A DNA stretch of 64,000 nt from Goekera deserti (GTDB taxonomy: Bacteria; Actinomycetota; Actinomycetes; Mycobacteriales; Geodermatophilaceae). The notes under the pieces were generated by a model. It was given only the letters and a program-made list of their open reading frames with translations. It was not told the DNA's origin and did not search any database. Where the stretch lies: assembly GCF_010685995.1 (NCBI RefSeq), contig NZ_JAAGWK010000030.1:1-64000 (forward strand), written 5' to 3'. Shown here piece by piece: positions 1-64,000 of the stretch. Position 1 is the stretch's first letter. Every line of letters begins with the position of its first letter. Position numbers and translations under genes: made by a program.

Positions 1-770
1 TCCACCGCCGCCCGGCACGCCGCCGCCACCGGCGCCGGCAACCGCGCCGCGAACTCCGCCATCCCATCGGCAGCCCGACGCACCACCACATCGGCGTTGC
101 GCGCCGCCGCAGCCCGACGCCGATCCGCCGCCTTGGCATCCAGACGCAGTAGCTCCCGCATGGCAAGGGCCCGCAGCCCGCTCACCGACAACCCCGCCGC
201 CCTCGGCAACACCGCCGCCTCCACCGCAGCCACCACCCCCGCAGCGGACTCCCGAGCAGGCTCCGCCAACACCCCCACCAGCGCCCGCGCCCGCGACCAG
301 TCCAGCTCCCCATCAGCCAGCGCAGCCCACGTCGCCGGCAACTCCCGCAGCAACACCCGCGCCTGCTCGGTGAGCACCGTGGCCGCCGTCCGCGACGTGT
401 TCAACACCAACGCCAGCTCATCGGCGAAGAACTCACTCACCCCCGCCACCACCGCGTCCTGCACCCACCCCTCAGCGGCGGCACCCGGCTCACCGGGCTG
501 CCTGTCCCACACCACCGGCCGGTCAGCGGCCAGGGAGTCCACCAACTGCACCTTGTAGGCGGCCAGCTGGGCCTCGATCACCGCCACCCGACGCAACTCG
601 TGCGACTTCTCCTCCGCAGACCACGCATCGACACCCAGCAGCTCACCCAACCGCGCCGGACGACGAGTCACCCCCTCCGGCAACTCCACCGAACAGTCCG
701 GCGCAGCAGGGGCCGGGACAGCGCGGATCGACACCGCCACCCCGAACCCACCGCCGTCCTCCACGACCAC
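1..770 (-). CDS. DUF222 / HNH-endonuclease-family protein, 5' part only
   Basis: The minus strand is open from about 785 to the left edge and gives roughly 257 residues, including an ELRRVAVIEAQLAAYKVQ helix and long alanine/arginine-rich helices (LVGVLAEPARESAAGVV, GLSVSGLRALAMREL). This is the N-terminal DUF222 (13E12-repeat) region of the actinobacterial family that normally ends in an HNH nuclease domain. That domain would lie beyond the left edge, so the nuclease part is inferred. A TGA lies about 30 bases upstream in frame. GTG at 770 and GTG at 764 are both possible starts and the Shine-Dalgarno is poor, so the start is uncertain. The native role of these many-copy proteins is unknown; mobile or selfish origins are often suspected. 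Confidence 0.75.
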   Translation of the reverse strand, partial: MVVEDGGGFGVAVSIRAVPAPAAPDCSVELPEGVTRRPARLGELLGVDAWSAEEKSHELRRVAVIEAQLAAYKVQLVDSLAADRPVVWDRQPGEPGAAAEGWVQDAVVAGVSEFFADELALVLNTSRTAATVLTEQARVLLRELPATWAALADGELDWSRARALVGVLAEPARESAAGVVAAVEAAVLPRAAGLSVSGLRALAMRELLRLDAKAADRRRAAAARNADVVVRRAADGMAEFAARLPAPVAAACRAAV

Positions 771-1338
771 GAACCTACGGAGGGGGTACGACAGAAACCG
801 GCCCGATCACGCAGCTGATCAGGACTTTCTCGGACGATTTTCTGCTCGCGAGCATCGAGTCCGAGCCAGTCGAGCCGAAACGAGCTGAGGGAAGTCGAGC
901 AGAACCGGGCTGAGCCCTTCGAAGCCGAGCCGCACCGACCGACACCGAGCCGAGCTGAGCCGATCGGTGCCGCGCCTACCGGTGCCGAGCCGAGTCGCCC
1001 GTGGCCGGGCCGACCAGAGCCGGGCCGGGCCGGGCCGGGCCGACCTGTGTTCGCCAGGTCCGAGCCGGGCCGACCGAAGCTGCGGCGAGCCGACCAGGAC
1101 CCAACTCATCAGAGATGGATCACCATCGCCGACAGACCAGAGCCGACCACGGGAGGCGACCCGCCCCCACCAGGAGCGAACCCGGCCCACCAGAAACGAG
1201 CCACCGTGGGCCGACCACGACCGCCCCACGCACGAGCCTCCGCACCCGGACGCCGTCCGGCGGAGACGGCTCCGGGTCCGCCCACGGACGGCACCGCCCC
1301 GTTGACCGCTCCCCCGCCACCGGACAGGCTCCGCAGCC
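771..1338. repeat. Gene-free stretch with degenerate GAGCC/GGGCC repeat
   Basis: No convincing gene. From about 833 to 1080 the plus strand is a degenerate run of GAGCC, CGAGC and GGGCC words, with a run of GGGCC units near 1021-1043. Every reading frame gives low-complexity peptides such as repeated SARPGPARL, which is why long open frames occur on both strands. About 1080-1338 looks like ordinary intergenic DNA. The array has no fixed unit or spacers and is not a CRISPR. Confidence 0.5.
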
Positions 1339-1941
1339 ATGTGGACCACCCACCACCCCGGCTCGGACGACGACCACGACGCTTTCCTGCGGCGCATGCA
1401 GGCACCGGAGAACGAGGTGCCGGTCGTCGTCCCGCTGACCCTGGTGATGGCCCGCAGAGACGACGTCGCCGTGGTGCTCACGCCGTGGCTGGTCTACAGC
1501 ACCGGCGTCCGCGTGACGCTGGTCGTCCGCACCCGGGAGAGCGGCACGGACCTCAACGACCTGTTCTGGCACTCGGCCGGCACCAGCAGCGCGGACGGCT
1601 TCCGGCTGGGCGTCGAGTTCGCCGACGGCCGCTGGACGGCCAGCACGGGCGGCCCGCCCGGCGGCGAGGTGGTGCTGAACACCGCCGGCGGCAGCGGTGG
1701 GGACCGGTCGGTCGAGCAGGACTGGTGGCTGTACCCGGTCCCGCCGCCCGGGCCGCTCACGGTGGCGATCCGCTGCGGCGCGGCGGGCATCGACGAGACC
1801 GTGGTGACCGTCGACGCCACCCCGCTGGCCACGGCAGCCGCCGCCGTCGAGGAGCTGTGGCCGTGGACGCCACCGACGCCACCGGACCAGCGAGCACCAG
1901 AGCCGCCCACCCTGCCGGCAGACAGCTGGTTCGCCCGCTGA
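1339..1941 (+). CDS. Hypothetical protein, 200 aa
   Basis: A 200-residue soluble protein that I do not recognise by family. The middle (VPLTLVMARRDDVAVVLTPWLVYSTGVRVTLVVR) alternates hydrophobic residues like a beta-rich fold. Acidic and glycine-rich loops follow, and a Pro-rich C-terminus ends DSWFAR. No signal peptide or membrane segment is visible. Third positions are strongly G/C in this frame and the N-terminal half has amino-acid composition typical of real proteins. The ATG at 1339 has only a weak Shine-Dalgarno, so the start is uncertain. It stands alone between the repeat-rich stretch and a leftward membrane-peptide gene. Confidence 0.6.
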   Translation: MWTTHHPGSDDDHDAFLRRMQAPENEVPVVVPLTLVMARRDDVAVVLTPWLVYSTGVRVTLVVRTRESGTDLNDLFWHSAGTSSADGFRLGVEFADGRWTASTGGPPGGEVVLNTAGGSGGDRSVEQDWWLYPVPPPGPLTVAIRCGAAGIDETVVTVDATPLATAAAAVEELWPWTPPTPPDQRAPEPPTLPADSWFAR

Positions 1942-2003
1942 GACGACTCACGGACGACGGCCCACGGACCACGACTGACGGGCGACGGCCCGGCGACGAC
2001 GGC

Positions 2004-2291
2004 TCAGCTGCCGCTGCTGCCCCCGTCGGACCCTCCGCCGCCACCCCCGTCCGACCCGCCGCCGCCACCCCAGCCGGACCCTCCGCCGCCGTCGGACCCA
2101 CCCCAGCCGTCGGTCCGGTCACCCCGGTGGCCGGCGTCGGAGGCGCCGCCGTCGCCCGGCCACACCGGGGTCGAGGCGGAGCCGGACCAGCCGTCCCCGC
2201 CGCGCGGCCGGGCGCCGGCCGAGCGGGTGCTGCGGGCGCGCAGCACCAGCAGCACGGCCACCACGAGCAGGATGATCACGACGTACTTCAC
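2004..2291 (-). CDS. Small single-pass membrane protein with Gly/Ser-rich tail
   Basis: GTG at 2291 gives a 95-residue protein. It starts with a hydrophobic helix (KYVVIILLVVAVLLVLRAR, residues 2-20), then a basic stop-transfer segment, then a long Gly/Ser/Asp/Trp-rich tail made of near repeats of SDGGGG and GWGG. GAGG lies 8-12 bases upstream of the GTG and supports this start over longer readings into a Pro/Gly-rich region. Function is unknown. The design suggests a surface-exposed flexible tail on a membrane anchor. It is divergent from the formate/nitrite-family channel gene. Confidence 0.55.
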   Translation of the reverse strand: MKYVVIILLVVAVLLVLRARSTRSAGARPRGGDGWSGSASTPVWPGDGGASDAGHRGDRTDGWGGSDGGGGSGWGGGGGSDGGGGGGSDGGSSGS

Positions 2292-2511
2292 GCGGGGCCT
2301 CGTCTCGGCTGGGGTCCGGCCGAGCATCCCGGTTCCGCCGCCGCCGCGCCAGCGCACCCACCAGGGCACCCAGCACACCCCGGCGCCGGCGCGCCCACCA
2401 GGGCCACCCGGCACACCCCGGTACCGGCACCACCTGCCGCCGGCGCGCCGATCCGGCGGGACGGCGGCAGACTCCCTCCGGACGGGCTGGTCCGACCACG
2501 GGGAGACACCG

Positions 2512-3366
2512 ATGACCGCGCGGGAACCCCAGGAGATGGCGCAGGTCGCCGCCGAGACCGGCGCGAAGAAGGTGCACCGCAGCTGGGACCGGGTGCTGGT
2601 CAGCGCCTTCCTCGCCGGCGCCTACATCTCCTTCGGGGCACTGGTGTCCGTCACGGTCACCTCCGGCCTGGACGTCGGGACCTGGGGCACGCTGCCCACC
2701 CTGTTCACCGGCGCCGCCTTCACCCTGGGCCTGGTCCTGGTGATCGTCGCCGGCTCCGACCTGGCCACCGGCAACATGATGCTGGTGCCACTGGGCGCCA
2801 TGCGTGGCCGGCTCGGCTGGGGCGACGTCGCCCGCAACCTCACCCTCGTGCTGCTGGGCAACCTGGTCGGCGCGCTGCTGGTGGCGTACTTCCTCGCGGT
2901 GCAGACCGGCGTCATCGGCGGGCCCGGCAGCTCCGGCACGGCGCTGCTCACCCACGAGCGGCTGGCCGAGATCGCCGAGGGCAAGGCCGTCGGGCACACC
3001 GCCTGGCAGACCTTCCTGCGCGGGGTCGGCTGCAACTGGCTGGTCTGCCTGGCCGTCTGGATGTCGCTGGCCGCCAGCACCGTGTCGGGCAAGATCCTGG
3101 CGGTCTTCTTCCCGGTCATGGCCTTCGTGGCGATGGGCTTCGACCACGTCGTGGCGAACATGTTCTTCCTGCCCGCCGCGCTCTTCGCCGGCGTCACCGG
3201 GTTCGGCTGGGCCGACGTGCTGGAGAACTGGGCGCTCGCCGGGCTGGGCAACCTGGTCGGCGCCGTCGTGTTCGTGGCGACGTCCTACTGGTACCTGTTC
3301 CTGCGCGACCAGCCGGCCGAGACGCCGGGGACCGACCAGGACGAGGAACCCGCCGAGCGCGGCTGA
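2512..3366 (+). CDS. Formate/nitrite transporter (FNT) family channel
   Basis: A 284-residue polytopic membrane protein matching the FocA/NirC family in length and pattern: about six membrane helices with Gly/Ala-rich packing, the loop helix region GNMMLVPLGAM, and the family-typical GCNWLVCLAVWMSLAAST segment near residue 170. FNT pentamers move formate, nitrite, hydrosulphide or other small anions across the cytoplasmic membrane; the substrate cannot be told from sequence. ATG at 2512 follows GGGGAGA at good spacing. The longer open frame upstream is Pro/Arg-rich and is not used. It ends just before a strong hairpin shared with the convergent protease gene. A short acidic C-terminal tail (ETPGTDQDEEPAERG) is cytoplasmic by prediction. 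Confidence 0.88.
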   Translation: MTAREPQEMAQVAAETGAKKVHRSWDRVLVSAFLAGAYISFGALVSVTVTSGLDVGTWGTLPTLFTGAAFTLGLVLVIVAGSDLATGNMMLVPLGAMRGRLGWGDVARNLTLVLLGNLVGALLVAYFLAVQTGVIGGPGSSGTALLTHERLAEIAEGKAVGHTAWQTFLRGVGCNWLVCLAVWMSLAASTVSGKILAVFFPVMAFVAMGFDHVVANMFFLPAALFAGVTGFGWADVLENWALAGLGNLVGAVVFVATSYWYLFLRDQPAETPGTDQDEEPAERG

Positions 3367-3383
3367 GCACCCGCACGACGCAC

Positions 3384-3426
3384 GGCGCCCCCGCCCCGGG
3401 CCTGGTCGGCTCGGGGCGGGGGCGCC
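3384..3426. terminator. Bidirectional terminator-like hairpin
   Basis: A perfect 15-bp inverted repeat (3384-3398 with 3412-3426, arms GGCGCCCCCGCCCCG and its complement) around a 13-base loop. It sits between the convergent FNT and protease genes. There is no T-run, as is common for high-GC actinobacterial terminators. Confidence 0.75.
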
Positions 3427-3439
3427 GGGGTGCGTGCGG

Positions 3440-6223
3440 TCAGACCGCGATGCCGCTGCAGGCGCTGGCGCAGTTCTGCCGCCAGACCGCCGGAGCCGTC
3501 CTCGCGAGCACCGGTGACTTCACCAGGCGCTGGCCGTTCGGCCCGGCGAACACCGTCTGCGCCGGGGGCGCCGGGGTGCTGCCGGCGCCCGGGGCCGGCG
3601 AGCTGCCCCCCGGCACCGGGACGGCGGTGTCCGGCGCCGGCGGCGTCGGGGCAGCGGACGACGACGGTGCGCTCGTCGGCGAGGCGACCGGGGCCACGTA
3701 GGTCAGCGCGGCCGGCAGCACCGAGTACGTGACCCGGTCCGGCCCGAAGACGAAGACGTCGTAGGTGCCCGCGGCCAGGGCCGGCGTGCTGAACGTCAGC
3801 CGCGTGGTCGACTCCGTGACGACCCGGCCCGGTCCACTGGGGCCGACGCGGACGATCGCCCCCTGCGGGATGGCCGTGCCGGTGACGGTCACCGTGGTGT
3901 TGCCGGCGGTGCTGACCGTGGTCGGGCTGACCGACGTCAGCTGCCACGGCCCCTGCGGCGGGTACGTCTTGGTGTTGCTGCCGCCCGGGGCGCTGCCGGT
4001 CGAGGGCGCACCCGGCGTCGTGGTGCCCACGGCCGGGGAGCTGGTCGGCGCCGCGGTCGGTGCCGCCCCGGTCGGCGCGGCCCCCGCCGAGGAGGTCGGG
4101 GCCGCGGTGGTCGGGGCCGAGGTGGCCGTAGGCGACGACGTCGGCGCTGCCGTGGTGGCGGCCGAGGTCGGGGCCGCGGAGCTGCCCGGCGCCCGGCTGG
4201 TCGTGGGGGCCGCCGCCGTCGGCTGTGCGGCACCGCTGGTCGGAGCGGCCGCCGAGGTGGGAGCCACCGACGCGGACGGGGCCGTGGCCGGCCGCGACGA
4301 CGTGGGCGCCGCGGTGGAGCCGGTCGGGGCAGCGGACGTGGGGGCGGCGGCCGAGGAGGTGGCCGGTGCCGTCGTCCGGGGCGCGGTGGAGGTCGGGCCC
4401 GCGGCCGGGGTGGTGGGGGCACCCGGCGCCGTGGTCGGCGCGGCCGGTGACGTCGGCGCCGGCGCCGGCGCGACCTTCGGCTGCACCAGCAGCGGCGCGG
4501 CGTACCGCTTGCCGAGCGGGGTGTCGCCGAGGAACGTCTGCACGGTCAGCACGTACCGGCCGGCCTCGAGGGTCGTGGTGGGTGCGAGCACCCGCGACCC
4601 GGTGGCCGGCTGCGGGCCGAGGGCGAAGACGGCCTCGCCGGTGTCGTCGGTGGTGGCGGTGACGCCGGCCAGGGTGATCGGCTGACCGGACAGCGCCAGC
4701 ACCTCACCGGCGTACTCCATGCCCAGGCCGAGGCGCACCGAGTAGTCACCGGCCGGGCTGCTGCCCGAGGCGACGATCTGCGGCGTGACCGGGCCGGGCA
4801 CCGCCGTCATCGACGTGAAGCCGTAGGTCAGGGCGGAGGCGGAGTTGCCGAGGTTGGTCAGCGAGAGCCGCGCGCCGGTGACCGACCGCCCGGTGAACGC
4901 CGGCAGCGGGGTGGCGTCGGCGAGCAGCTGCTGGCGCAGCTGCGGCAGCGTGGCGTTCGGGTAGCGGCCCTTGTACAGCGCGAGCGCGGCGGCCACGACC
5001 GGCGCCGCCATGCTGGTGCCGCTCATGGCCACGTAGGAGCCGGCGCTGGTGCCGGTCGCGACGATGCCGCTGCCGGGGGCGAAGAGGTCGACGCCGACGG
5101 CGCCGTGGTTGGAGAAGCCGCTGACCCGGTCGGAGGCGTCGCTGGAACCCACCGTGACGACGTTCTGCTGGGTCATGCTGGCCGGGAAGAACGGGTTGGC
5201 GTCGATGTCGAGCGAGCTGTTGCCGGCCGCGGCGACCACGAAGACGCCCCGGGAGTTCGCGTAGTCGACGGCCTGGGTGAGGATCGAGGGCACCTGGCCC
5301 TGCCCGCCCCAGGACGCGTTGATCACGTCGGCGCCGTTGTCGACGGCGTACACGATCGCCGCCGACGCCGCGGACACGTCGACCGAGGAGCCGTAGCCGA
5401 CAGCCAGCGGCATGATCGTCACGTCCGGGGCGACGCCGGCCAGGCCGATGCCGTCGTCCTTGCGGGCGCCGATGATGCCGGCCACGTGGGTGCCGTGGCT
5501 GTTGCCGCCGTCGTTCACGACGTCGGCGTTGGCGCGGTAGAAGTTCCAGCCGTGGCAGTCCCCGGCGAACCCGTTGCCGTCGTTGTCGAGCGGGGAGCCG
5601 CACACCTCGCCGGGGTTGGTCCACAGCCCACCGGCGAAGTCGGCGTGCGAGGTGAACATGCCGCTGTCGGTCACGGCGACGACCAGGCCCTGCCCGGTGC
5701 CCGCCTTCCACGCGGTCGGGGCGTCCACGTCCGCGCCCACGACGGCGGCCTGGTTGAGACCGTTGGAGCCGTTGTTGGCCAGGTGGTAGCCGTAGCGCGA
5801 CCACAGCGGGTCGCTGACGGTGCCGGCGTCGAAGCTCGCCGTCTCGGACAGCCGCACCGTCGCACCGGGCACCGTGGCACCCAGCGCCTGCGGGGTCAGC
5901 CCCTGACTGGCCACCAGCGCGGAGCCGTCGAACAGCCGCTGCACGGAGTCGACGCCCGGAACGGCCGCGAGGGCCGCCAGCTGCTCGTCGGTGACCGGAC
6001 CCGCCGCGGACGTGACGACGAGGCGGGTGAGGCCGTCCCCGGCCGGGCCGAGGTCGGCCACGACCTCCACGGCGGGAGCGGCCATGGCCACGTCCACCGC
6101 GGCCGCACCGGCGAAACCGGTCGTCACCGCCGCGAGCAGGGCGACCGCCTTGCGCCGGTTGCTGCCCGCCCGGGGCACGGCGGTGCCCGTCGTCTGCTCG
6201 TCTCCGCGCCGCGTCTCGGCCAT
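3440..6223 (-). CDS. Secreted subtilisin-like (S8) serine protease with IPT/TIG domain
   Basis: A 927-residue exported protease. ATG at 6223 has a strong GGAGAGG Shine-Dalgarno. An N-terminal signal peptide (after NRRK, hydrophobic to about AMA) precedes a propeptide-like segment. The S8 catalytic triad is visible as Asp186 (TDSGM), His243 (HGTHVAG) and Ser404 (GTSMAAP), with oxyanion Asn335 (AAGNSS). Residues of about 580-745 are almost pure Ala/Pro/Thr/Ser linker, likely O-mannosylated. An IPT/TIG immunoglobulin-like domain follows at about 760-840, then a second Pro/Ser linker and a short C-terminal stretch with two cysteines. No sortase motif or membrane anchor is seen. Substrate is unknown; extracellular protein degradation is the simplest role. 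It is divergent from a DUF6308-like gene. Confidence 0.92.
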   Translation of the reverse strand: MAETRRGDEQTTGTAVPRAGSNRRKAVALLAAVTTGFAGAAAVDVAMAAPAVEVVADLGPAGDGLTRLVVTSAAGPVTDEQLAALAAVPGVDSVQRLFDGSALVASQGLTPQALGATVPGATVRLSETASFDAGTVSDPLWSRYGYHLANNGSNGLNQAAVVGADVDAPTAWKAGTGQGLVVAVTDSGMFTSHADFAGGLWTNPGEVCGSPLDNDGNGFAGDCHGWNFYRANADVVNDGGNSHGTHVAGIIGARKDDGIGLAGVAPDVTIMPLAVGYGSSVDVSAASAAIVYAVDNGADVINASWGGQGQVPSILTQAVDYANSRGVFVVAAAGNSSLDIDANPFFPASMTQQNVVTVGSSDASDRVSGFSNHGAVGVDLFAPGSGIVATGTSAGSYVAMSGTSMAAPVVAAALALYKGRYPNATLPQLRQQLLADATPLPAFTGRSVTGARLSLTNLGNSASALTYGFTSMTAVPGPVTPQIVASGSSPAGDYSVRLGLGMEYAGEVLALSGQPITLAGVTATTDDTGEAVFALGPQPATGSRVLAPTTTLEAGRYVLTVQTFLGDTPLGKRYAAPLLVQPKVAPAPAPTSPAAPTTAPGAPTTPAAGPTSTAPRTTAPATSSAAAPTSAAPTGSTAAPTSSRPATAPSASVAPTSAAAPTSGAAQPTAAAPTTSRAPGSSAAPTSAATTAAPTSSPTATSAPTTAAPTSSAGAAPTGAAPTAAPTSSPAVGTTTPGAPSTGSAPGGSNTKTYPPQGPWQLTSVSPTTVSTAGNTTVTVTGTAIPQGAIVRVGPSGPGRVVTESTTRLTFSTPALAAGTYDVFVFGPDRVTYSVLPAALTYVAPVASPTSAPSSSAAPTPPAPDTAVPVPGGSSPAPGAGSTPAPPAQTVFAGPNGQRLVKSPVLARTAPAVWRQNCASACSGIAV

Positions 6224-6317
6224 CGGGTACCTCTCCGTCGGCGCACGGCTGCTCGTCAGCCATGGCCCGGTGTGCTTCGGCAGGGTCGTGACCCGCCTGG
6301 AGCCCGCGCCCGCCGGG

Positions 6318-6335
6318 TCACCCCCGCACGGGTGA
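6318..6335. promoter_or_regulatory. TCACCC-N6-GGGTGA palindrome in divergent promoter region
   Basis: Perfect 6-bp arms (TCACCC at 6318-6323, GGGTGA at 6330-6335) lie between the divergent protease and DUF6308-like genes. Related palindromes recur at 7228-7243 and 7347-7362, which suggests a shared operator, but no dedicated regulator is adjacent. Confidence 0.35.
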
Positions 6336-6439
6336 GATGGAGCGGAGGGTGCCGTACCGGCCCCGGGTGCGGGACGATCGCAGCGGCGCGGGGCACCCCG
6401 GGCCGGCGGCACCGCTGCCGCGCGGGGACGGGGGACGTG

Positions 6440-7195
6440 GTGACCGACGCTGCTGCGCCGCCCGACCTCCGGCTGCCCAGCACCGGACCGTTCCCGCTGC
6501 ACCTGGACACCGCGCTGGCCGCGGTGCTCGGCTACGCCCGGGGACGGCGACCGCTGCGCTTCCGGCCGCCCTCGGACCCGGCCGGCACCTGGGTGTACGT
6601 GCCCGCCTTCGGCTACGAGCGCTTCGACGCGCAACCGGCCACCGACGACGTCGACGGCGACGTGCTCGTCGCCGAGGCGTTGCACGGCCGGCTGCACCCG
6701 GCCACCTGGTCGTCGGTGCGGGCGGCGCTGGACTCCGCCCGCTCCCCCGCCGAGGCCGCCGTCGCCCGGGCGGCCGACCGCGCCTTCTGGGAGCTCCCGG
6801 CCGACGAGCTGTCGGTGCTCGGCGAGCCGGGCACCGTGGGCGCCGCGCTGCGCGAGATCGGCACCCTGCCGCACCCGGAGTACGTGACCGCGGCGCTGCA
6901 CCACCGGCGGCCGCGGCTGTTCCCGCACGTGCACCGCACCACCCGGCTGCAGCTGCTGCCGCACGTGCTGGAGGGCGACAGCGGCCTGCACGCCGTGGTG
7001 CACCGCGAGCTCGTGGCCAACGAGGCAGCGTTCGCCGAGCTGGAGGCACAGGTGGCCGAGCTGCTGGGCCGCCGGCTCACCCGGCTGCGGCTGCACGACG
7101 TGCTGCTCTGGCTGAGCGGGAGCCTGCGGCTGACCCACGCGGTGGCGCTCGGCACCGACACCGACGAGTGGCGGCGGCACACCGCCGGGTCGTGA
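6440..7195 (+). CDS. DUF6308-like family protein
   Basis: A 251-residue soluble protein. The N-terminal half has YVPAFGYERFDAQPATDDVDGDVLVAEALHG-type sequence and the C-terminal half has RRPRLFPHVHRTTRLQLL followed by a Trp-containing helix (LWLSGSLRLTHAVALG). This pattern fits the actinobacterial DUF6308 family of unknown function; I assign it with moderate certainty. Two in-frame GTG codons (6437, 6440) follow GGGGGA; 6440 gives the better spacing. Long open frames continue upstream only because they are antisense to the protease gene. It is monocistronic. Confidence 0.7.
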   Translation: MTDAAAPPDLRLPSTGPFPLHLDTALAAVLGYARGRRPLRFRPPSDPAGTWVYVPAFGYERFDAQPATDDVDGDVLVAEALHGRLHPATWSSVRAALDSARSPAEAAVARAADRAFWELPADELSVLGEPGTVGAALREIGTLPHPEYVTAALHHRRPRLFPHVHRTTRLQLLPHVLEGDSGLHAVVHRELVANEAAFAELEAQVAELLGRRLTRLRLHDVLLWLSGSLRLTHAVALGTDTDEWRRHTAGS

Positions 7196-7200
7196 ACCGG

Positions 7201-7385
7201 CCTCCCGGGTCGCCTCCCACGGGAAGCGTCACCTGGAGGTGTCGCATCCGGCGGCACCCCTCGCCCCCGGTGCCGGACCCGGCGGCGGCCCGCCCCCCGG
7301 GCCGCGGTCAGCCGGTCGGCGCCGCCCCCCGGGTCGCCCGGGGAGCGTCACCCGGGGGTGACACGTCCCGCTGCACCCCACCTCG
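7201..7385. repeat. Imperfect direct repeat with embedded palindromes
   Basis: About 57 bases at 7205-7262 recur imperfectly at 7329-7385. Each copy contains a 16-bp palindrome: near-perfect at 7228-7243 and perfect at 7347-7362 (GTCACCCG then GGGGTGAC). The repeat lies in the intergenic region ahead of the hydroquinone-reductase-like gene and may be a double operator. The rest of 7196-7488 holds nothing recognisable. Confidence 0.5.
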
Positions 7386-7488
7386 GCCGCCCTCGTCGCG
7401 GGCACCCACCTCAGCTGCACGCGTGCTCGGACGGCGCCGATCCCGGGCCGGTCCGGCGGCGGCGGCCGGCATCGGTCAGGCTGGGGCG

Positions 7489-8520
7489 GTGAGCAACGAC
7501 AAGGGCTACGTCGAGCCCGGCCAGGACTTCCAGCGCGACACGAACTACATCGAGGACCGGATCACCGCCGACGGGTCCAGCGGCTGGCCGGTCGAGGTGG
7601 GCCGCTACCGGCTGGTGGTGGCCCGCGCCTGCCCGTGGGCGAACCGGGCGACGATCGTCCGCCGCCTGCTCGGGCTGGAGCACGCGTTCTCGATGGGCAT
7701 CTGCGGTCCCACGCACGACGAGCGCAGCTGGACCTTCGACCTCGACCCCGACGGCCGGGACCCGGTGCTGGGCCACGAGCGGCTGCAGGAGGCCTTCCTC
7801 GCCCGCGACCCGCAGTACCCGCGCGGCATCACGGTGCCGGCGATGGTCGACGTCCCGACCAGGGCCGTGGTCACCAACGACTTCGCGCAGATGACGCTCG
7901 ACTTCTCGACCCAGTGGACAGCGCACCACCGCGCCGGCGCCCCGGAGCTGTACCCCGAGCACCTGCGCGCGGAGATGGACGAGGTCATGCAGCGGGTGTT
8001 CACCGAGGTGAACAACGGCGTGTACCGGTGCGGGTTCGCCGGGTCGCAGCGCGCCTACGACCGGGCGTACACGCGGCTGTTCACCGCACTGGACTGGCTG
8101 GCCGAGCGGCTGGCCGACCGCCGGTTCCTGATGGGCGACACGATCACCGAGGCCGACGTGCGGCTGTTCACCACGCTGGCCCGCTTCGACGCCGTCTACC
8201 ACGGCCACTTCAAGTGCAACCGGCAGAAGCTGTCGGAGATGCCGGTGCTGTGGGCGTACGCCCGCGACCTGTTCCAGACCCCGGGCTTCGGCGACACCAT
8301 CGACTTCCCGCAGGTGAAACGGCACTACTACGTCGTGCACCGGGACGTGAACCCCACGCAGGTCGTGCCGCAGGGCCCGGACACCGCGAACTGGCTCACC
8401 CCGCACGGCCGCGAGGAGCTGGGTGGCTCCCCCTTCGGCGACGGCACGCCGCCCGGCCCGGTGGCCGACGGCGAGGAGGTGCCGGCCGAGCACGGCGCCG
8501 GCGGCTCGGTGAGCGTCTGA
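7489..8520 (+). CDS. Glutathionyl-hydroquinone reductase-like (Xi-class GST / ECM4) protein
   Basis: A 343-residue protein with the Xi-class glutathione transferase layout. The catalytic Cys48 sits in ACPWANR at the start of the thioredoxin-like domain. The family-typical stretch NDFAQMTLDFSTQW follows, then an all-helical C-terminal GST domain (MGDTITEADVRLFTTLARFD). These enzymes reductively remove a thiol from thiolated hydroquinones in the cytoplasm. Actinobacteria usually use mycothiol rather than glutathione, so the real partner may be mycothiol (inference). GTG at 7489 is chosen because the family N-terminus (residues shortly before GQDFQRDTNYI) begins here; the longer frame upstream is Arg/Pro-rich. 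It is preceded by a direct-repeat region and is monocistronic. Confidence 0.88.
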   Translation: MSNDKGYVEPGQDFQRDTNYIEDRITADGSSGWPVEVGRYRLVVARACPWANRATIVRRLLGLEHAFSMGICGPTHDERSWTFDLDPDGRDPVLGHERLQEAFLARDPQYPRGITVPAMVDVPTRAVVTNDFAQMTLDFSTQWTAHHRAGAPELYPEHLRAEMDEVMQRVFTEVNNGVYRCGFAGSQRAYDRAYTRLFTALDWLAERLADRRFLMGDTITEADVRLFTTLARFDAVYHGHFKCNRQKLSEMPVLWAYARDLFQTPGFGDTIDFPQVKRHYYVVHRDVNPTQVVPQGPDTANWLTPHGREELGGSPFGDGTPPGPVADGEEVPAEHGAGGSVSV

Positions 8521-8535
8521 ACAGCCTGCGACCGG

Positions 8536-8985
8536 TCAGACCGGGGGCAGGGTGCGGCGTGCGCCGTCGAGCAGGACGGTGACCGGTCGGTCGGGGTCGA
8601 GCCCGGCGGGCACCTCGACGACGGTCACGTGCGGGCCGAGGTCGGCCGTGCAGTCGCGCTCGCCGGGGTACAGCGGGCCCAGCGTGACGGTCAGCTGCTG
8701 CCCCTCGGCCTCGACCCGCTGCGGGCCCACCGGGCAGGACGAGCTGCCGGGGGCGGTGACCGCCAGGTAGGCGCCGCCGTCGACCCAGGCGACCTCCGGC
8801 TCGGCACCCGCACCCGGTCGCGCGGTGGACGGCCCGAGGTCCAGGTCGGCGAGCCGGTCGTCCCCGCTCTCGGCCACCGGTGGCACGCCGACGCGCTCGT
8901 CCGGCTCGGGCTGCAACGACAGCGCCCAGACGACGATGCCGCACATCGCCAGGGCCGCCGCCATGAGCAGGAGCTGCTGCTTCAC
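8536..8985 (-). CDS. Membrane-anchored hypothetical protein, third gene of MarR-MFS operon
   Basis: GTG at 8985 gives 149 residues. An N-terminal hydrophobic helix (LLLMAAALAMCGIVVWALSLQ, residues 4-24) is followed by an exported domain with two cysteines (SSSCPVGP and GERDCTADLG) that could form a disulfide. No lipobox is evident because the in-helix Cys is followed by more hydrophobic residues. The start overlaps the stop of the MFS gene by 4 bases (GTGA), so translation is probably coupled. Function is unknown. Confidence 0.7.
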   Translation of the reverse strand: MKQQLLLMAAALAMCGIVVWALSLQPEPDERVGVPPVAESGDDRLADLDLGPSTARPGAGAEPEVAWVDGGAYLAVTAPGSSSCPVGPQRVEAEGQQLTVTLGPLYPGERDCTADLGPHVTVVEVPAGLDPDRPVTVLLDGARRTLPPV

Positions 8986-10283
8986 CGGCGCAGTGTGGCA
9001 CCGCCCGCTGCCCGGGAGTGGCCGGCAGCGGCCCGAGTGTCGGCCGCTGCACCCGCCCCCTCGGCCGCGCCACCCGGCCGGCGGACGGCCAGCGCGCCCA
9101 GCGCGGCGGCCACCAGGCAGGCCACGGCGCCGAGGAGCAGCCCGGCCCGGCCACCGAACGCGTCGGACACCCAGCCGGCGAGCGGGCCACCGATCGGGGT
9201 CGAGCCGAGGAACGCCACCGCCCACAGCGCCATCACCCGGCCGCGCATCTGCGGGTCCGCGCTCAGCTGCAGGGTGCTGTTGCCGGTGGACAGGAACCCC
9301 ACGCTGACCGCGCCGACCGCGGCCATGGCCAGCAGCGCGAGCTCCAGCGTCGGCGCCAGCGCCGCGGCGGCCATGACCACGCCGAACGCCGCGGCCAGCG
9401 CCACCAGCGTGCGGATGCCGGTGCGGCCGCGGGCGGCCACCACCAGCCCGCCGACCACGGCACCGACGCCCATCGCCCCGGTCATGTAGCCGTAGGCCTG
9501 CGACCCGCCCCCGAAGGTGTCCTCGGCGAACACCGGCAGGGTCACCTGGAACTCGTAGGCCAGGCAGCCCACCAGCGCCATCATCAGCAGCGGCACGGCG
9601 ATCTCCCTGGTGCGCCGCACGTAGGCGAAGCCCTCGCGCAACTGCCCCTTCGCCCGGGCGGCCGGCACCGACGGCGTGAGCGTGGAGGTGTCCAGCAGCG
9701 CCAGCGACAGGACGACGGCGGCGAAGCTGACCGCGTTGACTCCGAAGCAGATGCCGGTGCCGCCGGCAGCGATCACGATGCCGGCGACGGCGGGCCCGAC
9801 CGCCCGGGCGACGTTGACGATCACCGAGTTCAGGCTGACCGCGTTGCGCAGGTGCTCCGGGCCGACCATCTCCAGGATGAAGGCCTGCCGGGCCGGGTTC
9901 TCGAAGGTGTTGTTCGCCCCGAGCAGGAAGGCAAGCAGGTACACCTGCCAGAGCGTCACCGCCCCGCTGAGGGTGAGCACGGCCAGCACCAGCGCCAGCA
10001 CGCCCATCGTCGCCTGCAACGCGATCATCAGCCGGCGCTTGTCCACCCGGTCGGCGACCACGCCGCCGTACGGGCCGAGCACCAGCACCGGCAGGGTCTG
10101 CAGCGCCACGACCAGGCCGACGGCAGTGGCCGAGCCGCTGAGCTGCAGCACCAGCCAGGACTGGGCCACGGTCTGCATCCACGTGCCGATCAGCGAGACG
10201 CACTGGCCGGCGGTGTAGCGGCGGTAGTTGGGGTTGTCCAGCGCGGCGAACGTCTGGTGCACCAGCACGCGGGGACTCGTCAC
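8982..10283 (-). CDS. MFS transporter (EntS/DHA3-like efflux)
   Basis: A 433-residue major facilitator permease with about 12 membrane helices. The opening NPNYRRYTAGQCVSLIGTWMQTVAQSWLVLQLSGSATAVG and the loop GGVVADRVDKRRLMI match the EntS/transmembrane-secretion-effector branch, which exports drugs or siderophores by proton antiport. The loop DKRRLM is the usual motif A between helices 2 and 3. GTG at 10283 overlaps the MarR stop by 4 bases, placing it in a MarR-transporter-membrane-protein operon. Such pairing usually means the MarR protein represses the pump until its ligand appears. A Pro/Ala/Gly-rich C-terminal tail is cytoplasmic. Substrate is unknown. Confidence 0.88.
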   Translation of the reverse strand: MTSPRVLVHQTFAALDNPNYRRYTAGQCVSLIGTWMQTVAQSWLVLQLSGSATAVGLVVALQTLPVLVLGPYGGVVADRVDKRRLMIALQATMGVLALVLAVLTLSGAVTLWQVYLLAFLLGANNTFENPARQAFILEMVGPEHLRNAVSLNSVIVNVARAVGPAVAGIVIAAGGTGICFGVNAVSFAAVVLSLALLDTSTLTPSVPAARAKGQLREGFAYVRRTREIAVPLLMMALVGCLAYEFQVTLPVFAEDTFGGGSQAYGYMTGAMGVGAVVGGLVVAARGRTGIRTLVALAAAFGVVMAAAALAPTLELALLAMAAVGAVSVGFLSTGNSTLQLSADPQMRGRVMALWAVAFLGSTPIGGPLAGWVSDAFGGRAGLLLGAVACLVAAALGALAVRRPGGAAEGAGAAADTRAAAGHSRAAGGATLRR

Positions 10284-10762
10284 CGGCCGACCTCCGCCCG
10301 GGCCCGCGCGGCCTGCAGCGGCGGCTCGCCGCCGGTGGTCAGGTGGTCGGCGAGCCCCTCCAGCACCGGCAGCGCCGCGGCCAGCCGCCCGGCCTGCTCG
10401 TCGTCCAGGCCGTCGAGGTAGGTCTCGATCCGGGCGGCGCGCTCGCGCTGCAACCGCCGGTAGAGCACGGTGCCGGCGTCGGTGATGCTCAGCAGCGCCG
10501 CACGGCCGTCGTCCGGGTCGGGCAGCCGGGTCACCCAGCCGGCGCCCACCAGCCGGCCCACGACGCGGGACAGCATCGTCGGGTGCACCCGCTCCCGGTC
10601 GACCAGGTCCGCCAGCCGCAGGCTGTCGGCCCGGGACAGCGCGCCCAGCACCGAGAAGTCGGTGCGGGTCAGGCCGCTGCCCACCACGTCGCGCGCCAGC
10701 AGCCGGTCGATCCGGGCCACCGCCGCGCGGAGCCTGGTCGCCGTCCTGGGGATCTCGTCCAC
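10280..10762 (-). CDS. MarR-family transcriptional regulator
   Basis: A 160-residue MarR-type winged-helix repressor. An N-terminal dimerisation helix is followed by RTDFSVLGALSRADSLRLADLVDRERVHPTMLSRVVGRLVGAGWVTRLPDPDDGRAALLSITDAG, the recognition helix and wing with the conserved D-x-D/R-x-G wing motif. GTG at 10762 starts the operon. A palindromic operator candidate lies 17-40 bases upstream, so autorepression together with the coupled efflux pump gene is likely. The ligand cannot be predicted. The stop overlaps the MFS start (4 bp). Confidence 0.9.
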   Translation of the reverse strand: MDEIPRTATRLRAAVARIDRLLARDVVGSGLTRTDFSVLGALSRADSLRLADLVDRERVHPTMLSRVVGRLVGAGWVTRLPDPDDGRAALLSITDAGTVLYRRLQRERAARIETYLDGLDDEQAGRLAAALPVLEGLADHLTTGGEPPLQAARARAEVGR

Positions 10763-10778
10763 GGTCGCCCCCGATTCA

Positions 10779-10802
10779 GTTGCTTGCCATCACGCAAACA
10801 AC
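10779..10802. promoter_or_regulatory. MarR-type operator palindrome
   Basis: Two nested inverted repeats share one centre (10790.5): GTTG at 10779-10782 with CAAC at 10799-10802, and TTGC at 10784-10787 with GCAA at 10794-10797. This TTGC-rich dyad is the usual form of MarR-family sites and lies just upstream of the marR-like start, so it probably overlaps the operon promoter. Confidence 0.65.
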
Positions 10803-10846
10803 CGTACGCCTCGACCGGGGTGAGCGCGGTCGGCGCGGCGGACCGG

Positions 10847-11560
10847 TCAGCGCGGGCGAGCGTGGCCGGCCGGCGCCCCGTCGCCCAGCGGGTCGCCCAG
10901 CGCGTCCCGGGCCGCGGCGTAGGCGGGCACCCGCATCCGGGCGATCGGGCCGGCCGCCGGCAGCCCGGGCGGCGCGTGCCGGACTGCGTCGAAGTGCAGC
11001 GGCGGGTCCAGCGGCGCCCACAGCCCGGTCACCCGGACCCGGGCGAACGGCTCGGCGTCGCCGGTACCCACCGCGGCGGCCAGCACGAACTCGACGCCGC
11101 CGCCGGCGACCCGGACCGCCAGCTCGTCCGGTGCCGAGGGCAGCCCGGCGGTCGCCCATGCGGCGAGCCGCACCGACCCGGCCGGGGAGGAGAAGGCCAT
11201 CACCGAGCCGTAGGTGCTCCCGGCGTCGTGCCGCGGCAGGAACACCAGCCGGGACCACCGCCCGGACCCGGTCGTGGACAGCAGCAGGTCCACCGGCCGC
11301 TCCCCCGGCACGCGCAGGGCGAACCCGAGGACGTCGGGCAGCACCGATGGCAGGCCGAACGAGCGGGACAGCCGCAGCACGGCGTCGTCGCTGCCCGGCT
11401 CGTCCAGCCACGGCACCCCGACCGGGGTCGCCCGGCCGTGCCGCTCGAGCACCGCGGCGCTCACCACCCCACTGGGGTGCATCGGCTTCGTGTCGGTGAC
11501 CCGCGCGACGGCGGCCATGCCCATCGCGATGACCCGACCGGTCCCGGAGAAGACGTCCAT
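10847..11560 (-). CDS. Conserved hypothetical protein, catalase-fold-like
   Basis: A 237-residue protein beginning MDVFSGTGRVIAMG. Sequence such as ERHGRATPVGVPWLDEPGSDDAVLRLSRSFGLPSVLPDVLGFALRVPG is shared by a group of actinobacterial proteins often annotated only as hypothetical or as phosphodiesterase. The R-x-S-R-S-x-G-x-P and DVLGFALR motifs recall catalase-related folds but no haem ligand is identified, so enzyme activity is not claimed. ATG at 11560 is preferred. The upstream extension to 11746 is antisense to the mini zinc-finger gene and low complexity. Gene order suggests a single-gene unit. Confidence 0.72.
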   Translation of the reverse strand: MDVFSGTGRVIAMGMAAVARVTDTKPMHPSGVVSAAVLERHGRATPVGVPWLDEPGSDDAVLRLSRSFGLPSVLPDVLGFALRVPGERPVDLLLSTTGSGRWSRLVFLPRHDAGSTYGSVMAFSSPAGSVRLAAWATAGLPSAPDELAVRVAGGGVEFVLAAAVGTGDAEPFARVRVTGLWAPLDPPLHFDAVRHAPPGLPAAGPIARMRVPAYAAARDALGDPLGDGAPAGHARPR

Positions 11561-11630
11561 CACGCCAGGGGTGTACCTCGCCGGCGGCCGACTCACCCCT
11601 CGCCGGTCGGGCGGGTCTGCGTGCGGCCGG

Positions 11631-11732
11631 TCAGTTCCGGGAGGTACCGCAGTCGACGCAGCGCTTGCGGTCGCCCGGGTTGGTCCTCGTGCAGTTCTCG
11701 CAGGGCCACTGTGCTCGACGGGTCGCCGGCAT
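11631..11732 (-). CDS. 33-residue RanBP2-type zinc-finger miniprotein
   Basis: ATG at 11732 is preceded by GAGGAGGT at ideal spacing and yields only 33 residues. They contain W-x-C-x2-C-T-x2-N-x6-C-x2-C-G (residues of WPCENCTRTNPGDRKRCVDC), exactly the RanBP2/Zn-ribbon spacing with the conserved Trp and Asn. The whole protein is essentially one zinc knuckle with a basic N-terminus. RanBP2 fingers bind single-stranded RNA or ubiquitin-like partners in other organisms; here the role is unknown. It is too short for most gene finders, but the ribosome site plus complete motif make it credible. Confidence 0.75.
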   Translation of the reverse strand: MPATRRAQWPCENCTRTNPGDRKRCVDCGTSRN

Positions 11733-11930
11733 GGCGACCTCCTCACCTGGTCGGTCCCGCGCCCCGTCTGCTCCAGGACGCCCTCGCACCGGCAACGGTA
11801 GGAGCGCTGGATGACGGGTCGGTGACACCGACGTTGCGACTGGGCGGCCGCCCGGGTGTCGCCCGCGCGACGCGCCGCGTCCCGCCCGCCGGGCGACGCG
11901 GCAGGAACGGCGGCGAGGTCCGGCGGCGGC

Positions 11931-12026
11931 GGGGTTCAGCGGGGGCGGGGTTCAGCGGGGGCGGGGTTCAGCGGGGGCGGGGTTCAGCGGGGGCGGGGTT
12001 CAGCGGGGGCGGGGGTCAGCGGGGGC
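11931..12026. repeat. Six tandem 16-bp repeats overlapping a stop codon
   Basis: The unit GGGGTTCAGCGGGGGC repeats head to tail at 11931, 11947, 11963, 11979 and 11995, with one variant copy (GGGGGTCAG...) at 12011. The TCA inside the last unit (12016-12018) is the stop codon, on the minus strand, of the adjacent gene, so each unit carries a potential stop. The array looks like slippage or duplication of the gene's 3' end. Confidence 0.92.
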
Positions 12027-12447
12027 GGGGACCGGCGAGCGCGTGGGCCGCGGTGGCGGAGGCGTCGTCCAGCCCGGCCTGCCCGCGGCGGTGCGCCTCG
12101 GCCTGCGCCCGGACCCAGCCGTCGTGCCGGTCCCAGGCCGTGCCCGGGTCGACGGCGGCCGCGGCGGCGATCTCGTCCCAGCCGGCCCCGGCGCGCAGCG
12201 CGGCCTCGACCCCGACCGCCCGGGTCTCCGCCAGCTTGCGGGCGATCACCTCGGCGAGGGCGACGAGCTCGAGGGCCTCGGGCCGGTCCAGGCCGGAGCC
12301 CACCGCGTCGACCTGGAACCAGAAGTCGTCCTCCCCGGCGACGTTCTGGCTGGGCGAGGCGGCCTGGCGGCGCACCAGGAACTCGACACGGGCGGTGGCA
12401 CTCACCAGGGTGAGCTCCGCCTCGAGCAGGTCGGGGGTGATCGTCAT
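12016..12447 (-). CDS. Hypothetical protein, 143 aa
   Basis: A soluble 143-residue protein: MTITPDLLEAELTLVSATARVEFLVRRQAASPSQ, an acidic FWFQVD stretch, then two helices (LELVALAEVIARKLAETRAVGVEAALRAGAGWDEIAAAAAVDPGTAWDRHDGWVRAQ) that resemble a helix-turn-helix of the kind found in small actinobacterial regulators: the GWDEIAAAAAV...AWDRH spacing fits a recognition helix. DNA binding is an inference. ATG at 12447 is chosen over an ATG at 12465. The stop codon lies inside the last unit of a 16-bp tandem repeat. Confidence 0.65.
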   Translation of the reverse strand: MTITPDLLEAELTLVSATARVEFLVRRQAASPSQNVAGEDDFWFQVDAVGSGLDRPEALELVALAEVIARKLAETRAVGVEAALRAGAGWDEIAAAAAVDPGTAWDRHDGWVRAQAEAHRRGQAGLDDASATAAHALAGPRPR

Positions 12448-12520
12448 GCGCCCACCGTCCCCCATCGGCTCCCCCGAGTGCCCGGCGGCCACCGCACGCC
12501 CGGCCGTCGACGACCGGCGG

Positions 12521-12982
12521 TCACGGCACGGGCACGATGCGTCGGTGCTCCCAGCGGCGCAGCCGGACCACGGCGCCGTCCGGGTCGACGACCTCCTCCA
12601 CCGTCGCGCGGACGTACCCGGCGCGGTGCGCGACCGCCTCGCTGGCCACGTTGCCCAGCAGGGTCATGAGCAGCAGCAGCTCGTGGCCAGCCCCGGTCGC
12701 CCAGCGGGTGAGCAGCGTGGCCGCCGCCGTGGCCAGCCCACGTCCCCGCGCCGCGGGCAGCAGCGCGTAGAACACCTCGGGCGCACCCCGGCGGCCGGCC
12801 ACGATGCCGGCGGTGCCGGCCGCGGCGCCGTCCGGGCCGGTCACCACGTACCGGCCGGCCTGCCGGCGCTCGACCCGCTCGCGCAGGTCGGCGATCCGTG
12901 CCCGGGCGCCGGCCTCGTCCAGCCCGGCCGGGTACATCGTCCAGCGGACGACGTCCGGGTCGGCGGCGAGCGCCACCTCCAC
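12521..12982 (-). CDS. GNAT-family N-acetyltransferase, N-terminus disturbed
   Basis: The 153 residues from GTG 12982 contain a GNAT core: the acetyl-CoA loop PAARGRGLATAAATLLTRWA, the strand LLLLMTLLGNVASEAVAHRAGY and a C-terminal strand RRWEHRR. The frame stays open upstream and translates as ALPAGLSDGTVTLTLIQPRHWPV, the typical GNAT N-terminus, so the true protein is longer by about 29 residues. No in-frame ATG/GTG exists there. A GTG at 13070 with AGGA upstream is out of frame by one base because of a run of seven G (plus strand 13061-13067). The gene is therefore either frameshifted, initiates at CTG 13057, or the run is miscounted. Substrate unknown. Confidence 0.7.
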   Translation of the reverse strand: MEVALAADPDVVRWTMYPAGLDEAGARARIADLRERVERRQAGRYVVTGPDGAAAGTAGIVAGRRGAPEVFYALLPAARGRGLATAAATLLTRWATGAGHELLLLMTLLGNVASEAVAHRAGYVRATVEEVVDPDGAVVRLRRWEHRRIVPVP

Positions 12983-13111
12983 CGGCCAGTGCCGGGGCTG
13001 GATCAGCGTCAGCGTGACGGTGCCGTCGGAGAGCCCGGCGGGCAGCGCGGCGTGCAGGACGGGGGGGCACCCGGTGATCCTGCCCGCCGGACCGGGCCAC
13101 CGGGCGGAGGC

Positions 13112-14404
13112 TCACACGGCGGTGACCGAGGCCTTGTCGGCGTCCCCGTGCTCCTGCTCGGCGGCCCGACGCCGCTGCCGGTCGACCCAGTTCATCACCG
13201 GGGTGGCGGTCACCCCGTGCAGCAGGACGGAGGACACGACGACCAGCGCCACCAACGACCACAGTCGTGCCTCGTCGCCGAAGTCGGCCTCGCCCAGGGC
13301 GTAGGCGATGTAGTAGATCGACCCGATGCCGCGCACCCCGAAGAACGCGATGGCGCCGCGCTCCCGGCTGCCGGTCTTGCCCCGCAGCGACATGCCGAGC
13401 AGCCCGGTCAGCGGCCGGACGAGGAGCAGCAGCACGGCGACGACGACGATCTCCACCCAGCCGATGCCGTCGAGGATGCCGCGGGCCACCGCACCTCCGA
13501 GCAGCACCAGCACGGCCACGGTGAGCAGCCGCTCGAGGGTCTCCACGTACTGGTGCAGCACCGCGTGCCGGCCGTGCGCGCGCTCAGCGCTGCGGATGAC
13601 GCAGGCACAGACGAACACGGCGATGAACCCGTAGCCCTCGGCCAGCTCGGCCGCCCCGTAGGCCAGCGCGATCGCCCCGAGGGCGACGAAGCCCTCGGAC
13701 CGCTCGGCCAGGTGCAGGCGCTCGGCCGGGCGGGAGAAGAACAGCCGGTTGAGCAGCCAGCCGGCGGCCACGCCGATCACCACGCCGGCGGCGATCCGCC
13801 ACAGCACGTCCAGCAGCAGCCACTCGCCCAGCCAGCGCGACGGCGCCGCGCCGACGGTCGCCATGGCGATCGCGGCATAGGTGAACGGGAACGCCAGGCC
13901 GTCGTTCAGGCCTGCCTCCGAGGTGAGCGCGAAGCGTGCCTCGTCCTCGCTGTCGACGTCCTCGCTCGGCTCGGCGACCTGCACCTCGGTGGCCAGCACC
14001 GGGTCGGTCGGGGCCAGGGCCGCGGCCAGCAGCACCGCGGCGGCGACACCGAGCCCCAGGACCCAGTGCCCCAGCAGTGCCATGACCAGGATCGACAGCG
14101 GCATGGTGATGCCGAGCAGCCGCCAGGTGGACGACCAGCGCCGCCACCCGATGGGCCGGTCCAGCGCCAGACCGGCCCCCATCAGCGACACGATCACCAC
14201 GACCTCGGCGAGGTGGGTGGTGATCGTCGGGTGGGCCATCGGGTCGGGGTCGGGCAGGCCCTCGATCAGCGAGAAGGCGGCGATGCCCACCGCGACGAAG
14301 ACCATCGGCAACGAGATCGGCGCCTTGCTGAGCAGTCGGGGCAGGACGGCAGCGAGCAGTGCTGCCGTCCCCACCCCGAGGAAGACGAGCGGCGTCGGGT
14401 CCAT
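13112..14404 (-). CDS. Sodium(potassium)/proton antiporter, CPA1 family
   Basis: A 430-residue membrane protein with 11-13 helices. It has the CPA1 antiporter core: ALAPTDPVLA (residues 130-139) on the unwound helix and the Asn-Asp pair at 167-168 (GLNDGLAFPF) that binds the cation. A second conserved block, FFGVRGIGSIYYIAYAL, lies near residue 375. NhaP-like proteins exchange Na+ or K+ for protons to control pH and salt. A short charged cytoplasmic tail ends the protein (RQRRRAAEQEHGDAD). ATG at 14404 is used; an alternative ATG at 14437 would add 11 polar residues and neither has a strong Shine-Dalgarno. Confidence 0.9.
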   Translation of the reverse strand: MDPTPLVFLGVGTAALLAAVLPRLLSKAPISLPMVFVAVGIAAFSLIEGLPDPDPMAHPTITTHLAEVVVIVSLMGAGLALDRPIGWRRWSSTWRLLGITMPLSILVMALLGHWVLGLGVAAAVLLAAALAPTDPVLATEVQVAEPSEDVDSEDEARFALTSEAGLNDGLAFPFTYAAIAMATVGAAPSRWLGEWLLLDVLWRIAAGVVIGVAAGWLLNRLFFSRPAERLHLAERSEGFVALGAIALAYGAAELAEGYGFIAVFVCACVIRSAERAHGRHAVLHQYVETLERLLTVAVLVLLGGAVARGILDGIGWVEIVVVAVLLLLVRPLTGLLGMSLRGKTGSRERGAIAFFGVRGIGSIYYIAYALGEADFGDEARLWSLVALVVVSSVLLHGVTATPVMNWVDRQRRRAAEQEHGDADKASVTAV

Positions 14405-14495
14405 CGTCTGTCTGTGCCCGGACCGGTCGCCGGCCATGCGCGGCGAGCGGGTCGGGACCGGTGGCGGGGTCGGGAGCGCCCGGTCGCACCCGGTT

Positions 14496-14651
14496 TCAGC
14501 GGGCGGCGCGGGCCGCCCGCCGCCGCTCCAGCAGGGCGACCCGCTGCCGGTCCCCCCGCCGGAGCGGCCTCACCGGGACTGCGAGCCGCCGCACCGCGGC
14601 CTCCTCGGCCAGCTGTCGGGCGGCGACGATCGACGCCGGCTCGGCGCTCAC
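14496..14651 (-). CDS. Small Arg-rich protein coupled to the sigma-factor operon
   Basis: GTG at 14651 overlaps the stop of the upstream membrane protein by 4 bases (GTGA) and gives 51 residues (MSAEPASIVAARQLAEEAAV, then a run rich in Arg and Leu ending AARAAR). Codon third positions are G/C-rich, but the composition is simple enough that this could be chance. The overlap is the main evidence. If real it would be translated only after its neighbour and might bind nucleic acid or the membrane protein's cytoplasmic side. Confidence 0.4.
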   Translation of the reverse strand: MSAEPASIVAARQLAEEAAVRRLAVPVRPLRRGDRQRVALLERRRAARAAR

Positions 14652-16168
14652 CGGGGTCCGCCGAGCAGGACGTCGGCCGGGTCGACCGCGACCGGCTGGT
14701 CGAGCAGCGCGTAGCCGGGGCCGATGAAGGAGGCGGTGTCGTACTCCCCGCCGGCCAGTGACCCGTGGCCCTGGTCGAGCCGGACCACCCAGGAGGCCTC
14801 GTCGCTCCCGTAGGTGCCGGCCCCGCGCATCTCCTGGGCGACCGGCGGCGCGGAACCGACGTAGACGGTCTCTCGGGCGCCCAGGTCTCCGGGGACGGAG
14901 CAGCGGGACAGGACCGCCAGATCGTCGACGACCGCTGTCTCGGCGTGCGTCTCGGCACCGCACCCACCGACTGCCGACAGCGGGGTGTCACGTGCCGACG
15001 TGCCCGGGGTCATCACTGCGTAGGCGGTGTTGACCACCAGGGCGCCGGACGGCATCCGCAACGCCACCATGGCGACACTGATCTGCCCGTCACCGGCGGA
15101 CACCGGCCCGGACCAGAGCACCTGCGGGTCCAGCTGGTCGGCGGGCAGGCCCACATGGCGGGCGACCTCGACCGCGGCGAAGCGCACCAGGTCGGGCGAC
15201 ACGTCGCTGCTGCCGGGTCGCAGCGGGCGCAGGTCGAGCGGCGGCGGGTCGGTGAGCACGAGCGGGTCGCTCAGCCCCAGCGTGCGCACCGGGCCCGCGG
15301 TGCCGTCCCGCACCAGGCGGAACACCGCGGAGGAGGACCCTTCCGACGTGTCGAGGACGGTGCCCGGCAGTTGCGTCACCGCGACCCCGTCCCCGCCCGG
15401 GGCAGGCACGAAGTCGCGGCTCACCGCACCGTCGGCCTCGACCACCACCCGGTCGGACACCTGGACGACGTCCCCGGGCTGGGCCACCACGACGACGGTC
15501 AGCTCGTCGACCTCGGTCAGCTCGGTGCCGGCACCGGGCGGGGACCCGGGTGCCTGGTGGCTGCCGGTGGGCAACACGTACACGAAGGCGTCGCCCTCGG
15601 ACTCGACACCGCTGCGGTCGGCCACCAGCTCGCCCGCCGCGGCGCCGGGCGGACCGGTGAACCACTGGTGCGCGAGCCGGCCACCGGTCTGTCCCACCAC
15701 GAGCGCCCAGCGCCCGCCGGGGACATCACCCACGAAGGCGACCCGCCGGTCGGCGACCTGGGCGAAGCCGCCGGACAGGTCCGTCCAGTCCGCCGTGCGC
15801 ACCGCCTCGACGTACGCGGCGTCCCCGGCCAGCGAGCCACGCGTGGGCGCGCTCAGCAGGTCGACCGGCAGCTGCGCCTGGATCGACTCGTCCGTGACGC
15901 CGTCCGACGAGGGAGGGACGGCGCTCGGCGTCGCCGTCTGGCCCGCCGGGCCGGTGGCACCCAGCAGCAGCGGCACCATCGCCACCACCAGGGCCGTGCA
16001 CGCGGCCGCGGAGAGCACGGCCACCCGGGTGCGGCGCTGCACCCGGCGGCGTTCCAGCACGTCGTCCACCGCTGCGTCGTCACCCATCCCGGGGTGCCAC
16101 GCACCGTGCTCGGCGGCGGCGTGCAGCCGGGCGCGCAGGTCGTTCTCGAGGGTGCTGTCGGCGGTCAC
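14648..16168 (-). CDS. Membrane-anchored partner of SigE-family sigma factor (anti-sigma-like)
   Basis: A 506-residue protein whose ATG overlaps the sigma-factor stop by 4 bases. The N-terminal cytoplasmic part (residues 1-46, ENDLRARLHAAAEHGAWHPG...DDVLERRR) is followed by one membrane helix (about 48-70) and a large extracytoplasmic domain with few cysteines. Many SigE-family sigma factors in Streptomyces and relatives are followed by such a gene, and the N-terminal segment is presumed to hold or modulate the sigma factor; no zinc-binding HxxxCxxC motif is present. The outer domain is unrecognised and may sense envelope signals. Regulation is most likely by the co-transcribed sigma factor. 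Confidence 0.8.
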   Translation of the reverse strand: MTADSTLENDLRARLHAAAEHGAWHPGMGDDAAVDDVLERRRVQRRTRVAVLSAAACTALVVAMVPLLLGATGPAGQTATPSAVPPSSDGVTDESIQAQLPVDLLSAPTRGSLAGDAAYVEAVRTADWTDLSGGFAQVADRRVAFVGDVPGGRWALVVGQTGGRLAHQWFTGPPGAAAGELVADRSGVESEGDAFVYVLPTGSHQAPGSPPGAGTELTEVDELTVVVVAQPGDVVQVSDRVVVEADGAVSRDFVPAPGGDGVAVTQLPGTVLDTSEGSSSAVFRLVRDGTAGPVRTLGLSDPLVLTDPPPLDLRPLRPGSSDVSPDLVRFAAVEVARHVGLPADQLDPQVLWSGPVSAGDGQISVAMVALRMPSGALVVNTAYAVMTPGTSARDTPLSAVGGCGAETHAETAVVDDLAVLSRCSVPGDLGARETVYVGSAPPVAQEMRGAGTYGSDEASWVVRLDQGHGSLAGGEYDTASFIGPGYALLDQPVAVDPADVLLGGPR

Positions 16169-16692
16169 GGCCGTCCTGCCTTCCGGGAGGTGGTGGGCAC
16201 CGGCCGGTCCGGCGCGGCGGGGGTGAGCAGGTCACGCAGCCGGGCCATCGCCCGGGACGACTGGGTCTTCACGGTGCCGACGGAGCAGCCCATCAGCTCG
16301 GCGGTCTGCGCCTCGGACAGGTCCTCGTAGAACCGCAGCACCACCACCGCGCGCATCCGCGGCGGCAGCGTGCGCAGGGCGTGCAGCAGCTCGTCGTCCC
16401 GCTCGGGGACGGCGGGGCCGGCCTGGTCGGGCATCGTCTCCAGCACCTGCTCGGTGCTGGCGCGCCGCCGCCGCCAGCTGGTGTGCGTGGTGACCAGCAC
16501 CCGCCGCACGTAGGCGGTCGGGTCGCCCCGGCTGATCACCCGGGCCCAGTGCCGGTGGGTCTTGAGCAGCGCCACCTGCACCAGGTCCTCGGCGTGCCCG
16601 TGGTCGCCGGCCAGCAGGTAGGCGGTGCGCAGCAGCGCCCGCCGCTGCCCGGCGACGAAGTCCCGGAACGCCTCGTCCTCGTCGCTGCTCAC
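16165..16692 (-). CDS. SigE-family ECF RNA polymerase sigma factor
   Basis: A 175-residue group 4 sigma factor. Region 2 reads FRDFVAGQRRALLRTAYLLAGDHGHAEDLVQVALLKTHRHW, with the A-E-D-L-V-Q hallmark. Region 4 reads LPPRMRAVVVLRFYEDLSEAQTAELMGCSVGTVKTQSSRAMARLRDLL, the -35-recognising helix-turn-helix. Short length and the FxxFVxxxxxxLLRTAYLL opening define the actinobacterial SigE (SigJ-like) subfamily. GTG at 16692 follows GAGGGGG; a longer frame to 16788 encodes Cys/Arg-rich nonsense. It heads an operon with the membrane partner and the Arg-rich peptide, and is divergent from an MFS gene. Confidence 0.92.
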   Translation of the reverse strand: MSSDEDEAFRDFVAGQRRALLRTAYLLAGDHGHAEDLVQVALLKTHRHWARVISRGDPTAYVRRVLVTTHTSWRRRRASTEQVLETMPDQAGPAVPERDDELLHALRTLPPRMRAVVVLRFYEDLSEAQTAELMGCSVGTVKTQSSRAMARLRDLLTPAAPDRPVPTTSRKAGRP

Positions 16693-16793
16693 CCGTCCCC
16701 CTCGTGGTCCACACCCTGGACACGCGGTGGGACGCCCCCGAGGTTGACAGCGGATCCCCAGGTCCCGCCCGAGCCGTGTGAGGATCACCGTCC

Positions 16794-17999
16794 GTGAGCA
16801 GACGGAGCGCGGCCACCCCCCTGCCGCGCGAGGTCGGCGTGCTGGCGCTCATCGCCTTCGTCGTCGCGCTGGGGTTCGGGGTCGTCGTCCCGGCCATCCC
16901 GCTGTTCGCCCGCTCCTACGGCGTCGGGACGACGGCGGTCGGGCTGGCCGTGAGCGCCTTCGCGCTGTTCCGCTTCGTGTCGGCCTTCGCCGGCGGCGCG
17001 CTGGTCGACCGGCTCGGCGAGCGCCTGGTGCTCACCGCCGGGCTGGTCGTCGTCGCCGTGAGCACCGGGCTGGCCGCGCTGGCCGGGAACTTCCCGCTGT
17101 TCGTCGCGCTGCGGGCGGTGGGCGGCATCGGCAGCGCGATGTTCACCGTGGCCGCGCTGTCGCTGCTGCTGCGCAGCGCCCCGGCCGACCAGCGCGGGCG
17201 GGCCACCGCCGCGTTCCAGGGCGGGTTCGTGCTCGGCGGCATCGCGGGGCCCGCCGCCGGCGGCTTCCTCGCCGAGCTGTCGCCCCGGCTGCCGTTCTTC
17301 CTGTACTCCGGCTTCCTGCTGGCCGCCGGTCTCGTCTCGGCCGGCCTGCTCAGCCGCGCCCCCGGGCCGCCGCCCGGCGGCCGGGTCGGCCCCGGTGGAC
17401 CGGAGGGGCCGGCCGCCGACGGCGGGCTGCGGGCGGCGCTGCGCTCCCGGGTCTACCTGGCCGCGCTGGTGGCCAACCTCGGCGTCGGCTGGATGCTGTT
17501 CGGGGTGCGCAGCTCGCTGGTGCCGCTGTACGTGACCGAGGAGCTGGGCAAGTCGGTGGCCTGGGCCGGGGCCGGCCTGCTCGTCGGATCGGTGGCCCAG
17601 GCCGTCGCCCTGCTCCGGGCCGGCCGGCTGGCCGACACCTGGGGCCGTCGCCCGGCGCTGGTGCTGGGCACGGCACTGACCACGTCGTCGATCGCGGCGC
17701 TGGCCTTCCCGCCCGGCACCGCGGTGTTCCTGCTGTCCATGGGCACGCTCGGGCTGGGCGCCTCCCTGCTGTCCAGCGTGCCGGCGGCACTGGTCGGCGA
17801 CGTCAGCCCCCGGCAGGGCGGCCGGGCGGTGGCGGTGTTCCAGATGGTCGCCGACCTCGGGGCGGTCGCCGGGCCGCTCGTCGCCGGCTGGCTCACCGAC
17901 CGGGCCGGGTACCAGGCCGCGTTCGGGGTGAGCGCCGGGGTGCTCGGGCTCGCCCTGGTCGCGGCGCTCGCGATGCCCCGCGTGCCACGCCGGGCCTGA
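16794..17999 (+). CDS. MFS transporter (drug efflux type)
   Basis: A 401-residue major facilitator permease with 12 predicted helices. Helix 1 reads VGVLALIAFVVALGFGVVVPAIPLFARSYG, motif A (GGALVDRLGERLVL) follows helix 2, and RLADTWGRRPAL is the matching loop of the second half. The GGFVLGGIAGPAAGGFLAELS segment is motif C (antiporter motif) in helix 5, so proton-driven export of a small molecule is likely. GTG at 16794 lies in a 101-base divergent promoter region shared with the sigma-factor operon. It is monocistronic. Substrate unknown. Confidence 0.88.
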   Translation: MSRRSAATPLPREVGVLALIAFVVALGFGVVVPAIPLFARSYGVGTTAVGLAVSAFALFRFVSAFAGGALVDRLGERLVLTAGLVVVAVSTGLAALAGNFPLFVALRAVGGIGSAMFTVAALSLLLRSAPADQRGRATAAFQGGFVLGGIAGPAAGGFLAELSPRLPFFLYSGFLLAAGLVSAGLLSRAPGPPPGGRVGPGGPEGPAADGGLRAALRSRVYLAALVANLGVGWMLFGVRSSLVPLYVTEELGKSVAWAGAGLLVGSVAQAVALLRAGRLADTWGRRPALVLGTALTTSSIAALAFPPGTAVFLLSMGTLGLGASLLSSVPAALVGDVSPRQGGRAVAVFQMVADLGAVAGPLVAGWLTDRAGYQAAFGVSAGVLGLALVAALAMPRVPRRA

Positions 18000-18115
18000 C
18001 CGGCACCTCACCCGTCCGGGCGGTGGGGCGGCGCCGGTCCGTAACGACTGCGCATCGACCGGGGGCGTGGGGCCCGACTGTCGGTAGCGTCGTCCACGAC
18101 CTCAGGAGGACCACC

Positions 18116-18352
18116 ATCGCCGACCGCCCTGGACGCTGCGCTGACGACCACCTCGGCTGCCCCTGCAAGGGCGACGAGTCCATCCACGAGGCCCGGACGG
18201 TGGAGATCGCCGCCGCCCAGCCCCCCACGGCCGAGATCGTCGCCTGCCCGGAGTGCGGGGAGGCCACGACTCCCATGCGGCTGGTCAGCTGGGGGCACTG
18301 CCGTACCTGTCACACTGCCGAGTCGCGCGCCATCCGACCGCTGCGCTGGTGA
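18116..18352 (+). CDS. Cys-rich zinc-ribbon-like small protein, probable ATC start
   Basis: A 78-residue frame with two Cys clusters: CADDHLGCPC near the start and CPECG...CRTC (C-x2-C-x17-C-x2-C) at about residues 46-68, a zinc-ribbon pattern. An ideal AGGAGGA (18104-18110) is followed after five bases by ATC at 18116, not ATG or GTG, yet the frame and the first Cys cluster begin exactly there. An in-frame GTG at 18200 with GAGG upstream would give only the second cluster. Either ATC is used as a weak start, as AUU is in infC, or an ATG has mutated. No membrane segment. Function unknown. Confidence 0.5.
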   Translation: MADRPGRCADDHLGCPCKGDESIHEARTVEIAAAQPPTAEIVACPECGEATTPMRLVSWGHCRTCHTAESRAIRPLRW

Positions 18353-18594
18353 GCAGCACCCCCCACCGGTGACGGCGAGGCGTCGAGCCGGGAGCCGGGT
18401 GGGGGACGGTCCCGCCGGCTCGTGGCCACACCGGTGGGACCTGGGCCGTGCCCCGGGCGCGGCCCAGCGTCGGCACCACCCGCCGGTGCGCCGGGCACGC
18501 ACGCACCCCTGCGGGGTGGCACGGGCCTCACCGACGCGCCGGCACCGCGCGCCGCGTCCGCTCGGACGGGCCGCACCGGCCCGGCCGCACCGCA

Positions 18595-19209
18595 TCAGCC
18601 CAGCCGGGCGGCCCCGCAGCCACCGGCGGCGCACGCGCAGCCCCCGCAGCCGGCGGGGGCGGCCGGCGCGGGCCGGGCGGCCTGCACGGCGAACCGGCGG
18701 GCCTGCACGGCGAACGCCACAGCGGCACCGGCGAGCCCGAGCGCGAGCAGCACGGTGACCGCCCGCACCGCGGTTCCGGGGGAGGTCAGCACCACACCGG
18801 CGACCACGGCCACCGGCACCGCCACGGCCAGTGCCCGCGGCAGCGCACCGAGCTCCGGCAGCCGGACCGCCAGCACCACCGGGACGACGGCCACCGCGGC
18901 GAGCAGCACCCAGCCGGCGACCACGGCCGGCAGCAGGGCCAGGAAGACGGTGACCACCCCGGCCATCACCATCGTCGCGGCCAACCAGGGCGCCCGCACC
19001 GGCCCCCCGGCCCGGGCCAGCCGCAGCAGCGTGGCGCCCTGCGCAGCCGTGGACACCCCGACGGCGCCGAGCAGCGCCTGGGCTCCGTGGCCGGACCAGA
19101 CCAGGGCGACGACGGCGACCAGCGCGACCCAGCAGGCCGCCGCCACGTACCGGCCGGCGCTCAGGCGGGCCTCCTGCTGCGTCCGGGGCTGCTCGATCGT
19201 CCACTCCAC
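18595..19209 (-). CDS. Polytopic membrane protein with Cys/Gly-rich C-terminus
   Basis: GTG at 19209 gives 204 residues with about six hydrophobic helices (YVAAACWVALVAVVALVWSG through VTVLLALGLAGAAVAFAV), followed by a basic segment (QARRFAVQAARPAPAAPAG). The tail is CGGCACAAGGCG: five cysteines in 12 residues, a plausible metal-binding cluster on the cytoplasmic side. I recognise no family. Divergently transcribed from the DUF1206 gene with a short shared promoter region. The 242 bases between this stop and the upstream zinc-ribbon gene hold no gene. Confidence 0.7.
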   Translation of the reverse strand: MEWTIEQPRTQQEARLSAGRYVAAACWVALVAVVALVWSGHGAQALLGAVGVSTAAQGATLLRLARAGGPVRAPWLAATMVMAGVVTVFLALLPAVVAGWVLLAAVAVVPVVLAVRLPELGALPRALAVAVPVAVVAGVVLTSPGTAVRAVTVLLALGLAGAAVAFAVQARRFAVQAARPAPAAPAGCGGCACAAGGCGAARLG

Positions 19210-19320
19210 GCCCCCAGTGTCCCCCGTCCGGCCGTCTCGGGAGGCGGGGGCCCCGCTGCTGTGCCACGCTCCGCACCCGGGGGCGGTTCGCACCACGCAG
19301 CACACCACGGAGGCCCGACG

Positions 19321-20166
19321 ATGACTGCCCGCAACTCGGCCGGATCCGCGGCGGACACCGCCCGGCGCGCGGACGGGGACGCACTCGAGGGACTCGCCCG
19401 GGTGGGCCTGATCGCCTACGGGATCGTGCACCTGCTCATCGCGTGGCTCTCGCTGCAGCTCGCCTGGAGCGGCGGCGGGCAGTCCGCCGACCAGTCGGGC
19501 GCGCTGCAGACCCTGGCCGACAGCCCGGTGGGCAAGCCACTGCTGTGGGTGCTCGCCGTCGGGCTCGTCGCGCTGGCCGCATGGCAGCTCGCCGAGGTCT
19601 TCCGTCAGCGCCGCGGGCTCTCCGGCTCGGGCGAGGAGAAGAAGGAGGCCACGGTCGGGATCGTGAAGTCGGTCGCCAAGACCGTCGTCTACCTGGCGCT
19701 GGCCGTGCTCTGCGTGCAGAACGCCACCGGTGGCGGGTCCTCCGGCTCCGGCCAGCAGCAGCAGGCCACCTCCGGGGTGTTCGCCCTGCCCGGCGGCCGG
19801 TTCCTGGTGGGCGTCGCCGGCCTGGTCGTGCTCGGCGTCGGGGTGTACCACGTGGTCAAGGGCGTGAAGCAGAGCTTCATGAAGGAGATCGACGTCGCCG
19901 ACGCCTCCCCCGGCCAGCGCCGCCTGATCGAGCGGCTGGGCACGGTGGGCTACATCGCCAAGGGCGTCGCGCTCGGCGTCGTCGGTGTGCTGCTCACCTA
20001 CGCCGCGATCACCTACGACGCGGCGAAGGCCAGCGGCCTGGACGGCGCGATGCGCACCATCCTGGACGCCCCGTTCGGGAAGCTGCTGCTCACCCTCGTC
20101 GCCCTCGGCATCGCCGCGTACGGCGTCTTCTGCTTCTTCCGCGCCCGCTACCCGCAGCGCACCTGA
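19321..20166 (+). CDS. DUF1206 domain-containing membrane protein
   Basis: A 281-residue membrane protein made of three repeats of a two-helix unit, each containing an R/K-x-G-x-I/V-A-Y/K-G-I/V motif (LARVGLIAYGIVHLLIA; VKSVAKTVVYLALAVL; ERLGTVGYIAKGVALGVVGV). This is the DUF1206 family, common in actinobacteria and cyanobacteria, with unknown function. ATG at 19321 starts the conserved part after a polar N-terminus. A Gly/Ser/Gln linker (GGGSSGSGQQQQ) separates repeats. It converges on the HSL-family hydrolase with only six bases between stops. Confidence 0.9.
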   Translation: MTARNSAGSAADTARRADGDALEGLARVGLIAYGIVHLLIAWLSLQLAWSGGGQSADQSGALQTLADSPVGKPLLWVLAVGLVALAAWQLAEVFRQRRGLSGSGEEKKEATVGIVKSVAKTVVYLALAVLCVQNATGGGSSGSGQQQQATSGVFALPGGRFLVGVAGLVVLGVGVYHVVKGVKQSFMKEIDVADASPGQRRLIERLGTVGYIAKGVALGVVGVLLTYAAITYDAAKASGLDGAMRTILDAPFGKLLLTLVALGIAAYGVFCFFRARYPQRT

Positions 20167-20172
20167 CCTGCG

Positions 20173-21120
20173 TCAGTCCCGGGTGAGCAACCGGCCGAGG
20201 CGGGCGAGCACGTCGTCCAGGGCCCGCTCGGCGGCGCTGCTCAGCGCGACCAGGTGGGCGAAGCCGTGCGGCAGCCCCGGCAGGTCGAGCAGTTCCGCCG
20301 GCGAGCCGGCCGCGGCCAGCGCCGCGGCGTAGGCGCGGCCGGAGTCGCGCAGCGCGTCGACCCCGGCGGTGACCACCAGCGCGGGCGGCAGCCCGGCGAG
20401 GTCGCCCTCCAACGGGCTGATCCGCGGGTCGCCCAGGTCGGTGCCGGGCGGCACGTACTGGCGGGTGTACCAGGCCATGTCGGACAGCGTCAGGAACGGC
20501 ACGTCGCCGTACGCGGCCACCGACGGCTGGTCGGCACCGCGGGCCACGTTCGGGTAGAGCAGCAGCTGCGCGGCCGGCTGCGCTCCCCCGGCGTCCCGGA
20601 GCTGCTGGCAGACGACGGCGGCCAGGTTGCCCCCGCCGCTGTCCCCGGCGACGGCGACCCGGGAGGGGTCGCCGCCCAGGCCGGCGGCGTGATCGAGGGC
20701 CCAGCGGGTGCCCCGCACGGCGTCCTCGACGGCCGCGGGGAACGGGTGCTCCGGCGCCCGGCGGACGTCCACCGCCAGCACCACGGCGCCGCAGCCCGCG
20801 GCGATGCGACGGGTGAGCCCGTCGTAGTCGGCGACGTCACCGACCGTCCAGCCGCCGCCGTGCAGGAACACCACGGTGGTCCCGGCGCCGACGGGCGCGG
20901 GAGCGTACCGGCGTGCGCGCAACCCGCCGCCGAGGTCGAGGTCGGAGGTCGCGACGTCGGGTGCGCCGGCGAGCCCGAGGGCCAGCAGCCGGGTGAACCG
21001 CCGACGGGCCACGTCGAGCCCCACCGCCTGGGCGGGCGGTCCGAGCAGCGGTGCCAGCCGGGGCAGCAGGGCGCGGACCTCGGGGTGCAGCTCGTCGAGC
21101 GGGTCCGTCGGCGGCGTCAT
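20173..21120 (-). CDS. Alpha/beta-hydrolase, hormone-sensitive-lipase (HSL) family esterase
   Basis: A 315-residue cytoplasmic esterase/lipase. The HSL oxyanion motif HGGGW is at residues 87-91 and the nucleophile Ser161 lies in GDSGGG. The acid is probably the Asp of GVDALRDSG and the base the His of LPGLPHGFAHL near the C-terminus. Family members hydrolyse short- to medium-chain esters; the natural substrate is unknown. ATG at 21120 begins a polar N-terminal cap helix region (DPLDELHPEVRALLPRLAP). The longer frame upstream is Arg-rich and rejected. No signal peptide. Confidence 0.9.
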   Translation of the reverse strand: MTPPTDPLDELHPEVRALLPRLAPLLGPPAQAVGLDVARRRFTRLLALGLAGAPDVATSDLDLGGGLRARRYAPAPVGAGTTVVFLHGGGWTVGDVADYDGLTRRIAAGCGAVVLAVDVRRAPEHPFPAAVEDAVRGTRWALDHAAGLGGDPSRVAVAGDSGGGNLAAVVCQQLRDAGGAQPAAQLLLYPNVARGADQPSVAAYGDVPFLTLSDMAWYTRQYVPPGTDLGDPRISPLEGDLAGLPPALVVTAGVDALRDSGRAYAAALAAAGSPAELLDLPGLPHGFAHLVALSSAAERALDDVLARLGRLLTRD

Positions 21121-21158
21121 GCGCCCATGGTGCTGGACGGCGTGGCCACCCGGCCGGG

Positions 21159-21512
21159 TCAGCTGCCGACGAGCTCGGCGTTCAGGGACTCCCACAGCCC
21201 GGTGAGCTGCAGCACCCGGACGACGCCCCGGGTGGCGCAGCGGACCCGGATGCCGGCGCCCGCGTCGTCGGCGACGCGCGCGGCGGCGGCCAGGGCGCAG
21301 AGCCCGGCCGAGTCGAGGAACGTGACGCGGCACAGGTCCACGACGACCTCGGTCGACGTGCCCTCACCGGCCACCGACTCGAGGGCGGCACGGAGCGCAG
21401 GGGCGGTGACGGTGTCCACCTCACCGGTGACCAGCACGGTACGGACGGGGGCGGAGCCGGTCACCTCGACCTGGAACGGCACGGGGGCGACGGCGGACGT
21501 CGTGATGGTCAT
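21159..21512 (-). CDS. STAS-domain anti-sigma factor antagonist (SpoIIAA/RsbV-like)
   Basis: A 117-residue single STAS domain. The core VVVDLCRVTFLDSAGLCALAAAARVADDAG holds the phosphorylatable Ser68 in the D-S-A-G motif used by SpoIIAA and RsbV. Unphosphorylated protein binds a cognate anti-sigma kinase and frees the sigma factor. ATG at 21512 with GAGAGGT is well supported. No kinase or phosphatase is adjacent, though an RsbW-like kinase and a SpoIIE-like remnant sit 5 kb away, so the partner is unknown. Confidence 0.88.
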   Translation of the reverse strand: MTITTSAVAPVPFQVEVTGSAPVRTVLVTGEVDTVTAPALRAALESVAGEGTSTEVVVDLCRVTFLDSAGLCALAAAARVADDAGAGIRVRCATRGVVRVLQLTGLWESLNAELVGS

Positions 21513-21770
21513 GGCACCTCTCAGAGCGATCAGGTGCCAGACGACAGGCCACGATGACCATGCGAGCCGGCCGAGGGTGGACACCGGGTCGCGGCTGGTG
21601 GTTGAACCGCTGGCCCCAACGTACTCAGCGCTCGGTGAAGGGCAAGCGCTCCGCTGCCCACCTGTCCACCCGCGGGTCGACGCACAGCCCGGGCACAGCT
21701 CGCGGGGACTGCGACCCAGGTCACCGAGCCGGCAGGGGCGACCCGTGCCGCGGCGCGGATACTCGGGGTC

Positions 21771-22061
21771 ATGCGGAAGCCCCTGATCACGGCGGTGGCG
21801 GTCTGGGTCGTGGTGGCGACGCTGCTGTTCCTGACCCTCGACCCGGTGGTGGCCGCCTTCCTCGCCATCCTCGGCGCGGGCGTCGCGGCCGTGGTGCCGC
21901 TGGCAGCCACCTGGGACGAGGCGCCCAGCTTCGAGGAGCGCGAGCTGGCGCGGGCCCGCAAGCGGGCAGCCCACCGCGAGCGCACCAAGGACGCCCGCGC
22001 CCGGGACAAGGCCCGCTACGAGGCGCGCCAGGCCAAGCGGGCCCAGAAGGCCCGGCACTGA
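21771..22061 (+). CDS. Small two-helix membrane protein with charged coiled tail
   Basis: A 96-residue protein. Two hydrophobic helices (PLITAVAVWVVVATLLFLTL and VVAAFLAILGAGVAAVVPLAA) are followed by a strongly charged tail (ERELARARKRAAHRERTKDARARDKARYEARQAKRAQKARH) that would form a basic amphipathic helix or coiled coil in the cytoplasm. No family is recognised. It starts at ATG 21771 in a 258-base region divergent from the STAS gene. Confidence 0.7.
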   Translation: MRKPLITAVAVWVVVATLLFLTLDPVVAAFLAILGAGVAAVVPLAATWDEAPSFEERELARARKRAAHRERTKDARARDKARYEARQAKRAQKARH

Positions 22062-22334
22062 CCTGCCCGCCGCCGGAGCCGCGGCCCGGTCGGTGGCAAA
22101 ACCCGTCGACAGCGTCGCGCCCGCTGCCTACGGTCGGCCCATGGCCTCCTGAGTCCCCGCACACCGCTGGTGTCCCGCGGCTCCCGCCGCCCGCACGTCC
22201 CGGGCCACGCGACCGCTGCCGTCGCCCGGCCGCCCTCGTGCCCGGCCGGCCGGCACGACCCCCGTCGTCCGGCCGCCCCCTCCCCGGCACCCGCGCCGGG
22301 CCCCCGCTCTGCCGTGACCCGCCTGGAGGCACCC

Positions 22335-22700
22335 ATGTCCCGCCCGCACCCCGCCCTCGACGGCGCCGCCGCCGCTGCCCGCGCCGAGCTGCCGGAGGCC
22401 GATCACGCGTCCTTCGACCGGCTCGCCACCGCCCTGCTCGGTGCCCGCGGCGCCCTGGGCGCCGCGCTCCGCTCCCAGCTGCCCGGTGTGGAGGGGGCCC
22501 GCTGGCTGCACCACGAGGGCATCGCGCCCACGTCCCGGGCCTCGGCGCTGACCGCCGAGCAGTGGGCGTCGCTGCACCGCACCTGGTCGCACCTGGACCG
22601 GGCACCCAGCGCGAGCGGCCGCGGCGGGGGCCGGTCCGGCGGCCGCCCGACGACGCACGGGCACGCACCCGGCGCCCAGGCGGCCCCCCGCTGGTTCTGA
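22335..22700 (+). CDS. Hypothetical protein, 121 aa
   Basis: ATG at 22335 follows GGAGG at five bases. The 121-residue product has an Ala-rich helical N-terminal half (SFDRLATALLGARGALGAALRSQLPGVEGARWLHHEGI), a WASLHRTWSHLDR helix and a Gly/Arg/Ser-rich tail. No domain is recognised. The 273 bases upstream (22062-22334) contain no gene and are pyrimidine-rich on the plus strand. The stop codon forms the first bases of a 14-bp tandem repeat. Confidence 0.6.
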   Translation: MSRPHPALDGAAAAARAELPEADHASFDRLATALLGARGALGAALRSQLPGVEGARWLHHEGIAPTSRASALTAEQWASLHRTWSHLDRAPSASGRGGGRSGGRPTTHGHAPGAQAAPRWF

Positions 22701-22766
22701 CCGGGCTGCACCTGACCCGGAGCACCAGACCGGGAACACCTGACCGGGAGCACCTGACCGGCGACC
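22697..22766. repeat. Five tandem 14-15-bp repeats beginning at a stop codon
   Basis: Units of the form CTGACCGGGAGCAC start at 22697, 22712, 22726, 22740 and 22754 with one or two differences each. The first unit contains the TGA stop (22698-22700) of the upstream gene. The array runs towards the convergent 1024-residue ATPase gene. Confidence 0.85.
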
Positions 22767-22829
22767 CCGGCCTCAGGTCCACGACCTCCTGACACGGGCC
22801 CGACGAGGTCAGGCCGCCGGCCGGTGGGC

Positions 22830-25800
22830 TCAGTCGACGGCGTCCTCGGCAGCGAGGGCGCCGGCGGCGTCCGGCGCGGCGAAGGCCTCGGCCAGCGTCT
22901 GGCGGGACGGCCACCGGCCGTGCCGCCAGGCCAGCGCCCGGCCCAGGGCGGCCGGTGTGCCGTCGGTGGCGTCCGGTCCGTCCGCGTCGCCCGGCCACCA
23001 GCCCACCTCGACGCCGCCGGTGACCGTCAGCCGGGTGTGCACCGCGACCTGCCCCGGCAGCTCGCGCAGGCCCAGCCGCGCGGCCGCCAGCGACGCCCCC
23101 GGGACGTCGGCCCACGGCACCACGCGGGCCGGCCGGCTGGTCACGCGGGCCTGGACGGTCTCGCTCGCCAGCGGCAGGTCCAGCAGGTCCGCGACCGGCC
23201 CGGGTGCACCCCCGGCCGGCACCAGCGGCTGGTCGACCAGTGGCTGCAACCACGGCGCGTCCAGCACCACCGCGTCGGGCACCACCCGGTCGACGTCCAC
23301 CCGCACCCGTGCCGGGGGCGAGACCTCCAGGCCGTGCAGCGCCTCGGCCAGCGCGCGGTAGACGGTGCGCAGGACGTCGGGCTGCACGGTGCGGCGCGGG
23401 TCGCCGAGCCGGGTCAGCAGCTCCTCGGCGCCGTCCGGGTCGGCCAGCAGGTCGGCGACCGAGCGGGCGGGCGCGAGCAGGTCGAGCACGGCCGGTGACG
23501 CCTCGGCCGGTTCGTACAGTCCCTGTAGCGAGTGCGCGTCGGGGTGTCGCAGCCGGTCCGGGCAGCGCCCACCGAGCACCGGTGACGTGCGCAGCCACCA
23601 GCGCAGGTAGCCGGGCACCAGGGTGTCCCCGATCCGCACGTCGTCGCGCACCTGGGCCGGCAGCGCGGCCAGCAGCGGCAGCGCCCGGTCCCAGTCGGCC
23701 ACCAGCTCCAGGTCCCGCACGGCGACCACCGGCGGCCAGCCCGGCGGGGTGCCGGCCGGGAGCCGGTCCAGGCAGGCGTCCACCCACTCCCCGACCCGGT
23801 CCACGTCGAGCTCCTCCGGGTCGTCGGCGCGCACCAGGGCGAAGCCGTCCAGCACGCCGACGGCCCGCAGCGCGTCGCCGTCCCGGCCGGCGGCGAAGCG
23901 GGGGTCGAGCCGCCCGAGGGCACCCGGCTCGAGCACCCCCTCCAGCGGGGAGCCGGGCAGCACCAGCTCCCCCGCCGGGGCCCAGCCGCCGTCGGCGTCG
24001 GGCAGCGCGAGCTCGGCCAGCCACGGCAGGGCACCGGCCGGTGTGCCGGCGGCGGCCACCAGTGCCAGCACCGTGGCGGCGAGCTCCTCCGGGTCGGGAC
24101 CGTCCTGCCACGGACCGGGGGCGTCGACCTCGTCGGCCCGGTCCAGCGAGTCCTCGACCGCGGCACGGACGGCGGGGTCCTCGAGCACGGCGGCCGCGAT
24201 GGCCGGGCGGGCGCCGAGCCGCTCGAGCACCCGCCGGGCGGCACCGGCCGTGGCGGCCGGCTCGGCGATCGGCAGGCCGAGCGCGGCCAGCCGGGCGACG
24301 GGCAGACCGTCGTCGGCCAGCAGCACCCCGGCCGGCCGCTGCGCGGTGCGCCCGTCGGCCAGCGGCACCGGCAGCGCGGCCAGCTCGTCGCGGTCGGCGT
24401 GCTCGAGCGACGCGAACAGGCCGGCCCACCACGCCGGGGGGCGCCGCACGCCTCGCACCGCCTCGACGACGTCGGCCAGGCCGGCGCGGCGCACGCCGAG
24501 CGCGCGCAGCACCGGGGCGTCCGGACGGCGCGACCAGTCGTGCGGCAGCAGCCCGGGCAGCACACCGGTGAGCGCGGCCACCCGCGGCCCGGTCGCGTCG
24601 TCCAGGGCGACGGCCCGCGCCGGCAGCAGCGCCGGCTCCTCCGGGTCGGCGGCCGGCAGCCAGGCGCTGCGGGTCAGCCGGTCGAGCACGGCCCGGCACA
24701 GGGCGGCGTCCAGCTCGCCGGCGGCCAGCCCGACCGGCGGCACCAGCCGCAGCAGCGCCGGGTCGGGCGACAGCGCGGTGACCAGGTCGGCGAACGCCGC
24801 GGCGGCCTCCTGCACCAGGGCGTCGGTGACCGGGCCGGGCAGCACGCGCCTCCGGTCGGGTCCCAGCGGGAACGGGGCGACCAGCCGCACCGGTAGCGAC
24901 AGCGGCTCGTCGCCGTGGGTGGGCGCGTGCAGCACCTGGGCGCCGGTCAGCGGCCGGGGGTGACCCTCGTCGTCCAGCGGCAGCGCCCAGGTGAGCGTCC
25001 AGTCCCGGCGGCAGCGCTCCTCCACCGGCCGGTCGGCGAGCAGCCCGGCGGGCAGCTCGCCGCTGCGGCGCAGCACCTGCCACGTGGTGGTCCGGTCGTC
25101 GTCGGTGAGCCGCACGGTCGCACCGTCGGGGGCCGCGGTGACGGTGCGGGTGTGCCCGTCGAGCACGACGTCGACCCGGGCGAGCGCCGGCAGGGCCAGC
25201 AGCAGCGCGGGGTCCAGCTGCGCCAGCGCCGCGCGGACCACGTCGACGGCCCCGGGCAGCAGCGGCAGCAGCACCTCGGTGGCGAAGCCCTCGGGCGGGG
25301 TGCCGGTGGTGTCGAACGGCAGCCGGAGCACCGGCACGGCGCCGTCGCGGGCGGCCAGCTCACCGGCCAGCGCACCGACGGCGGCGACCGCCGCCCGGGT
25401 GTCGGCGGCGGAGAACCGCACCGACCGGCCGCGGGAGACCACCGCCGGCTCGTCGCTGACCGCCAGCACGGCGGCGAACCCGACGCCGAACCGGCCGACC
25501 GTCCCGCCCACGGGCCCCTCGCCCGCCCCGGGCCCGGCGCCCGGGGCAGCGGCGCTCTCGGCGGAGCCGGGGTCGACAGGGCCGCGTTTGGCGGAGGCGC
25601 GCAGGGTGGCCAGCGCCTGCACGCCGGCGTCGTCCAGGGGTGCGCCGGTGTTGGCGGCCCGCAGCCGGTCCCCGGTCAGCTCCAGCCGCAACCGGCCCGG
25701 CTGCCCGGAGCGGGCAGCGGCGTCGGCGGCATTCTGCGCCAGCTCGACCAGCAGCCGGTCGCGGTAGCCCCCGCGGACCAGGTCCTCCTCGGCGTTCGCG

Positions 25801-25904
25801 TCCTCCCGGAAGCGGGCCGGGGAGTCGGCCCACGCGGCCAGTACCCGGCGGCGCAGCTCGGCGGTGGTGGTGGGCGGGCTGCCGGCGGGGTGGGGTGCGG
25901 CCAC
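22830..25904 (-). CDS. Sacsin/HSP90-like GHKL ATPase, 1024 aa
   Basis: The N-terminal 200 residues hold a GHKL/HSP90-type ATP-binding fold: LVELAQNAADAAAR (N-box helix with the Asn), then GRLRLELTGDRLRAANTGAPLDDAGVQALATLRASAKRG (DxGxP-like lid start) and GTVGRFGVGFAAVLAVSD (G-box). This matches the sacsin N-terminal ATPase-like family. The remaining ~800 residues are alpha-helical, Ala/Leu/Asp-rich, and lack a known enzymatic domain. Actinobacteria carry single copies near housekeeping genes; the role is unknown but chaperone-like remodelling is plausible. GTG at 25904 is the only sensible start. Monocistronic and leftward. A defence role is possible because related ATPases occur in defence islands, but nothing nearby supports it. 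Confidence 0.85.
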   Translation of the reverse strand: MAAPHPAGSPPTTTAELRRRVLAAWADSPARFREDANAEEDLVRGGYRDRLLVELAQNAADAAARSGQPGRLRLELTGDRLRAANTGAPLDDAGVQALATLRASAKRGPVDPGSAESAAAPGAGPGAGEGPVGGTVGRFGVGFAAVLAVSDEPAVVSRGRSVRFSAADTRAAVAAVGALAGELAARDGAVPVLRLPFDTTGTPPEGFATEVLLPLLPGAVDVVRAALAQLDPALLLALPALARVDVVLDGHTRTVTAAPDGATVRLTDDDRTTTWQVLRRSGELPAGLLADRPVEERCRRDWTLTWALPLDDEGHPRPLTGAQVLHAPTHGDEPLSLPVRLVAPFPLGPDRRRVLPGPVTDALVQEAAAAFADLVTALSPDPALLRLVPPVGLAAGELDAALCRAVLDRLTRSAWLPAADPEEPALLPARAVALDDATGPRVAALTGVLPGLLPHDWSRRPDAPVLRALGVRRAGLADVVEAVRGVRRPPAWWAGLFASLEHADRDELAALPVPLADGRTAQRPAGVLLADDGLPVARLAALGLPIAEPAATAGAARRVLERLGARPAIAAAVLEDPAVRAAVEDSLDRADEVDAPGPWQDGPDPEELAATVLALVAAAGTPAGALPWLAELALPDADGGWAPAGELVLPGSPLEGVLEPGALGRLDPRFAAGRDGDALRAVGVLDGFALVRADDPEELDVDRVGEWVDACLDRLPAGTPPGWPPVVAVRDLELVADWDRALPLLAALPAQVRDDVRIGDTLVPGYLRWWLRTSPVLGGRCPDRLRHPDAHSLQGLYEPAEASPAVLDLLAPARSVADLLADPDGAEELLTRLGDPRRTVQPDVLRTVYRALAEALHGLEVSPPARVRVDVDRVVPDAVVLDAPWLQPLVDQPLVPAGGAPGPVADLLDLPLASETVQARVTSRPARVVPWADVPGASLAAARLGLRELPGQVAVHTRLTVTGGVEVGWWPGDADGPDATDGTPAALGRALAWRHGRWPSRQTLAEAFAAPDAAGALAAEDAVD

Positions 25905-25997
25905 CCCCGCAGCATGTCAGCGGATGGTCGCGCGGCGGTGCCCGAGGCCGGGCCCGGGCCCCGTCAGGCGTGGTCGGACACCTGATGTGGTCGGACG

Positions 25998-26460
25998 TCA
26001 GGCGTGCTCGAACCAGGAGCGCACACCGGCGACGCCCAGCAGCCGGGTCACCGGGCCGTCGACGACGCCCACCGGACACCGACCACGAGGACGGCCGCGT
26101 CGTCGCGGGCCCGCCGCGGTGCAGCGCGACCGAGGTCTCCGCGGAGCGGGCGGACGGGTCCCAGCCGACCACCGGTGAGGTGTGGCCGACCCGCTCGACG
26201 GTGCCGTCGGCGCGCACCAGCAGCGGGCGCGGGTGGCCGCCCGGCGCGACCGTCGCCGTGGTGCGCCCGTCCACGACCGGCTCGATCGCCACCAGCGCCG
26301 CGGTGCAGCAGGTGCGGGGGCGCCGGCCGGCGAGCCTGCTCCGCGGCCTGGTGCAGCCGGTGCTCCTGCTCCACGGTGCGCGCCTCGCCCCCGGTGTCAG
26401 CGCGGACGACAGCCAGCAGGTCGGTGCCGTGCTCGTCCCCGGCGACCACCCGTCCCGGCA
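25998..26460 (-). pseudogene. Decayed SpoIIE-type phosphatase / STAS remnant
   Basis: Three minus-strand fragments in different frames line up as one ancestral gene. The first is an N-side piece with VVAGDEHGTDLLAVVRADTGG. The second is a clear PP2C/SpoIIE piece (TAALVAIEPVVDG, PGGHPRPLLVRADGTVERVGHTSPVVGWD) in a second frame. The third is DDAAVLVVGVRW, the usual SpoIIE end, back in the first frame. Downstream, PVTRLLGVAGVRSWFEHA then a stop resembles the C-terminus of a STAS domain. Frameshifts and missing middle sequence make this inactive. It lies tail-out from an intact RsbW-like kinase gene, so it was probably the phosphatase arm of a partner-switching module. Confidence 0.65.
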
Positions 26461-26594
26461 GTCCCCACAGTCACGGCAGTCACGCCCGCGCCGGCCCCCG
26501 GGGCCCCGCGCGGCCCCTGCGGCGGGGGTGCACACCGGGCGGCGCACGGCCCGGGACCCTAGTGTGGGCGACAGGCGGACCAGGGCCCGAGACG

Positions 26595-27050
26595 GTGGCA
26601 GAGGCGGTGCGGGTGCGAGCATCACTCTGGCAGCGCGCGCGCCCACCAGCCGGCTACGACCTCGTGTGGCGCCGTGAGCTGCACTCCCTGCCCCAGCTCG
26701 CGGGACTACGAGCCGCGCTGCGCACCACGCTCACCGGCAGCGCGGTGGTGCTGGAGCCCGAGCTCGACCACTGGTCCGAGCGCATGGTGCTGGTCGTGGA
26801 CGAGCTGGCCTCCAACGCCCTGCGGCACGGCGCCCCGCCCGTCGACGCGGTGCTCAGCCGGCGCGGCGAGGACTGGATGATCGCCGTCGAGGACAGCTCC
26901 GGGGACGTCCCGCCGACGCCGGCGGAGGGGCGTGACCCGGCCCGTGGCGGCTTCGGGCTCTACCTCGTCGCCGACCTCACCAGCGCACACGGCTGGTGCG
27001 CCGAGCAGGCCGTCAAGACCGTGTGGGCCGTCGTCCACGGGGTCGACTGA
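26595..27050 (+). CDS. RsbW-like anti-sigma kinase / ATP-binding protein (HATPase_c_2)
   Basis: A 151-residue GHKL ATPase of the SpoIIAB/RsbW type. The N-box is VLVVDELASNALRHG (Glu70, Asn74), an Asp at 100 starts the next ATP-contact motif, and RGGFGLYLVADLTSAHG (118-134) is the G-rich lid box. These proteins sequester a sigma factor or phosphorylate a STAS antagonist; most actinobacterial ones have no known partner. Several in-frame GTG codons (26595, 26607, 26613) are possible; 26613 has the best GAGG spacing. The SpoIIE/STAS partner next door is decayed. A TetR-type palindrome lies downstream. Confidence 0.82.
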   Translation: MAEAVRVRASLWQRARPPAGYDLVWRRELHSLPQLAGLRAALRTTLTGSAVVLEPELDHWSERMVLVVDELASNALRHGAPPVDAVLSRRGEDWMIAVEDSSGDVPPTPAEGRDPARGGFGLYLVADLTSAHGWCAEQAVKTVWAVVHGVD

Positions 27051-27090
27051 CCGCCGACCGCGGGCCCACCGGTCCCGTGCCTCGCAGGCC

Positions 27091-27102
27091 TACCGACCGG
27101 TA
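27091..27102. promoter_or_regulatory. TACCG-AC-CGGTA operator-like palindrome
   Basis: Perfect 5-bp arms around two bases, ending 25 bases before the aldehyde dehydrogenase ATG. This form (ACCGACCGGT) is typical of TetR-family operators, so the ALDH-GMC operon may be under a TetR repressor encoded elsewhere. Confidence 0.45.
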
Positions 27103-27126
27103 ACCCCCGGAGGTAGCCTGCGTCAC

Positions 27127-28671
27127 ATGACGACAGTCGAGCGGCAGGACGAGGCCATGTCGGCGAACGCGCCCGGGGCGGCCGAGCAGGACACGTTCCG
27201 GTCGACCGACCCGGCCTCCGGCGAGCTGGTCGGGGTGTTCCCGGTGCAGGACGCCGCCGCGGTCGAGGCGGCCGTGGCCCGGGCCCGGGTCGCCGCCGAG
27301 GCCTGGGCTGCGCTCGGCTTCGGTGAGCGCCGGCTCCGGCTGGCCGCCTACCGCGGTTACCTGGCCCGCCGGATGAACGAGCTGGCCGACCTGGTGCACC
27401 GGGAGAACGGCAAGCCGCACGACGACGCCGTCCTGGAGATCACCCTGGCCATCGACCACCTGGCCTGGGCCGGTGCGCACGCCGCCCGGACCCTGCGCCT
27501 GCGCCGGGTCGCCCCGGGGCTGCTGGCCGCCAACCACGCCGCGTACCTGGAGTACCAGCCGCTGGGCGTCGTCGGGGTGATCGGGCCGTGGAACTACCCG
27601 GTGTTCACCCCGATGGGCTCCATCGCCTACGCCCTGGCCGCCGGCAACGCCGTGGTGTTCAAGCCCTCCGAGCACACCCCCGCGGTGGGCGCGTGGCTGG
27701 CGCGGGCCTGGCAGGCCGCGGTCCCGGACTGCCCCGACGCGCTGCAGGCGGTCACCGGCCTCGGGGAGACCGGTGCGGCGCTCTGCCGGGCCGGGGTGGA
27801 CAAGGTGGCCTTCACCGGCTCGGCCCCCACCGGCCGCCGGGTCATGGCCGCGTGCGCGCAGACGCTGACGCCGGTGCTGATGGAGCTCGGCGGCAAGGAC
27901 GCCATGATCGTCGACGACGACGCGGACGTCGCCGCCGCCGCGAACGCCGCGGTCTGGGGGGCGATGAGCAACGCCGGGCAGACCTGCATCGGCATCGAGC
28001 GGGTCTACGCCACCAGCGCGGTCTACGACGCCTTCGTCCGCGAGGTGACCGAGCAGGTCGCCGGCCTGCGGCCCGGCTCCGGCCCGGGCGCCGCGTACGG
28101 ACCGATGACGATGGCGAGCCAGACCGACGTCGTCCGCCGGCACACCGACGACGCGCTCGCCGACGGCGGCACCGCGGCGCTGGGCGGTCCCGTGCCCGGT
28201 ACCCAGGCGCACGGCAACGTGATCGCCCCCGCCGTGCTGCTCGACGTGCCGGAGAGCTCGGCGGCGGTGCGCGAGGAGACGTTCGGCCCGACCATCACGA
28301 TCACCCGGGTGGCCGACGCCGAGGAGGGCCTGGCCCGGGCCAACGCGACCTCCTACGGCCTGGCCGGGTCGGTGTTCGCCGGCTCCCGCTCCCGCGGGCT
28401 CAGCCTGGCCCGCCGGATGCGCAGCGGCATGACCTCGGTCAACTCGGTGCTCACCTTCGCCTCGGTGCCGGCGCTGCCGTTCGGCGGGGTCGGGGAGAGC
28501 GGCTTCGGCCGCATCCACGGCGCGGACGGGCTCAAGGAGTTCACCCGCGCCAAGGCGGTGACCCGGCAACGGTTCCCCCTGCCCGTGGACCTGATGAGCT
28601 TCCGCCGGCCCGCCTCGGCGGCGCCGGCGCTCGCCCGGGTGATCGGCGTCGTGCACGGGCGGCACCGGTGA
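27127..28671 (+). CDS. NAD(P)-dependent aldehyde dehydrogenase
   Basis: A 514-residue ALDH-superfamily enzyme that oxidises an aldehyde to the acid. Conserved sites are visible: PWNYP with Asn156, the cofactor lysine 179 (FKPSEHTP), the general base Glu253 (ELGGKDA) and nucleophile Cys287 (GQTCIG). The C-terminal oligomerisation region has PFGGVGESGFGR. Start at ATG 27127; an ATG at 27157 is possible. It is coupled by a GTGA overlap to a GMC oxidoreductase, giving a two-step alcohol-to-aldehyde-to-acid pathway. Choline-to-betaine oxidation is one candidate, but the sequence is not a close match to classical BetB, so other alcohols are equally likely. Confidence 0.92.
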   Translation: MTTVERQDEAMSANAPGAAEQDTFRSTDPASGELVGVFPVQDAAAVEAAVARARVAAEAWAALGFGERRLRLAAYRGYLARRMNELADLVHRENGKPHDDAVLEITLAIDHLAWAGAHAARTLRLRRVAPGLLAANHAAYLEYQPLGVVGVIGPWNYPVFTPMGSIAYALAAGNAVVFKPSEHTPAVGAWLARAWQAAVPDCPDALQAVTGLGETGAALCRAGVDKVAFTGSAPTGRRVMAACAQTLTPVLMELGGKDAMIVDDDADVAAAANAAVWGAMSNAGQTCIGIERVYATSAVYDAFVREVTEQVAGLRPGSGPGAAYGPMTMASQTDVVRRHTDDALADGGTAALGGPVPGTQAHGNVIAPAVLLDVPESSAAVREETFGPTITITRVADAEEGLARANATSYGLAGSVFAGSRSRGLSLARRMRSGMTSVNSVLTFASVPALPFGGVGESGFGRIHGADGLKEFTRAKAVTRQRFPLPVDLMSFRRPASAAPALARVIGVVHGRHR

Positions 28672-30314
28672 GCCGGGCCGGGCGCGACAGCGGCCGGGAC
28701 ACCTTCGACGTCGTCGTCGTGGGCGCGGGGTCGGCCGGCTGCGTGCTCGCCGCGCGGCTGTCCGAGGACCCGGCGCTGCAGGTGCTGCTGCTGGAGGCCG
28801 GCGGGTCCGACCGCACCCTGGAGGTGCAGGTGCCGGCCGGGCTGTACAAGACCTTCCGCACCCGCTGGGACTGGAACTACACCACCGAGCCGCAGCCCGC
28901 CGCGGCCGGGCGGCCCCGGTTCTGGCCGCGCGGCAAGATGCTCGGCGGCTCCTCCTCGATCAACGCCATGGTCTACATGCGCGGTGCCGCCGCCGACTAC
29001 GACGAGTGGGCCGAGCTCACCGGGGACGACCGCTGGTCCTACCGCTCGGTGCTGCCGGTCTTCCGCCGCTCGGAGGACAACGCCCGGGGGGCCTCGGAGT
29101 TCCACGGCGCCGGCGGCCCGCTGCGGGTCGAGGACCTGCGCACCGTGCACCCGTGGACCGCGGCACTGGTCGAGTCCGCCGTCGCCGCCGGGCACCCGCA
29201 CACCGACGACTTCAACGGCCCCAGCCAGTTCGGCGTCGGGTTGCACCAGGTCACCCAACGGCGCGGGCGCCGGTGGTCGGCCGCCGACGCGTTCCTGCAC
29301 CCGGCGGCGGGCCGGCCCAACCTGACGGTGCGCACCGGCGCGCACGCCACCCGCGTGCTGCTGGACGGCACCCGGGCCACCGGCGTGGAGTACCGGCACG
29401 AGGGCCGGCTGCGCACCGCCCACGCCTCCGCCGAGGTCGTGGTGTCCAGCGGGGCGGTCAACTCCCCGCAGCTGCTGATGCTGTCCGGCATCGGCCCCGG
29501 CGCCCACCTGCGGGAGGTCGGCGTCGACGTGCGGCACGAGCTGCCCGGTGTCGGCTCCGGCCTGCAGGACCACCCGCTGGTGCCCACCATCTGGACGGTG
29601 CGCTCGGGCCGCTCGCTGCTGCACGGCGAGGGCCCGGTGGGCTACGCCCAGTGGTTCGGCGCCCGGCGGGGGCCGCTGACCTCCAACCTCGCCGAGGCCG
29701 GGCAGTTCGCCCGGTCCCGCCCCGAGCTGGCCGACGCCGACCTGCAGTACATGTACCTGCCGGTGAAGTTCTGGCGGCAGGCCGAGGTCGACCCCGACGT
29801 CGACGCGTTCACCGCCTGCACGGTGCTGGTGCGGGTGGAGTCGCGCGGCTCGGTCCGGCTGCGGTCGGCCGACCCCAGCTGGGCCCCGGCCATCGACGCC
29901 GGCTACCTGACCGACGACCGCGACCTCGAGGCCCTGGTCACCGGGATGGAGATCGTCCGCGACATCGCCGCCACCGGCCCGCTGGCCGCGGTGCTCGACC
30001 AGGAGTGGCGCCCGGGCCGCGCCGTCACCACCCGCGACGGCCTGCGCCAGGCCGCCCGGGAGGACCTGGAGTCCCTCTACCACCCGACGTCGTCCTGCCG
30101 GATGGGCACCGACGGCATGTCCGTGGTCGACCCCGAGCTGCGGGTGCACGGCCTGCAGGGCCTGCGCGTGGTGGACGCCTCGGTCATGCCGACGCTGGTG
30201 CGCGGCAACACGAACGCACCGACGATCATGATCGCCGAGCGGGCCGCCGACCTGCTGCGCGCCTCGCTCGGCAGCGCCGCGCAGCCGGTCCACGCCGACC
30301 TCGCCATGTCCTGA
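28668..30314 (+). CDS. GMC-family FAD alcohol/choline dehydrogenase
   Basis: A 548-residue flavoprotein of the glucose-methanol-choline family. The Rossmann motif GAGSAG is at residues 19-24. WPRGKMLGGSSSINAMVYMRG is the FAD-binding GMC signature 1, and SSGAVNSPQLLMLSGIGP is signature 2. The active site includes His in YHPTSSCRMG and Asn in RGNTNAPT near the C-terminus. It oxidises a primary alcohol, passing electrons to quinone or oxygen, and its aldehyde product would be used by the coupled ALDH. GTG at 28668 overlaps the ALDH stop by 4 bases. Cytoplasmic or membrane-peripheral; no signal peptide. Confidence 0.92.
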   Translation: MSRAGRDSGRDTFDVVVVGAGSAGCVLAARLSEDPALQVLLLEAGGSDRTLEVQVPAGLYKTFRTRWDWNYTTEPQPAAAGRPRFWPRGKMLGGSSSINAMVYMRGAAADYDEWAELTGDDRWSYRSVLPVFRRSEDNARGASEFHGAGGPLRVEDLRTVHPWTAALVESAVAAGHPHTDDFNGPSQFGVGLHQVTQRRGRRWSAADAFLHPAAGRPNLTVRTGAHATRVLLDGTRATGVEYRHEGRLRTAHASAEVVVSSGAVNSPQLLMLSGIGPGAHLREVGVDVRHELPGVGSGLQDHPLVPTIWTVRSGRSLLHGEGPVGYAQWFGARRGPLTSNLAEAGQFARSRPELADADLQYMYLPVKFWRQAEVDPDVDAFTACTVLVRVESRGSVRLRSADPSWAPAIDAGYLTDDRDLEALVTGMEIVRDIAATGPLAAVLDQEWRPGRAVTTRDGLRQAAREDLESLYHPTSSCRMGTDGMSVVDPELRVHGLQGLRVVDASVMPTLVRGNTNAPTIMIAERAADLLRASLGSAAQPVHADLAMS

Positions 30315-30335
30315 CCGCGCCGGGGTCGGTGCTGG

Positions 30336-31691
30336 TCAACCGCGGGTCACGGCCTCGGTGACCGCGGCGTCCTGCACAGCGGCCGGCACGGGGGCGGCCG
30401 CTGTGGAGGCGGCCGGCCTCGGGGCGGTCGGCCCCGGGGCGGCCGGCCCGGCTCGGCGGACCAGGACCGACAGGCCGGCCGCGACCAGGCAGAGCGCGGC
30501 GGCGCCGTACCAGGCGGCGTCGTAGGAGCCGGTGGCCTCGCGCACCACGCCGGCGCCGAAGGCGGCCGCCGCGGCGCCCAGCTGGTGGCTGGCGAACACC
30601 CAGCCGAACACCACCGGTGCCCGGGCCCCGAAGTGCTCGCGGCACAGGGCCAGCGTCGGCGGCACCGTGGCCACCCAGTCCAGGCCGTAGAACACGATGA
30701 AGGCGACCATGCTCAGCTGCAGGTCGGTGCCGAACAGCTGGGGCAGCAGGGCGAGGGAGACCCCGCGCAGCCCGTAGTAGGCGAGCAGCAGCAGCCGGGG
30801 GTCCACCCGGTCGGTCAGCCAGCCGGAGGCGATCGTGCCGGCGATGTCGAACAGGCCGACCAGCGCCAGCAGCCCGGCCGCAGTGGTCACCGGCATCCCG
30901 TGGTCATGCGCGGCCGGGATGAAGTGCGGCTGCACCAGCCCGTTCGTCGACGCCCCGCAGATCAGGAAGCCCCCGGCCAGCAGCCAGAACGGGCGGGTGC
31001 GCACCGCGTCGGCCAGCCCGCGCAGGGCCACCCGCCCGGCGTTGCCGCGCACCGGCTCCACGTCGTCGGCCGCCGTCCCGCCGTAGGGCACCGCGCCGAC
31101 GTCCCGGGGCCGGTCGCGCAGCAGCCAGGCCACCAGCGGGACGACGGCGAGCGCCGCGGCCGAGGTGCCCAGCGCCGCCGGACGCCAGCCGTACGCCTCG
31201 TCGACCAGCGCGACCACCGGCAGGAACACCAGCTGCCCGGCCGCGCCGCCGGCGGTGAGCACCCCGGACACCAGGCCCCGGCGCGCGACGAACCAGCGGC
31301 CGGTGACCGTAGCGACCAGCGACATCGCCATCGACCCGGTACCCAGCCCGACCAGCACGCCCCAGCACACGACCAGCTGCCAGCTCGCGGTCATGGACAC
31401 GGTCAGCCCGCTGCCGGCGGCGACGACCAGCAACGCGCACACCACCACCCGGCGGATGCCGAAGCGCTCCATCAGCGCCGCGGCGAACGGCGCGGTGAGC
31501 CCGTACAGCGCCATGTTGAGCGCGATCGCGGAGGAGATCGTCGACAGCGACCAGCCGAACTCCTCGCGCAGCGGGTCGATGAGCACCCCCGGGACGGCCC
31601 GGAAGGCGGCCGCACCCACCAGGGCGAGGAAGGTGACGGCGGCGACCCACCAGGCGGGGTGCACGCGACGGACGGCGACGGAGCTGGTCAC
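30336..31691 (-). CDS. MFS transporter, oxalate/formate-antiporter-like (OFA/monocarboxylate)
   Basis: A 451-residue major facilitator protein with 12 helices. The opening WWVAAVTFLALVGAAAFRAVPGVLIDPLREEFGWSLSTISSAIALNMALYGLTAPFAAALMERFG and the segment GRWFVARRGLVSGVLTAGGAAGQLVFLP are typical of the OFA/monocarboxylate branch, which moves organic acids. A long Ala/Pro-rich C-terminal tail (about 40 residues) is cytoplasmic. GTG at 31691. It converges with the GMC gene (21 bases between stops), which may export or import the acid made there; this link is only positional. Confidence 0.87.
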   Translation of the reverse strand: MTSSVAVRRVHPAWWVAAVTFLALVGAAAFRAVPGVLIDPLREEFGWSLSTISSAIALNMALYGLTAPFAAALMERFGIRRVVVCALLVVAAGSGLTVSMTASWQLVVCWGVLVGLGTGSMAMSLVATVTGRWFVARRGLVSGVLTAGGAAGQLVFLPVVALVDEAYGWRPAALGTSAAALAVVPLVAWLLRDRPRDVGAVPYGGTAADDVEPVRGNAGRVALRGLADAVRTRPFWLLAGGFLICGASTNGLVQPHFIPAAHDHGMPVTTAAGLLALVGLFDIAGTIASGWLTDRVDPRLLLLAYYGLRGVSLALLPQLFGTDLQLSMVAFIVFYGLDWVATVPPTLALCREHFGARAPVVFGWVFASHQLGAAAAAFGAGVVREATGSYDAAWYGAAALCLVAAGLSVLVRRAGPAAPGPTAPRPAASTAAAPVPAAVQDAAVTEAVTRG

Positions 31692-32069
31692 AGGTGGCAG
31701 CGTCCGGCAGCGGCAGCGCCGGCACCAGTGGCACGGCAGCCACCACGCGCAACGATCCGGCCGTGCGGGTGGCCACCGTCCACGGCGGTCCGGTGCGCAC
31801 GTCGGCCGCCACCGGCGCACCCACCGCGACCGCCCCGCGTGGCGGGTGTGACCACCGACTCCCCTCGCGCCTCCCCGGAGCGGCGGCACCGCGTGGCAGA
31901 GTGGTGATCACCGGCGCCGCCCCCCGCTCATCCGAGAGCAGGTGGACTCGACGTCGGCGCGAGGCTGCGCCACCGAGGCGCGCCGGCGACCCGACGTCCC
32001 GACCGGACATGCGATGCGGCCCCTCACGGGCGCCCCGCCCCGGCCGGCCGGCGGGAGCCACCGGACACC
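31692..32069. other. Divergent intergenic region (MFS / DEAD-box helicase)
   Basis: About 378 bases with no gene on either strand. The right half is strongly structured (several short GC hairpins around 31955-31990) and could be a long 5' leader for the RNA helicase, as in other cold-inducible helicase genes, but no specific element is recognised. Confidence 0.4.
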
Positions 32070-33893
32070 GTGAGGACCCCACCTCCCTTGAGCTCCACCC
32101 AGCCCGTCCCGAACGCCGAGAGCCCCGCCGACCGTCCCCGCCGCCGGGCCACCCGCCCGGCCGGCGCCGGTGACGGCACGGCCGCCTCCCCCGCCTTCCG
32201 CCCCGCCTCCCGGCCGGCCGCCCCCGCACCGGTGCACGCCCCGGCCACCGGCCACGGTCCGGCCGCGGGCACCCCGGCCCCCGGCGACGGCGCCCGCCGC
32301 CGCCGCGGTGGCCGCGGTCGCGGCACCGGCCGCCCCGACGGCGCCGAGGCACACCACGACGACGCCCCGCATCCGGCGGCGCCGGTCGCCCCGTCCGGCG
32401 CCGATGCCGTGGTGCCCACCCATGCCACCACCCCGACGGTGCTGCCCACCGACACCACCTTCGCCGCGTTGGGCGTGCCCGCGCAGCTGGTCGACGTGCT
32501 GACCGCCAGCGGGATCACCGCGCCGTTCCCGATCCAGGTCGCCACGCTGCCGGACACCCTGGCCGGCCGTGACGTGCTCGGCCGCGGCCGCACCGGCTCG
32601 GGCAAGACGCTGGCCTTCAGCCTGCCGCTGGTCGCCCGGCTCGCCGCCTCGACCAGCCGGCGCCAGCCCAAGCGCCCCCGCTCGCTGATCCTGGTGCCGA
32701 CCCGTGAGCTGGCCAACCAGGTCGCCGCCGTCGTCGAGCCGCTGGCCTCGGCGCTGGGCATGCGCTCGACCGTCGTCTTCGGCGGTGTTGGGCAGAACCC
32801 GCAGGTGCAGGCGCTGCAGGGCGGCATCGACGTGCTCATCGCCTGCCCCGGCCGGCTCGAGGACCTCATCGGCCAGGGCCACTGCGACCTCGGCGCGGTC
32901 GAGATCACCATCCTGGACGAGGCCGACCACATGGCCGACCTGGGCTTCCTGCCCGGCGTGAAGCGGCTGATGGACCGCACGCCGAAGGCGGGTCAGCGGC
33001 TGCTGTTCTCCGCCACCCTGGACAACGGCGTGGACGTGCTCGTCAAGCGCTACCTGGACCGGCCGACCACCCACTCGGTCGACCCGGCGGTCGCCCCGGT
33101 GTCCACCATGACCCACCACGTGTTCTCGGTGTCCGCCGCCGACAAGCCGGCCGTCGTGCAGCAGCTGGCCTCCGGGCTGGGCCGCAGCGTGCTGTTCATG
33201 CGCACCAAGCACCAGGCCAAGAAGCTGGCCAAGCAGCTCACCGCCGCCGGCATCCCGGCGGTCGACCTGCACGGGAACCTCTCGCAGAACGCCCGCGAGC
33301 GGAACCTGGAGGCCTTCAGCAACGGCTCGACCCGGGTGCTGGTGGCCACCGACATCGCCGCCCGCGGCATCCACGTCGACGACGTCGCGATCGTCGTGCA
33401 CGTCGACCCGCCGTCGGAGCACAAGGCCTACCTGCACCGCTCGGGCCGCACCGCCCGCGCCGGTGCCGGCGGCACCGTGGTCACCATCGCGACGCCGGAC
33501 CAGAACGGCGAGGTGCGCATGCTGACCCGCCAGGCCGGCATCAACCCGACGACCACCGCCGTGCAGCCCGGCGCACCGCAGATCGCCGCACTGGTCGGCG
33601 AGCCGGCCCCCTGGGTGCAGCCGGCCCCGGTGGCCGAGCCGCAGCCCCAGGGCAACGGCGGCGGCCGCCGCGGCGGCAGTCGCTCCGGCGGTGGCGGTGC
33701 CGGCGGTGGTGGCGGCGCGGCCCGGTCCGCTGCCGGCGGCTCGGCCCGCACGAGCAGTGGTGGCGCCGGCGGCGGCCGGTCGGGCCGCTCCGGGCAGAGC
33801 GCCGGCCCGGCCCGCACCCGCGCGGAGCTGGCGGCGCGGGCCGGCCAGCAGCCCGGTGGCTCGCCGCGCGGCCGTTCCCGCGGCGGACGCTGA
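32070..33893 (+). CDS. DEAD-box ATP-dependent RNA helicase
   Basis: A 607-residue superfamily 2 helicase that unwinds structured RNA in ribosome assembly or decay. After an Ala/Pro/Arg-rich low-complexity N-terminus (about 1-120) come the Q motif region (FAALGVPAQLVDVLTASGITAPFPIQ), motif I GRTGSGKT (about 175), Ia PTREL, motif II DEAD (about 284), SAT (FSATL, about 313), and motif VI HRSGRTARAG. The C-terminus is a Gly/Arg/Ser-rich RGG-like tail (GGGRRGGSRSGGGGAGGGG) that binds RNA. GTG 32070 and TTG 32088 are both possible starts. A strong hairpin terminator follows. Confidence 0.93.
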   Translation: MRTPPPLSSTQPVPNAESPADRPRRRATRPAGAGDGTAASPAFRPASRPAAPAPVHAPATGHGPAAGTPAPGDGARRRRGGRGRGTGRPDGAEAHHDDAPHPAAPVAPSGADAVVPTHATTPTVLPTDTTFAALGVPAQLVDVLTASGITAPFPIQVATLPDTLAGRDVLGRGRTGSGKTLAFSLPLVARLAASTSRRQPKRPRSLILVPTRELANQVAAVVEPLASALGMRSTVVFGGVGQNPQVQALQGGIDVLIACPGRLEDLIGQGHCDLGAVEITILDEADHMADLGFLPGVKRLMDRTPKAGQRLLFSATLDNGVDVLVKRYLDRPTTHSVDPAVAPVSTMTHHVFSVSAADKPAVVQQLASGLGRSVLFMRTKHQAKKLAKQLTAAGIPAVDLHGNLSQNARERNLEAFSNGSTRVLVATDIAARGIHVDDVAIVVHVDPPSEHKAYLHRSGRTARAGAGGTVVTIATPDQNGEVRMLTRQAGINPTTTAVQPGAPQIAALVGEPAPWVQPAPVAEPQPQGNGGGRRGGSRSGGGGAGGGGGAARSAAGGSARTSSGGAGGGRSGRSGQSAGPARTRAELAARAGQQPGGSPRGRSRGGR

Positions 33894-33903
33894 CCTCCTG
33901 ACG

Positions 33904-33932
33904 CCCGGCCGGTCGACCACCGACCGGCCGGG
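33904..33932 (+). terminator. Rho-independent-like hairpin after RNA helicase
   Basis: Perfect 12-bp stem (CCCGGCCGGTCG at 33904-33915 with its complement at 33921-33932) and a 5-base loop, ten bases after the helicase stop. No T-tract. Confidence 0.8.
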
Positions 33933-34055
33933 CTCACCGCCGCCGGTGGGCCCGGCGGCACGGTGCGCGGCCGCGGCCGCCCACACCGCCGGGGGCACGG
34001 GCGGGCGGCACGCGTGGTTGAGTACGGCGCCGTCTGTCCCCCGTGGAGGTCCCCC

Positions 34056-34574
34056 ATGCGCCTGCCCATCACCGCCGCCGAGATCGCCCCCCGTCTGGCG
34101 ACCGGTGCGTTCATCCTCAACTCCGGCCTCGGCAAGCGGAGCGCCGACGGTGCCACCGCCGCGGGCCTGCACGGCTTCGCCGCGAGCACCTACCCGTTCC
34201 TGCGGAAGGTGGACGCCCCCACGTTCGCCAAGGCCGTGTCGATCGGCGAGATCGCCCTGGGCGCCGCCCTGCTGGCCCCCGTCGTCCCGGCCGCCGTCGC
34301 CGGCGCCGGGCTCACCGCCTTCTCCGCCGGGCTGCTCGGGCTGTACCTGCAGACCCCGGGCATGACCAAGCCGGGCGCCAGCATCGCCCCCACCCAGGAG
34401 GGCCTGCCGATCGCCAAGGACGTGTGGATGCTCGGCATCGGCATCGGCCTGCTCACCCAGGGCCTCACCGGCCGCACCGAGCGCCGCCAGGTCCGGGACG
34501 CGGCGAAGCTGCGGGCCCGCGCGGAGAAGGCGTCGTCCCGGGCCGCACGGAAGGCGCGCGCCGCCCGCCGCTGA
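34056..34574 (+). CDS. DoxX-like small membrane protein
   Basis: A 172-residue protein with about four membrane segments (ATGAFILNSGLGKRS; AVSIGEIALGAALLAPVVPAAVAGAGLTAFSAGLLGLYL; DVWMLGIGIGLLTQGL). The layout resembles DoxX-type proteins but the match is weak. A basic tail (RRQVRDAAKLRARAEKASSRAARKARAARR) ends the protein. ATG at 34056 follows GGAGG at six bases. The stop codon is inside a short repeated element. Function unknown. Confidence 0.75.
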   Translation: MRLPITAAEIAPRLATGAFILNSGLGKRSADGATAAGLHGFAASTYPFLRKVDAPTFAKAVSIGEIALGAALLAPVVPAAVAGAGLTAFSAGLLGLYLQTPGMTKPGASIAPTQEGLPIAKDVWMLGIGIGLLTQGLTGRTERRQVRDAAKLRARAEKASSRAARKARAARR

Positions 34575-34629
34575 CACCCCAGGCGCCGCCGCTGACGGTC
34601 CGGCGCCGCCGCTGGCCGGCGGCGGCGCC
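34558..34629. repeat. Three ~20-bp repeats spanning a stop codon, ending in a hairpin
   Basis: The word GCCGCTGAC or a close variant recurs at intervals of 21 and 20 bases (TGA/TGG positions at 34572, 34593 and 34613). The first copy contains the stop codon of the DoxX-like gene. The last copy also forms a terminator-like stem (GGCGCCGCC at 34602-34610 with its complement at 34621-34629). Confidence 0.6.
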
Positions 34630-34718
34630 CGGCAACCGCCGATGACCTCGCTCACGTCCCACCGGGGTCGCCCGTTGCGGGAGCCCTTTCGGCCGCGCCG
34701 TGGGAGGATGGAGTCATC

Positions 34719-36143
34719 ATGACGACATCCGGAGCACCCGTGTCCACGATCCCCACAGTCGGCCAGCGGCCCCGTGTCGTCATCATCGGTTCCGGCTTCG
34801 GCGGCCTGTTCGCCGCCCAGCGGCTGCGCAAGGCCGACGTCGACGTGACGCTGGTCGCCAAGACCAGCCACCACCTGTTCCAGCCACTGCTCTACCAGGT
34901 CGCCACCGGCATCCTGTCCGAGGGTGAGATCGCCCCCTCGACGCGCGAGATCCTCCGCCACCAGGCGAACGCCCGCGTGGTGCTGGGCGAGGTCGTGGAG
35001 ATCGACCTGACGGCGCGCACGGTCACCTCGGCGATCCTCGGCCGGCGCACCGTGCACGGTTACGACCAGCTCATCGTGGCTGCCGGGGCGGGCCAGTCCT
35101 ACTTCGGCAACGACCAGTTCTCCGAGTTCGCGCCGGGCATGAAGAGCATCGACGACGCCCTGGAGCTCCGGGGCCGGATCTTCGGCGCCTTCGAGCTGGC
35201 GGAGCTGGCCACCGACCCGGACGAGATCGACCGGCTGCTCACCTTCGTGGTCGTCGGTGCCGGGCCGACCGGGGTGGAGATGGCCGGGCAGATCGCCGAG
35301 CTGGCCCGCCGCACCCTGCGCCGGGACTTCCGCACCATCGACCCCACCTCGGCGCGGGTGATCCTGCTCGACGCCGCGCCGGCGGTGCTTCCGTCCTTCG
35401 GGGAGAAGCTCGGCGAGTCCGCCCGCAAGCAGCTCAACGGCATCGGCGTGGAGGTGCAGCTGGGCGGCATGGTCGTCGGGGTCGACGCCGACGGGCTGGA
35501 CGTGAAGGAGAAGTCCGGCGAGGTGCGGCGCATCCAGGCCGCCACCAAGATCTGGGCCGCCGGCGTGCAGGCCAGCGAGCTGGGCCGCACCCTGGCCGAG
35601 CAGTCCGGCGCCGAGATCGACCGGGCCGGCCGGATCAACGTGCTGCCCGACCTGACGCTGCCCGGGCACCCCGAGGTGCACGTCGTGGGCGACATGATGG
35701 CGCTGGCGAAGCTGCCTGGCGTCGCGCAGGTCGCGATCCAGGGCGGGCGTTACGCCGCCGACGCGATCATCCGCCAGCTGGCCGGCAAGCCCCCGGCCGC
35801 GCCCTTCGTCTACCACGACAAGGGCAGCATGGCGACGATCAGCCGGTTCAGCGCCGTGGCCGACGTCGGGAAGCTGAAGATCACCGGCTTCACCGCCTGG
35901 CTGATGTGGCTGGTCGTGCACCTGGCCTACATCGTGGGCTTCCGCAGCCGGATCACCACCGTGCTGCACTGGGTGGTCAGCTTCCTGGGCCGGGGCCGCT
36001 CCCAGCGGGTCGGCACGCAGCAGCAGGTCTACGGCCGGCTCGCCCTGGAGAAGCTCGGGCCGCACTTCGAGGCATCGAAGACCGGCGGACCCAAGGACGC
36101 CGTCCCGGTCGGTGAGGACGTGACCGGGCGCGAGTCCGCCTGA
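34719..36143 (+). CDS. ndh: Type II NADH:quinone oxidoreductase (NDH-2)
   Basis: A 474-residue FAD enzyme that passes electrons from NADH to the quinone pool without pumping protons. FAD-binding GSGFGG is near residue 26 and NADH-binding GAGPTGVEMAGQIAELARR is near residue 180. Family signatures HHLFQPLLYQVATG and VVGDMMALAKLPGVAQVAIQGGRYAA are present. A membrane-anchoring C-terminal region (GFTAWLMWLVVHLAYIVGFRSRITTVLHWVVSFL, about 388-425) is typical of actinobacterial Ndh. Start at ATG 34719; GTG at 34740 is an alternative. A hairpin lies between it and the convergent GGDEF gene. Confidence 0.93.
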   Translation: MTTSGAPVSTIPTVGQRPRVVIIGSGFGGLFAAQRLRKADVDVTLVAKTSHHLFQPLLYQVATGILSEGEIAPSTREILRHQANARVVLGEVVEIDLTARTVTSAILGRRTVHGYDQLIVAAGAGQSYFGNDQFSEFAPGMKSIDDALELRGRIFGAFELAELATDPDEIDRLLTFVVVGAGPTGVEMAGQIAELARRTLRRDFRTIDPTSARVILLDAAPAVLPSFGEKLGESARKQLNGIGVEVQLGGMVVGVDADGLDVKEKSGEVRRIQAATKIWAAGVQASELGRTLAEQSGAEIDRAGRINVLPDLTLPGHPEVHVVGDMMALAKLPGVAQVAIQGGRYAADAIIRQLAGKPPAAPFVYHDKGSMATISRFSAVADVGKLKITGFTAWLMWLVVHLAYIVGFRSRITTVLHWVVSFLGRGRSQRVGTQQQVYGRLALEKLGPHFEASKTGGPKDAVPVGEDVTGRESA

Positions 36144-36152
36144 CGGCGGCGA

Positions 36153-36172
36153 CCCCCGGCCGACGCCGGGGG
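36153..36172. terminator. Hairpin between convergent ndh and GGDEF genes
   Basis: Perfect 8-bp stem (CCCCCGGC at 36153-36160 with GCCGGGGG at 36165-36172) and a 4-base loop, placed between the two convergent stops. Confidence 0.6.
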
Positions 36173-36178
36173 GCCGGC

Positions 36179-37285
36179 TCAGCCGGCTGCGGGCAGCGGA
36201 ACGCCGAGGGGCAGCTCGGTGTCGGTGGCGGAGGCGGTCTGGACGCAGTTGCGGCCGGCCGACTTGGCCGCGTACATCGCCCGGTCGGCGGCCTGCAGCA
36301 GATCGGCCAGCACCAGGTCGTCACCCGCCGAGCTGCTGGCGACCCCCAGGGAGACGGTGACGGGCAGGCCCGCCACCGGGTCGGCGGCGATGCACGCCCG
36401 CAGCCGCTCGGCGACACCGGCCAGCTCGCCCGGGGTGCTGGCCGACAGCAGGACGAAGAACTCCTCACCGCCCAGCCGGAAGACCGGGGTGCCCGCGCGC
36501 AGGGCGCCCTTCAGCCGCTGGGCGACGGCCTGCAGGACGACGTCGCCGCGCTCGTGCCCGTGCGTGTCGTTCACCGACTTGAAGTGGTCGACGTCGGCCA
36601 TGATGGCACCGACGACGCCCTGTGAGGTGCTTGCCACCCGGACGGTGGCGGCGAAGTGGTCGGCGAGGGTCTTGCGGTTGTACAGCCCGGTCAGCGCGTC
36701 GATGGCCGCGTCGTCCCGGGAGCCCAGGTGGACGTTGGCCATCAACGTCGCCGCCAGCGTCAGGGAGACGACCAGGCCGACGTAGGAGAACAGGTACATC
36801 CAGTCCGGTGCGGGCTCCAGGGCCGGCAGCCCGTGCGCCCCGGCCACCGCAGCCCCGATCAGCAGCACCGAGATCGCGGCCCCCACCCACATGACCTGCG
36901 GGCGGAAGCACACGCACTGCGACAGCACCGGGATCACCGCCAGCACCAGCAGCGGGCTGGACACGCCGCCGCTGAGCAGCACGCTGACGGCGATGTCGGC
37001 CTCGATGGCCACGAATGCCGCTGCCGCCACGACCTCGACGGTGCAGCGGCCGCTGCGTCCGACGGCCGTTGCGACGACGATGACCAGGTGCGCCACGACG
37101 ATGGTGAGCAGCACCGCCGGCCCGGACCAGAACGACACCACGGCGGTCGAGGCGCCGATGGTCAGCCCGTTGACGTGCGCGGCCTGCAGGCGGTGGGACA
37201 TGTCGTGGAAGCGGGCCCGGTCCGCGGTCCCGCCGCACAGCCATCGGGACCATGCCGATCCAGGGCCGGGTGCTCGACGACTCAT
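36179..37285 (-). CDS. Membrane diguanylate cyclase (GGDEF)
   Basis: A 368-residue protein. Residues of about 35-195 form five or six membrane helices. A GGDEF domain follows (DALTGLYNRKTLADHFAATVR to the end), with the active-site motif RLGGEEFFVLL at about residues 270-280 and the substrate/metal block IMADVDHFKSVNDTHGHERGD. The intact GGEEF predicts synthesis of cyclic di-GMP from two GTP. No RxxD inhibitory site is seen five residues upstream of GGEEF (the sequence there is GTPVF). The membrane part, not a recognised MASE family by eye, presumably senses a signal. Confidence 0.9.
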   Translation of the reverse strand: MSRRAPGPGSAWSRWLCGGTADRARFHDMSHRLQAAHVNGLTIGASTAVVSFWSGPAVLLTIVVAHLVIVVATAVGRSGRCTVEVVAAAAFVAIEADIAVSVLLSGGVSSPLLVLAVIPVLSQCVCFRPQVMWVGAAISVLLIGAAVAGAHGLPALEPAPDWMYLFSYVGLVVSLTLAATLMANVHLGSRDDAAIDALTGLYNRKTLADHFAATVRVASTSQGVVGAIMADVDHFKSVNDTHGHERGDVVLQAVAQRLKGALRAGTPVFRLGGEEFFVLLSASTPGELAGVAERLRACIAADPVAGLPVTVSLGVASSSAGDDLVLADLLQAADRAMYAAKSAGRNCVQTASATDTELPLGVPLPAAG

Positions 37286-37360
37286 GAGACGGACATCGGC
37301 AGCCGGTGGCCGGTGGCCCAGCCGCCGGGGGCCCGACTCACTCGGGCTGGTGGTTCCCGC

Positions 37361-39337
37361 TCAGTCCTCGGAGAGCCAGACGAACCCGAGACCCGGGACG
37401 ACGAGCCGGCCGTCCCGCAACTCCAGCGGGTCGCTGGACAGCGCGACGTGCAGGCCGCCGAACCCGGTGGCCGCGTCGGCGTCGACCTCCTGCGCATCGA
37501 CGCCGGGGTTGGCCAGTCCGACGAAGGTGCCGGTGCGCGGGTGGTGCCGCCGCCAGGCCAGCACCCGGTCGTTGCCCACCTCGAGCACCGTGGTGTCCGC
37601 TCCCCCGCGCAGCGTCGGCAGCGAGCGGCGCACCGCGGACAGCTGCTGCAGCGCGCCGAACACCCGGCCCTCCAGCGTCTGCGGGTCATGCCGGTGCTCG
37701 GCGGCGGCCCAGTCCATGTGCGGGCGGTGCATCCACCGGTTGTCCGGGGCGAGCGCGGGGTCCTCCAGGTAGCCGCGGTCGTTGCGCAGGGCCAGCTCGT
37801 CGCCCATGTACAGCAGCGGGACGCCGCCGTGCGCGTAGGCCACCGAGTAGAGCATCACCAGCCGCCGCACCCCCCGGTCCAGCGCGACGGCGTCCCCGCG
37901 CTCCAGGGCGTCCTCGATCCCGCACAGCGACGCCGCGGTGCCCGAGATGCGGGCGTCGCCGGTCGCCGGGTTCTCCTGGAACAGCTCACCGCGGGCGAAC
38001 GAGCCGGGGAACCGGCCGGAGAAGAAGTCGTTGAGGAACCGGCGGTGGCCGTACCCGTCGACGCCGACGGCGGCCGCGTCGGTGTCGGTGACCGCCCAGC
38101 CGATGTCGTCGTGCCCGCGCACGTAGGTGACCCAGGTCGTCGTGGGCGGGATGGGGCGCATGCGGCCCAGCGAGCGGGAGGCGAGCCGTGCGTCGCCGGT
38201 GGCGACGCTGCTCCACAGCAGCACCATCAGCTGGTTGTTGTAGGCCAGCTCGTGCTCGGGCCGGTACCGGTCGTGCGCACCGAGGTAGGGCACCAGGTCG
38301 TCCGGGGACACGATGGCCTCGGCCTTGAAGACGACGGCGGGCGCGGCGACCCGCACCAGGGCGTGCAGCGCCTGCATGAGCACGTGCACCTCCGGCAGGT
38401 TCTGCCCCGAGGTGCCCAGCCGCTTCCACATGAAGGGCACCGCGTCCATCCGGAACACCTCGACGCCGCGGTTGGCCAGCCAGCAGATCTCACCGAGCAC
38501 GGCCAGCGTGACGGTGGGCTGCGAGTAGTCCAGGTCCCACTGGTAGTCCCAGAACGTCGTCCACACCCAGCCGCCGGCACCGCCGTTCGCCTCCGGGACC
38601 CAGCTGAAGGAGCCAGGGGCGCGGTCGGGGAAGACCTCGGGGATGGTCGCGTCGTAGGCGTCGGGCAGCGAGCGGTCGGGGAAGGCGGTGTAGAAGCCGG
38701 CGTACTGCGGGTCCCCGGCCAGCCAGCCCTGCGCCCAGGGGTGCTCGCGCGCGGTGTGGTTGAGCACCATGTCGATGCACAGGCTCATCCCCCGGGCACG
38801 CAGCGCGGCGGCCACCTGCTCCAGGTCGTCCATCGTGCCCAGCCGCGGGTCGACCGCCCGGTAGTCGGCCACCGCGTAGCCGCCGTCGTTCTCCCCCTCC
38901 CGGGGCCGCAGCAGCGGCATCAGGTGCAGGTAGGTGGTGCCCAGCTCCTGCAGGTGGTCCAGCTTGGCGGGCAGCTCGCGCAGGCTGCCGCAGAAGCGGT
39001 CGACGTAGCAGACGTAGCCCTGCACCGACTCGCGCAGGAACCAGCCCGGGTCGATCTCCCGGCGGCGGTCGAGCAGCCTCAGCTCCGGGGAGCGCTCGGC
39101 CGCGGCCGCCAGCGAGGAGCGCACCGCCCGCTCGAACAGCTCGTCGACCTCGCCGCGCTGCCCGTACAGCTCGGCCAGCGGTGGGTGCACGTCGTACAGC
39201 GCGACGTCGACCCGGGTGAGGAAGGCGTCGGCCTCCACCGCACCCAGGGCCTGCCGCGCGTCGACGGCGAGGCGGGGCCGCAGCTCGGCCCAGGCGGCCT
39301 CGGCCGCGCGGCGGGCGTGGGCCTGGGGAGAGGTCAT
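37361..39337 (-). CDS. Amylosucrase-type GH13 glycosidase (GH13_4)
   Basis: A 658-residue alpha-amylase-family enzyme of amylosucrase length. It has an N-terminal helical domain, then the (beta/alpha)8 barrel. The nucleophile Asp (about 297, GVEVFRMDAVPF), acid/base Glu (about 341, VVFKAEAIV) and transition-state Asp (about 409, YVRGHDDIGWAV) are all present. SLCIDMVLNHTAREHPWA is conserved region I. GGYAVADYRAVDPRLGTMDDLE and a C-terminal beta-domain fit the amylosucrase branch, which builds alpha-1,4-glucan from sucrose; sucrose hydrolysis or trehalulose formation are alternatives. ATG at 39337. Cytoplasmic; no signal peptide. Confidence 0.88.
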   Translation of the reverse strand: MTSPQAHARRAAEAAWAELRPRLAVDARQALGAVEADAFLTRVDVALYDVHPPLAELYGQRGEVDELFERAVRSSLAAAAERSPELRLLDRRREIDPGWFLRESVQGYVCYVDRFCGSLRELPAKLDHLQELGTTYLHLMPLLRPREGENDGGYAVADYRAVDPRLGTMDDLEQVAAALRARGMSLCIDMVLNHTAREHPWAQGWLAGDPQYAGFYTAFPDRSLPDAYDATIPEVFPDRAPGSFSWVPEANGGAGGWVWTTFWDYQWDLDYSQPTVTLAVLGEICWLANRGVEVFRMDAVPFMWKRLGTSGQNLPEVHVLMQALHALVRVAAPAVVFKAEAIVSPDDLVPYLGAHDRYRPEHELAYNNQLMVLLWSSVATGDARLASRSLGRMRPIPPTTTWVTYVRGHDDIGWAVTDTDAAAVGVDGYGHRRFLNDFFSGRFPGSFARGELFQENPATGDARISGTAASLCGIEDALERGDAVALDRGVRRLVMLYSVAYAHGGVPLLYMGDELALRNDRGYLEDPALAPDNRWMHRPHMDWAAAEHRHDPQTLEGRVFGALQQLSAVRRSLPTLRGGADTTVLEVGNDRVLAWRRHHPRTGTFVGLANPGVDAQEVDADAATGFGGLHVALSSDPLELRDGRLVVPGLGFVWLSED

Positions 39338-39399
39338 CGGGGCAGTCCGCTCAGCACCGGACCAGTATCCGGGCCGGCGGCCACGGCGCAGCCCGGCCC

Positions 39400-39707
39400 C
39401 CCGCAACGGGTCAGCGGCGCGCCCGGGCAGCCCCGTCGTCGCGGCCGACGTGGGCGCCGGCACGAGCAGGCCGTGGGCCGGCGCGAGCTCGCCGGCCCGG
39501 GCCAGGCTGTCACCGGCGGAGCCGCCGGCGCCGTGGCAGAGGACCAGCAGCGGGCGGGCCGTCGGGCACCGCGACCAGCACCTCGGTGCCGGGCCCGAGA
39601 TCCAATGCGGTGACGCCGGGCGGCAGCGGCTCCCCGGCCACCGGTCCGGGCCCCGGCCGGCTGGTCGGTCGACCGGCCGGCGCGGAGCGGGCGCCGGCGT
39701 CCACCAC
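39400..39707 (-). pseudogene. Remnant of an alpha/beta-hydrolase
   Basis: One minus frame reads VTALDLGPGTEVLVAVPDGPPAA. The continuation with hydrolase character (ARPLLVLCHGAGGSAGDSLARAGELAPAHGLLV) is in a different frame and then dissolves. CHGAGG is the oxyanion region of dienelactone-hydrolase/phospholipase-like proteins. There is no Ser nucleophile elbow or His, so this is a frameshifted and truncated relic upstream of the amylosucrase gene. Confidence 0.55.
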
Positions 39708-39889
39708 CGTCCTGCCCGGGGTCGGGGGCGTGGCCGTCCGTCACGGCGGCCGGTGGCGGGTTCGTGTCCAGGGGGTTCGGCCGATCCGCGAGGCGCACGA
39801 CCGGCGGTCGGCGCGCGTACCGGCCGGGGCTGGGCCTGCCGCCAGGCCAGGGTCCGCGCTCGCTGGCCGCAGGCTGCCCGGGACGCGAC

Positions 39890-39920
39890 CGGGCGGCAGG
39901 CCGTGGTGGCCTGCCGCCCG
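39890..39920 (-). terminator. Strong hairpin downstream of xdhC-YHS gene
   Basis: Perfect 13-bp stem (CGGGCGGCAGGCC at 39890-39902 with its complement at 39908-39920) and a 5-base loop, 42 bases past the XdhC stop. The surrounding 39708-39962 contains no gene. Confidence 0.75.
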
Positions 39921-39962
39921 GGGGCGCGCAGCTGCTGGGCGGCCGGCGGGGCCGGCCGGTGG

Positions 39963-41225
39963 TCAGCCGGTGAAGGCGAGCCGGCAGTCCTCGCCGCAGA
40001 ACCAGGAGGTGGTGCCGTCGTGCTCCACGTGCGGGGACGTCGGGCCGGTGGCCACGCTCATGCCGCACACCGGGTCGACGGCGACGCGGGCGATGGCCGG
40101 GCGCGGGCGCATCCGGGTGGACCCCTCCGGACCACGGTCGGCGGCACGGTCGGCACGGTCGGACCCGCGGTCGAAGGAGAGGGTCATCGGCTCCTCGGAC
40201 CGGCCGCGGCCGGTGGAGACCGACTGGTAGTCCCGGGCCATGGTGGACATCGCCGGGGCGACGTCGCGGACGGCGCGCGCCCCCTGGTCCTCGCGCTCGC
40301 GCACGGCGTTCAGCGCCGGCCGCGAGCTGCGGTCCCGCCCGTAGAGGCTGCCGTCGTCCAAGCCGTGCCGGTCCTCGTGCTCGTCGTCGGCGGGGGCGGT
40401 CTCCGGCTCCGGGACGGCGGTGAGGGCGACCTCGGACTGCTCGTCGGCGGCGGGCTGCGCGTCGGGGGTGCGGCGGGCAGCCGTGGCCACCCCCTTCATC
40501 TCCGCGACGACCTCGGCGAAGACGGCCAGGGCGGTCTCCGGGGCGCTGCTGGCACCGATGGTCAGGCCGGCCGGCACGTGCAGCCGGGCGAGCTCCCCGG
40601 GCTCCAGGTCGAGCTCGGCGAGCACCTGCTCGGCACGCTGCGGGCTGGCCACCAGGCCGACGTAGGGCACCCCGGAGCGCAGCGCGCTGGACAGGATGGT
40701 GCTGTCCATCCGGCCGGTGGAGGCCACGATGAAGGCGGCGTCGTGCCCGGAGGGCTGGGCCAGGAAGGCGTCGTCCATCTGCTCGACGGCGAAGCCGAGC
40801 ATCGTGCCGAAGGAGGTCATGGCACGGACCAGCGGGACGTCGCCGGAGACGAGCACACGCGGGGCGGGGATGCGGGCCTCGAGGAAGATGTCGATGGCGC
40901 CGCCGGTCAGCAGCGAGCTGACGACGGTGACGGTGCCCTCCTCGGTGGGCACGAGCACGTCGGCCGGCACGATGCGCAGCAGCAGCGGCTCGTCGGAGGA
41001 GATGACGCGCTGGCCGTGCTCGCGCACCGACGCGTCGACGCCGGCGCCGCCGATGAAGCCGTCGATCCAGCCGTCGGCGTGCAGCAGGGCGATGTCGCCC
41101 GCGCGGGCCGAGCTGGGGCGCTGGGCCCGCACCACGGTCGCCAGCACGTAGGGCACGCGGGCCCGGGTGAGGGCGTTCGCGCGGTCGAGGAGCGTGGTGG
41201 CGGTCGGGTCCTGGAAGGTCTTCAC
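39963..41225 (-). CDS. XdhC/CoxF-family molybdoenzyme maturation protein fused to YHS domain
   Basis: A 420-residue protein. Residues 1-260 match XdhC/CoxF-like proteins: an N-terminal XdhC part (RARVPYVLATVVRAQRPSSARAGDIALLHADGWIDGFIGG) and a Rossmann-type C-domain (PRVLVSGDVPLVRAMTSFGTMLGFAV, HDAAFIVAST, YVGLVASPQRAEQVLAEL, GLTIGASSAPETALAVFAEVVAEM). XdhC proteins sulfurate and insert molybdenum cofactor into xanthine or CO dehydrogenases. After a 100-residue charged linker comes a YHS domain (DPVCGMSVATG...FCGEDCRLAFTG), a Cys-containing metal-binding unit seen in copper ATPases and monooxygenases. No molybdoenzyme structural genes are adjacent. An inverted repeat lies upstream of the start. 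Confidence 0.87.
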   Translation of the reverse strand: MKTFQDPTATTLLDRANALTRARVPYVLATVVRAQRPSSARAGDIALLHADGWIDGFIGGAGVDASVREHGQRVISSDEPLLLRIVPADVLVPTEEGTVTVVSSLLTGGAIDIFLEARIPAPRVLVSGDVPLVRAMTSFGTMLGFAVEQMDDAFLAQPSGHDAAFIVASTGRMDSTILSSALRSGVPYVGLVASPQRAEQVLAELDLEPGELARLHVPAGLTIGASSAPETALAVFAEVVAEMKGVATAARRTPDAQPAADEQSEVALTAVPEPETAPADDEHEDRHGLDDGSLYGRDRSSRPALNAVREREDQGARAVRDVAPAMSTMARDYQSVSTGRGRSEEPMTLSFDRGSDRADRAADRGPEGSTRMRPRPAIARVAVDPVCGMSVATGPTSPHVEHDGTTSWFCGEDCRLAFTG

Positions 41226-41271
41226 ATCGGCCTCTGATCGATCGGGTGCTGCGCCTTGGTCACGCTGCGGA

Positions 41272-41296
41272 GTCTCACATCTCCGCGCAGTGAGAC
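41272..41296. promoter_or_regulatory. GTCTCAC-N11-GTGAGAC inverted repeat
   Basis: Perfect 7-bp arms (41272-41278 and 41290-41296) centred about 59 bases upstream of the XdhC-YHS start, in the space between it and the GAF-ANTAR gene. It could be an operator or the terminator of the upstream gene; the long loop favours a protein-binding dyad. Confidence 0.5.
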
Positions 41297-41425
41297 GAGC
41301 CGGTCCGACGCGACCCGCCGACGGCGTCCGCCGTGCTGGTCCCGCGCGTGCACTCCTTTCACACGAGGCGCACCGGACGGGTCCTCCCCGCCGGTGCCCG
41401 CCGTGTGCCCGCCATGCGCCCGGCG

Positions 41426-42115
41426 TCAGAGGCCGGGCAGCACCCCGGTGCGGGCGAGTTCCTCGGCGACGTCGCGCAGCTTGGTGTTGCTGCGCTGCGA
41501 GGCCCGGGTGAGCACGGTGAACGCGGCGTCGGCGGTGAGCCGGTGCCGCTCCATCAGGATGCCCTTGGCCTGCTCGATGACCGCTCGGCTGCGCATCGCC
41601 GCCTGCATGTTCTCCGCCGCGTCACCGGCCCGGGCGACGGCGTCGGCGTTGGCCACGGCCACCGCCACGGCGGCGGCGACCTGCTCGCCGAGCACCCGGG
41701 CCTCCTCGCCGAAGGCCTCCGGCCGGGTGGCGTAGTTGTTCAGCGCCCCCACGGTCTCGCCCTGGAAGGGCAGCGGGACGGACAGCGAGCTCAGCACGCC
41801 GAGGTCGGTGACGCGGCGGGCGTAGTCCGGCCAGCGCTCCTCGGTGCGCATGTCGTCGACCACCAGCGTCAAGCCAGCGCGCCCGGCGTCCATGCACGGG
41901 CCGAAGCCCCGCTCGTACTGCAGTTCGTCGGCGCTCAGCGCCAGCTCGCCGGCGAAAGCCGCGGTGAACGCCCTGCCCCGCCGGATCAGCGTGATCGACG
42001 TGGCCTCCGCGCCGGGGAGACCGTCCCGGGCGACGGCGGTGATCTCGGTGAGCACGTCGTCGAGGTGCCGATCGACGAGGGAGAGCCCGGCCAGGGCCCG
42101 GAGGAGTTCGTCCAC
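41426..42115 (-). CDS. GAF and ANTAR domain transcription antitermination regulator
   Basis: A 229-residue protein. A GAF sensor domain (about 1-150, SITLIRRGRAFTAAFAGELALSADELQYERGFGPCMDAGRAG) is followed by a linker helix and a C-terminal ANTAR RNA-binding domain (MRSRAVIEQAKGILMERHRLTADAAFTVLTRASQRSNTKLRDVAEEL) with the conserved A-K-G-x-L/I-M core. ANTAR proteins bind paired hairpins in nascent RNA to prevent termination. GTG at 42115 starts the GAF domain directly. Common in multiple copies in Geodermatophilaceae and mycobacteria; the target RNA is unknown. Confidence 0.92.
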   Translation of the reverse strand: MDELLRALAGLSLVDRHLDDVLTEITAVARDGLPGAEATSITLIRRGRAFTAAFAGELALSADELQYERGFGPCMDAGRAGLTLVVDDMRTEERWPDYARRVTDLGVLSSLSVPLPFQGETVGALNNYATRPEAFGEEARVLGEQVAAAVAVAVANADAVARAGDAAENMQAAMRSRAVIEQAKGILMERHRLTADAAFTVLTRASQRSNTKLRDVAEELARTGVLPGL

Positions 42116-42263
42116 GCCCCGATTCTGTCCCACCGCGGACGGGGTCGCGGCCCGGTCCGGGCAGCCCGGCGCAGGCGTACGCGTGGCCCGTGGCAGGGTG
42201 CGCTGCGGCGGACCGGCCCGGCACGCGGGGCGGCGACCCGCGGCGGGACGGAGTCCGACGTAC

Positions 42264-43010
42264 ATGGTCACAGGAGTGGTCCTCATCACCGGCGCGAGCT
42301 CGGGACTCGGGGAGGAGATGGCCCGGCAGTTCGCGGCGCTCGGGTACGACCTGGCGCTGTGCGCCCGCCGGACCGACCGGCTGGACGCGCTGGCCGCCGA
42401 GATCCGGGCCGGCACCGGCCGCCGGGTCGAGACCCACGCGCTCGACGTGACCGACGCCGACGCCGTCCCGGCCGTGTTCGGGCACTTCGCCGAGACCTTC
42501 GGCAGCATCGACCGGGTCGTGGTCAACGCGGGGATCGGCAAGGGCGCACCCCTGGGCACCGGTCGCGCGTACGCCAACCGGGCGACGGCGATGACCAACT
42601 TCGTGGGCGCGCTGGCCCAGGCCGAGGCCGCGCTGGAGGTGTTCCGCCGGCAGGGCCGCGGGCACCTGGTGTTCATCTCGTCGATCTCGGCGCTGCGCGG
42701 CATGGGCCGGTCCATCACCACCTACGCGGCGACCAAGGCCGGGATCTCCGCCCTCGCCGAGGGGGTGCGCGCCGAGCGGGTGCCCGGTGTCGACGTCTCG
42801 GTGGTGTACCCGGGGTACATCGCCTCGGAGATGAACGCCCAGACCCAGCAGCGCCCCCTGTTCCAGGTCGACACCGTGACCGGCGTGCGCAGCATGGTGG
42901 CGGCGATCGAGAGGCGCCGGACGAGCGCCTACGTGCCGGCGTGGCCGTGGGTGCCGATCGGGGTGGCGCTGCGGGTGCTGCCGCTGTCGATCGTGCGCCG
43001 GCTGACCTGA
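42264..43010 (+). CDS. Short-chain dehydrogenase/reductase (SDR)
   Basis: A 248-residue classical SDR. The NAD(P) motif TGASSGLG is at residues 9-16, NAG at 88-90, the catalytic Ser in the FISSIS strand at about 139-142, Tyr154 and Lys158 (YAATK). Arg residues after the second strand (CARRTDR) favour NADP. The C-terminal part (PAWPWVPIGVALRVLPLSIVRRL) is hydrophobic and basic, suggesting membrane contact. ATG at 42264. A 76-base gap separates it from the following lipase-like gene, so co-transcription is possible. Substrate unknown. Confidence 0.9.
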   Translation: MVTGVVLITGASSGLGEEMARQFAALGYDLALCARRTDRLDALAAEIRAGTGRRVETHALDVTDADAVPAVFGHFAETFGSIDRVVVNAGIGKGAPLGTGRAYANRATAMTNFVGALAQAEAALEVFRRQGRGHLVFISSISALRGMGRSITTYAATKAGISALAEGVRAERVPGVDVSVVYPGYIASEMNAQTQQRPLFQVDTVTGVRSMVAAIERRRTSAYVPAWPWVPIGVALRVLPLSIVRRLT

Positions 43011-43086
43011 GCCCGGCACCTCCCGCCGCCACGCACCCGCACCGGGCAGGGCAGTATCCACCCACCACACGGACGAGGAGGGGCCG

Positions 43087-43941
43087 ATGACCGGACCGCG
43101 CACCGACGGAGCGCCGACGACGACGCGCGGTGAGGGGTCGTTGCCCTCCGGGCTGTACTGGCAGAGCTGGACGGTGCCGCAGCCGGTGGGGGTCGTCGTC
43201 CTGGTGCACGGTGTGCACGAGCACGGTGGCCGGTACCGGCACGTCGCCGAGCGGCTGGCCCGGTCGGGGTACGCGTCCTACGCCGCCGACCACCCCGGGC
43301 ACGGCCGCTCGGCCGGTGCCCGCGGTGACATCGGCAGCATGGCGGCCGCCGTCGCGGGCATCGAGGAGACGGTGCAGCTGGCCGGCCGCCGGCACCCGGA
43401 CGTGCCGGTGTTCGTCTACGGCCACAGCCTGGGCGGGCTGGTGTCCGTGCAGTACCTCACCGGCTCACCCGACCCCCGGGTGCGGGGCGCGGTGCTGTCG
43501 GCGCCGGCGCTGGACACCAGCGCCGCGACCCCGTTGCAGCGCAGGGTCGGGCCGGCGCTGTCCCGACTGCTGCCACGGGTGGGGGTGGTCCAGCTGGAGG
43601 CCGAGGCGGTCAGCCGCGACCCGGAGGTGGTGCGCGCCTACCGCACCGACCCGCTGAACCACATGGGCAGGCTGCGGGCCCGCACCGGCACCGAGATCAT
43701 GATCGCCGCCGCGGCCGCGCCGGAGCGGCTGCGGTCGCTGACCATGCCGCTACTGGTGCTGCACGGCTCCGCGGACCGGCTGATGCCGACGGCGGCCAGC
43801 GAGGTCGTCCGGGACGCCGCCGGCTCGGCGGAGGTGACGCTGCTGGTCTACGAGGGGCTCTACCACGAGCCGCACAACGAGCCGGAGCAGGAGCGGGTGC
43901 TCGACGACGTCGTGGCCTGGCTGGACGCGCACCGGGGCTGA
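43087..43941 (+). CDS. Alpha/beta-hydrolase, monoacylglycerol-lipase-like
   Basis: A 284-residue hydrolase. HGVHEHGGRY (41-50) is the oxyanion region typical of monoacylglycerol lipases, Ser114 lies in GHSLGG, the acid is Asp in LVLHGSADRLMP and the base His in YEGLYHEPHNEP. The family releases fatty acids from monoacylglycerols and related esters in the cytoplasm. ATG at 43087 follows GAGGAGGGG. Together with the upstream SDR this could be a small lipid-turnover unit (positional inference). Confidence 0.9.
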   Translation: MTGPRTDGAPTTTRGEGSLPSGLYWQSWTVPQPVGVVVLVHGVHEHGGRYRHVAERLARSGYASYAADHPGHGRSAGARGDIGSMAAAVAGIEETVQLAGRRHPDVPVFVYGHSLGGLVSVQYLTGSPDPRVRGAVLSAPALDTSAATPLQRRVGPALSRLLPRVGVVQLEAEAVSRDPEVVRAYRTDPLNHMGRLRARTGTEIMIAAAAAPERLRSLTMPLLVLHGSADRLMPTAASEVVRDAAGSAEVTLLVYEGLYHEPHNEPEQERVLDDVVAWLDAHRG

Positions 43942-44045
43942 TCGTCCCGTACGCCTGGTCCGAGCAACGGGCTGCTACCGTCCGCTCAAGCAGGGACACT
44001 GTGCGTCACCGCCTGGGGACGACGGACGAGGAGCTGACGACCGCA

Positions 44046-44654
44046 GTGCACGAACGGACCGCGCGATGGCTGGCCACGGTGCTCACCGTCGTCGCGGTGG
44101 CCGGGTGCGGTGCGGGCGACGGGGAGCCGGCCGCCGCCCCCGTGCCGACCCCGGTGGCCACCCCGGCGACGACCCCGAGCACGCCGTCCTCGCCGCCGCT
44201 GCCGACGAACCCGCCGCCCGGCTTCGACACGACGACGATCACCCCGCGCACCGACGTCCCGCGCGAGGGCTACCCGCTCGTGCCGCTGGACGACTGCATC
44301 GCGCTGGGCACCCGGACGGTGCTGCTGGACATCGAGGAGGTGATGGCCACCAGGGAGTACGGGCCGGACGGCCTGCCGACCGCCACCTTCCTGGACAACT
44401 GGGCCGGGGCGATCGACAACTGGCGGGTGGGACTGGACGAGTTCCGCGGCGTGCTGCAGCGGCTGCTGGACGCCGGGTACCCGGCCGACCACCCCCTGGT
44501 GACCGAGATGCAGGAGCTCGTCGACGCGTGGTCCCAGTCGATCGCCGACGGCGAGGCGGGCCGGCACGAGACGTTCGCCGCCGGCTACCTGCGCCGCCGG
44601 GCCGCACTCGAGCAGGTGCTCACCGACATGGACCCCAGCTGCGACTACGGCTGA
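44046..44654 (+). CDS. Secreted lipoprotein, hypothetical
   Basis: GTG at 44046 gives 202 residues with a lipoprotein signal peptide (ERTARWLATVLTVVAVAGC, lipobox V-A-G-C). A Pro/Thr linker (PAAAPVPTPVATPATTPSTPSSPP) precedes a helical domain with two cysteines (DDCIALG and the C-terminal DPSCDYG). GTG at 44001 would add 15 residues before the signal; the signal length favours 44046. No family is recognised. Location is the outer face of the cytoplasmic membrane. Confidence 0.72.
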   Translation: MHERTARWLATVLTVVAVAGCGAGDGEPAAAPVPTPVATPATTPSTPSSPPLPTNPPPGFDTTTITPRTDVPREGYPLVPLDDCIALGTRTVLLDIEEVMATREYGPDGLPTATFLDNWAGAIDNWRVGLDEFRGVLQRLLDAGYPADHPLVTEMQELVDAWSQSIADGEAGRHETFAAGYLRRRAALEQVLTDMDPSCDYG

Positions 44655-44799
44655 GCCGCCGCCTTCGAGACCTCCCGCGCAGCGGCCCCCGATCGGGTGG
44701 TCCTCGCCCGCTCGGCACTCCCCCGGCGCGCCGGTCCGGCATCCTCACAGGTGCCGGGTGCCCGAACGACCGGCCGGACCCAACGCTGAGGAGCAGACG

Positions 44800-45150
44800 G
44801 TGAGCGACGAGCAGGCCCCGATCACGGTCACCGCCCGCCACGGCCACACCGTGCAGGTGGACGCGACCCGGCTGGCCGAGGCCGCCGAGGCCATGCGCAC
44901 CTCGGAGGCCGAGACGAACGGCCTGACCGTGCACGTGACCGAGGCACTGCTGCCGATCAGCTCCTTCGGCGACGTGCCCGGTGGCAGCGAGGCCGGCGCC
45001 CGCCTGCAGACTGCGGTCCGGGACCACCTGCGCGCACTGACGGACATGGGCCTGTCGCTGGGCGACCTGGCCAGCCGGATCGACGCCGCCGCGATGCTCG
45101 GCTCGCTGCTCGACCCGGCCACCCGGAGGGCGAGCGCCATCCCGCAGTGA
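44800..45150 (+). CDS. EspC/WXG100-like small helical protein (tentative)
   Basis: GTG at 44800 follows GAGGAG. The 116-residue product starts with a strand-like segment (ITVTARHGHTVQVD), then two long helices (ATRLAEAAEAMRTSEAETNGLTVHVTEALLPI and GARLQTAVRDHLRALTDMGLSLGDLASRIDAAA), similar in size and layout to EspC-type ESX secretion substrates, which bind DNA or partners after export. No WXG motif and no ESX genes are nearby, so the assignment is tentative. No signal peptide. Confidence 0.6.
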   Translation: MSDEQAPITVTARHGHTVQVDATRLAEAAEAMRTSEAETNGLTVHVTEALLPISSFGDVPGGSEAGARLQTAVRDHLRALTDMGLSLGDLASRIDAAAMLGSLLDPATRRASAIPQ

Positions 45151-45413
45151 GCACCGATGCCCGGCGGGCCGGTGCGCGGACGCGGCAGCGTGACCGGGGA
45201 GCGGTGCCTGCCGGACCCCGGCGTCGACGTCGACCGCGGGGAGCGCGCGGCGAGGACGCGATGCAGAGCGAGCACATCCGTCAGGTGACCGGGCCCGACG
45301 GCGCCTGATGGACATCCCGGGCCATGGCGACGCACGTGACTCCGAGCGGTACGGTCGCGAGCCGCTCCCCCGTCGGCGCATCGATCGTCACAGCGGCCGA
45401 CCCGGAGGAGCCG

Positions 45414-45833
45414 ATGTCCCTCAGGTGGCGACGGCGACGACCATCACCCCCTTCTCGTGGACCGGTGGACGTCGAGGGCATCAGGGCGTTGATCGCCGAC
45501 GTGCTGGCGACCCTGCCGCCGGGCGCAGCCGGCGTCGAGGGAAGGCGTTCACCGTTGCGCCACCACTCGGGGGCACCGGAGGGCGGCCGGGATCACCTGC
45601 GGCTGCACGTCGTCCCCCGCGCGCCCGACGCGCTCGACATCGCGATCGACGTCCATGGTGAGCACGGCGTCGTCCACGTCTTCGTCGGCGACTTCCTGCC
45701 CATCGAACTGACAGCGCCCGTGGACATCAACTCCGACCCACCACGACCTGCCCTGGACGTGATCCGGGAGGCTCTCGCCGAGGCCACCACCGGTGTCGTC
45801 GAAGGCGAACGAACTGCACCGCCGTGGGTGTGA
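45414..45833 (+). CDS. Hypothetical protein, 139 aa
   Basis: ATG at 45414 follows GGAGGAG at ideal spacing. After an Arg-rich start (SLRWRRRRPSPPSRG) there is a compact alpha/beta sequence (VDVEGIRALIADVLATLPPG...LHVVPRAPDALDIAIDVHGEHGVVHVFVGDFLPIEL...VIREALAEATTGVVEG). It is Asp/Glu-rich and may form a small beta-sheet domain. No family recognised and no operon partner. The intergenic 45151-45413 contains only a doubtful coupled frame; 45834-46040 holds nothing recognisable. Confidence 0.6.
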   Translation: MSLRWRRRRPSPPSRGPVDVEGIRALIADVLATLPPGAAGVEGRRSPLRHHSGAPEGGRDHLRLHVVPRAPDALDIAIDVHGEHGVVHVFVGDFLPIELTAPVDINSDPPRPALDVIREALAEATTGVVEGERTAPPWV

Positions 45834-46040
45834 TCCCGCCCGTGACGCGTGGCGGCTCGGCCGCAGCTCACCGACATGGGCACTCGAGGGGTGTGGTGCC
45901 GGACGAGCGACCCGCGCGGCGGCGACCCGCGCCCGTCAGCGTGGTAGCGGGAACCGGGTCGCCGATGCAGCCGAGCCCGCCTCGCGCGGTGCGGACCTCG
46001 ATGCACGGGAGCGCGGTGACGGCAGCGGGGCCCAGCGCGC

Positions 46041-47170
46041 TCAGTAGGGGCTGGACAGGGCCCCCATCGCGCGGCCCCGCAGCTGGTTCTGCACCTGGAC
46101 GGGTTCTCCGCGGGCCTGCAGGCGGCCGATCTCCACGCTGGTCTCGACGACCAGCCGGGCCCGCTCGAAGCGGCGCTGCGCGAAGCGCTGGAGGACCTCC
46201 TCGACGGCGCCGCCGCCGGCGACCTCCTGTCCGAGCACGACGGCGTCCTCGATGGCCATGCCGCCACCGGAGGCGAGGTGGGCGGTGGTGGCATGCGCGG
46301 CGTCGCCGATGACCACGACCCGTCCCCGGTACCAGGGGTCGGGCAGCAACAACCAGTCGTAGTCGTTGACGACCATGCGGGTCTCGTCGGTGATCCGGTC
46401 CCGGAGCGCCTGCATCAGCGGGGCGGTGAAGGCGCCCATGTTCTCCCGGACGATCCGGCGGGCCTCGTCCTGGTCGATGTGCGGCTTGCCGGGGTAGTCC
46501 CGGCCGGCGGCGAAGTAGACCCGGCCATCGCGCAGCCGCAGCGTCACGATGAGGTGCTCGCCGGACTGGTAGAAGCCGTCCGGGCCGACTCGGGCACGTC
46601 GTCGACGACGGCGCGGAACATGGTGGTGCCGGAGTACTGCGGGGTGACCAGGTCCCCGACGACCAGGGCCCGAGTCCGGGACCGGACACCGTCTGCGCCG
46701 ACGACCACGTCGTACGTCGCCCGCGACCCGTCGGTGAGCGTGGCGGTGACCGAGTCGGCGTCCTGCTCGAGCGCGGCGATGCCGACGCCGACGCGGACGT
46801 CGGCGCCTGCCTCCTCCGCGCCGTCCCGGAGGATGCTCGCCATCGTCGGCCGGTAGATGACGATGCCCAGGGGCAGCCGGGACGGCGGCCGTGGCGGCAT
46901 GGGCGCTGTCGGGACCGGTTCCCCGGCTGCGTCGAGGTACCGGAACACGTCCTGTGGGGACCGCACGGACCCCTCCTCGATGAACCGGTCGAGCAGGCCG
47001 ATCTCGTCGAGCCCGTCGACGGCCCGGTTGAGCAGGGTGATCGCGGCGCCGGCGGTGCGGTCGTGGAGCTCGGCGACGGTGACGTCGATGCCCTGGCGGG
47101 CCAGGGCGTTGGCGGCGGTCAGACCGGCGATGCCGGCGCCGACGATCAGCGCGCGGTGGATGGTGGGCAC
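46041..47170 (-). pseudogene. FAD-dependent aromatic monooxygenase, frameshifted
   Basis: GTG at 47170 starts HRALIVGAGIAGLTAANALARQG, the FAD-binding GxGxxG of the PHBH/UbiH family. RATYDVVVGADGVRSRTR is the DG motif and RVVVIGDAAHATTAHLASGGGMAIEDAVVLGQEV is the GD motif. The two halves are in different frames: at about 46590 the first frame turns into TASTSPASTSS and stops, while the next frame resumes with GPDGFYQSGEHLIVTLRLRDG. A single-base loss after the VPES codons explains it. Intact, the enzyme would hydroxylate an aromatic ring. It is the last gene of a decayed operon, so true inactivation is more likely than a sequence error, but both are possible. Confidence 0.8.
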
Positions 47171-47204
47171 GGCGGGACTCCTGTTCTGCGGCGGTGCAGG
47201 GTGG

Positions 47205-47474
47205 TGGGGGAAATCGGTGACGCCCAGCAGTCCGGAGGAGATCAGCCGGGACGGTGCGACGGCGGTCTCCGGCGGGTCGCCCACGGTGTCGACCAGGTGC
47301 GGGTCGGCTGGCCGCTCACCCGGGGCTGCAACCGCACGGGTGGACGACCACGAGCGCGCGGAGCCCCTGGGCGCGGGCCCTGGACTCCGCGAGCGCCGGG
47401 ACGTCGAACTCCGCCAGCGGTGCTCCTGCGTCCGGGAGCAGGGCGCGCGCGTGGACGTCGACGGTGCGGCTCAC
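47205..47474 (-). pseudogene. ACMSD-like amidohydrolase remnant
   Basis: GTG at 47474 overlaps the preceding FAH-type stop (GTGA). The frame begins RTVDVHARALLPDAG, an amidohydrolase N-terminus in which the second His of HxH is now Arg. It jumps within about 30 residues to LRALVVVHPCGCSPG, normally in the middle of the protein, then stops. Another frame continues PADPHLVDTVGDPPETAVAPSRLISSGLL, the ACMSD-family segment that follows HPHG. Internal deletion, frameshift and loss of the C-terminus make it non-functional. The family decarboxylates or hydrolyses ring-cleavage products. Confidence 0.65.
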
Positions 47475-47767
47475 GTGTTGGTCCAGTGGCCGACGCGCGG
47501 CTCCAGCCCCTGCAGGTCCTCGGCGGTGCAGCGGTTGCCCTGGCGGCCGAGGTCGGTGATCTGGCTGTCGATGACGTCGCCGTCGGGCAGGAGGCGACCG
47601 TGGTGCTTGCCGCTGCCGGGCGGGGAGCGGAGGAAGACGACGTCCCCCGGGGGGAGGTCGACCCGCTCGGAGGCGTAGCTGACCAACTGTGCGGGGTCGA
47701 AGACCATGCCGTCGGTCGGCCGGTCCTGCATCACCTGCCCGTCGACCGTGAGCGTGGTCCGATGCCC
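47471..47767 (-). pseudogene. Fumarylacetoacetate-hydrolase-family C-terminal fragment
   Basis: The frame reads TLTVDGQVMQDRPTDGMVFDPAQLVSYASERVDLPPGDVVFLRSPPGSGKHHGRLLPDGDVIDSQITDLG, the C-terminal third of FAH-family hydratases/isomerases (usually F-x-G-T-P-x-G in place of FLRSPPGSG). The metal-binding N-terminal part is missing. It is the upstream partner of the amidohydrolase remnant through a GTGA overlap, showing that these were once a coupled meta-cleavage operon. Confidence 0.7.
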
Positions 47768-47943
47768 GGCCGCAGCAGGTGCCGCGCCACATCGCCCTCA
47801 CGCGCGGTGTCGTGACCGCCGATGCCGAACAGCTCCCGTTCGTGCGGGAACGGGCCGGCCGCCCGGGCGGCCTTCCTGGTCAGGATAGATCCGGGCAGCG
47901 GGGGGTCGTGCGGCGTGCACGGCACCTGGACGACGGAGGCCAT
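47768..47943 (-). pseudogene. 5'-most remnant of the catabolic operon, unassigned
   Basis: ATG at 47943 (GAGAGGGA upstream) opens MASVVQVPCTPHDPPLPGSIL, reminiscent of the start of class III extradiol dioxygenases, and then FGIGGHDTAREGDVARHLLRPGIGP. The frame loses sense where the FAH-type fragment begins in another frame. A fusion by deletion of two genes is likely. Identity of the first gene is uncertain. Confidence 0.4.
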
Positions 47944-48115
47944 TCACGTCCCTCTCGTCGCGGCGTGTCCGGCGTCATCGCTGGACGGGCGACCACCGCG
48001 AACTCGGGGTCCAGAGTGGTGTGGCCGGGACCACTGCCGGAATGGCCAGTTCGGTATGGCAAGGATGGGCGGCCGTTATGCCAGCGTCGTCGACCGCCGA
48101 ACAAGGGAGCTCCTC
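47944..48115. promoter_or_regulatory. Divergent promoter region of LysR and decayed catabolic operon
   Basis: 172 bases between the two divergent starts, the usual place for LysR binding. Arms TGGCA (48057-48061) and TGCCA (48079-48083) form one dyad, and a second ATGGCC-like half-site lies at about 48042-48047. Assignment as a LysR site is inference. Confidence 0.4.
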
Positions 48116-49111
48116 GTGACCGAGTCCACGTCCGCGGGCCACCGCACCGGTGGGGCCCAGCCGTCGTCCGGTGTGCCGCGGTCGACCAGCCTCGCCCTGC
48201 GCAGCCAGGACCTCGTCTCCCTGCCGGTGCTGCACGCCCGGCTCCACGAGCGCAACGTGACCCGGGCCGGTGAGTCGATGGGCATGAGCCAGCCCGCGGC
48301 CAGCGCCGTGCTGGCACGGCTGCGTCGGCGCTTCGGCGACCAGTTGCTGGTCCGGGTGGGTCGCGGCTACGAGCTGACGCCGCTGGCGGCGAGCCTGCTC
48401 GACCGGTTGGACGTCGCCGTACAGGCACTGGAGCGGTTGTTCGGTCAGGACTTCGACCCGGCCAGCAGCACCCGCGACTTCGTCCTCGTCGCCTCCGACT
48501 ACGTGCCCGCGGTGCTCGGCGAGGAGCTCAACCGGATCATGGCCGAGGAGGCCCCGGGCGTCGGCCTGGACCTGCGCCCGCTGACCACCACCGCCCTGCT
48601 CGACATGGACGCCACCCTGCGCCAGGCCGACGGGGTGGTGATGCCCCACGAGATGATCCATGGCTACCCCGGCAACGTCCTCCTCCGGGACCGGTGGGTG
48701 TGCATCGTCGCGCAGTCCAACACCGCCGTCGGCGACGAGCTCCGCATCGACCACCTCGCCGTCCTCCCATGGGCCGCCCAGTACAGCCGGCTCGACCCGG
48801 GCGGGACGCCGGCCCTGCGGCAGCTGCGCGCGCTGGGCATCGAACCGCACGTCGAGGTCGTCACCGAGGGGTTCCTCGCGGTGCCGTTCCTCGTGGCCGG
48901 CAGCAACCGCATCGCCTTCCTGCAGGAGCGCCTCGCCCAGCGGTGCGCCGCCACGGCCCCCGTCCGCGTGCTGCCCAGCCCGGTGGAGGTCGGTGACCTC
49001 GCCGTGAGCCTGCGCTGGCACCCGGGCGCCACCGACGACCCGGGCAGCCGGTGGTTCCGCGGCGTGCTGCAGCGGGCCGCGGCCCGGCTCGATCAGGCCA
49101 TCACCGGCTGA
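48116..49111 (+). CDS. LysR-family transcriptional regulator (NodD/NahR-like)
   Basis: A 331-residue regulator. The winged helix (about 25-90, DLVSLPVLHARLHERNVTRAGESMGMSQPAASAVLARLRRRFGDQLLVR) is followed by a long linker helix and a periplasmic-binding-like effector domain. The pattern (SLPVLHALLxERNVTRAA-type, and GYPGNVLLRDRWVCIVA) matches the NodD/NahR/PcaQ-like branch that responds to aromatic ligands. GTG at 48116 has GGGAG upstream. It is intact, whereas the divergent catabolic operon it would control is broken, so it may be an orphan. Confidence 0.9.
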   Translation: MTESTSAGHRTGGAQPSSGVPRSTSLALRSQDLVSLPVLHARLHERNVTRAGESMGMSQPAASAVLARLRRRFGDQLLVRVGRGYELTPLAASLLDRLDVAVQALERLFGQDFDPASSTRDFVLVASDYVPAVLGEELNRIMAEEAPGVGLDLRPLTTTALLDMDATLRQADGVVMPHEMIHGYPGNVLLRDRWVCIVAQSNTAVGDELRIDHLAVLPWAAQYSRLDPGGTPALRQLRALGIEPHVEVVTEGFLAVPFLVAGSNRIAFLQERLAQRCAATAPVRVLPSPVEVGDLAVSLRWHPGATDDPGSRWFRGVLQRAAARLDQAITG

Positions 49112-49282
49112 GAGGTCCGGTCGGGCAGGCACGCCTGGGGGACGGAAGCCGGAACGGCGCGCGCCGGCGACCCGCGCCGCTCCCCCACGGACCGGCCCGG
49201 CCGCCGCACCGGGCTGCTGCGCCATCGGTTGCGGCGAGGGCAGGGACCGGGCACCTCACGGGTCGGTGCGGGCACCGGGGAT

Positions 49283-49311
49283 CGCCCCGGCCACGCTGAG
49301 CGGCCGGGGCG
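49283..49311 (+). terminator. Hairpin downstream of LysR gene
   Basis: Perfect 10-bp stem (CGCCCCGGCC at 49283-49292 with its complement at 49302-49311), 9-base loop, about 170 bases after the LysR stop. Confidence 0.6.
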
Positions 49312-50317
49312 ACTCCGTGGTGCAGGTGGCAGTGGCGGGTACGGCGGCGTACCGAGTCCGTCCGGGGAGGGCGCGTTCGGTACGTGATCTCAGCGGCAGG
49401 GTGGCCGACGTCCCAGCACGCCCGCCGGGACGTCAGGCGAGCACCACGCTGACATCCCGGCGAGCCTCGCCATCAGCTGTCAACGGCTATCCAATGTCCA
49501 TCCAACGGTTACGAAATGCCCCGCACTCGGCGGCAGGCCCGCACCGGATTCGGTGCGGGCCTGCCGTGGAGCTGTCGCTGATGCGCCGATCCGGCCGATC
49601 GCCTGTTAGCAGTCAGCACGGACGCGCTGTCCATCGGCGGTGCCAAGGTCGGCTTGCGGAGACCCGCGCGTGCGAGAGTTCCTGCTGACGGTGGACCGCG
49701 CCGGCTTTACGCTGACCTGTGGCATCGTGCCGTCGGGAGGAATCGAACCCCCCGCGTCGCCCATGCTGGACTGCCACGCCATGCGGCGTCGTCTGTGTAG
49801 CGCTGTGAACGCCGGCGCATCCAGGGACGGCACCTGGTACAACGGTACGGCCCCGGGAGTTCTTCCCGTCGCAAACGCGGAATCTCCCGCTGTGCGGCTG
49901 ATCCGCGAGCCGGAGCGGCCGCTGCGCGTGGCCGTCGACCTCCCGATGAGCAAGGTGTTCTGACCGCCACCGACGCCAATGCCTGACGGGCGCCGCCGAC
50001 GCCGGCTGGCGGCACTGCTGGGCGGGCACCGCCGACGAGCTGTGAGATGTGCGGCCGCCACCGTCAGCTGGCTGAAGGACGCCAACAAAGCCTCCGAGGC
50101 GATGTCCCGCAGGGTCGTCGTGCGGGCGCTGGAGTCGACCGTGCCACCCAGGGGCTGATCCTGTAGCCCCGCGGTCCACCGACGGCGACCCGGCGGGGGG
50201 GTGTTCATGGGTCGGCTCCTCGGTTGAGTCGTCCACCGGCCCGATGCCTGCCGCGACGACCCGCACCGTTCGGCCGCCACCGCGCTGCGCAGTCGCCCCC
50301 GGATCCCTGTCCACCGC
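49312..50317. other. Gene-poor scar between core genes and the defence island
   Basis: About 1 kb without a convincing intact gene. Base composition falls locally (for example 49480-49530 and 49840-49900), unlike the neighbours. On the minus strand ATG 50208 with GAGGAG upstream opens a 200-codon frame whose first 45 residues (TVDSSARTTTLRDIASEALLASFSQLTVAA) look protein-like, but the rest is low complexity and reads through the tRNA-like T-arm, so it is probably a truncated relic. Confidence 0.5.
49727..49756 (-). other. tRNA T-arm/acceptor-like fragment (possible attachment-site relic)
   Basis: On the minus strand GGGGG-TTCGATT-CCTCC forms a T-arm with the universal TTCGA loop, followed by CGACGGCA, like an acceptor 3' strand. 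An 8-bp complement (GACGGCAC on the plus strand at 49826-49833) exists, but 107 bases apart and without D or anticodon arms, so this is not an intact tRNA. Such 3'-tRNA fragments mark integration sites; here it borders the island. Confidence 0.4.
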
Positions 50318-50413
50318 TTACCCGCCGTCGCTGGCCGGGGACGCGAACGTGGGCCGGTCGGCCTCGTCGACGTCGAACAGCGACAGCTGTCCAACCACCG
50401 TCGCCCTACGCAT
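50318..50413 (-). CDS. 31-residue peptide with QLSLFD clamp-like motif
   Basis: ATG at 50413, about 100 bases downstream of the helicase stop and in the same orientation, encodes MRRATVVGQLSLFDVDEA and a short polar end. Q-L-S-L-F is the consensus beta-sliding-clamp-binding peptide. The Shine-Dalgarno is poor. It may be a genuine short peptide, the start of a truncated gene, or chance. Confidence 0.3.
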   Translation of the reverse strand: MRRATVVGQLSLFDVDEADRPTFASPASDGG

Positions 50414-50516
50414 GGCTCACACCGTCCACGTCGCCGTTGCGTTGTCACGGATCCAGCTTTCCCTTCGCCCAATCCAGACAATGATCTTGACCGATTTCGG
50501 AGTCCGGGACGGTCGA

Positions 50517-53500
50517 CTACCAGTCCATCCCCGCGGCCTCGAGGCGGGCGATCTGCTCCGGGCTCAACTTGTCCCTCCTGCGCTCGTAGCGCCGACTGTT
50601 GACCCATTCGCCGAGGCGGAACCCGTCGCTCGCGCGGTATGCCCTGGGTACTCGGCCGTGGCCGTGCTCGTCGACGTACGCCCTCAGCGCAGCCAGCCCG
50701 CGGGCGAACTGGATCGTCAGCGGCTCCCAGACGAAGCCCAGCGCGTCGAGACGGGCGATCCGCTCCTGGGGCAGGCCGCTGTTCTTGCGCTCGGACCGGA
50801 GCCGGTTTGCCCAGCCGCCCAGATCGAAGCCGTCGGGAGTCCGGTACCCGGTCGGTACGTGCCGGTGGCCGTCCTGGGCGGGATAGGCCTCGAGCGCGGC
50901 GAGCCCGCGGCCGAAGTAGTCGGCCAGGGCATCCGACACGAACCCGAGCGCGTCGAGCGCGGCGATCTGCCCGTCGGTCAGCTTGCTCTGCCTGCGGTTC
51001 TGCCGGTGCAGGTGCACCCATCTGCCGAGGGCGAACCCGTCGGGGGTCCGATGCGTCTGGGGCACCCGGGCGTCGCCGTGCTCGTCCACGTACGCCTCGA
51101 GCGCGGCTAGCCCGCGGGCGAAGTCCTCCGCCGTCGGCTCCCAGATGAACCCGAGCGCGTCGAGCGCGGCGATCTGCTCGGCGGACAGTCGGCGCTCGCG
51201 GCGGTCGCTGCGGCGGTTGTTGACCCATGTGCCCAGGGCGAATCCGTCGATCTGGCACCCCCGCGGCACCCGGGTGTGGCCCTTCTCCGCCTTGAACGAC
51301 TTCAGCGCGATGAGCCCTCGGGCGAAGTCCGCGGCGACGGGGTCCCACTCGAAGCCCAGCGACTCCAGCGCCCGGATCTGCTCCTCGGGGAGGATGCCCT
51401 CCTTGTAGAACCGTCGTCGGTGGCTCAGCCAGCGGCCGAGGGGGAAGCGGTCGGCGGTCTGGTGCCCCTGCGGCACGCGGGCGTCGCCGTGCTCGGCCAC
51501 GTAGGCCTCGAGCGCGGCCAGCGCGCGGGCGACGTCGTCGGCGAGCGGCTCCCAGGCGAAGTCCAGGGCGTCCAGCACCGCGATCCGCTCGGCGGTCAGC
51601 CGGCCGTCGCGACGCTCCCGGCGACGGTTCTCCACCCAGGTGCCCAGGGGGTAGCCGTCGTCGGTCTTGAACTTGCTGGGGACCCGGGCGTGGCCCTTAC
51701 GGGCTACGAAGGCCTCGAGGATCCCCAGCCCGTACGCCCAGCCGGAGCCGATCCGCTGCACCGCCTGCAGCCAGATCCGGTCAGCCAGGGCAGCCGCGTC
51801 GGCGCCGGGAACGTCGACGACGATGCGACCGCTGCCCCTCCGACCGATGCGGCCGCTCCGCCCCAGCGCACGGCGCGCCTGCTCGATCTGGTCGGCCAGC
51901 ACGTCGTCGTGGTCGGCGAGGGCTGCCATCACGTCCCACACCGGCGCGTAGCCGTTGTCCGTGACGGCGGTCTGCTCGTCGTCGTCCTGAGTGACCGGGA
52001 CCGGGACGACGACGTAGCCGAGGTCCTTCCCGTCTGCGCGGCGCAGCACCCGCCCGACCGCCTGGACCACGTCGATCCGGGAGCGGCGGGGGTCGACGAA
52101 GACGACCGCGTCGAGTGCCGGCACGTCGACGCCCGCGGTCAGGCAGCGCGCGTTGGAGACGATCCGGACGGCCGGCTGACCGGGCCGCCCGGCACGCTCC
52201 AGCCGGGCCAGTGCGGCGGCCCGCACGTCGGCCGGTTGCTCGCCGGTGACGGTCTCTGCTGCGAGGTCGACGTGCAGCTCGGGCGGCGCCCAGGATCGGT
52301 GCGTGTCGAGCAGCCGGGTGAAGGTGCGGGCGCCGGCCACCCGGGAGTGGAAGGTGACGATGCGCCGCCGACCGTGGTCGCGAGCCAGGCGCAGTACGGC
52401 GAGTGCGGCGGCGAGGGTGCGCGCGTCGGTGGTGATCTCGGCGTCGACGAGCGCCCGGTGGTTGATTGCGGCTGCGGCCTTCTCGTCGGCGCCCAGCACG
52501 ACCAGCCGATAGTCCGATAGCAGACCGGCCGCCATCGCGGCGCCGAACGTCAGTCGGTAGGCGACTGGGCCGAACACCGCCGGGTCGTCCATCGAGGCCC
52601 ACTCGTCGGGGTCGGACGCGCGCAGGTGCGGGGCGACCAGCCGCGGCGTGGCGGTCGCGAACAGCCGCAGGTCGGCCCGGATCCGCTCACCGTCCAGCAC
52701 GGTGGCGAAGGCAGGTGAAGGGCGGCCGGCGAGGTAGTGGGCCTCGTCGGCGACGACGAGGTCGAAGGCGGCGTCGGTGAGCCGCTGGGCGGCGGCGATG
52801 CGCGGGGAGGACTGGTACGTGGCGAACACGGCCCGCGGCCGGTCGCCGTCCGGCATGTTCATGAAGGTCGCGATCGCGGCCGGCTCTGTCATGGTGGGCA
52901 CGCCGAGGTCCGCAGCGCTCACGGTCGGCTCGTCGAGGTCCTCGCCGGGCACTGGGGTTCCGACGGTGGCGTCCGAGCAGACCGCAATCGCGGCCATCAG
53001 GCCGCCGTACTGCCGGCGGTACTCGGCGATCAGCTGGCGCAGCAGCGACAGGGTCGGGGCGAGTACGAGCAGCCGGCCGGCCGGGAGGGCGAGCGCGATG
53101 CCGTGCGTGGTGATCGTCTTGCCGGTGCCGCAGGCCATCAGCAGCTGGGCGCGGTGGGCGCCGCCGGCCAGCAGCGTCTGGACGTGCCGCACGGCCTCCC
53201 ACTGGTACTCGTGCAGCGCGCGGGGCTCGAGCCGGTCCGGCGTGTCGGCGAGTGCGACCAGCACGCCGGCGTGGTCGGCGGGCCACCGGTCCCCCGCGTG
53301 CATCTCGATCTCGGCGGCGGCCCAGGTCACGAAGGGCTTGAGCATGCTCTGCCGGGCGAGCTCCGTGCGGGCGTGGCGGGTGAGAACTGCGTCCCCGAGC
53401 AGGATGAGCAGCCGGTCGGTGAACGGCCCGGCGGCCGACTTCGCCGCGAACGTCGCCAGCTCCTCCCAGCCCACGCCGACCGGCGAGCCGCCGGTCCGGA

Positions 53501-53777
53501 GCTTCACCTGGACCGCGGTGCAGCGGCCGTCGAGGTAGGTGGCGACCAAGTCGACGCCCAGGTCGACCCCGTTCTCCGGGGCATCGGGGTGGTCGATGTT
53601 GTACTCGCGGACCCAATCGGCCCACCGCTGCACGGTGCGCAGCCCGTCGCGCGTGGCGGGGCTACGCCACAGCGCGTACCGGGCAACGTCCTCGCCCTGG
53701 CGGCCGACGTCGTGCGTGGAGGAGCGGGTTAGCGACGCGAGCAGGTCGGCCAGGCTGACGGAGAGCGTGCGAGGCAT
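50517..53777 (-). CDS. PD-(D/E)XK nuclease-like / SF2 helicase with six helicase-associated repeats
   Basis: A 1086-residue multidomain protein. Residues of about 25-100 carry an Mrr-like nuclease pattern (RQGEDVARYALW, then GVDLGVDLVATYLDGRCTAVQVKLR, giving D...QxK). The SF2 helicase has Walker A MACGTGKT (about 214-221), DEAH in VVADEAHYL (about 343-348), SAT-like FATATPR, and motif VI QAVGRVLRR. From about 675 to the end there are six consecutive helicase-associated (HA, PF03457) repeats of about 68 residues, each with GHARVP / LGTWVxxRR / LxALGFxWEP, predicted DNA-binding. Members of this group are predicted phage-defence or restriction proteins. It is divergent from the ATPase-Wadjet set. 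Promoter shared within 53778-54214. Confidence 0.9.
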   Translation of the reverse strand: MPRTLSVSLADLLASLTRSSTHDVGRQGEDVARYALWRSPATRDGLRTVQRWADWVREYNIDHPDAPENGVDLGVDLVATYLDGRCTAVQVKLRTGGSPVGVGWEELATFAAKSAAGPFTDRLLILLGDAVLTRHARTELARQSMLKPFVTWAAAEIEMHAGDRWPADHAGVLVALADTPDRLEPRALHEYQWEAVRHVQTLLAGGAHRAQLLMACGTGKTITTHGIALALPAGRLLVLAPTLSLLRQLIAEYRRQYGGLMAAIAVCSDATVGTPVPGEDLDEPTVSAADLGVPTMTEPAAIATFMNMPDGDRPRAVFATYQSSPRIAAAQRLTDAAFDLVVADEAHYLAGRPSPAFATVLDGERIRADLRLFATATPRLVAPHLRASDPDEWASMDDPAVFGPVAYRLTFGAAMAAGLLSDYRLVVLGADEKAAAAINHRALVDAEITTDARTLAAALAVLRLARDHGRRRIVTFHSRVAGARTFTRLLDTHRSWAPPELHVDLAAETVTGEQPADVRAAALARLERAGRPGQPAVRIVSNARCLTAGVDVPALDAVVFVDPRRSRIDVVQAVGRVLRRADGKDLGYVVVPVPVTQDDDEQTAVTDNGYAPVWDVMAALADHDDVLADQIEQARRALGRSGRIGRRGSGRIVVDVPGADAAALADRIWLQAVQRIGSGWAYGLGILEAFVARKGHARVPSKFKTDDGYPLGTWVENRRRERRDGRLTAERIAVLDALDFAWEPLADDVARALAALEAYVAEHGDARVPQGHQTADRFPLGRWLSHRRRFYKEGILPEEQIRALESLGFEWDPVAADFARGLIALKSFKAEKGHTRVPRGCQIDGFALGTWVNNRRSDRRERRLSAEQIAALDALGFIWEPTAEDFARGLAALEAYVDEHGDARVPQTHRTPDGFALGRWVHLHRQNRRQSKLTDGQIAALDALGFVSDALADYFGRGLAALEAYPAQDGHRHVPTGYRTPDGFDLGGWANRLRSERKNSGLPQERIARLDALGFVWEPLTIQFARGLAALRAYVDEHGHGRVPRAYRASDGFRLGEWVNSRRYERRRDKLSPEQIARLEAAGMDW

Positions 53778-54214
53778 GTGCGCTCCTGCGATTCGGGGGT
53801 GACCGCGGGCCCCGCAAACTCAGCGGACTGCGGCCACCCGAGATCAAAGCCAGCGGCCCGGCGGGTGGAAGCGCACGCACGAGAGCATACGAAGCGGCTA
53901 CGCCCAGGCCCAACGGACCCGGGAACGTCGACGACCACGCCGCCCCTGCACCTACTCCAGGAGTCGGGGTGGCGCTCCACGGGCGTGGCTGAGCCAGGCC
54001 CCGGGCGGCACCCCCAAGTACGTTTCTGCTGCACGCACCACCGCCCCCGCCTCGTGCGGGACCAGCGCACCCTCGCGTCCCGATGGACGCCTTCGCGGCA
54101 GCAACCCCACCGGTTCGCGCCGCTGGATCGGAGGCCGGTCCCGGGGAGCGCGACCCGCCCGCTGGGGACGTCCCGCGGGCCCGCGCCACCGCGCGGAACT
54201 GCAGGGAGCGGAAC
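53778..54214. other. Divergent intergenic region of the defence island
   Basis: 437 bases between the helicase start and the first rightward island gene. No gene, repeat or clear operator is seen; long open frames here are Arg/Pro/Ser-rich shadows. It presumably holds both promoters. Confidence 0.45.
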
Positions 54215-54524
54215 GTGCGCCCTTCCTACCTCGACGAGCCTGCCCGGTTCGTCCCCATCGACTGGCACCAGCTGCGCCGCGCCGCCGGCCACAACCGGCA
54301 GGTCAAGGCAGAGCAGTACGTCACCGATGTCGCCGAAGAGCTCCTCCATGCGCGGCAAGAAGCACCCGAACAGCGCCAAGCTGACGAAGGACAAGGACGG
54401 CAAGCGTCACGTCGTCGACCCCAGCGACGACCTGTTCGCCGGCGGGGCCCAGGCCCTGGAGGCCCTGTTCGGCAAGAAGGACGACGTCGACGACGAGGGC
54501 CTCGCGCAGATGAGGGCCTTCTGA
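54215..54524 (+). CDS. Small charged protein heading the island operon, needs +1 frame change
   Basis: GTG at 54215 (GGGAG at good spacing) opens RPSYLDEPARFVPIDWHQLRRAAGHNRQVKAEQYVTDVAEELL. At about 54347 the good coding frame shifts by one base (CTC-C-ATG) to MRGKKHPNSAKLTKDKDGKRHVVDPSDDLFAGGAQALEALFGKKDDVDDEG, ending in TGA 54522-54524. Joined, this is about 102 residues, basic then acidic. Alternatively ATG 54348 starts a separate 58-residue gene and the first part is a relic. The stop overlaps the ATPase ATG (TGATG). No family recognised. Conservation of the joined form would settle it. Confidence 0.55.
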
Positions 54525-55277
54525 TGCCCCTCGCCGGCCTGGACGAGGCCCGCATCGTCCGCACCCCCGCCACCGGGCGCATCGAGGACATGGCCGCCCT
54601 CGTCGTCCCCCGCCACGAGATCGCCCTGATCCACGGTCCGCACGGCACCGGCAAGCGCACCGCGCTGAACTCCTGGCTCGCCGGTCAGGAGCTGCCGGTC
54701 GCCCGGCCGACCCTGGCCGGCAACGAGAGCGGCCGCAAGCTGCTGTCGCTGCTGCACGACCAGGTCATAGCCCCGGACGATCTCCCCGAGCGCAACCTGC
54801 AGGACGACCTGGTCGAGGTCCTGGCCGACCAGCCGCGGATCGTCGTCGTCGAGCACACCGAGCGGCTCACCGCCGAGGCCGCCGGGCAGCTGGAGTGGCT
54901 GCACGGCCGGCCCGGGCAGCACGCCGTCTGCATCCTCGTCGGCGGCCCGCAGGCTGCGAAGGCGATCGGCAAGGACCCACTACTGTGGGAGGCCGTCTGC
55001 GCCACCGTCGAGGTCACCCCGCTCAAGGACGACGACCTGCTGCGCGCGGTGCGATATATGCACGACCTGTTCGCCGGCGCGGACACCATCGTGCTGGCCA
55101 AGATCGACACCCAGCTCTGCCGCGGCGTCCTCGGTCGCTGGGCGCGCTACCTGCAGCACGCCCTCCACCTGCGCGACCGCCTCCTCGCGGCCGGCCGCGA
55201 GCCGCCCGTGCTCGACCACCTTCGCGAGCGCGGTAACCGCCACCATGCCCGCCACCCTCCTGGCCAAGCGCAAGTGA
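54524..55277 (+). CDS. TniB/TnsC-like AAA ATPase, apparent +1 frameshift near its end
   Basis: ATG at 54524 (TGATG overlap) opens an ATPase of about 250 residues. The P-loop GPHGTGKRT is at 38-46 in the context RHEIALIHGPHGTGKRTALNSWLAG, as in TniB/TnsC/ExeA-type transposition or defence ATPases. The Walker B-like strand PRIVVVEHTERLT has Glu110 but lacks the usual preceding Asp. At about 55213 the coding frame shifts by one base (CAC-C-TTC) to FASAVTATMPATLLAKRK and TGA 55275-55277, which overlaps the next GTG. Without the shift the frame would run into the next gene as a 643-residue fusion through a stretch of atypical codons (RERGNRHHARHPPGQAQ), which I think is wrong. No transposase or TniQ gene is adjacent. 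Confidence 0.72.
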
Positions 55278-56455
55278 CCGTGTCCCCCGCCCTCGTCAGC
55301 GTCGACGTCACGGGCGCCCCGGTGACCATCCCGGCCCACCCGCCACTGGTCACCGGGGCCCTGTGGGTCGAGGCCCGACCCGACCTGCGCCGCCTGCACG
55401 TGCTCGCCGGTGACCTGCTCGCCGCCCTCGGCAAGCGCCGCGACCTGGCCGGCAAGGGCCGCAACGAGCAGGACGACGTCCGCCACGCCGTCGCCTGGAC
55501 GACCGCACACGGCATCACCGACCTCGTGGTCACCGACGGCCAGCGGCTGCACCCGGTGATCCTGCGCGGCTTGATCACCTTCGCCGGTGACGTCGGCGCC
55601 CGACTGTGGGTGGTGCACCGGCCGCCGCGGAAGGACGCGTTCGTTCGCGCGCTGACCCGCCGCGGCGCCACCGACGCCCAGCTGACGGACGTCCCCTCGC
55701 CGGCCGACGCACCGCAGGCCCCGGTGGCAGAGCAGGTCGAGCTGCCCGCGGTCCCCGCCGAGGAGTTCACGACCTTCCGTCACGCCTGCCGGCAGACGCT
55801 GCCCGCGGAGGACGCCACCCGCGTCGACGCGCACTTCACCACCACCGCAGCCCGCTGCGACGCCGCTCTGCGCCACGCCGGCGCAACACGGGCCACCGTC
55901 GCCGACCTGCTGCACCGGCTGCTCAACCCCGTCCCCGGCGACGCCCAGCTCACCGTCGAACTGCGAGCCCTGCAGACCGCCGCCTGGCACCACGACCTCT
56001 ACGTCAAGATAGACTTCCCGCGGCTGCTGCACAGCGAGGAACGCCCCCGCATCCCCACCGCCGAGGCCGACGCCGCGCTGGCCGCCTACCGCCAGCCGCA
56101 CCGGACGATCACCGTCGCCCTCACCCGGGCCGGCCGCGACCTCACCGACATGGGCGCCGTCCGCCTCGCCGACGCCGCCGACGACGGCTCCGCGGTCGAT
56201 GTCGCCGGCGAGCGCACTACCGTCGGCCCACACACCGCCCGCGCCGTGCTCGCGCAGCGGCAGCTCCGTCTCGCCGCCGGCGCCGGCCCCGCCGACCCGC
56301 TGCTCCCCTACAGCCCGAAGGCGCTGGCGAAGGCGCTCACCGAGGCCGCCACCGACCTCGGGGTCCACGTCCACGGCCGCCGCGCCGAACGCACTCGCGA
56401 CCACACCGAGGGCACCCTGCGCGCCCTGGGCGTCACCGTGGAGACTTTGCCGTGA
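55274..56455 (+). CDS. Unrecognised island protein, ~393 aa
   Basis: GTG at 55274 overlaps the ATPase stop (GTGA). I recognise no family. The N-terminal third is strand-rich (SPALVSVDVTGAPVTIPAHPPLVTGALWVEARPDLRRLHVLAGDLLAALGKRR). A central segment DLVVTDGQRLHPVILRGLITFAGDVGARLWVVHRPPRKDAFVRAL resembles the Walker B/sensor half of a P-loop ATPase but has no P-loop of its own. The C-terminal two-thirds are helical, with a possible DNA-binding end (PYSPKALAKALTEAATDLGVHVHGRRAERTRDH). Tight coupling to the ATPase and XRE genes suggests they act as one complex. In position it corresponds to the target-selector partner of TniB-type ATPases, but homology to TniQ is not visible. Confidence 0.75.
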   Translation: MTVSPALVSVDVTGAPVTIPAHPPLVTGALWVEARPDLRRLHVLAGDLLAALGKRRDLAGKGRNEQDDVRHAVAWTTAHGITDLVVTDGQRLHPVILRGLITFAGDVGARLWVVHRPPRKDAFVRALTRRGATDAQLTDVPSPADAPQAPVAEQVELPAVPAEEFTTFRHACRQTLPAEDATRVDAHFTTTAARCDAALRHAGATRATVADLLHRLLNPVPGDAQLTVELRALQTAAWHHDLYVKIDFPRLLHSEERPRIPTAEADAALAAYRQPHRTITVALTRAGRDLTDMGAVRLADAADDGSAVDVAGERTTVGPHTARAVLAQRQLRLAAGAGPADPLLPYSPKALAKALTEAATDLGVHVHGRRAERTRDHTEGTLRALGVTVETLP

Positions 56456-57075
56456 TCGACCCCGACGCGCTGCGCCGCATCCGCACCGACCGCGGCCTGT
56501 CCCAGCGCCGCCTCGCCACCGCGGCCGGCGTCGACCCGCTCACCGTCAAGCGGATCGAGGGCGGCGCCGACGCCGGGGACCTACCCCTGCGCGTGCTGGA
56601 CCATCTCGCCGGCTGTCTCGCGGTCCCGGTGCAGGACCTGCTCCGCACTCGCACTGCCGCCGCGCCCGAGGACCTGGTGCAGGCCGTCGGCGCCGCGCTG
56701 CTGGCCCACGGCCGCACCACCATCACCCGCCTGGCCGGCGCGCTGGCCGCCACGGTCGACGACGCCACCCACGCTGTCGCCGGGCTGGACGCCCACCTGG
56801 CCGCCGCCGGCATGTCCCTCGCTCGGCGCCACGACGAGATCTGGCTGGTGCCGCTGGTCGACACCGCGAGGACCGCCCCGGCCGACCGGCCGCTCACCCT
56901 CGCCGAGGCGCGGCTGCTGCGCCGCATCCACCGCGGCGAGGACGTCCGCCGTGTCCTGTCCGGCCCAGACCGCCAGTTCGTGCTCCCCGCGCTGCTTCGT
57001 CGGGGCCTCGTCGTCGACCACGGCGCCGGCCCCGTCGTGACGCCACACGTCGCCGCGTCGCTGGCCACCGCGTGA
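56452..57075 (+). CDS. XRE-family helix-turn-helix protein with C-terminal winged region
   Basis: GTG at 56452 overlaps the previous stop (GTGA). The N-terminal 60 residues form an XRE/Cro helix-turn-helix (LRRIRTDRGLSQRRLATAAGVDPLTVKRIEGGADAGDLPLRVLDHLAGCLAVPVQDLL). The C-terminal 140 residues contain two helix-rich units (VQAVGAALLAHGRTTITRLAGALAATVDDATHAVAGLDAHLAAAGMSL and LTLAEARLLRRIHRGEDVRRVLSGPDRQFVLPALLRRGLVVD) that resemble winged-helix folds. It may regulate the island or act as the DNA-recognition part of the ATPase complex. 207 residues. Confidence 0.85.
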   Translation: MIDPDALRRIRTDRGLSQRRLATAAGVDPLTVKRIEGGADAGDLPLRVLDHLAGCLAVPVQDLLRTRTAAAPEDLVQAVGAALLAHGRTTITRLAGALAATVDDATHAVAGLDAHLAAAGMSLARRHDEIWLVPLVDTARTAPADRPLTLAEARLLRRIHRGEDVRRVLSGPDRQFVLPALLRRGLVVDHGAGPVVTPHVAASLATA

Positions 57076-57129
57076 TGCGCACGAGCTACCTGGCGGTTCT
57101 GCCGCTGTCGTCTTCCCCGGGGAGGAACC

Positions 57130-57372
57130 GTGCACCTGGACCTAAGCGGGCTGCTGATCGCCGGCACCATGTGGCTGCTCGCCGCGGTCATCGCCTGGCC
57201 CTGGGGTTGCCCGGTCATCGCCGCGGCCTTGCTCATCGGGCAGGGGGTGGGCTTCCTCGCAGTGGCCATCTGGGACACCCGCACCCCGCCCGGTCTCGCC
57301 GGCCCACCGGCGCGCTCGACAGCGTCGATGAACGTGGAACGCCGCAACCCAAGCGGCTCATCTCCGCGATGA
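57130..57372 (+). CDS. Small two-helix membrane protein
   Basis: GTG at 57130 with GGGGAGGAA upstream gives 80 residues: two hydrophobic segments (LSGLLIAGTMWLLAAVIAWPWG and CPVIAAALLIGQGVGFLAVAIWD) and a polar tail. Small membrane proteins often sit in defence loci as effectors, but no specific match is known. It lies between the XRE gene and jetA. Confidence 0.6.
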   Translation: MHLDLSGLLIAGTMWLLAAVIAWPWGCPVIAAALLIGQGVGFLAVAIWDTRTPPGLAGPPARSTASMNVERRNPSGSSPR

Positions 57373-57502
57373 CGCAGCGCTCGCCCGACCGGCTCCCGGT
57401 GAGGACGGCGAGAGCCATCGCGCGACTGAAGCTGATCTGTCGGTGGCGCGTGGTTCACTCCCGCCCACCGACGCTCCGGAACTGGTTGGGGCAGAAGCAG
57501 CG

Positions 57503-59104
57503 ATGCGGGATGCGAGGGATGTCGTGGACACCGAGGCAGCCGGGGGCGGCGACGGCCCTGACGGCCACCCGGACGAAGGGGCTTCCACCGGCGACGCACT
57601 GGACCGACTCAACCTCTACCGGTACGCGACCGCCGACGACCCGCAGATCCGCGAGCAGTACATCGCGATCATGCGGCTGTTCACCGAGACGCTGCTGACC
57701 GACCTGTCCGCCGCCGAAGTCGCCGAGGCCCTCGCCGCCCGGTCTCTCCCAGTCCCGCAGGCCGATGTCGAGGAACGCTGCCGGTCACTGGAGGGGTGGG
57801 GCAACCTGGTGCGGTCCGTGCGGGACGCGCGTGTCGCGACCGTCGCCGAGTTCCTGCACTCCCGATCCCGCTACCAGGTGTCCAAGCTCGGCGGCCGGGT
57901 CCACCGCCAGGTCGACGAACTGCTCCGGGCCACCACCGGCGTCCGCGACGTCGCCCGGGAGATGCTCGGCGGGATGGTCGGCAACCTCGACCGCACCCTG
58001 ACCATGCTCACCGGACCCGAGCCGCTTGACGCCGACGCCCTCGCCGCCGAGGTCACCGCCGTGTTCGCCGCGCAGCGGCTGTTCAACGAGAGCGCCACCG
58101 ACTTCTACGCCTACCTCAACGGGGTCCTGGCCCGGTACGACCTCGTGGGCGAGGAGTACGCCGGGTTCAAGGACCTGCTGCTGGGCTACGTCGACCTGAT
58201 CACCGCCGACGTCGCCCGGCACGCCCCGGCGGTCACCACCCGGCTGACCGCGCTCGACCCGCACCTGGACACGCTGCTCGCCGCGCTGGACGCCCTGCCG
58301 ACGATGACCAACGCCGACGGCACCGCCGGCGAGCGGCTGCCCGGCCGCACCCGGGCCGACTGGGACGAGTTCGCCGCCTGGTACGACGGCCGCGCCGGCC
58401 GGTCCGGCCCGCAGCAGCTGCGCACCGCCGCCGAGCAGGCGCTCGGCCAGCTGCTGACCAACGCCAAGCGGATGCTGTCGGCGTCCGGCACCGGCGTGTC
58501 CCGCCGCAACGACCTGCTCAAGCTCGCCGGCTGGTTCGCCCAAGCCGACACCGATACCGCGCACCGGCTCTACGCCGCCGCGTACGGCGCCTATCCCGCC
58601 CGTCACCTCGTCCTCGGCCCCGAGGAGGTCGGCCCGCGGGCCGGCGCGACGACGTCCTGGTGGGAGGCCGAGCCGGTCGAGGTGCCGGTCTCGCTGCGCG
58701 AACGCGGCGACCGCGCCGCGCGCGGCCGGACCTCCCGGGTGCCCGACACCGCCGGCGACCGGGAGGAGCTGCTCGCCCAGGCCCGCGCCGAGGCCGAGCA
58801 CGCCGCCGCGGCCGCCGCCGAACTCATCGCAGCCGGCACCCTGCACGGCCGGCGCGTCCACCCGGCCGCCCGCGACCTCGTCCTCGACCGGCTCGGCGAC
58901 CTGTTCGCCGCCGGTCAGGACGCCGACGAGCCGCTGGAGTGGACCGACACCGACCTCGGCTTCACCCTGCTCGCCACCCCCAGCCCCGGTCAGCCGACCC
59001 GGATCAGCGCCGAAGACGGCGACCTGATCGTCGACGACCTGACGCTCACCATCACGCCGCTGGAGGACCAGCAGCAGCGCACCGGGACGGAGACCCCGCG
59101 ATGA
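57503..59104 (+). CDS. jetA: Wadjet JetA (TIGR02677 / DUF2397)
   Basis: A protein of about 533 residues matching the TIGR02677/DUF2397 family: LNLYRYATADDPQIREQYIAIMRLFTETLLTDLSAAEVAEAL at the start, then SLEGWGNLVRSVRDARVATVAEFLHSRSRYQVSKLGGRVHRQVDELL, and an Asp-rich C-terminal winged region. JetA is the kleisin of the SMC-like Wadjet complex, which extrudes and cleaves circular plasmid DNA. DUF2397 plus DUF2398 marks the type II variant (from memory of the published classification). ATG 57503 is used; GTG 57524 has a better GAGGGA. The stop overlaps jetB (ATGA). Confidence 0.88.
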   Translation: MRDARDVVDTEAAGGGDGPDGHPDEGASTGDALDRLNLYRYATADDPQIREQYIAIMRLFTETLLTDLSAAEVAEALAARSLPVPQADVEERCRSLEGWGNLVRSVRDARVATVAEFLHSRSRYQVSKLGGRVHRQVDELLRATTGVRDVAREMLGGMVGNLDRTLTMLTGPEPLDADALAAEVTAVFAAQRLFNESATDFYAYLNGVLARYDLVGEEYAGFKDLLLGYVDLITADVARHAPAVTTRLTALDPHLDTLLAALDALPTMTNADGTAGERLPGRTRADWDEFAAWYDGRAGRSGPQQLRTAAEQALGQLLTNAKRMLSASGTGVSRRNDLLKLAGWFAQADTDTAHRLYAAAYGAYPARHLVLGPEEVGPRAGATTSWWEAEPVEVPVSLRERGDRAARGRTSRVPDTAGDREELLAQARAEAEHAAAAAAELIAAGTLHGRRVHPAARDLVLDRLGDLFAAGQDADEPLEWTDTDLGFTLLATPSPGQPTRISAEDGDLIVDDLTLTITPLEDQQQRTGTETPR

Positions 59105-60321
59105 CCGCGCCGCAGCCCCCGCGCGAGGTGACCGAACGCCGCGACGCCGCCCGCGCGCTGCTGCACAGCCCGTTCCTCACCGACGGCGACGCGCTGCCCC
59201 TGGTGCGGCGGCACGCGGCCGCACTGAAGACGACGTTCGCTACCTGGCTGGGCTACACCCTCTACGTCGAGCCGGCCTTCGCCCGGCTGATCAAGACCCC
59301 GCTGACCGCCGACGCGCCGACCCGACCCGCCCGGCGCACCGCCGGCGGCGAGTTCACGCCCCGCACCTACGTGTACCTGACGCTGCTGTCCGCGGCCCTG
59401 CTCGCCCCGCAGACCGGCGAGCAGATCCTGGTGTCCGCCCTGGTCGAGCAGGTCCGGGCCGACGCCGCCACCGCGCAGGTGACCCTGGACGACTCCTACG
59501 CCGACCAGCGGCACCTGCTGGCCGCGTTCCGGCAGCTGATCGGCTGGGGCGTGCTCGAGGAGACCGCGGGCAGCGTCGCCGAGTGGAGTGAACGGCGCGA
59601 GGAGGCGCTGCTGACTATCCACCGGCAGATGCTGCCGCACCTGCTCGCCCGCCCACTGACCTACGACGACCCGATGGCCCTGCTCAGCGCCGCCCCTGAC
59701 GTGGTCGAACAACCCCGGCGCAGCCTGCGGCGCAAGCTGGTGGAGAACCCACTGGTCCGACGCGAGGACCTCACCGACGCCGAACGTGACGTGCTCTCCC
59801 GCGAGCGCACCGAGCTCACCCGCGTCCTGGACGAGACGTTCGGGCTGATGCTCGAGGTCCGCGCCGAGGGCGCGCTCGCCTACGACCCCGACAGCGAGGT
59901 TACCGACCTGGAGTTCCCCGGCGCCTCGACGGTGCGGCAGGCCGCGCTGCTCACCGTCGACGAGCTGCTCGCCAGGCACACCCCGAAGTCCGGGTCCACC
60001 GCCGACGTCGGGGGCCGCGCCGTCCCTGGCGTGCTCTGCCCCTGGCCGGAGGTCGGGGACGTCATCACCGGGCTGTCCACCCGGCATGGCAAGGCGTGGG
60101 GCGCCGAGTACGTCACCGACCCGGCCCGGCTGCAGGCCGAGGTTGTCGCCACGCTCACCGCGTTCGGGCTCGCCACCGGCACCGACGCCGGCCTGGTGCT
60201 GCACCCCGCTGCCGCCCGGCACCGCCCCACCGTCTCGCAGACACCGCCCCGGACCCGCGCGCAGACCCGCCTCATCGGCGACCCCGACCAGGTATCCCTC
60301 TTCGACCCGGAGACGCCTTGA
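59101..60321 (+). CDS. jetB: Wadjet JetB (TIGR02678 / DUF2398)
   Basis: A 406-residue protein of the TIGR02678/DUF2398 family: ERRDAARALLHSPFLTDGDALPLVRRHAAALKTTFATWLGYTLYVEPAFARLIK, then FTPRTYVYLTLLSAALLAPQTGEQILVSALVEQVRADA and GWGVLEE. It is the KITE-type (MukE-like) winged-helix subunit that binds JetA. ATG at 59101 overlaps jetA by 4 bases. The extreme C-terminus reads QVSLFDPETP; Q-x-S-L-F-D resembles a beta-clamp-binding peptide. Confidence 0.9.
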   Translation: MTAPQPPREVTERRDAARALLHSPFLTDGDALPLVRRHAAALKTTFATWLGYTLYVEPAFARLIKTPLTADAPTRPARRTAGGEFTPRTYVYLTLLSAALLAPQTGEQILVSALVEQVRADAATAQVTLDDSYADQRHLLAAFRQLIGWGVLEETAGSVAEWSERREEALLTIHRQMLPHLLARPLTYDDPMALLSAAPDVVEQPRRSLRRKLVENPLVRREDLTDAERDVLSRERTELTRVLDETFGLMLEVRAEGALAYDPDSEVTDLEFPGASTVRQAALLTVDELLARHTPKSGSTADVGGRAVPGVLCPWPEVGDVITGLSTRHGKAWGAEYVTDPARLQAEVVATLTAFGLATGTDAGLVLHPAAARHRPTVSQTPPRTRAQTRLIGDPDQVSLFDPETP

Positions 60322-63300
60322 CCGCCACCCTGCCCACGCCCGCCGAGGACCTCGGTCAGGCGCCGCTGAAGCGGTACGACAGCCGGTGGCGGCTGCACCG
60401 CGGCGGCATCGTCAACGTGTGGTTCTACTACGACGAGCAGTTCACCTTCTCCGGTGGCCGGGTCATCTGGCGCGGCACCAACGGCGCCGGGAAGAGCCGT
60501 GCCCTGGAGATGCTGTTGCCTTTCCTGCTCGATGCTGATCGACGGAACATCGACGCGACCGGGGCGAAGAAGGTCCGCCTCGAGGACCTCATGAGCCACG
60601 GCGCCGGGGAGCAGACCAACCGGGTCGGCTACCTGTGGCTGGAACTGGAAGGCGAGGCCGACGACGGCAGCCGCGAGTACCTGACGCTCGGAGCGTTCAT
60701 CCGGTTCTCGAAGGCCACCGCCGAGGCGAAGGCCTGGTACTTCGTCACCCCGCTGCGGGTCGGCGCCGACCTGCCGCTGCTCGGGGAGGACCGCGAGCCG
60801 CTGTCCCGGGAGCGGCTCACCGAGCTCGTCGGCGCCGAGCGCATCACCGAGAAGGCCGAGACGCACCGCGACCGCGTCCGCGCCGACGTGTTCGGGCTCA
60901 CCGGCGAGGCCGGCAAGCAGCGGTACGCCGGCCTGCTGCAGCTGCTGCACGTGCTGCGCAACCCCGACGTCGGCAACCGCATCGAGGCCGGCGAACTGCC
61001 GAAGCTCGTCTCCGCCGCGCTGCCCCCGCTGTCCGACGTCGCCCTGAGCAACGCCGGCCAGCAGCTCGACGCGCTGTCGGAGACCCGCGCCACCCAGCAG
61101 GCCCTCGAGGAGGACGCCGGTCACCTGGCCGGGTTCCTCGACAGCTACCGGCGCTACGTCGCCGGGGTACTTCTCACCGCCGGTGGTGCGGCGCGGGAGG
61201 CGGCCGGCTCCGCCCGGGCCGCCGCCGCGCACGCCCGCACCGAGACCGGCACTCACGAGAAGCTCATCGGCGAGCACGCCGCCGCGGCGGCCGAGCTGAC
61301 CCGGCTGACCGCCCGCGACCGCGAGCTGGACGGCACCATCCTGGGTATCCGCACCTCGCAGGAGTACAAGGACGCCACGCAGCTCGACGACGTGGAACGG
61401 CGGGTGGCTGCGCTGCACACAGCCGCCGCCGGCGCGCTGACCGCCGCCGGATCCGCCCGCGAGCACGAGGCACATCAGGTTCAAGCGGCAGACGGCCGGG
61501 CCACCGAGGTCGCCCAGGCCGCCGACCGGGCCGCCACGACGCTGCGCGAGGCGCAGACCGGCCTGCAGGCCTCCGGGATGGACACCGACGTCCTGCCGGC
61601 CGCGGCCGCGGCGCAGATCGGTGAGGACACCCCGCTCAGCGAGCCGGTTCGCACCGACGTCGACACCGACCCGCAGCCCGCAGCCCGTCCAGTCCCGCAC
61701 CGGCTCACCGTCACCCCGACCGACCCGCGTGCCGCGGCGGAGGCGGCCCGGCGGGTCCAGCAGGCGGCCGACCGCCGCGCGGGGCAGGCCGGCACCCGCC
61801 TGGCGACCGCCCAGGACCTGCAGCGCCGGCTGACCCAGGTCGAACGTGCCGAGGACAACGCCGAGGCCGCCGACCGAACCGCGGAGATCTCCGCCGACGA
61901 CGCGGCGACCGCCGCCGACCTCCGGGACACGGTCGCGGCCACGCTGGCCGCCGAGTGGCGCCGGTGGACCGGCGACGCCACCACCACGACTCTCCTCGGC
62001 GACGTGAGCTGGGCGGACACCGCCGCTGGGCCGCTGCTGGCCGACGCCGAGGCGCTCACCGGCGACGGGGGCGCGATCGACCTCACCGACCTCGACCGGG
62101 TCGCCGCCGAGGCCGCCGAACCGGCCCGGGAGCGCCTGGCCGACGAGCGCGCCGACCTGCGCCGCCGCCAGGAGCAGGACGACCAGCGGCGGACGGACCT
62201 CGACATCGAGGCCCGCGGGCTGCGCGCGGAGCGGGACCCCGAGCCGCTGAGCCCGCCGTGGCAGACCGCCGCCCCGGACGACAGCATGCCCCTGTGGCAG
62301 GCGCTGGACTTCACCGATCCCGACCTGCCCGACATCCACAAGGGCGGGATCGAAGGGGCGCTGCACGCCGCCGGCCTGCTCACCGCGCACCTGTCGCCGA
62401 CCGGCACCGTGACCGCCGCCGCCGCCGGGCAGGTGCTGCTCGCCCCCGCCGGCCCCCGCGCCGCCCGGCCGCTGTCCCAGCTGCTCACCGCGGACCCCGA
62501 GTCTCCGGCCGAACCCACCCTCGTCGCAGACGTGCTGGCACGCATCGCCCTCGACGACGCCACCCATCCGGTGTGGGTCGGCACCGACGGCTCCTGGGGC
62601 AACGGCCCGCTGCGCGGGCACCACCCGGCCGCCGCCGCCCGGCACATCGGCGCCGCCGCGCGGGCCGCGTCCCGCGCCGCCCGGCTGGCCGAGATCACCG
62701 CCGAGGTCGACCGCCTCGACGAGGCCGACGCCGCCCGGGCCGCCGAACGCGGCGCCCTGCGGGAGCGCGAGCAGGCGCTCACCGCGCACCTGCGCACCGC
62801 ACCCCGCAGCGGACCGCTCACCCAGGCCCGCGCGGCCGCCGTCACCGCGGCCACCCGAGCAGACCGCGACGAGCAGGCCGCCGTGACCGCCCGCACGGCC
62901 GCAACCCGGCTGCGCGACGCGTGGGCGGCCGCCCACGCCCAGCACGTCGAGGCCTGCCGCGCGTTCGGCCTGCCCACCGACACCGACGCGCTCGCGACCA
63001 TCCGCCGTGACGCCACCGCCGCCGCCGGCGCGTGTGGCCGACTCGCCGGCAGGCTGGCCGAGCTCGGCGCCGCAGTGGACCGGCACGCCGCGGCGCTCAC
63101 CCTCGCCGCGACGGCGACCGGCAAGCGCCGCGCCGCGGAGGCAGGCGCCGAGAATGAGTGGGGTGTCTGGCGCGCCGCCGACGCGGAGGTCGCCGCGCTG
63201 CGCGCCAGCGTGGGGGCGGAGGCCACCGCGATCCGCGCCCGGCTGCAGGAGGCCGAGACCGAGGCCAAGCAGGTGAAGAGCGCCCTCGGCGCCGCCGTCA

Positions 63301-64000
63301 CCGTCGAAGGTGATCTCGGCCGCCAGGCATCGGCCGCGGAGGAGCGGGTCCGGCACGCCGAGGAGTCGGCGGCGACCGCCCGCGCCGCGCTGGCCGCCGC
63401 CGTCGATCGGCTGCGGGCCATCACCGCGCTGCGTGGTCTGGCCGCCGCCGTCACCGACGGGCAGACGCTGCCCGACCTGCCCCCGGCCGACCCCGTCACG
63501 ATCGCCGCCGACGACGTCGACGCCGCCGTCCGGCGGCTGGAGTCAGCCGTGAACGGCCGCGGGGACGACGTCGACACCACCGCCATCCTCCGCGCGCAGC
63601 AGAACCTCGAACGTGACCTGCAGGGCACCTTCGACGTGTTCGCCACCGACGTCGGGGGCGTCTGGCTGTTCGACCTGGTCGACGCCACCGGCACGCACAC
63701 CATCGCCTCCGGCCACGACCTGCTGCAGCGCCGCACCACCGAGGGCCGCACCGCGCTGACCGAGCGCGAACGGACGGTGTTCACCGACTTCGTCCTCGGT
63801 GGCGTCGCCGAGGAGCTACGGGACCGGCTGAAGCAGGCCCGCGAGCTGATCGACGCGATGAATGACAGCCTCGACACCATCCGCACGTCGCACGGCATCG
63901 GCGTCCGCGTCAACTGGAACCTCGCGGTCGCCGACGACGACCCGCTCGCCCGGATCCGACAGCTGGTCACCCTCTCCGGGGAGGTCCGCCGCCCCGAGCA
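60318..64000 (+). CDS. jetC: Wadjet JetC SMC-like ATPase (TIGR02680), 3' end outside window
   Basis: TTG at 60318 overlaps the jetB stop (TTGA). About 1227 residues are visible. The N-terminal head has WRLHRGGIVNVWFYYDEQFTFSGGRVIWRGTNGAGKSRALEMLLPFLLD with Walker A GTNGAGKS at 53-60. A very long Ala/Arg/Glu-rich coiled coil follows (about 260-1090), interrupted by a globular hinge-like part (about 640-800, PPWQTAAPDDSMPLWQALDF). The second head half begins GRTALTERERTVFTDFVLGGVAEELRDRLKQARELIDAMNDSL; signature and Walker B lie past the edge. JetC is the SMC motor of the anti-plasmid complex. jetD (nuclease, DUF2399/TIGR02679) should follow. Confidence 0.92.
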   Translation, partial: MTATLPTPAEDLGQAPLKRYDSRWRLHRGGIVNVWFYYDEQFTFSGGRVIWRGTNGAGKSRALEMLLPFLLDADRRNIDATGAKKVRLEDLMSHGAGEQTNRVGYLWLELEGEADDGSREYLTLGAFIRFSKATAEAKAWYFVTPLRVGADLPLLGEDREPLSRERLTELVGAERITEKAETHRDRVRADVFGLTGEAGKQRYAGLLQLLHVLRNPDVGNRIEAGELPKLVSAALPPLSDVALSNAGQQLDALSETRATQQALEEDAGHLAGFLDSYRRYVAGVLLTAGGAAREAAGSARAAAAHARTETGTHEKLIGEHAAAAAELTRLTARDRELDGTILGIRTSQEYKDATQLDDVERRVAALHTAAAGALTAAGSAREHEAHQVQAADGRATEVAQAADRAATTLREAQTGLQASGMDTDVLPAAAAAQIGEDTPLSEPVRTDVDTDPQPAARPVPHRLTVTPTDPRAAAEAARRVQQAADRRAGQAGTRLATAQDLQRRLTQVERAEDNAEAADRTAEISADDAATAADLRDTVAATLAAEWRRWTGDATTTTLLGDVSWADTAAGPLLADAEALTGDGGAIDLTDLDRVAAEAAEPARERLADERADLRRRQEQDDQRRTDLDIEARGLRAERDPEPLSPPWQTAAPDDSMPLWQALDFTDPDLPDIHKGGIEGALHAAGLLTAHLSPTGTVTAAAAGQVLLAPAGPRAARPLSQLLTADPESPAEPTLVADVLARIALDDATHPVWVGTDGSWGNGPLRGHHPAAAARHIGAAARAASRAARLAEITAEVDRLDEADAARAAERGALREREQALTAHLRTAPRSGPLTQARAAAVTAATRADRDEQAAVTARTAATRLRDAWAAAHAQHVEACRAFGLPTDTDALATIRRDATAAAGACGRLAGRLAELGAAVDRHAAALTLAATATGKRRAAEAGAENEWGVWRAADAEVAALRASVGAEATAIRARLQEAETEAKQVKSALGAAVTVEGDLGRQASAAEERVRHAEESAATARAALAAAVDRLRAITALRGLAAAVTDGQTLPDLPPADPVTIAADDVDAAVRRLESAVNGRGDDVDTTAILRAQQNLERDLQGTFDVFATDVGGVWLFDLVDATGTHTIASGHDLLQRRTTEGRTALTERERTVFTDFVLGGVAEELRDRLKQARELIDAMNDSLDTIRTSHGIGVRVNWNLAVADDDPLARIRQLVTLSGEVRRPE

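Follow-up and report, generated by a model that had tools for sequence, protein, structure and literature searches.

The stretch of DNA considered here (hereafter the window) comprises 64,000 nucleotides from the actinobacterium Goekera deserti (contig NZ_JAAGWK010000030.1, positions 1 to 64,000). It contains the larger part of a transposon that extends past its last base, and the features of this locus are listed below, with contig bases given for those lying beyond the window:

49420..49472, - strand: remnant of the right end of another, older element (TGGCGAGGCTCGCCGGGATGTC.. on this strand)
49473..49477: 5-bp target-site duplication, TCAGC (GCTGA on the - strand)
49478..49521, + strand: transposon left end (TGTCAACGGCTATCCAATGTCC..), with two 19-bp sites at 22 bp spacing
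50517..53777, - strand: nuclease-helicase (Mrr_cat_2, ResIII, Helicase_C and six HA repeats), cargo between the mapped ends
54342..54524, + strand: C-terminal remnant of the TnsB transposase, recognized with a profile of intact relatives
54524..55216, + strand: TnsC/TniB-like AAA+ ATPase, Walker A GPHGTGKRT
55274..56455, + strand: protein X, 393 aa, intact
56452..57075, + strand: XRE-family HTH protein (HTH_31/HTH_3 matches), intact, last gene of the transposition operon
57524..59104, + strand: Wadjet JetA, cargo (JetA2 model)
59101..60321, + strand: Wadjet JetB, cargo (JetB2 model)
60318..64000, + strand: Wadjet JetC, cargo, ending at contig base 64517
contig bases 64514-65806: Wadjet JetD, cargo
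contig bases 65850-67808 (G000:C6): cargo gene of 652 aa without a Pfam match, following Wadjet
contig bases ~68075-68167: transposon right end, between the 652-aa gene and nrdJ
contig bases 68168-71041, - strand: nrdJ (B12-dependent ribonucleotide reductase), starting 4.2 kb past the window

The element spans 18,690 bp (18.7 kb), from position 49478 to contig base 68167, 4.2 kb beyond the window, and is bounded by inverted ends with repeated transposase sites of 19 bp spaced 21-22 bp apart, the right end (TGTGAACGGCCAGGAAGTGTCC) being inverted relative to the left. A comparison of the left junction (..CCTCGCCA / TCAGC / TGTCAACGGCTATCCAATGTCC..) with the right one (..CCTGGCCGTTCACA / TCAGC / TGCAGCC..) reveals the 5-bp duplication, whose second copy, at contig base 68168-68172, contains the nrdJ stop codon. 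The left-end consensus of this element is common to L115, L117, L118, L121, L122 and L123, and in G465, the genome of locus L002, the left end lies at L115:19283. The GCTGA duplication is seen in the window's genome, in G465 and in G024, where it is perfect and constitutes an independent case drawn from a second family of ends. In element-bearing genomes TG.. directly follows the nrdJ stop codon and leads into an array of ~21-bp sites, which in the family of the window's element read TCGGWCAGCAATGTCCC. The right end of the window's genome is 85% identical over 81 non-coding bp to that of the Nocardioides locus L004, and this sequence is absent from relatives with empty sites, including L059, L061, L064, L066 and L069-L071, which have other sequence there.

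Two other accounts of these non-coding segments were discarded. That the right-end repeats are host sequence or the end of an unrelated IS was ruled out, as empty nrdJ sites do not have the repeats and most of the dispersed copies proved to be left-end/GCTGA/right-end junctions of stacked elements. The hairpin after the right end was also rejected as the host's nrdJ terminator, given that it moves with copies elsewhere, though empty sites have similar hairpins.

All ten loci of the TnsA-bearing kind with an assembled flank are adjacent to nrdJ (the window's own, L002, L003, L004, L012, L014, L015, L135, L136 and L137), a count that spans several actinobacterial classes and includes decayed copies with TnsA or TnsB lost or reduced to fragments (the window, L014, L136 and L137). 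In each of them the XRE side of the cassette faces the nrdJ 3' end. In genomes of ~5 Mb such constant adjacency is far beyond chance. The older remnant at 49420-49472, stacked behind the window's element, matches an end family found after nrdJ in L075, L076, L062 and L072; in G024 the stacking order of the two end families is reversed relative to the window, and L117, L118 and L123 display left-end/GCTGA/right-end junctions. These stacked ends and junctions indicate that nrdJ is a repeatedly used landing site, with newer elements pushing older ones outward. Many of the remnants at nrdJ retain just the XRE gene or just the ends. Six loci (L058, L060, L062, L068, L072 and L076) have no cassette, yet carry other families of ~21-bp sites flush at the nrdJ stop codon, which suggests that several element families share this site. 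A search of the open-access literature for work joining Tn7-like elements and nrdJ returned no match. An nrdJ-targeted element explains the gathering of Wadjet and other defense genes beside nrdJ.

A first-pass annotation, made from the sequence alone, had described the genes ahead of Wadjet as a co-directional unit of four (a small protein, a TniB-like ATPase, a third protein and an XRE protein) without a transposase. The run of genes is real, but it represents the surviving control end of a Tn7-like element and not a free-standing operon, and two of its four members are damaged. The supposed small protein is not a single reading frame: its segment 54342-54497 matches positions 439-490 of the 495-position TnsB profile (E=2.5e-9), i.e. 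the last ~50 residues of the transposase, while the open stretch just before it (54215-54349, MRPSYLDEPARFVPIDWHQLRR..) is in a different frame, has no family match and is perhaps part of a deletion junction. A transposase is hence represented in the window after all, and in relatives the corresponding genes are directly preceded by those for a TnsA-like nuclease and TnsB. About 88% of TnsB and the entire TnsA are missing from the element, and neither TnsA nor another copy of TnsB was found in the 4.84 Mb genome. Because of these losses we infer that the element is, at present, almost certainly immobile in this strain without help.

The TGATG overlap between the first two genes (TGA 54522-54524, ATG 54524) was correctly read, and the second gene does encode a P-loop ATPase of the TniB/TnsC kind; however, it falls short of the TGA at 55275, as its homology to intact relatives ends at 55216, near which a frameshift has cost it the last ~18 residues. 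The TnsC frame continues into X, giving one merged ORF of 643 aa (54524-56455). Of two proposed GTGA overlaps, that of X with the XRE gene stands. The other, of the ATPase with X, is out of frame in the window but present in L002, where TnsC ends at 10004 and X starts at 10001.

Close relatives of X occur in two Blastococcus genomes and in Nocardioides guangzhouensis, in a gene run of TnsA-like nuclease, TnsB, TnsC, X and XRE, and intact cassettes of this composition are present in L002, L003, L004, L015 and L135. X relatives were recovered from 14 of 394 genomes sampled from the class and from 13 of 396 sampled from the phylum, other classes included (L135, L136 and L137); no viral contigs with X relatives were found. 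The order TnsC-X-XRE recurs co-directionally in many genomes, which places it above chance. The first-pass annotation was right to see a possible link of these genes to transposition: in relatives the trio recurs with TnsA and TnsB. The TnsB of the relatives combines rve with a Mu-transpos_C match (E=1.5e-8), and its family matches the solved TnsB of a CAST (7svw, E=5.2e-15); TnsC is operonic with TnsB and retains Walker A in nearly all of them. Upstream of TnsB a conserved PD-(D/E)XK-like protein is encoded in L002-L004, L011, L012, L015 and L135; this TnsA-like protein matches PDDEXK_1 (1e-5 in L003 and 3e-4 in L015) and no TnsA model. Other cassettes (L013, L039-L043 and L047) have no TnsA, and no nrdJ adjoins them within the stretch examined; X and XRE are accordingly not tied to this gene alone.

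Some individual loci depart from the common pattern. A second nrdJ element (L014:6845-10252) has lost TnsB and kept TnsA, TnsC, a broken X and XRE along with CBASS cargo, a decay that parallels that of the window's element. In L047 (7914-9529) two tandem TnsC-like genes precede X, the second without a recognizable Walker A. L045 (G392:C1:1-16000, and also at the far end of that contig and at both ends of C2) has an X-like gene together with TnsB and TnsC genes, 6.5 kb from the ends of two contigs, one resembling a linear chromosome and the other a linear plasmid.

Our reading of the locus, to which we assign a probability of roughly 85%, is that it is what is left of a site-specific, now inactive Tn7-like transposon inserted directly behind the nrdJ stop codon, carrying Wadjet and the nuclease-helicase as cargo, and belonging to a kind in which X and XRE, instead of TniQ/TnsD, would find the nrdJ 3' end and load TnsC. 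What had the appearance of a new defense operon is thereby reinterpreted as a dead copy of a variant Tn7-like element.

That the third protein, of ~393 aa, has no named family and that the fourth is an XRE protein were both confirmed. X yielded no family match in Pfam, PADLOC, NCBIfam or PHROG, with just a weak AAA_22 match in three of 15 diverse members (best E=0.0018). An AlphaFold2 model of X, of low confidence (mean pLDDT 62.5, four-sequence alignment), retrieved TnsC/MuB proteins as all of its top seven Foldseek matches (TnsC of Tn7, ShTnsC and MuB, probability up to 1.00), and TnsC/MuB chains took ranks 1-14 with a second structural aligner; the superposition on ShTnsC has a VIA Z of 13.1 at 3.1 Å over 130 residues (model residues 3-139). 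Comparison by hhalign of X residues 28-201 with residues 60-209 of TnsC from the same elements gave P=3.4e-4, and a search of the X profile against PDB sequences had ShTnsC as best match, at E=1 only. The P-loop motif GxxxxGK[ST] is absent from all 18 X proteins inspected. Fold prediction supports assigning residues 3-139 to the AAA+ fold of TnsC/MuB, with the P-loop missing, and X is predicted to be TnsC-like without being a working TnsC. When the C-terminal part was modeled alone (pLDDT 65.8, likewise of low confidence with a four-sequence alignment), its 27 top-ranking Foldseek matches were all tyrosine recombinases (probability up to 0.95), with structural Z of at most 7. At the sequence level, comparing profiles against three genuine tyrosine recombinases and against PDB sequences detected no recombinase domain, and no Tyr is found near the C-terminus in four close X sequences. 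Going by the model, residues ~146-393 are possibly an inactive tyrosine-recombinase-like domain. In L012 X is fused to XRE in one protein.

Faure et al. describe TniQ/TnsD as ubiquitous across the Tn7 branch (PMC10293859). A search with the PF06527 HMM, which may miss very diverged versions of TniQ, gave no match in G000, G020, G024, G032, G055, G465, G463 and most other genomes; in G143 and G439 the same search detected TniQ, on contigs other than that of the cassette. No description of a natural TniQ-free family was found in the open-access literature, and Benler et al. report a TnsB clade dominated by actinobacteria that is without a characterized member (PMC8649781). We see about even odds that the cassettes constitute a widespread actinobacterial Tn7-like branch without TniQ, in which a TnsC copy devoid of its ATP site, joined to a captured DNA-binding domain of inactive, recombinase-like type, acts together with XRE to home to the nrdJ stop codon, the elements stacking in arrays. 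In intact relatives TnsA and TnsB would excise and join the element, and TnsC would couple them to the target by relaying the target signal. X and XRE would recognize the conserved nrdJ 3' end and load TnsC there in place of TniQ/TnsD, with X perhaps entering or capping the TnsC assembly via its ATP-site-less domain. The gene content, the ends and the insertion site are observed, whereas the DNA-binding half of X, the target-selector role of X and XRE and the relay itself are predictions. If such a TniQ-free TnsABC family exists, a duplicated TnsC can serve to build anew the link that joins TnsC to its target. The family would also supply a compact tool for site-specific insertion in actinobacteria, whose safe site lies behind a strongly conserved gene.

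The cassettes resemble Tn7 and Tn7-like elements (TnsABC with TniQ/TnsD) in several respects: a TnsA-like nuclease, TnsB and TnsC are encoded in this order, TnsB belongs to the family of the solved CAST TnsB, the ends hold arrays of ~21-bp sites, integration behind the 3' end of a conserved gene duplicates 5 bp, and the cargo includes defense genes. They differ in that no TniQ/TnsD was found and a P-loop-less TnsC-like X and XRE are present instead, and in targeting nrdJ, flush with its stop codon, rather than glmS, tRNA or comM. The pairing of an rve/Mu-transpos_C transposase with an AAA+ partner is also seen in Tn5053 (TniABQR) and phage Mu (MuA/MuB); Tn5053 has TniQ and a resolvase, and Mu is not known to have either a fixed target site or a TnsA-like nuclease. 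The possible use by X of an inactive tyrosine-recombinase-like domain as target-site reader recalls TnsF of Tn6022; however, Tn6022 also has TniQ, and TnsF bears N-terminal zinc fingers where X has the TnsC-like AAA+ domain (PMC10293859).

The division of labor could also be a different one, with XRE alone serving as a TnsD-like DNA reader and X contributing only structurally to the TnsC ring, or with X being an extremely diverged TniQ. XRE does carry a recognized DNA-binding domain, the AAA+ half of X could fit in a TnsC ring, and TniQ can be highly divergent (PMC10293859). We nevertheless consider these variants somewhat unlikely, since 15 X members gave no Pfam match to TniQ at E up to 10, the N-terminal fold of X is that of AAA+ and not of TniQ, and its C-terminal half most resembles recombinases.

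Loss of TnsA and TnsB need not entail loss of function if the host keeps TnsC-X-XRE as a domesticated module, for instance in blocking nrdJ insertions or regulating nearby genes. On this account one would point to X and XRE, still intact in the window despite transposase loss, to the merging of the TnsC and X frames into one ORF, and to L014, which likewise lacks TnsB and yet has TnsC, XRE and part of X next to nrdJ. Against this, TnsC is frameshifted in the window and X is broken in L014, stacked elements attest that new insertions at nrdJ do occur, many nrdJ remnants have XRE only or ends only, and the dN/dS of X (0.48-0.56, uninformative as a test) gives no sign of special constraint. We regard domestication as improbable, a decaying remnant being the simpler reading. 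The proposal that these genes form a new anti-phage or anti-plasmid defense system or a Wadjet accessory module, prompted by their adjoining Wadjet and the nuclease-helicase, is barely credible, as they recur with TnsA/TnsB inside mapped transposon ends that also enclose Wadjet, their cargo differs between relatives and neither TnsC nor X has a PADLOC match.

The cargo of the transposon family comprises two kinds of Wadjet (type II-like in the window, DUF3375-type in G024 and L002), a CBASS pair (SMODS and S_4TM, in L014), restriction genes (L003, L011 and L015) and an OLD-like ATPase. This variation between relatives implies that Wadjet is a passenger and not a partner, and Benler et al. list it among the cargo of Tn7-like elements (PMC8649781). 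Next to TnsA, L002 (4842-7109) and L003 (4800-7039) encode an E2/E1-like fusion (ThiF, with a weak UQ_con match), preceded in both by a low-complexity protein of 121-122 aa with a C-terminal glycine (..GEHPRPVG); the two are possibly a ubiquitin-like conjugation pair carried as cargo.
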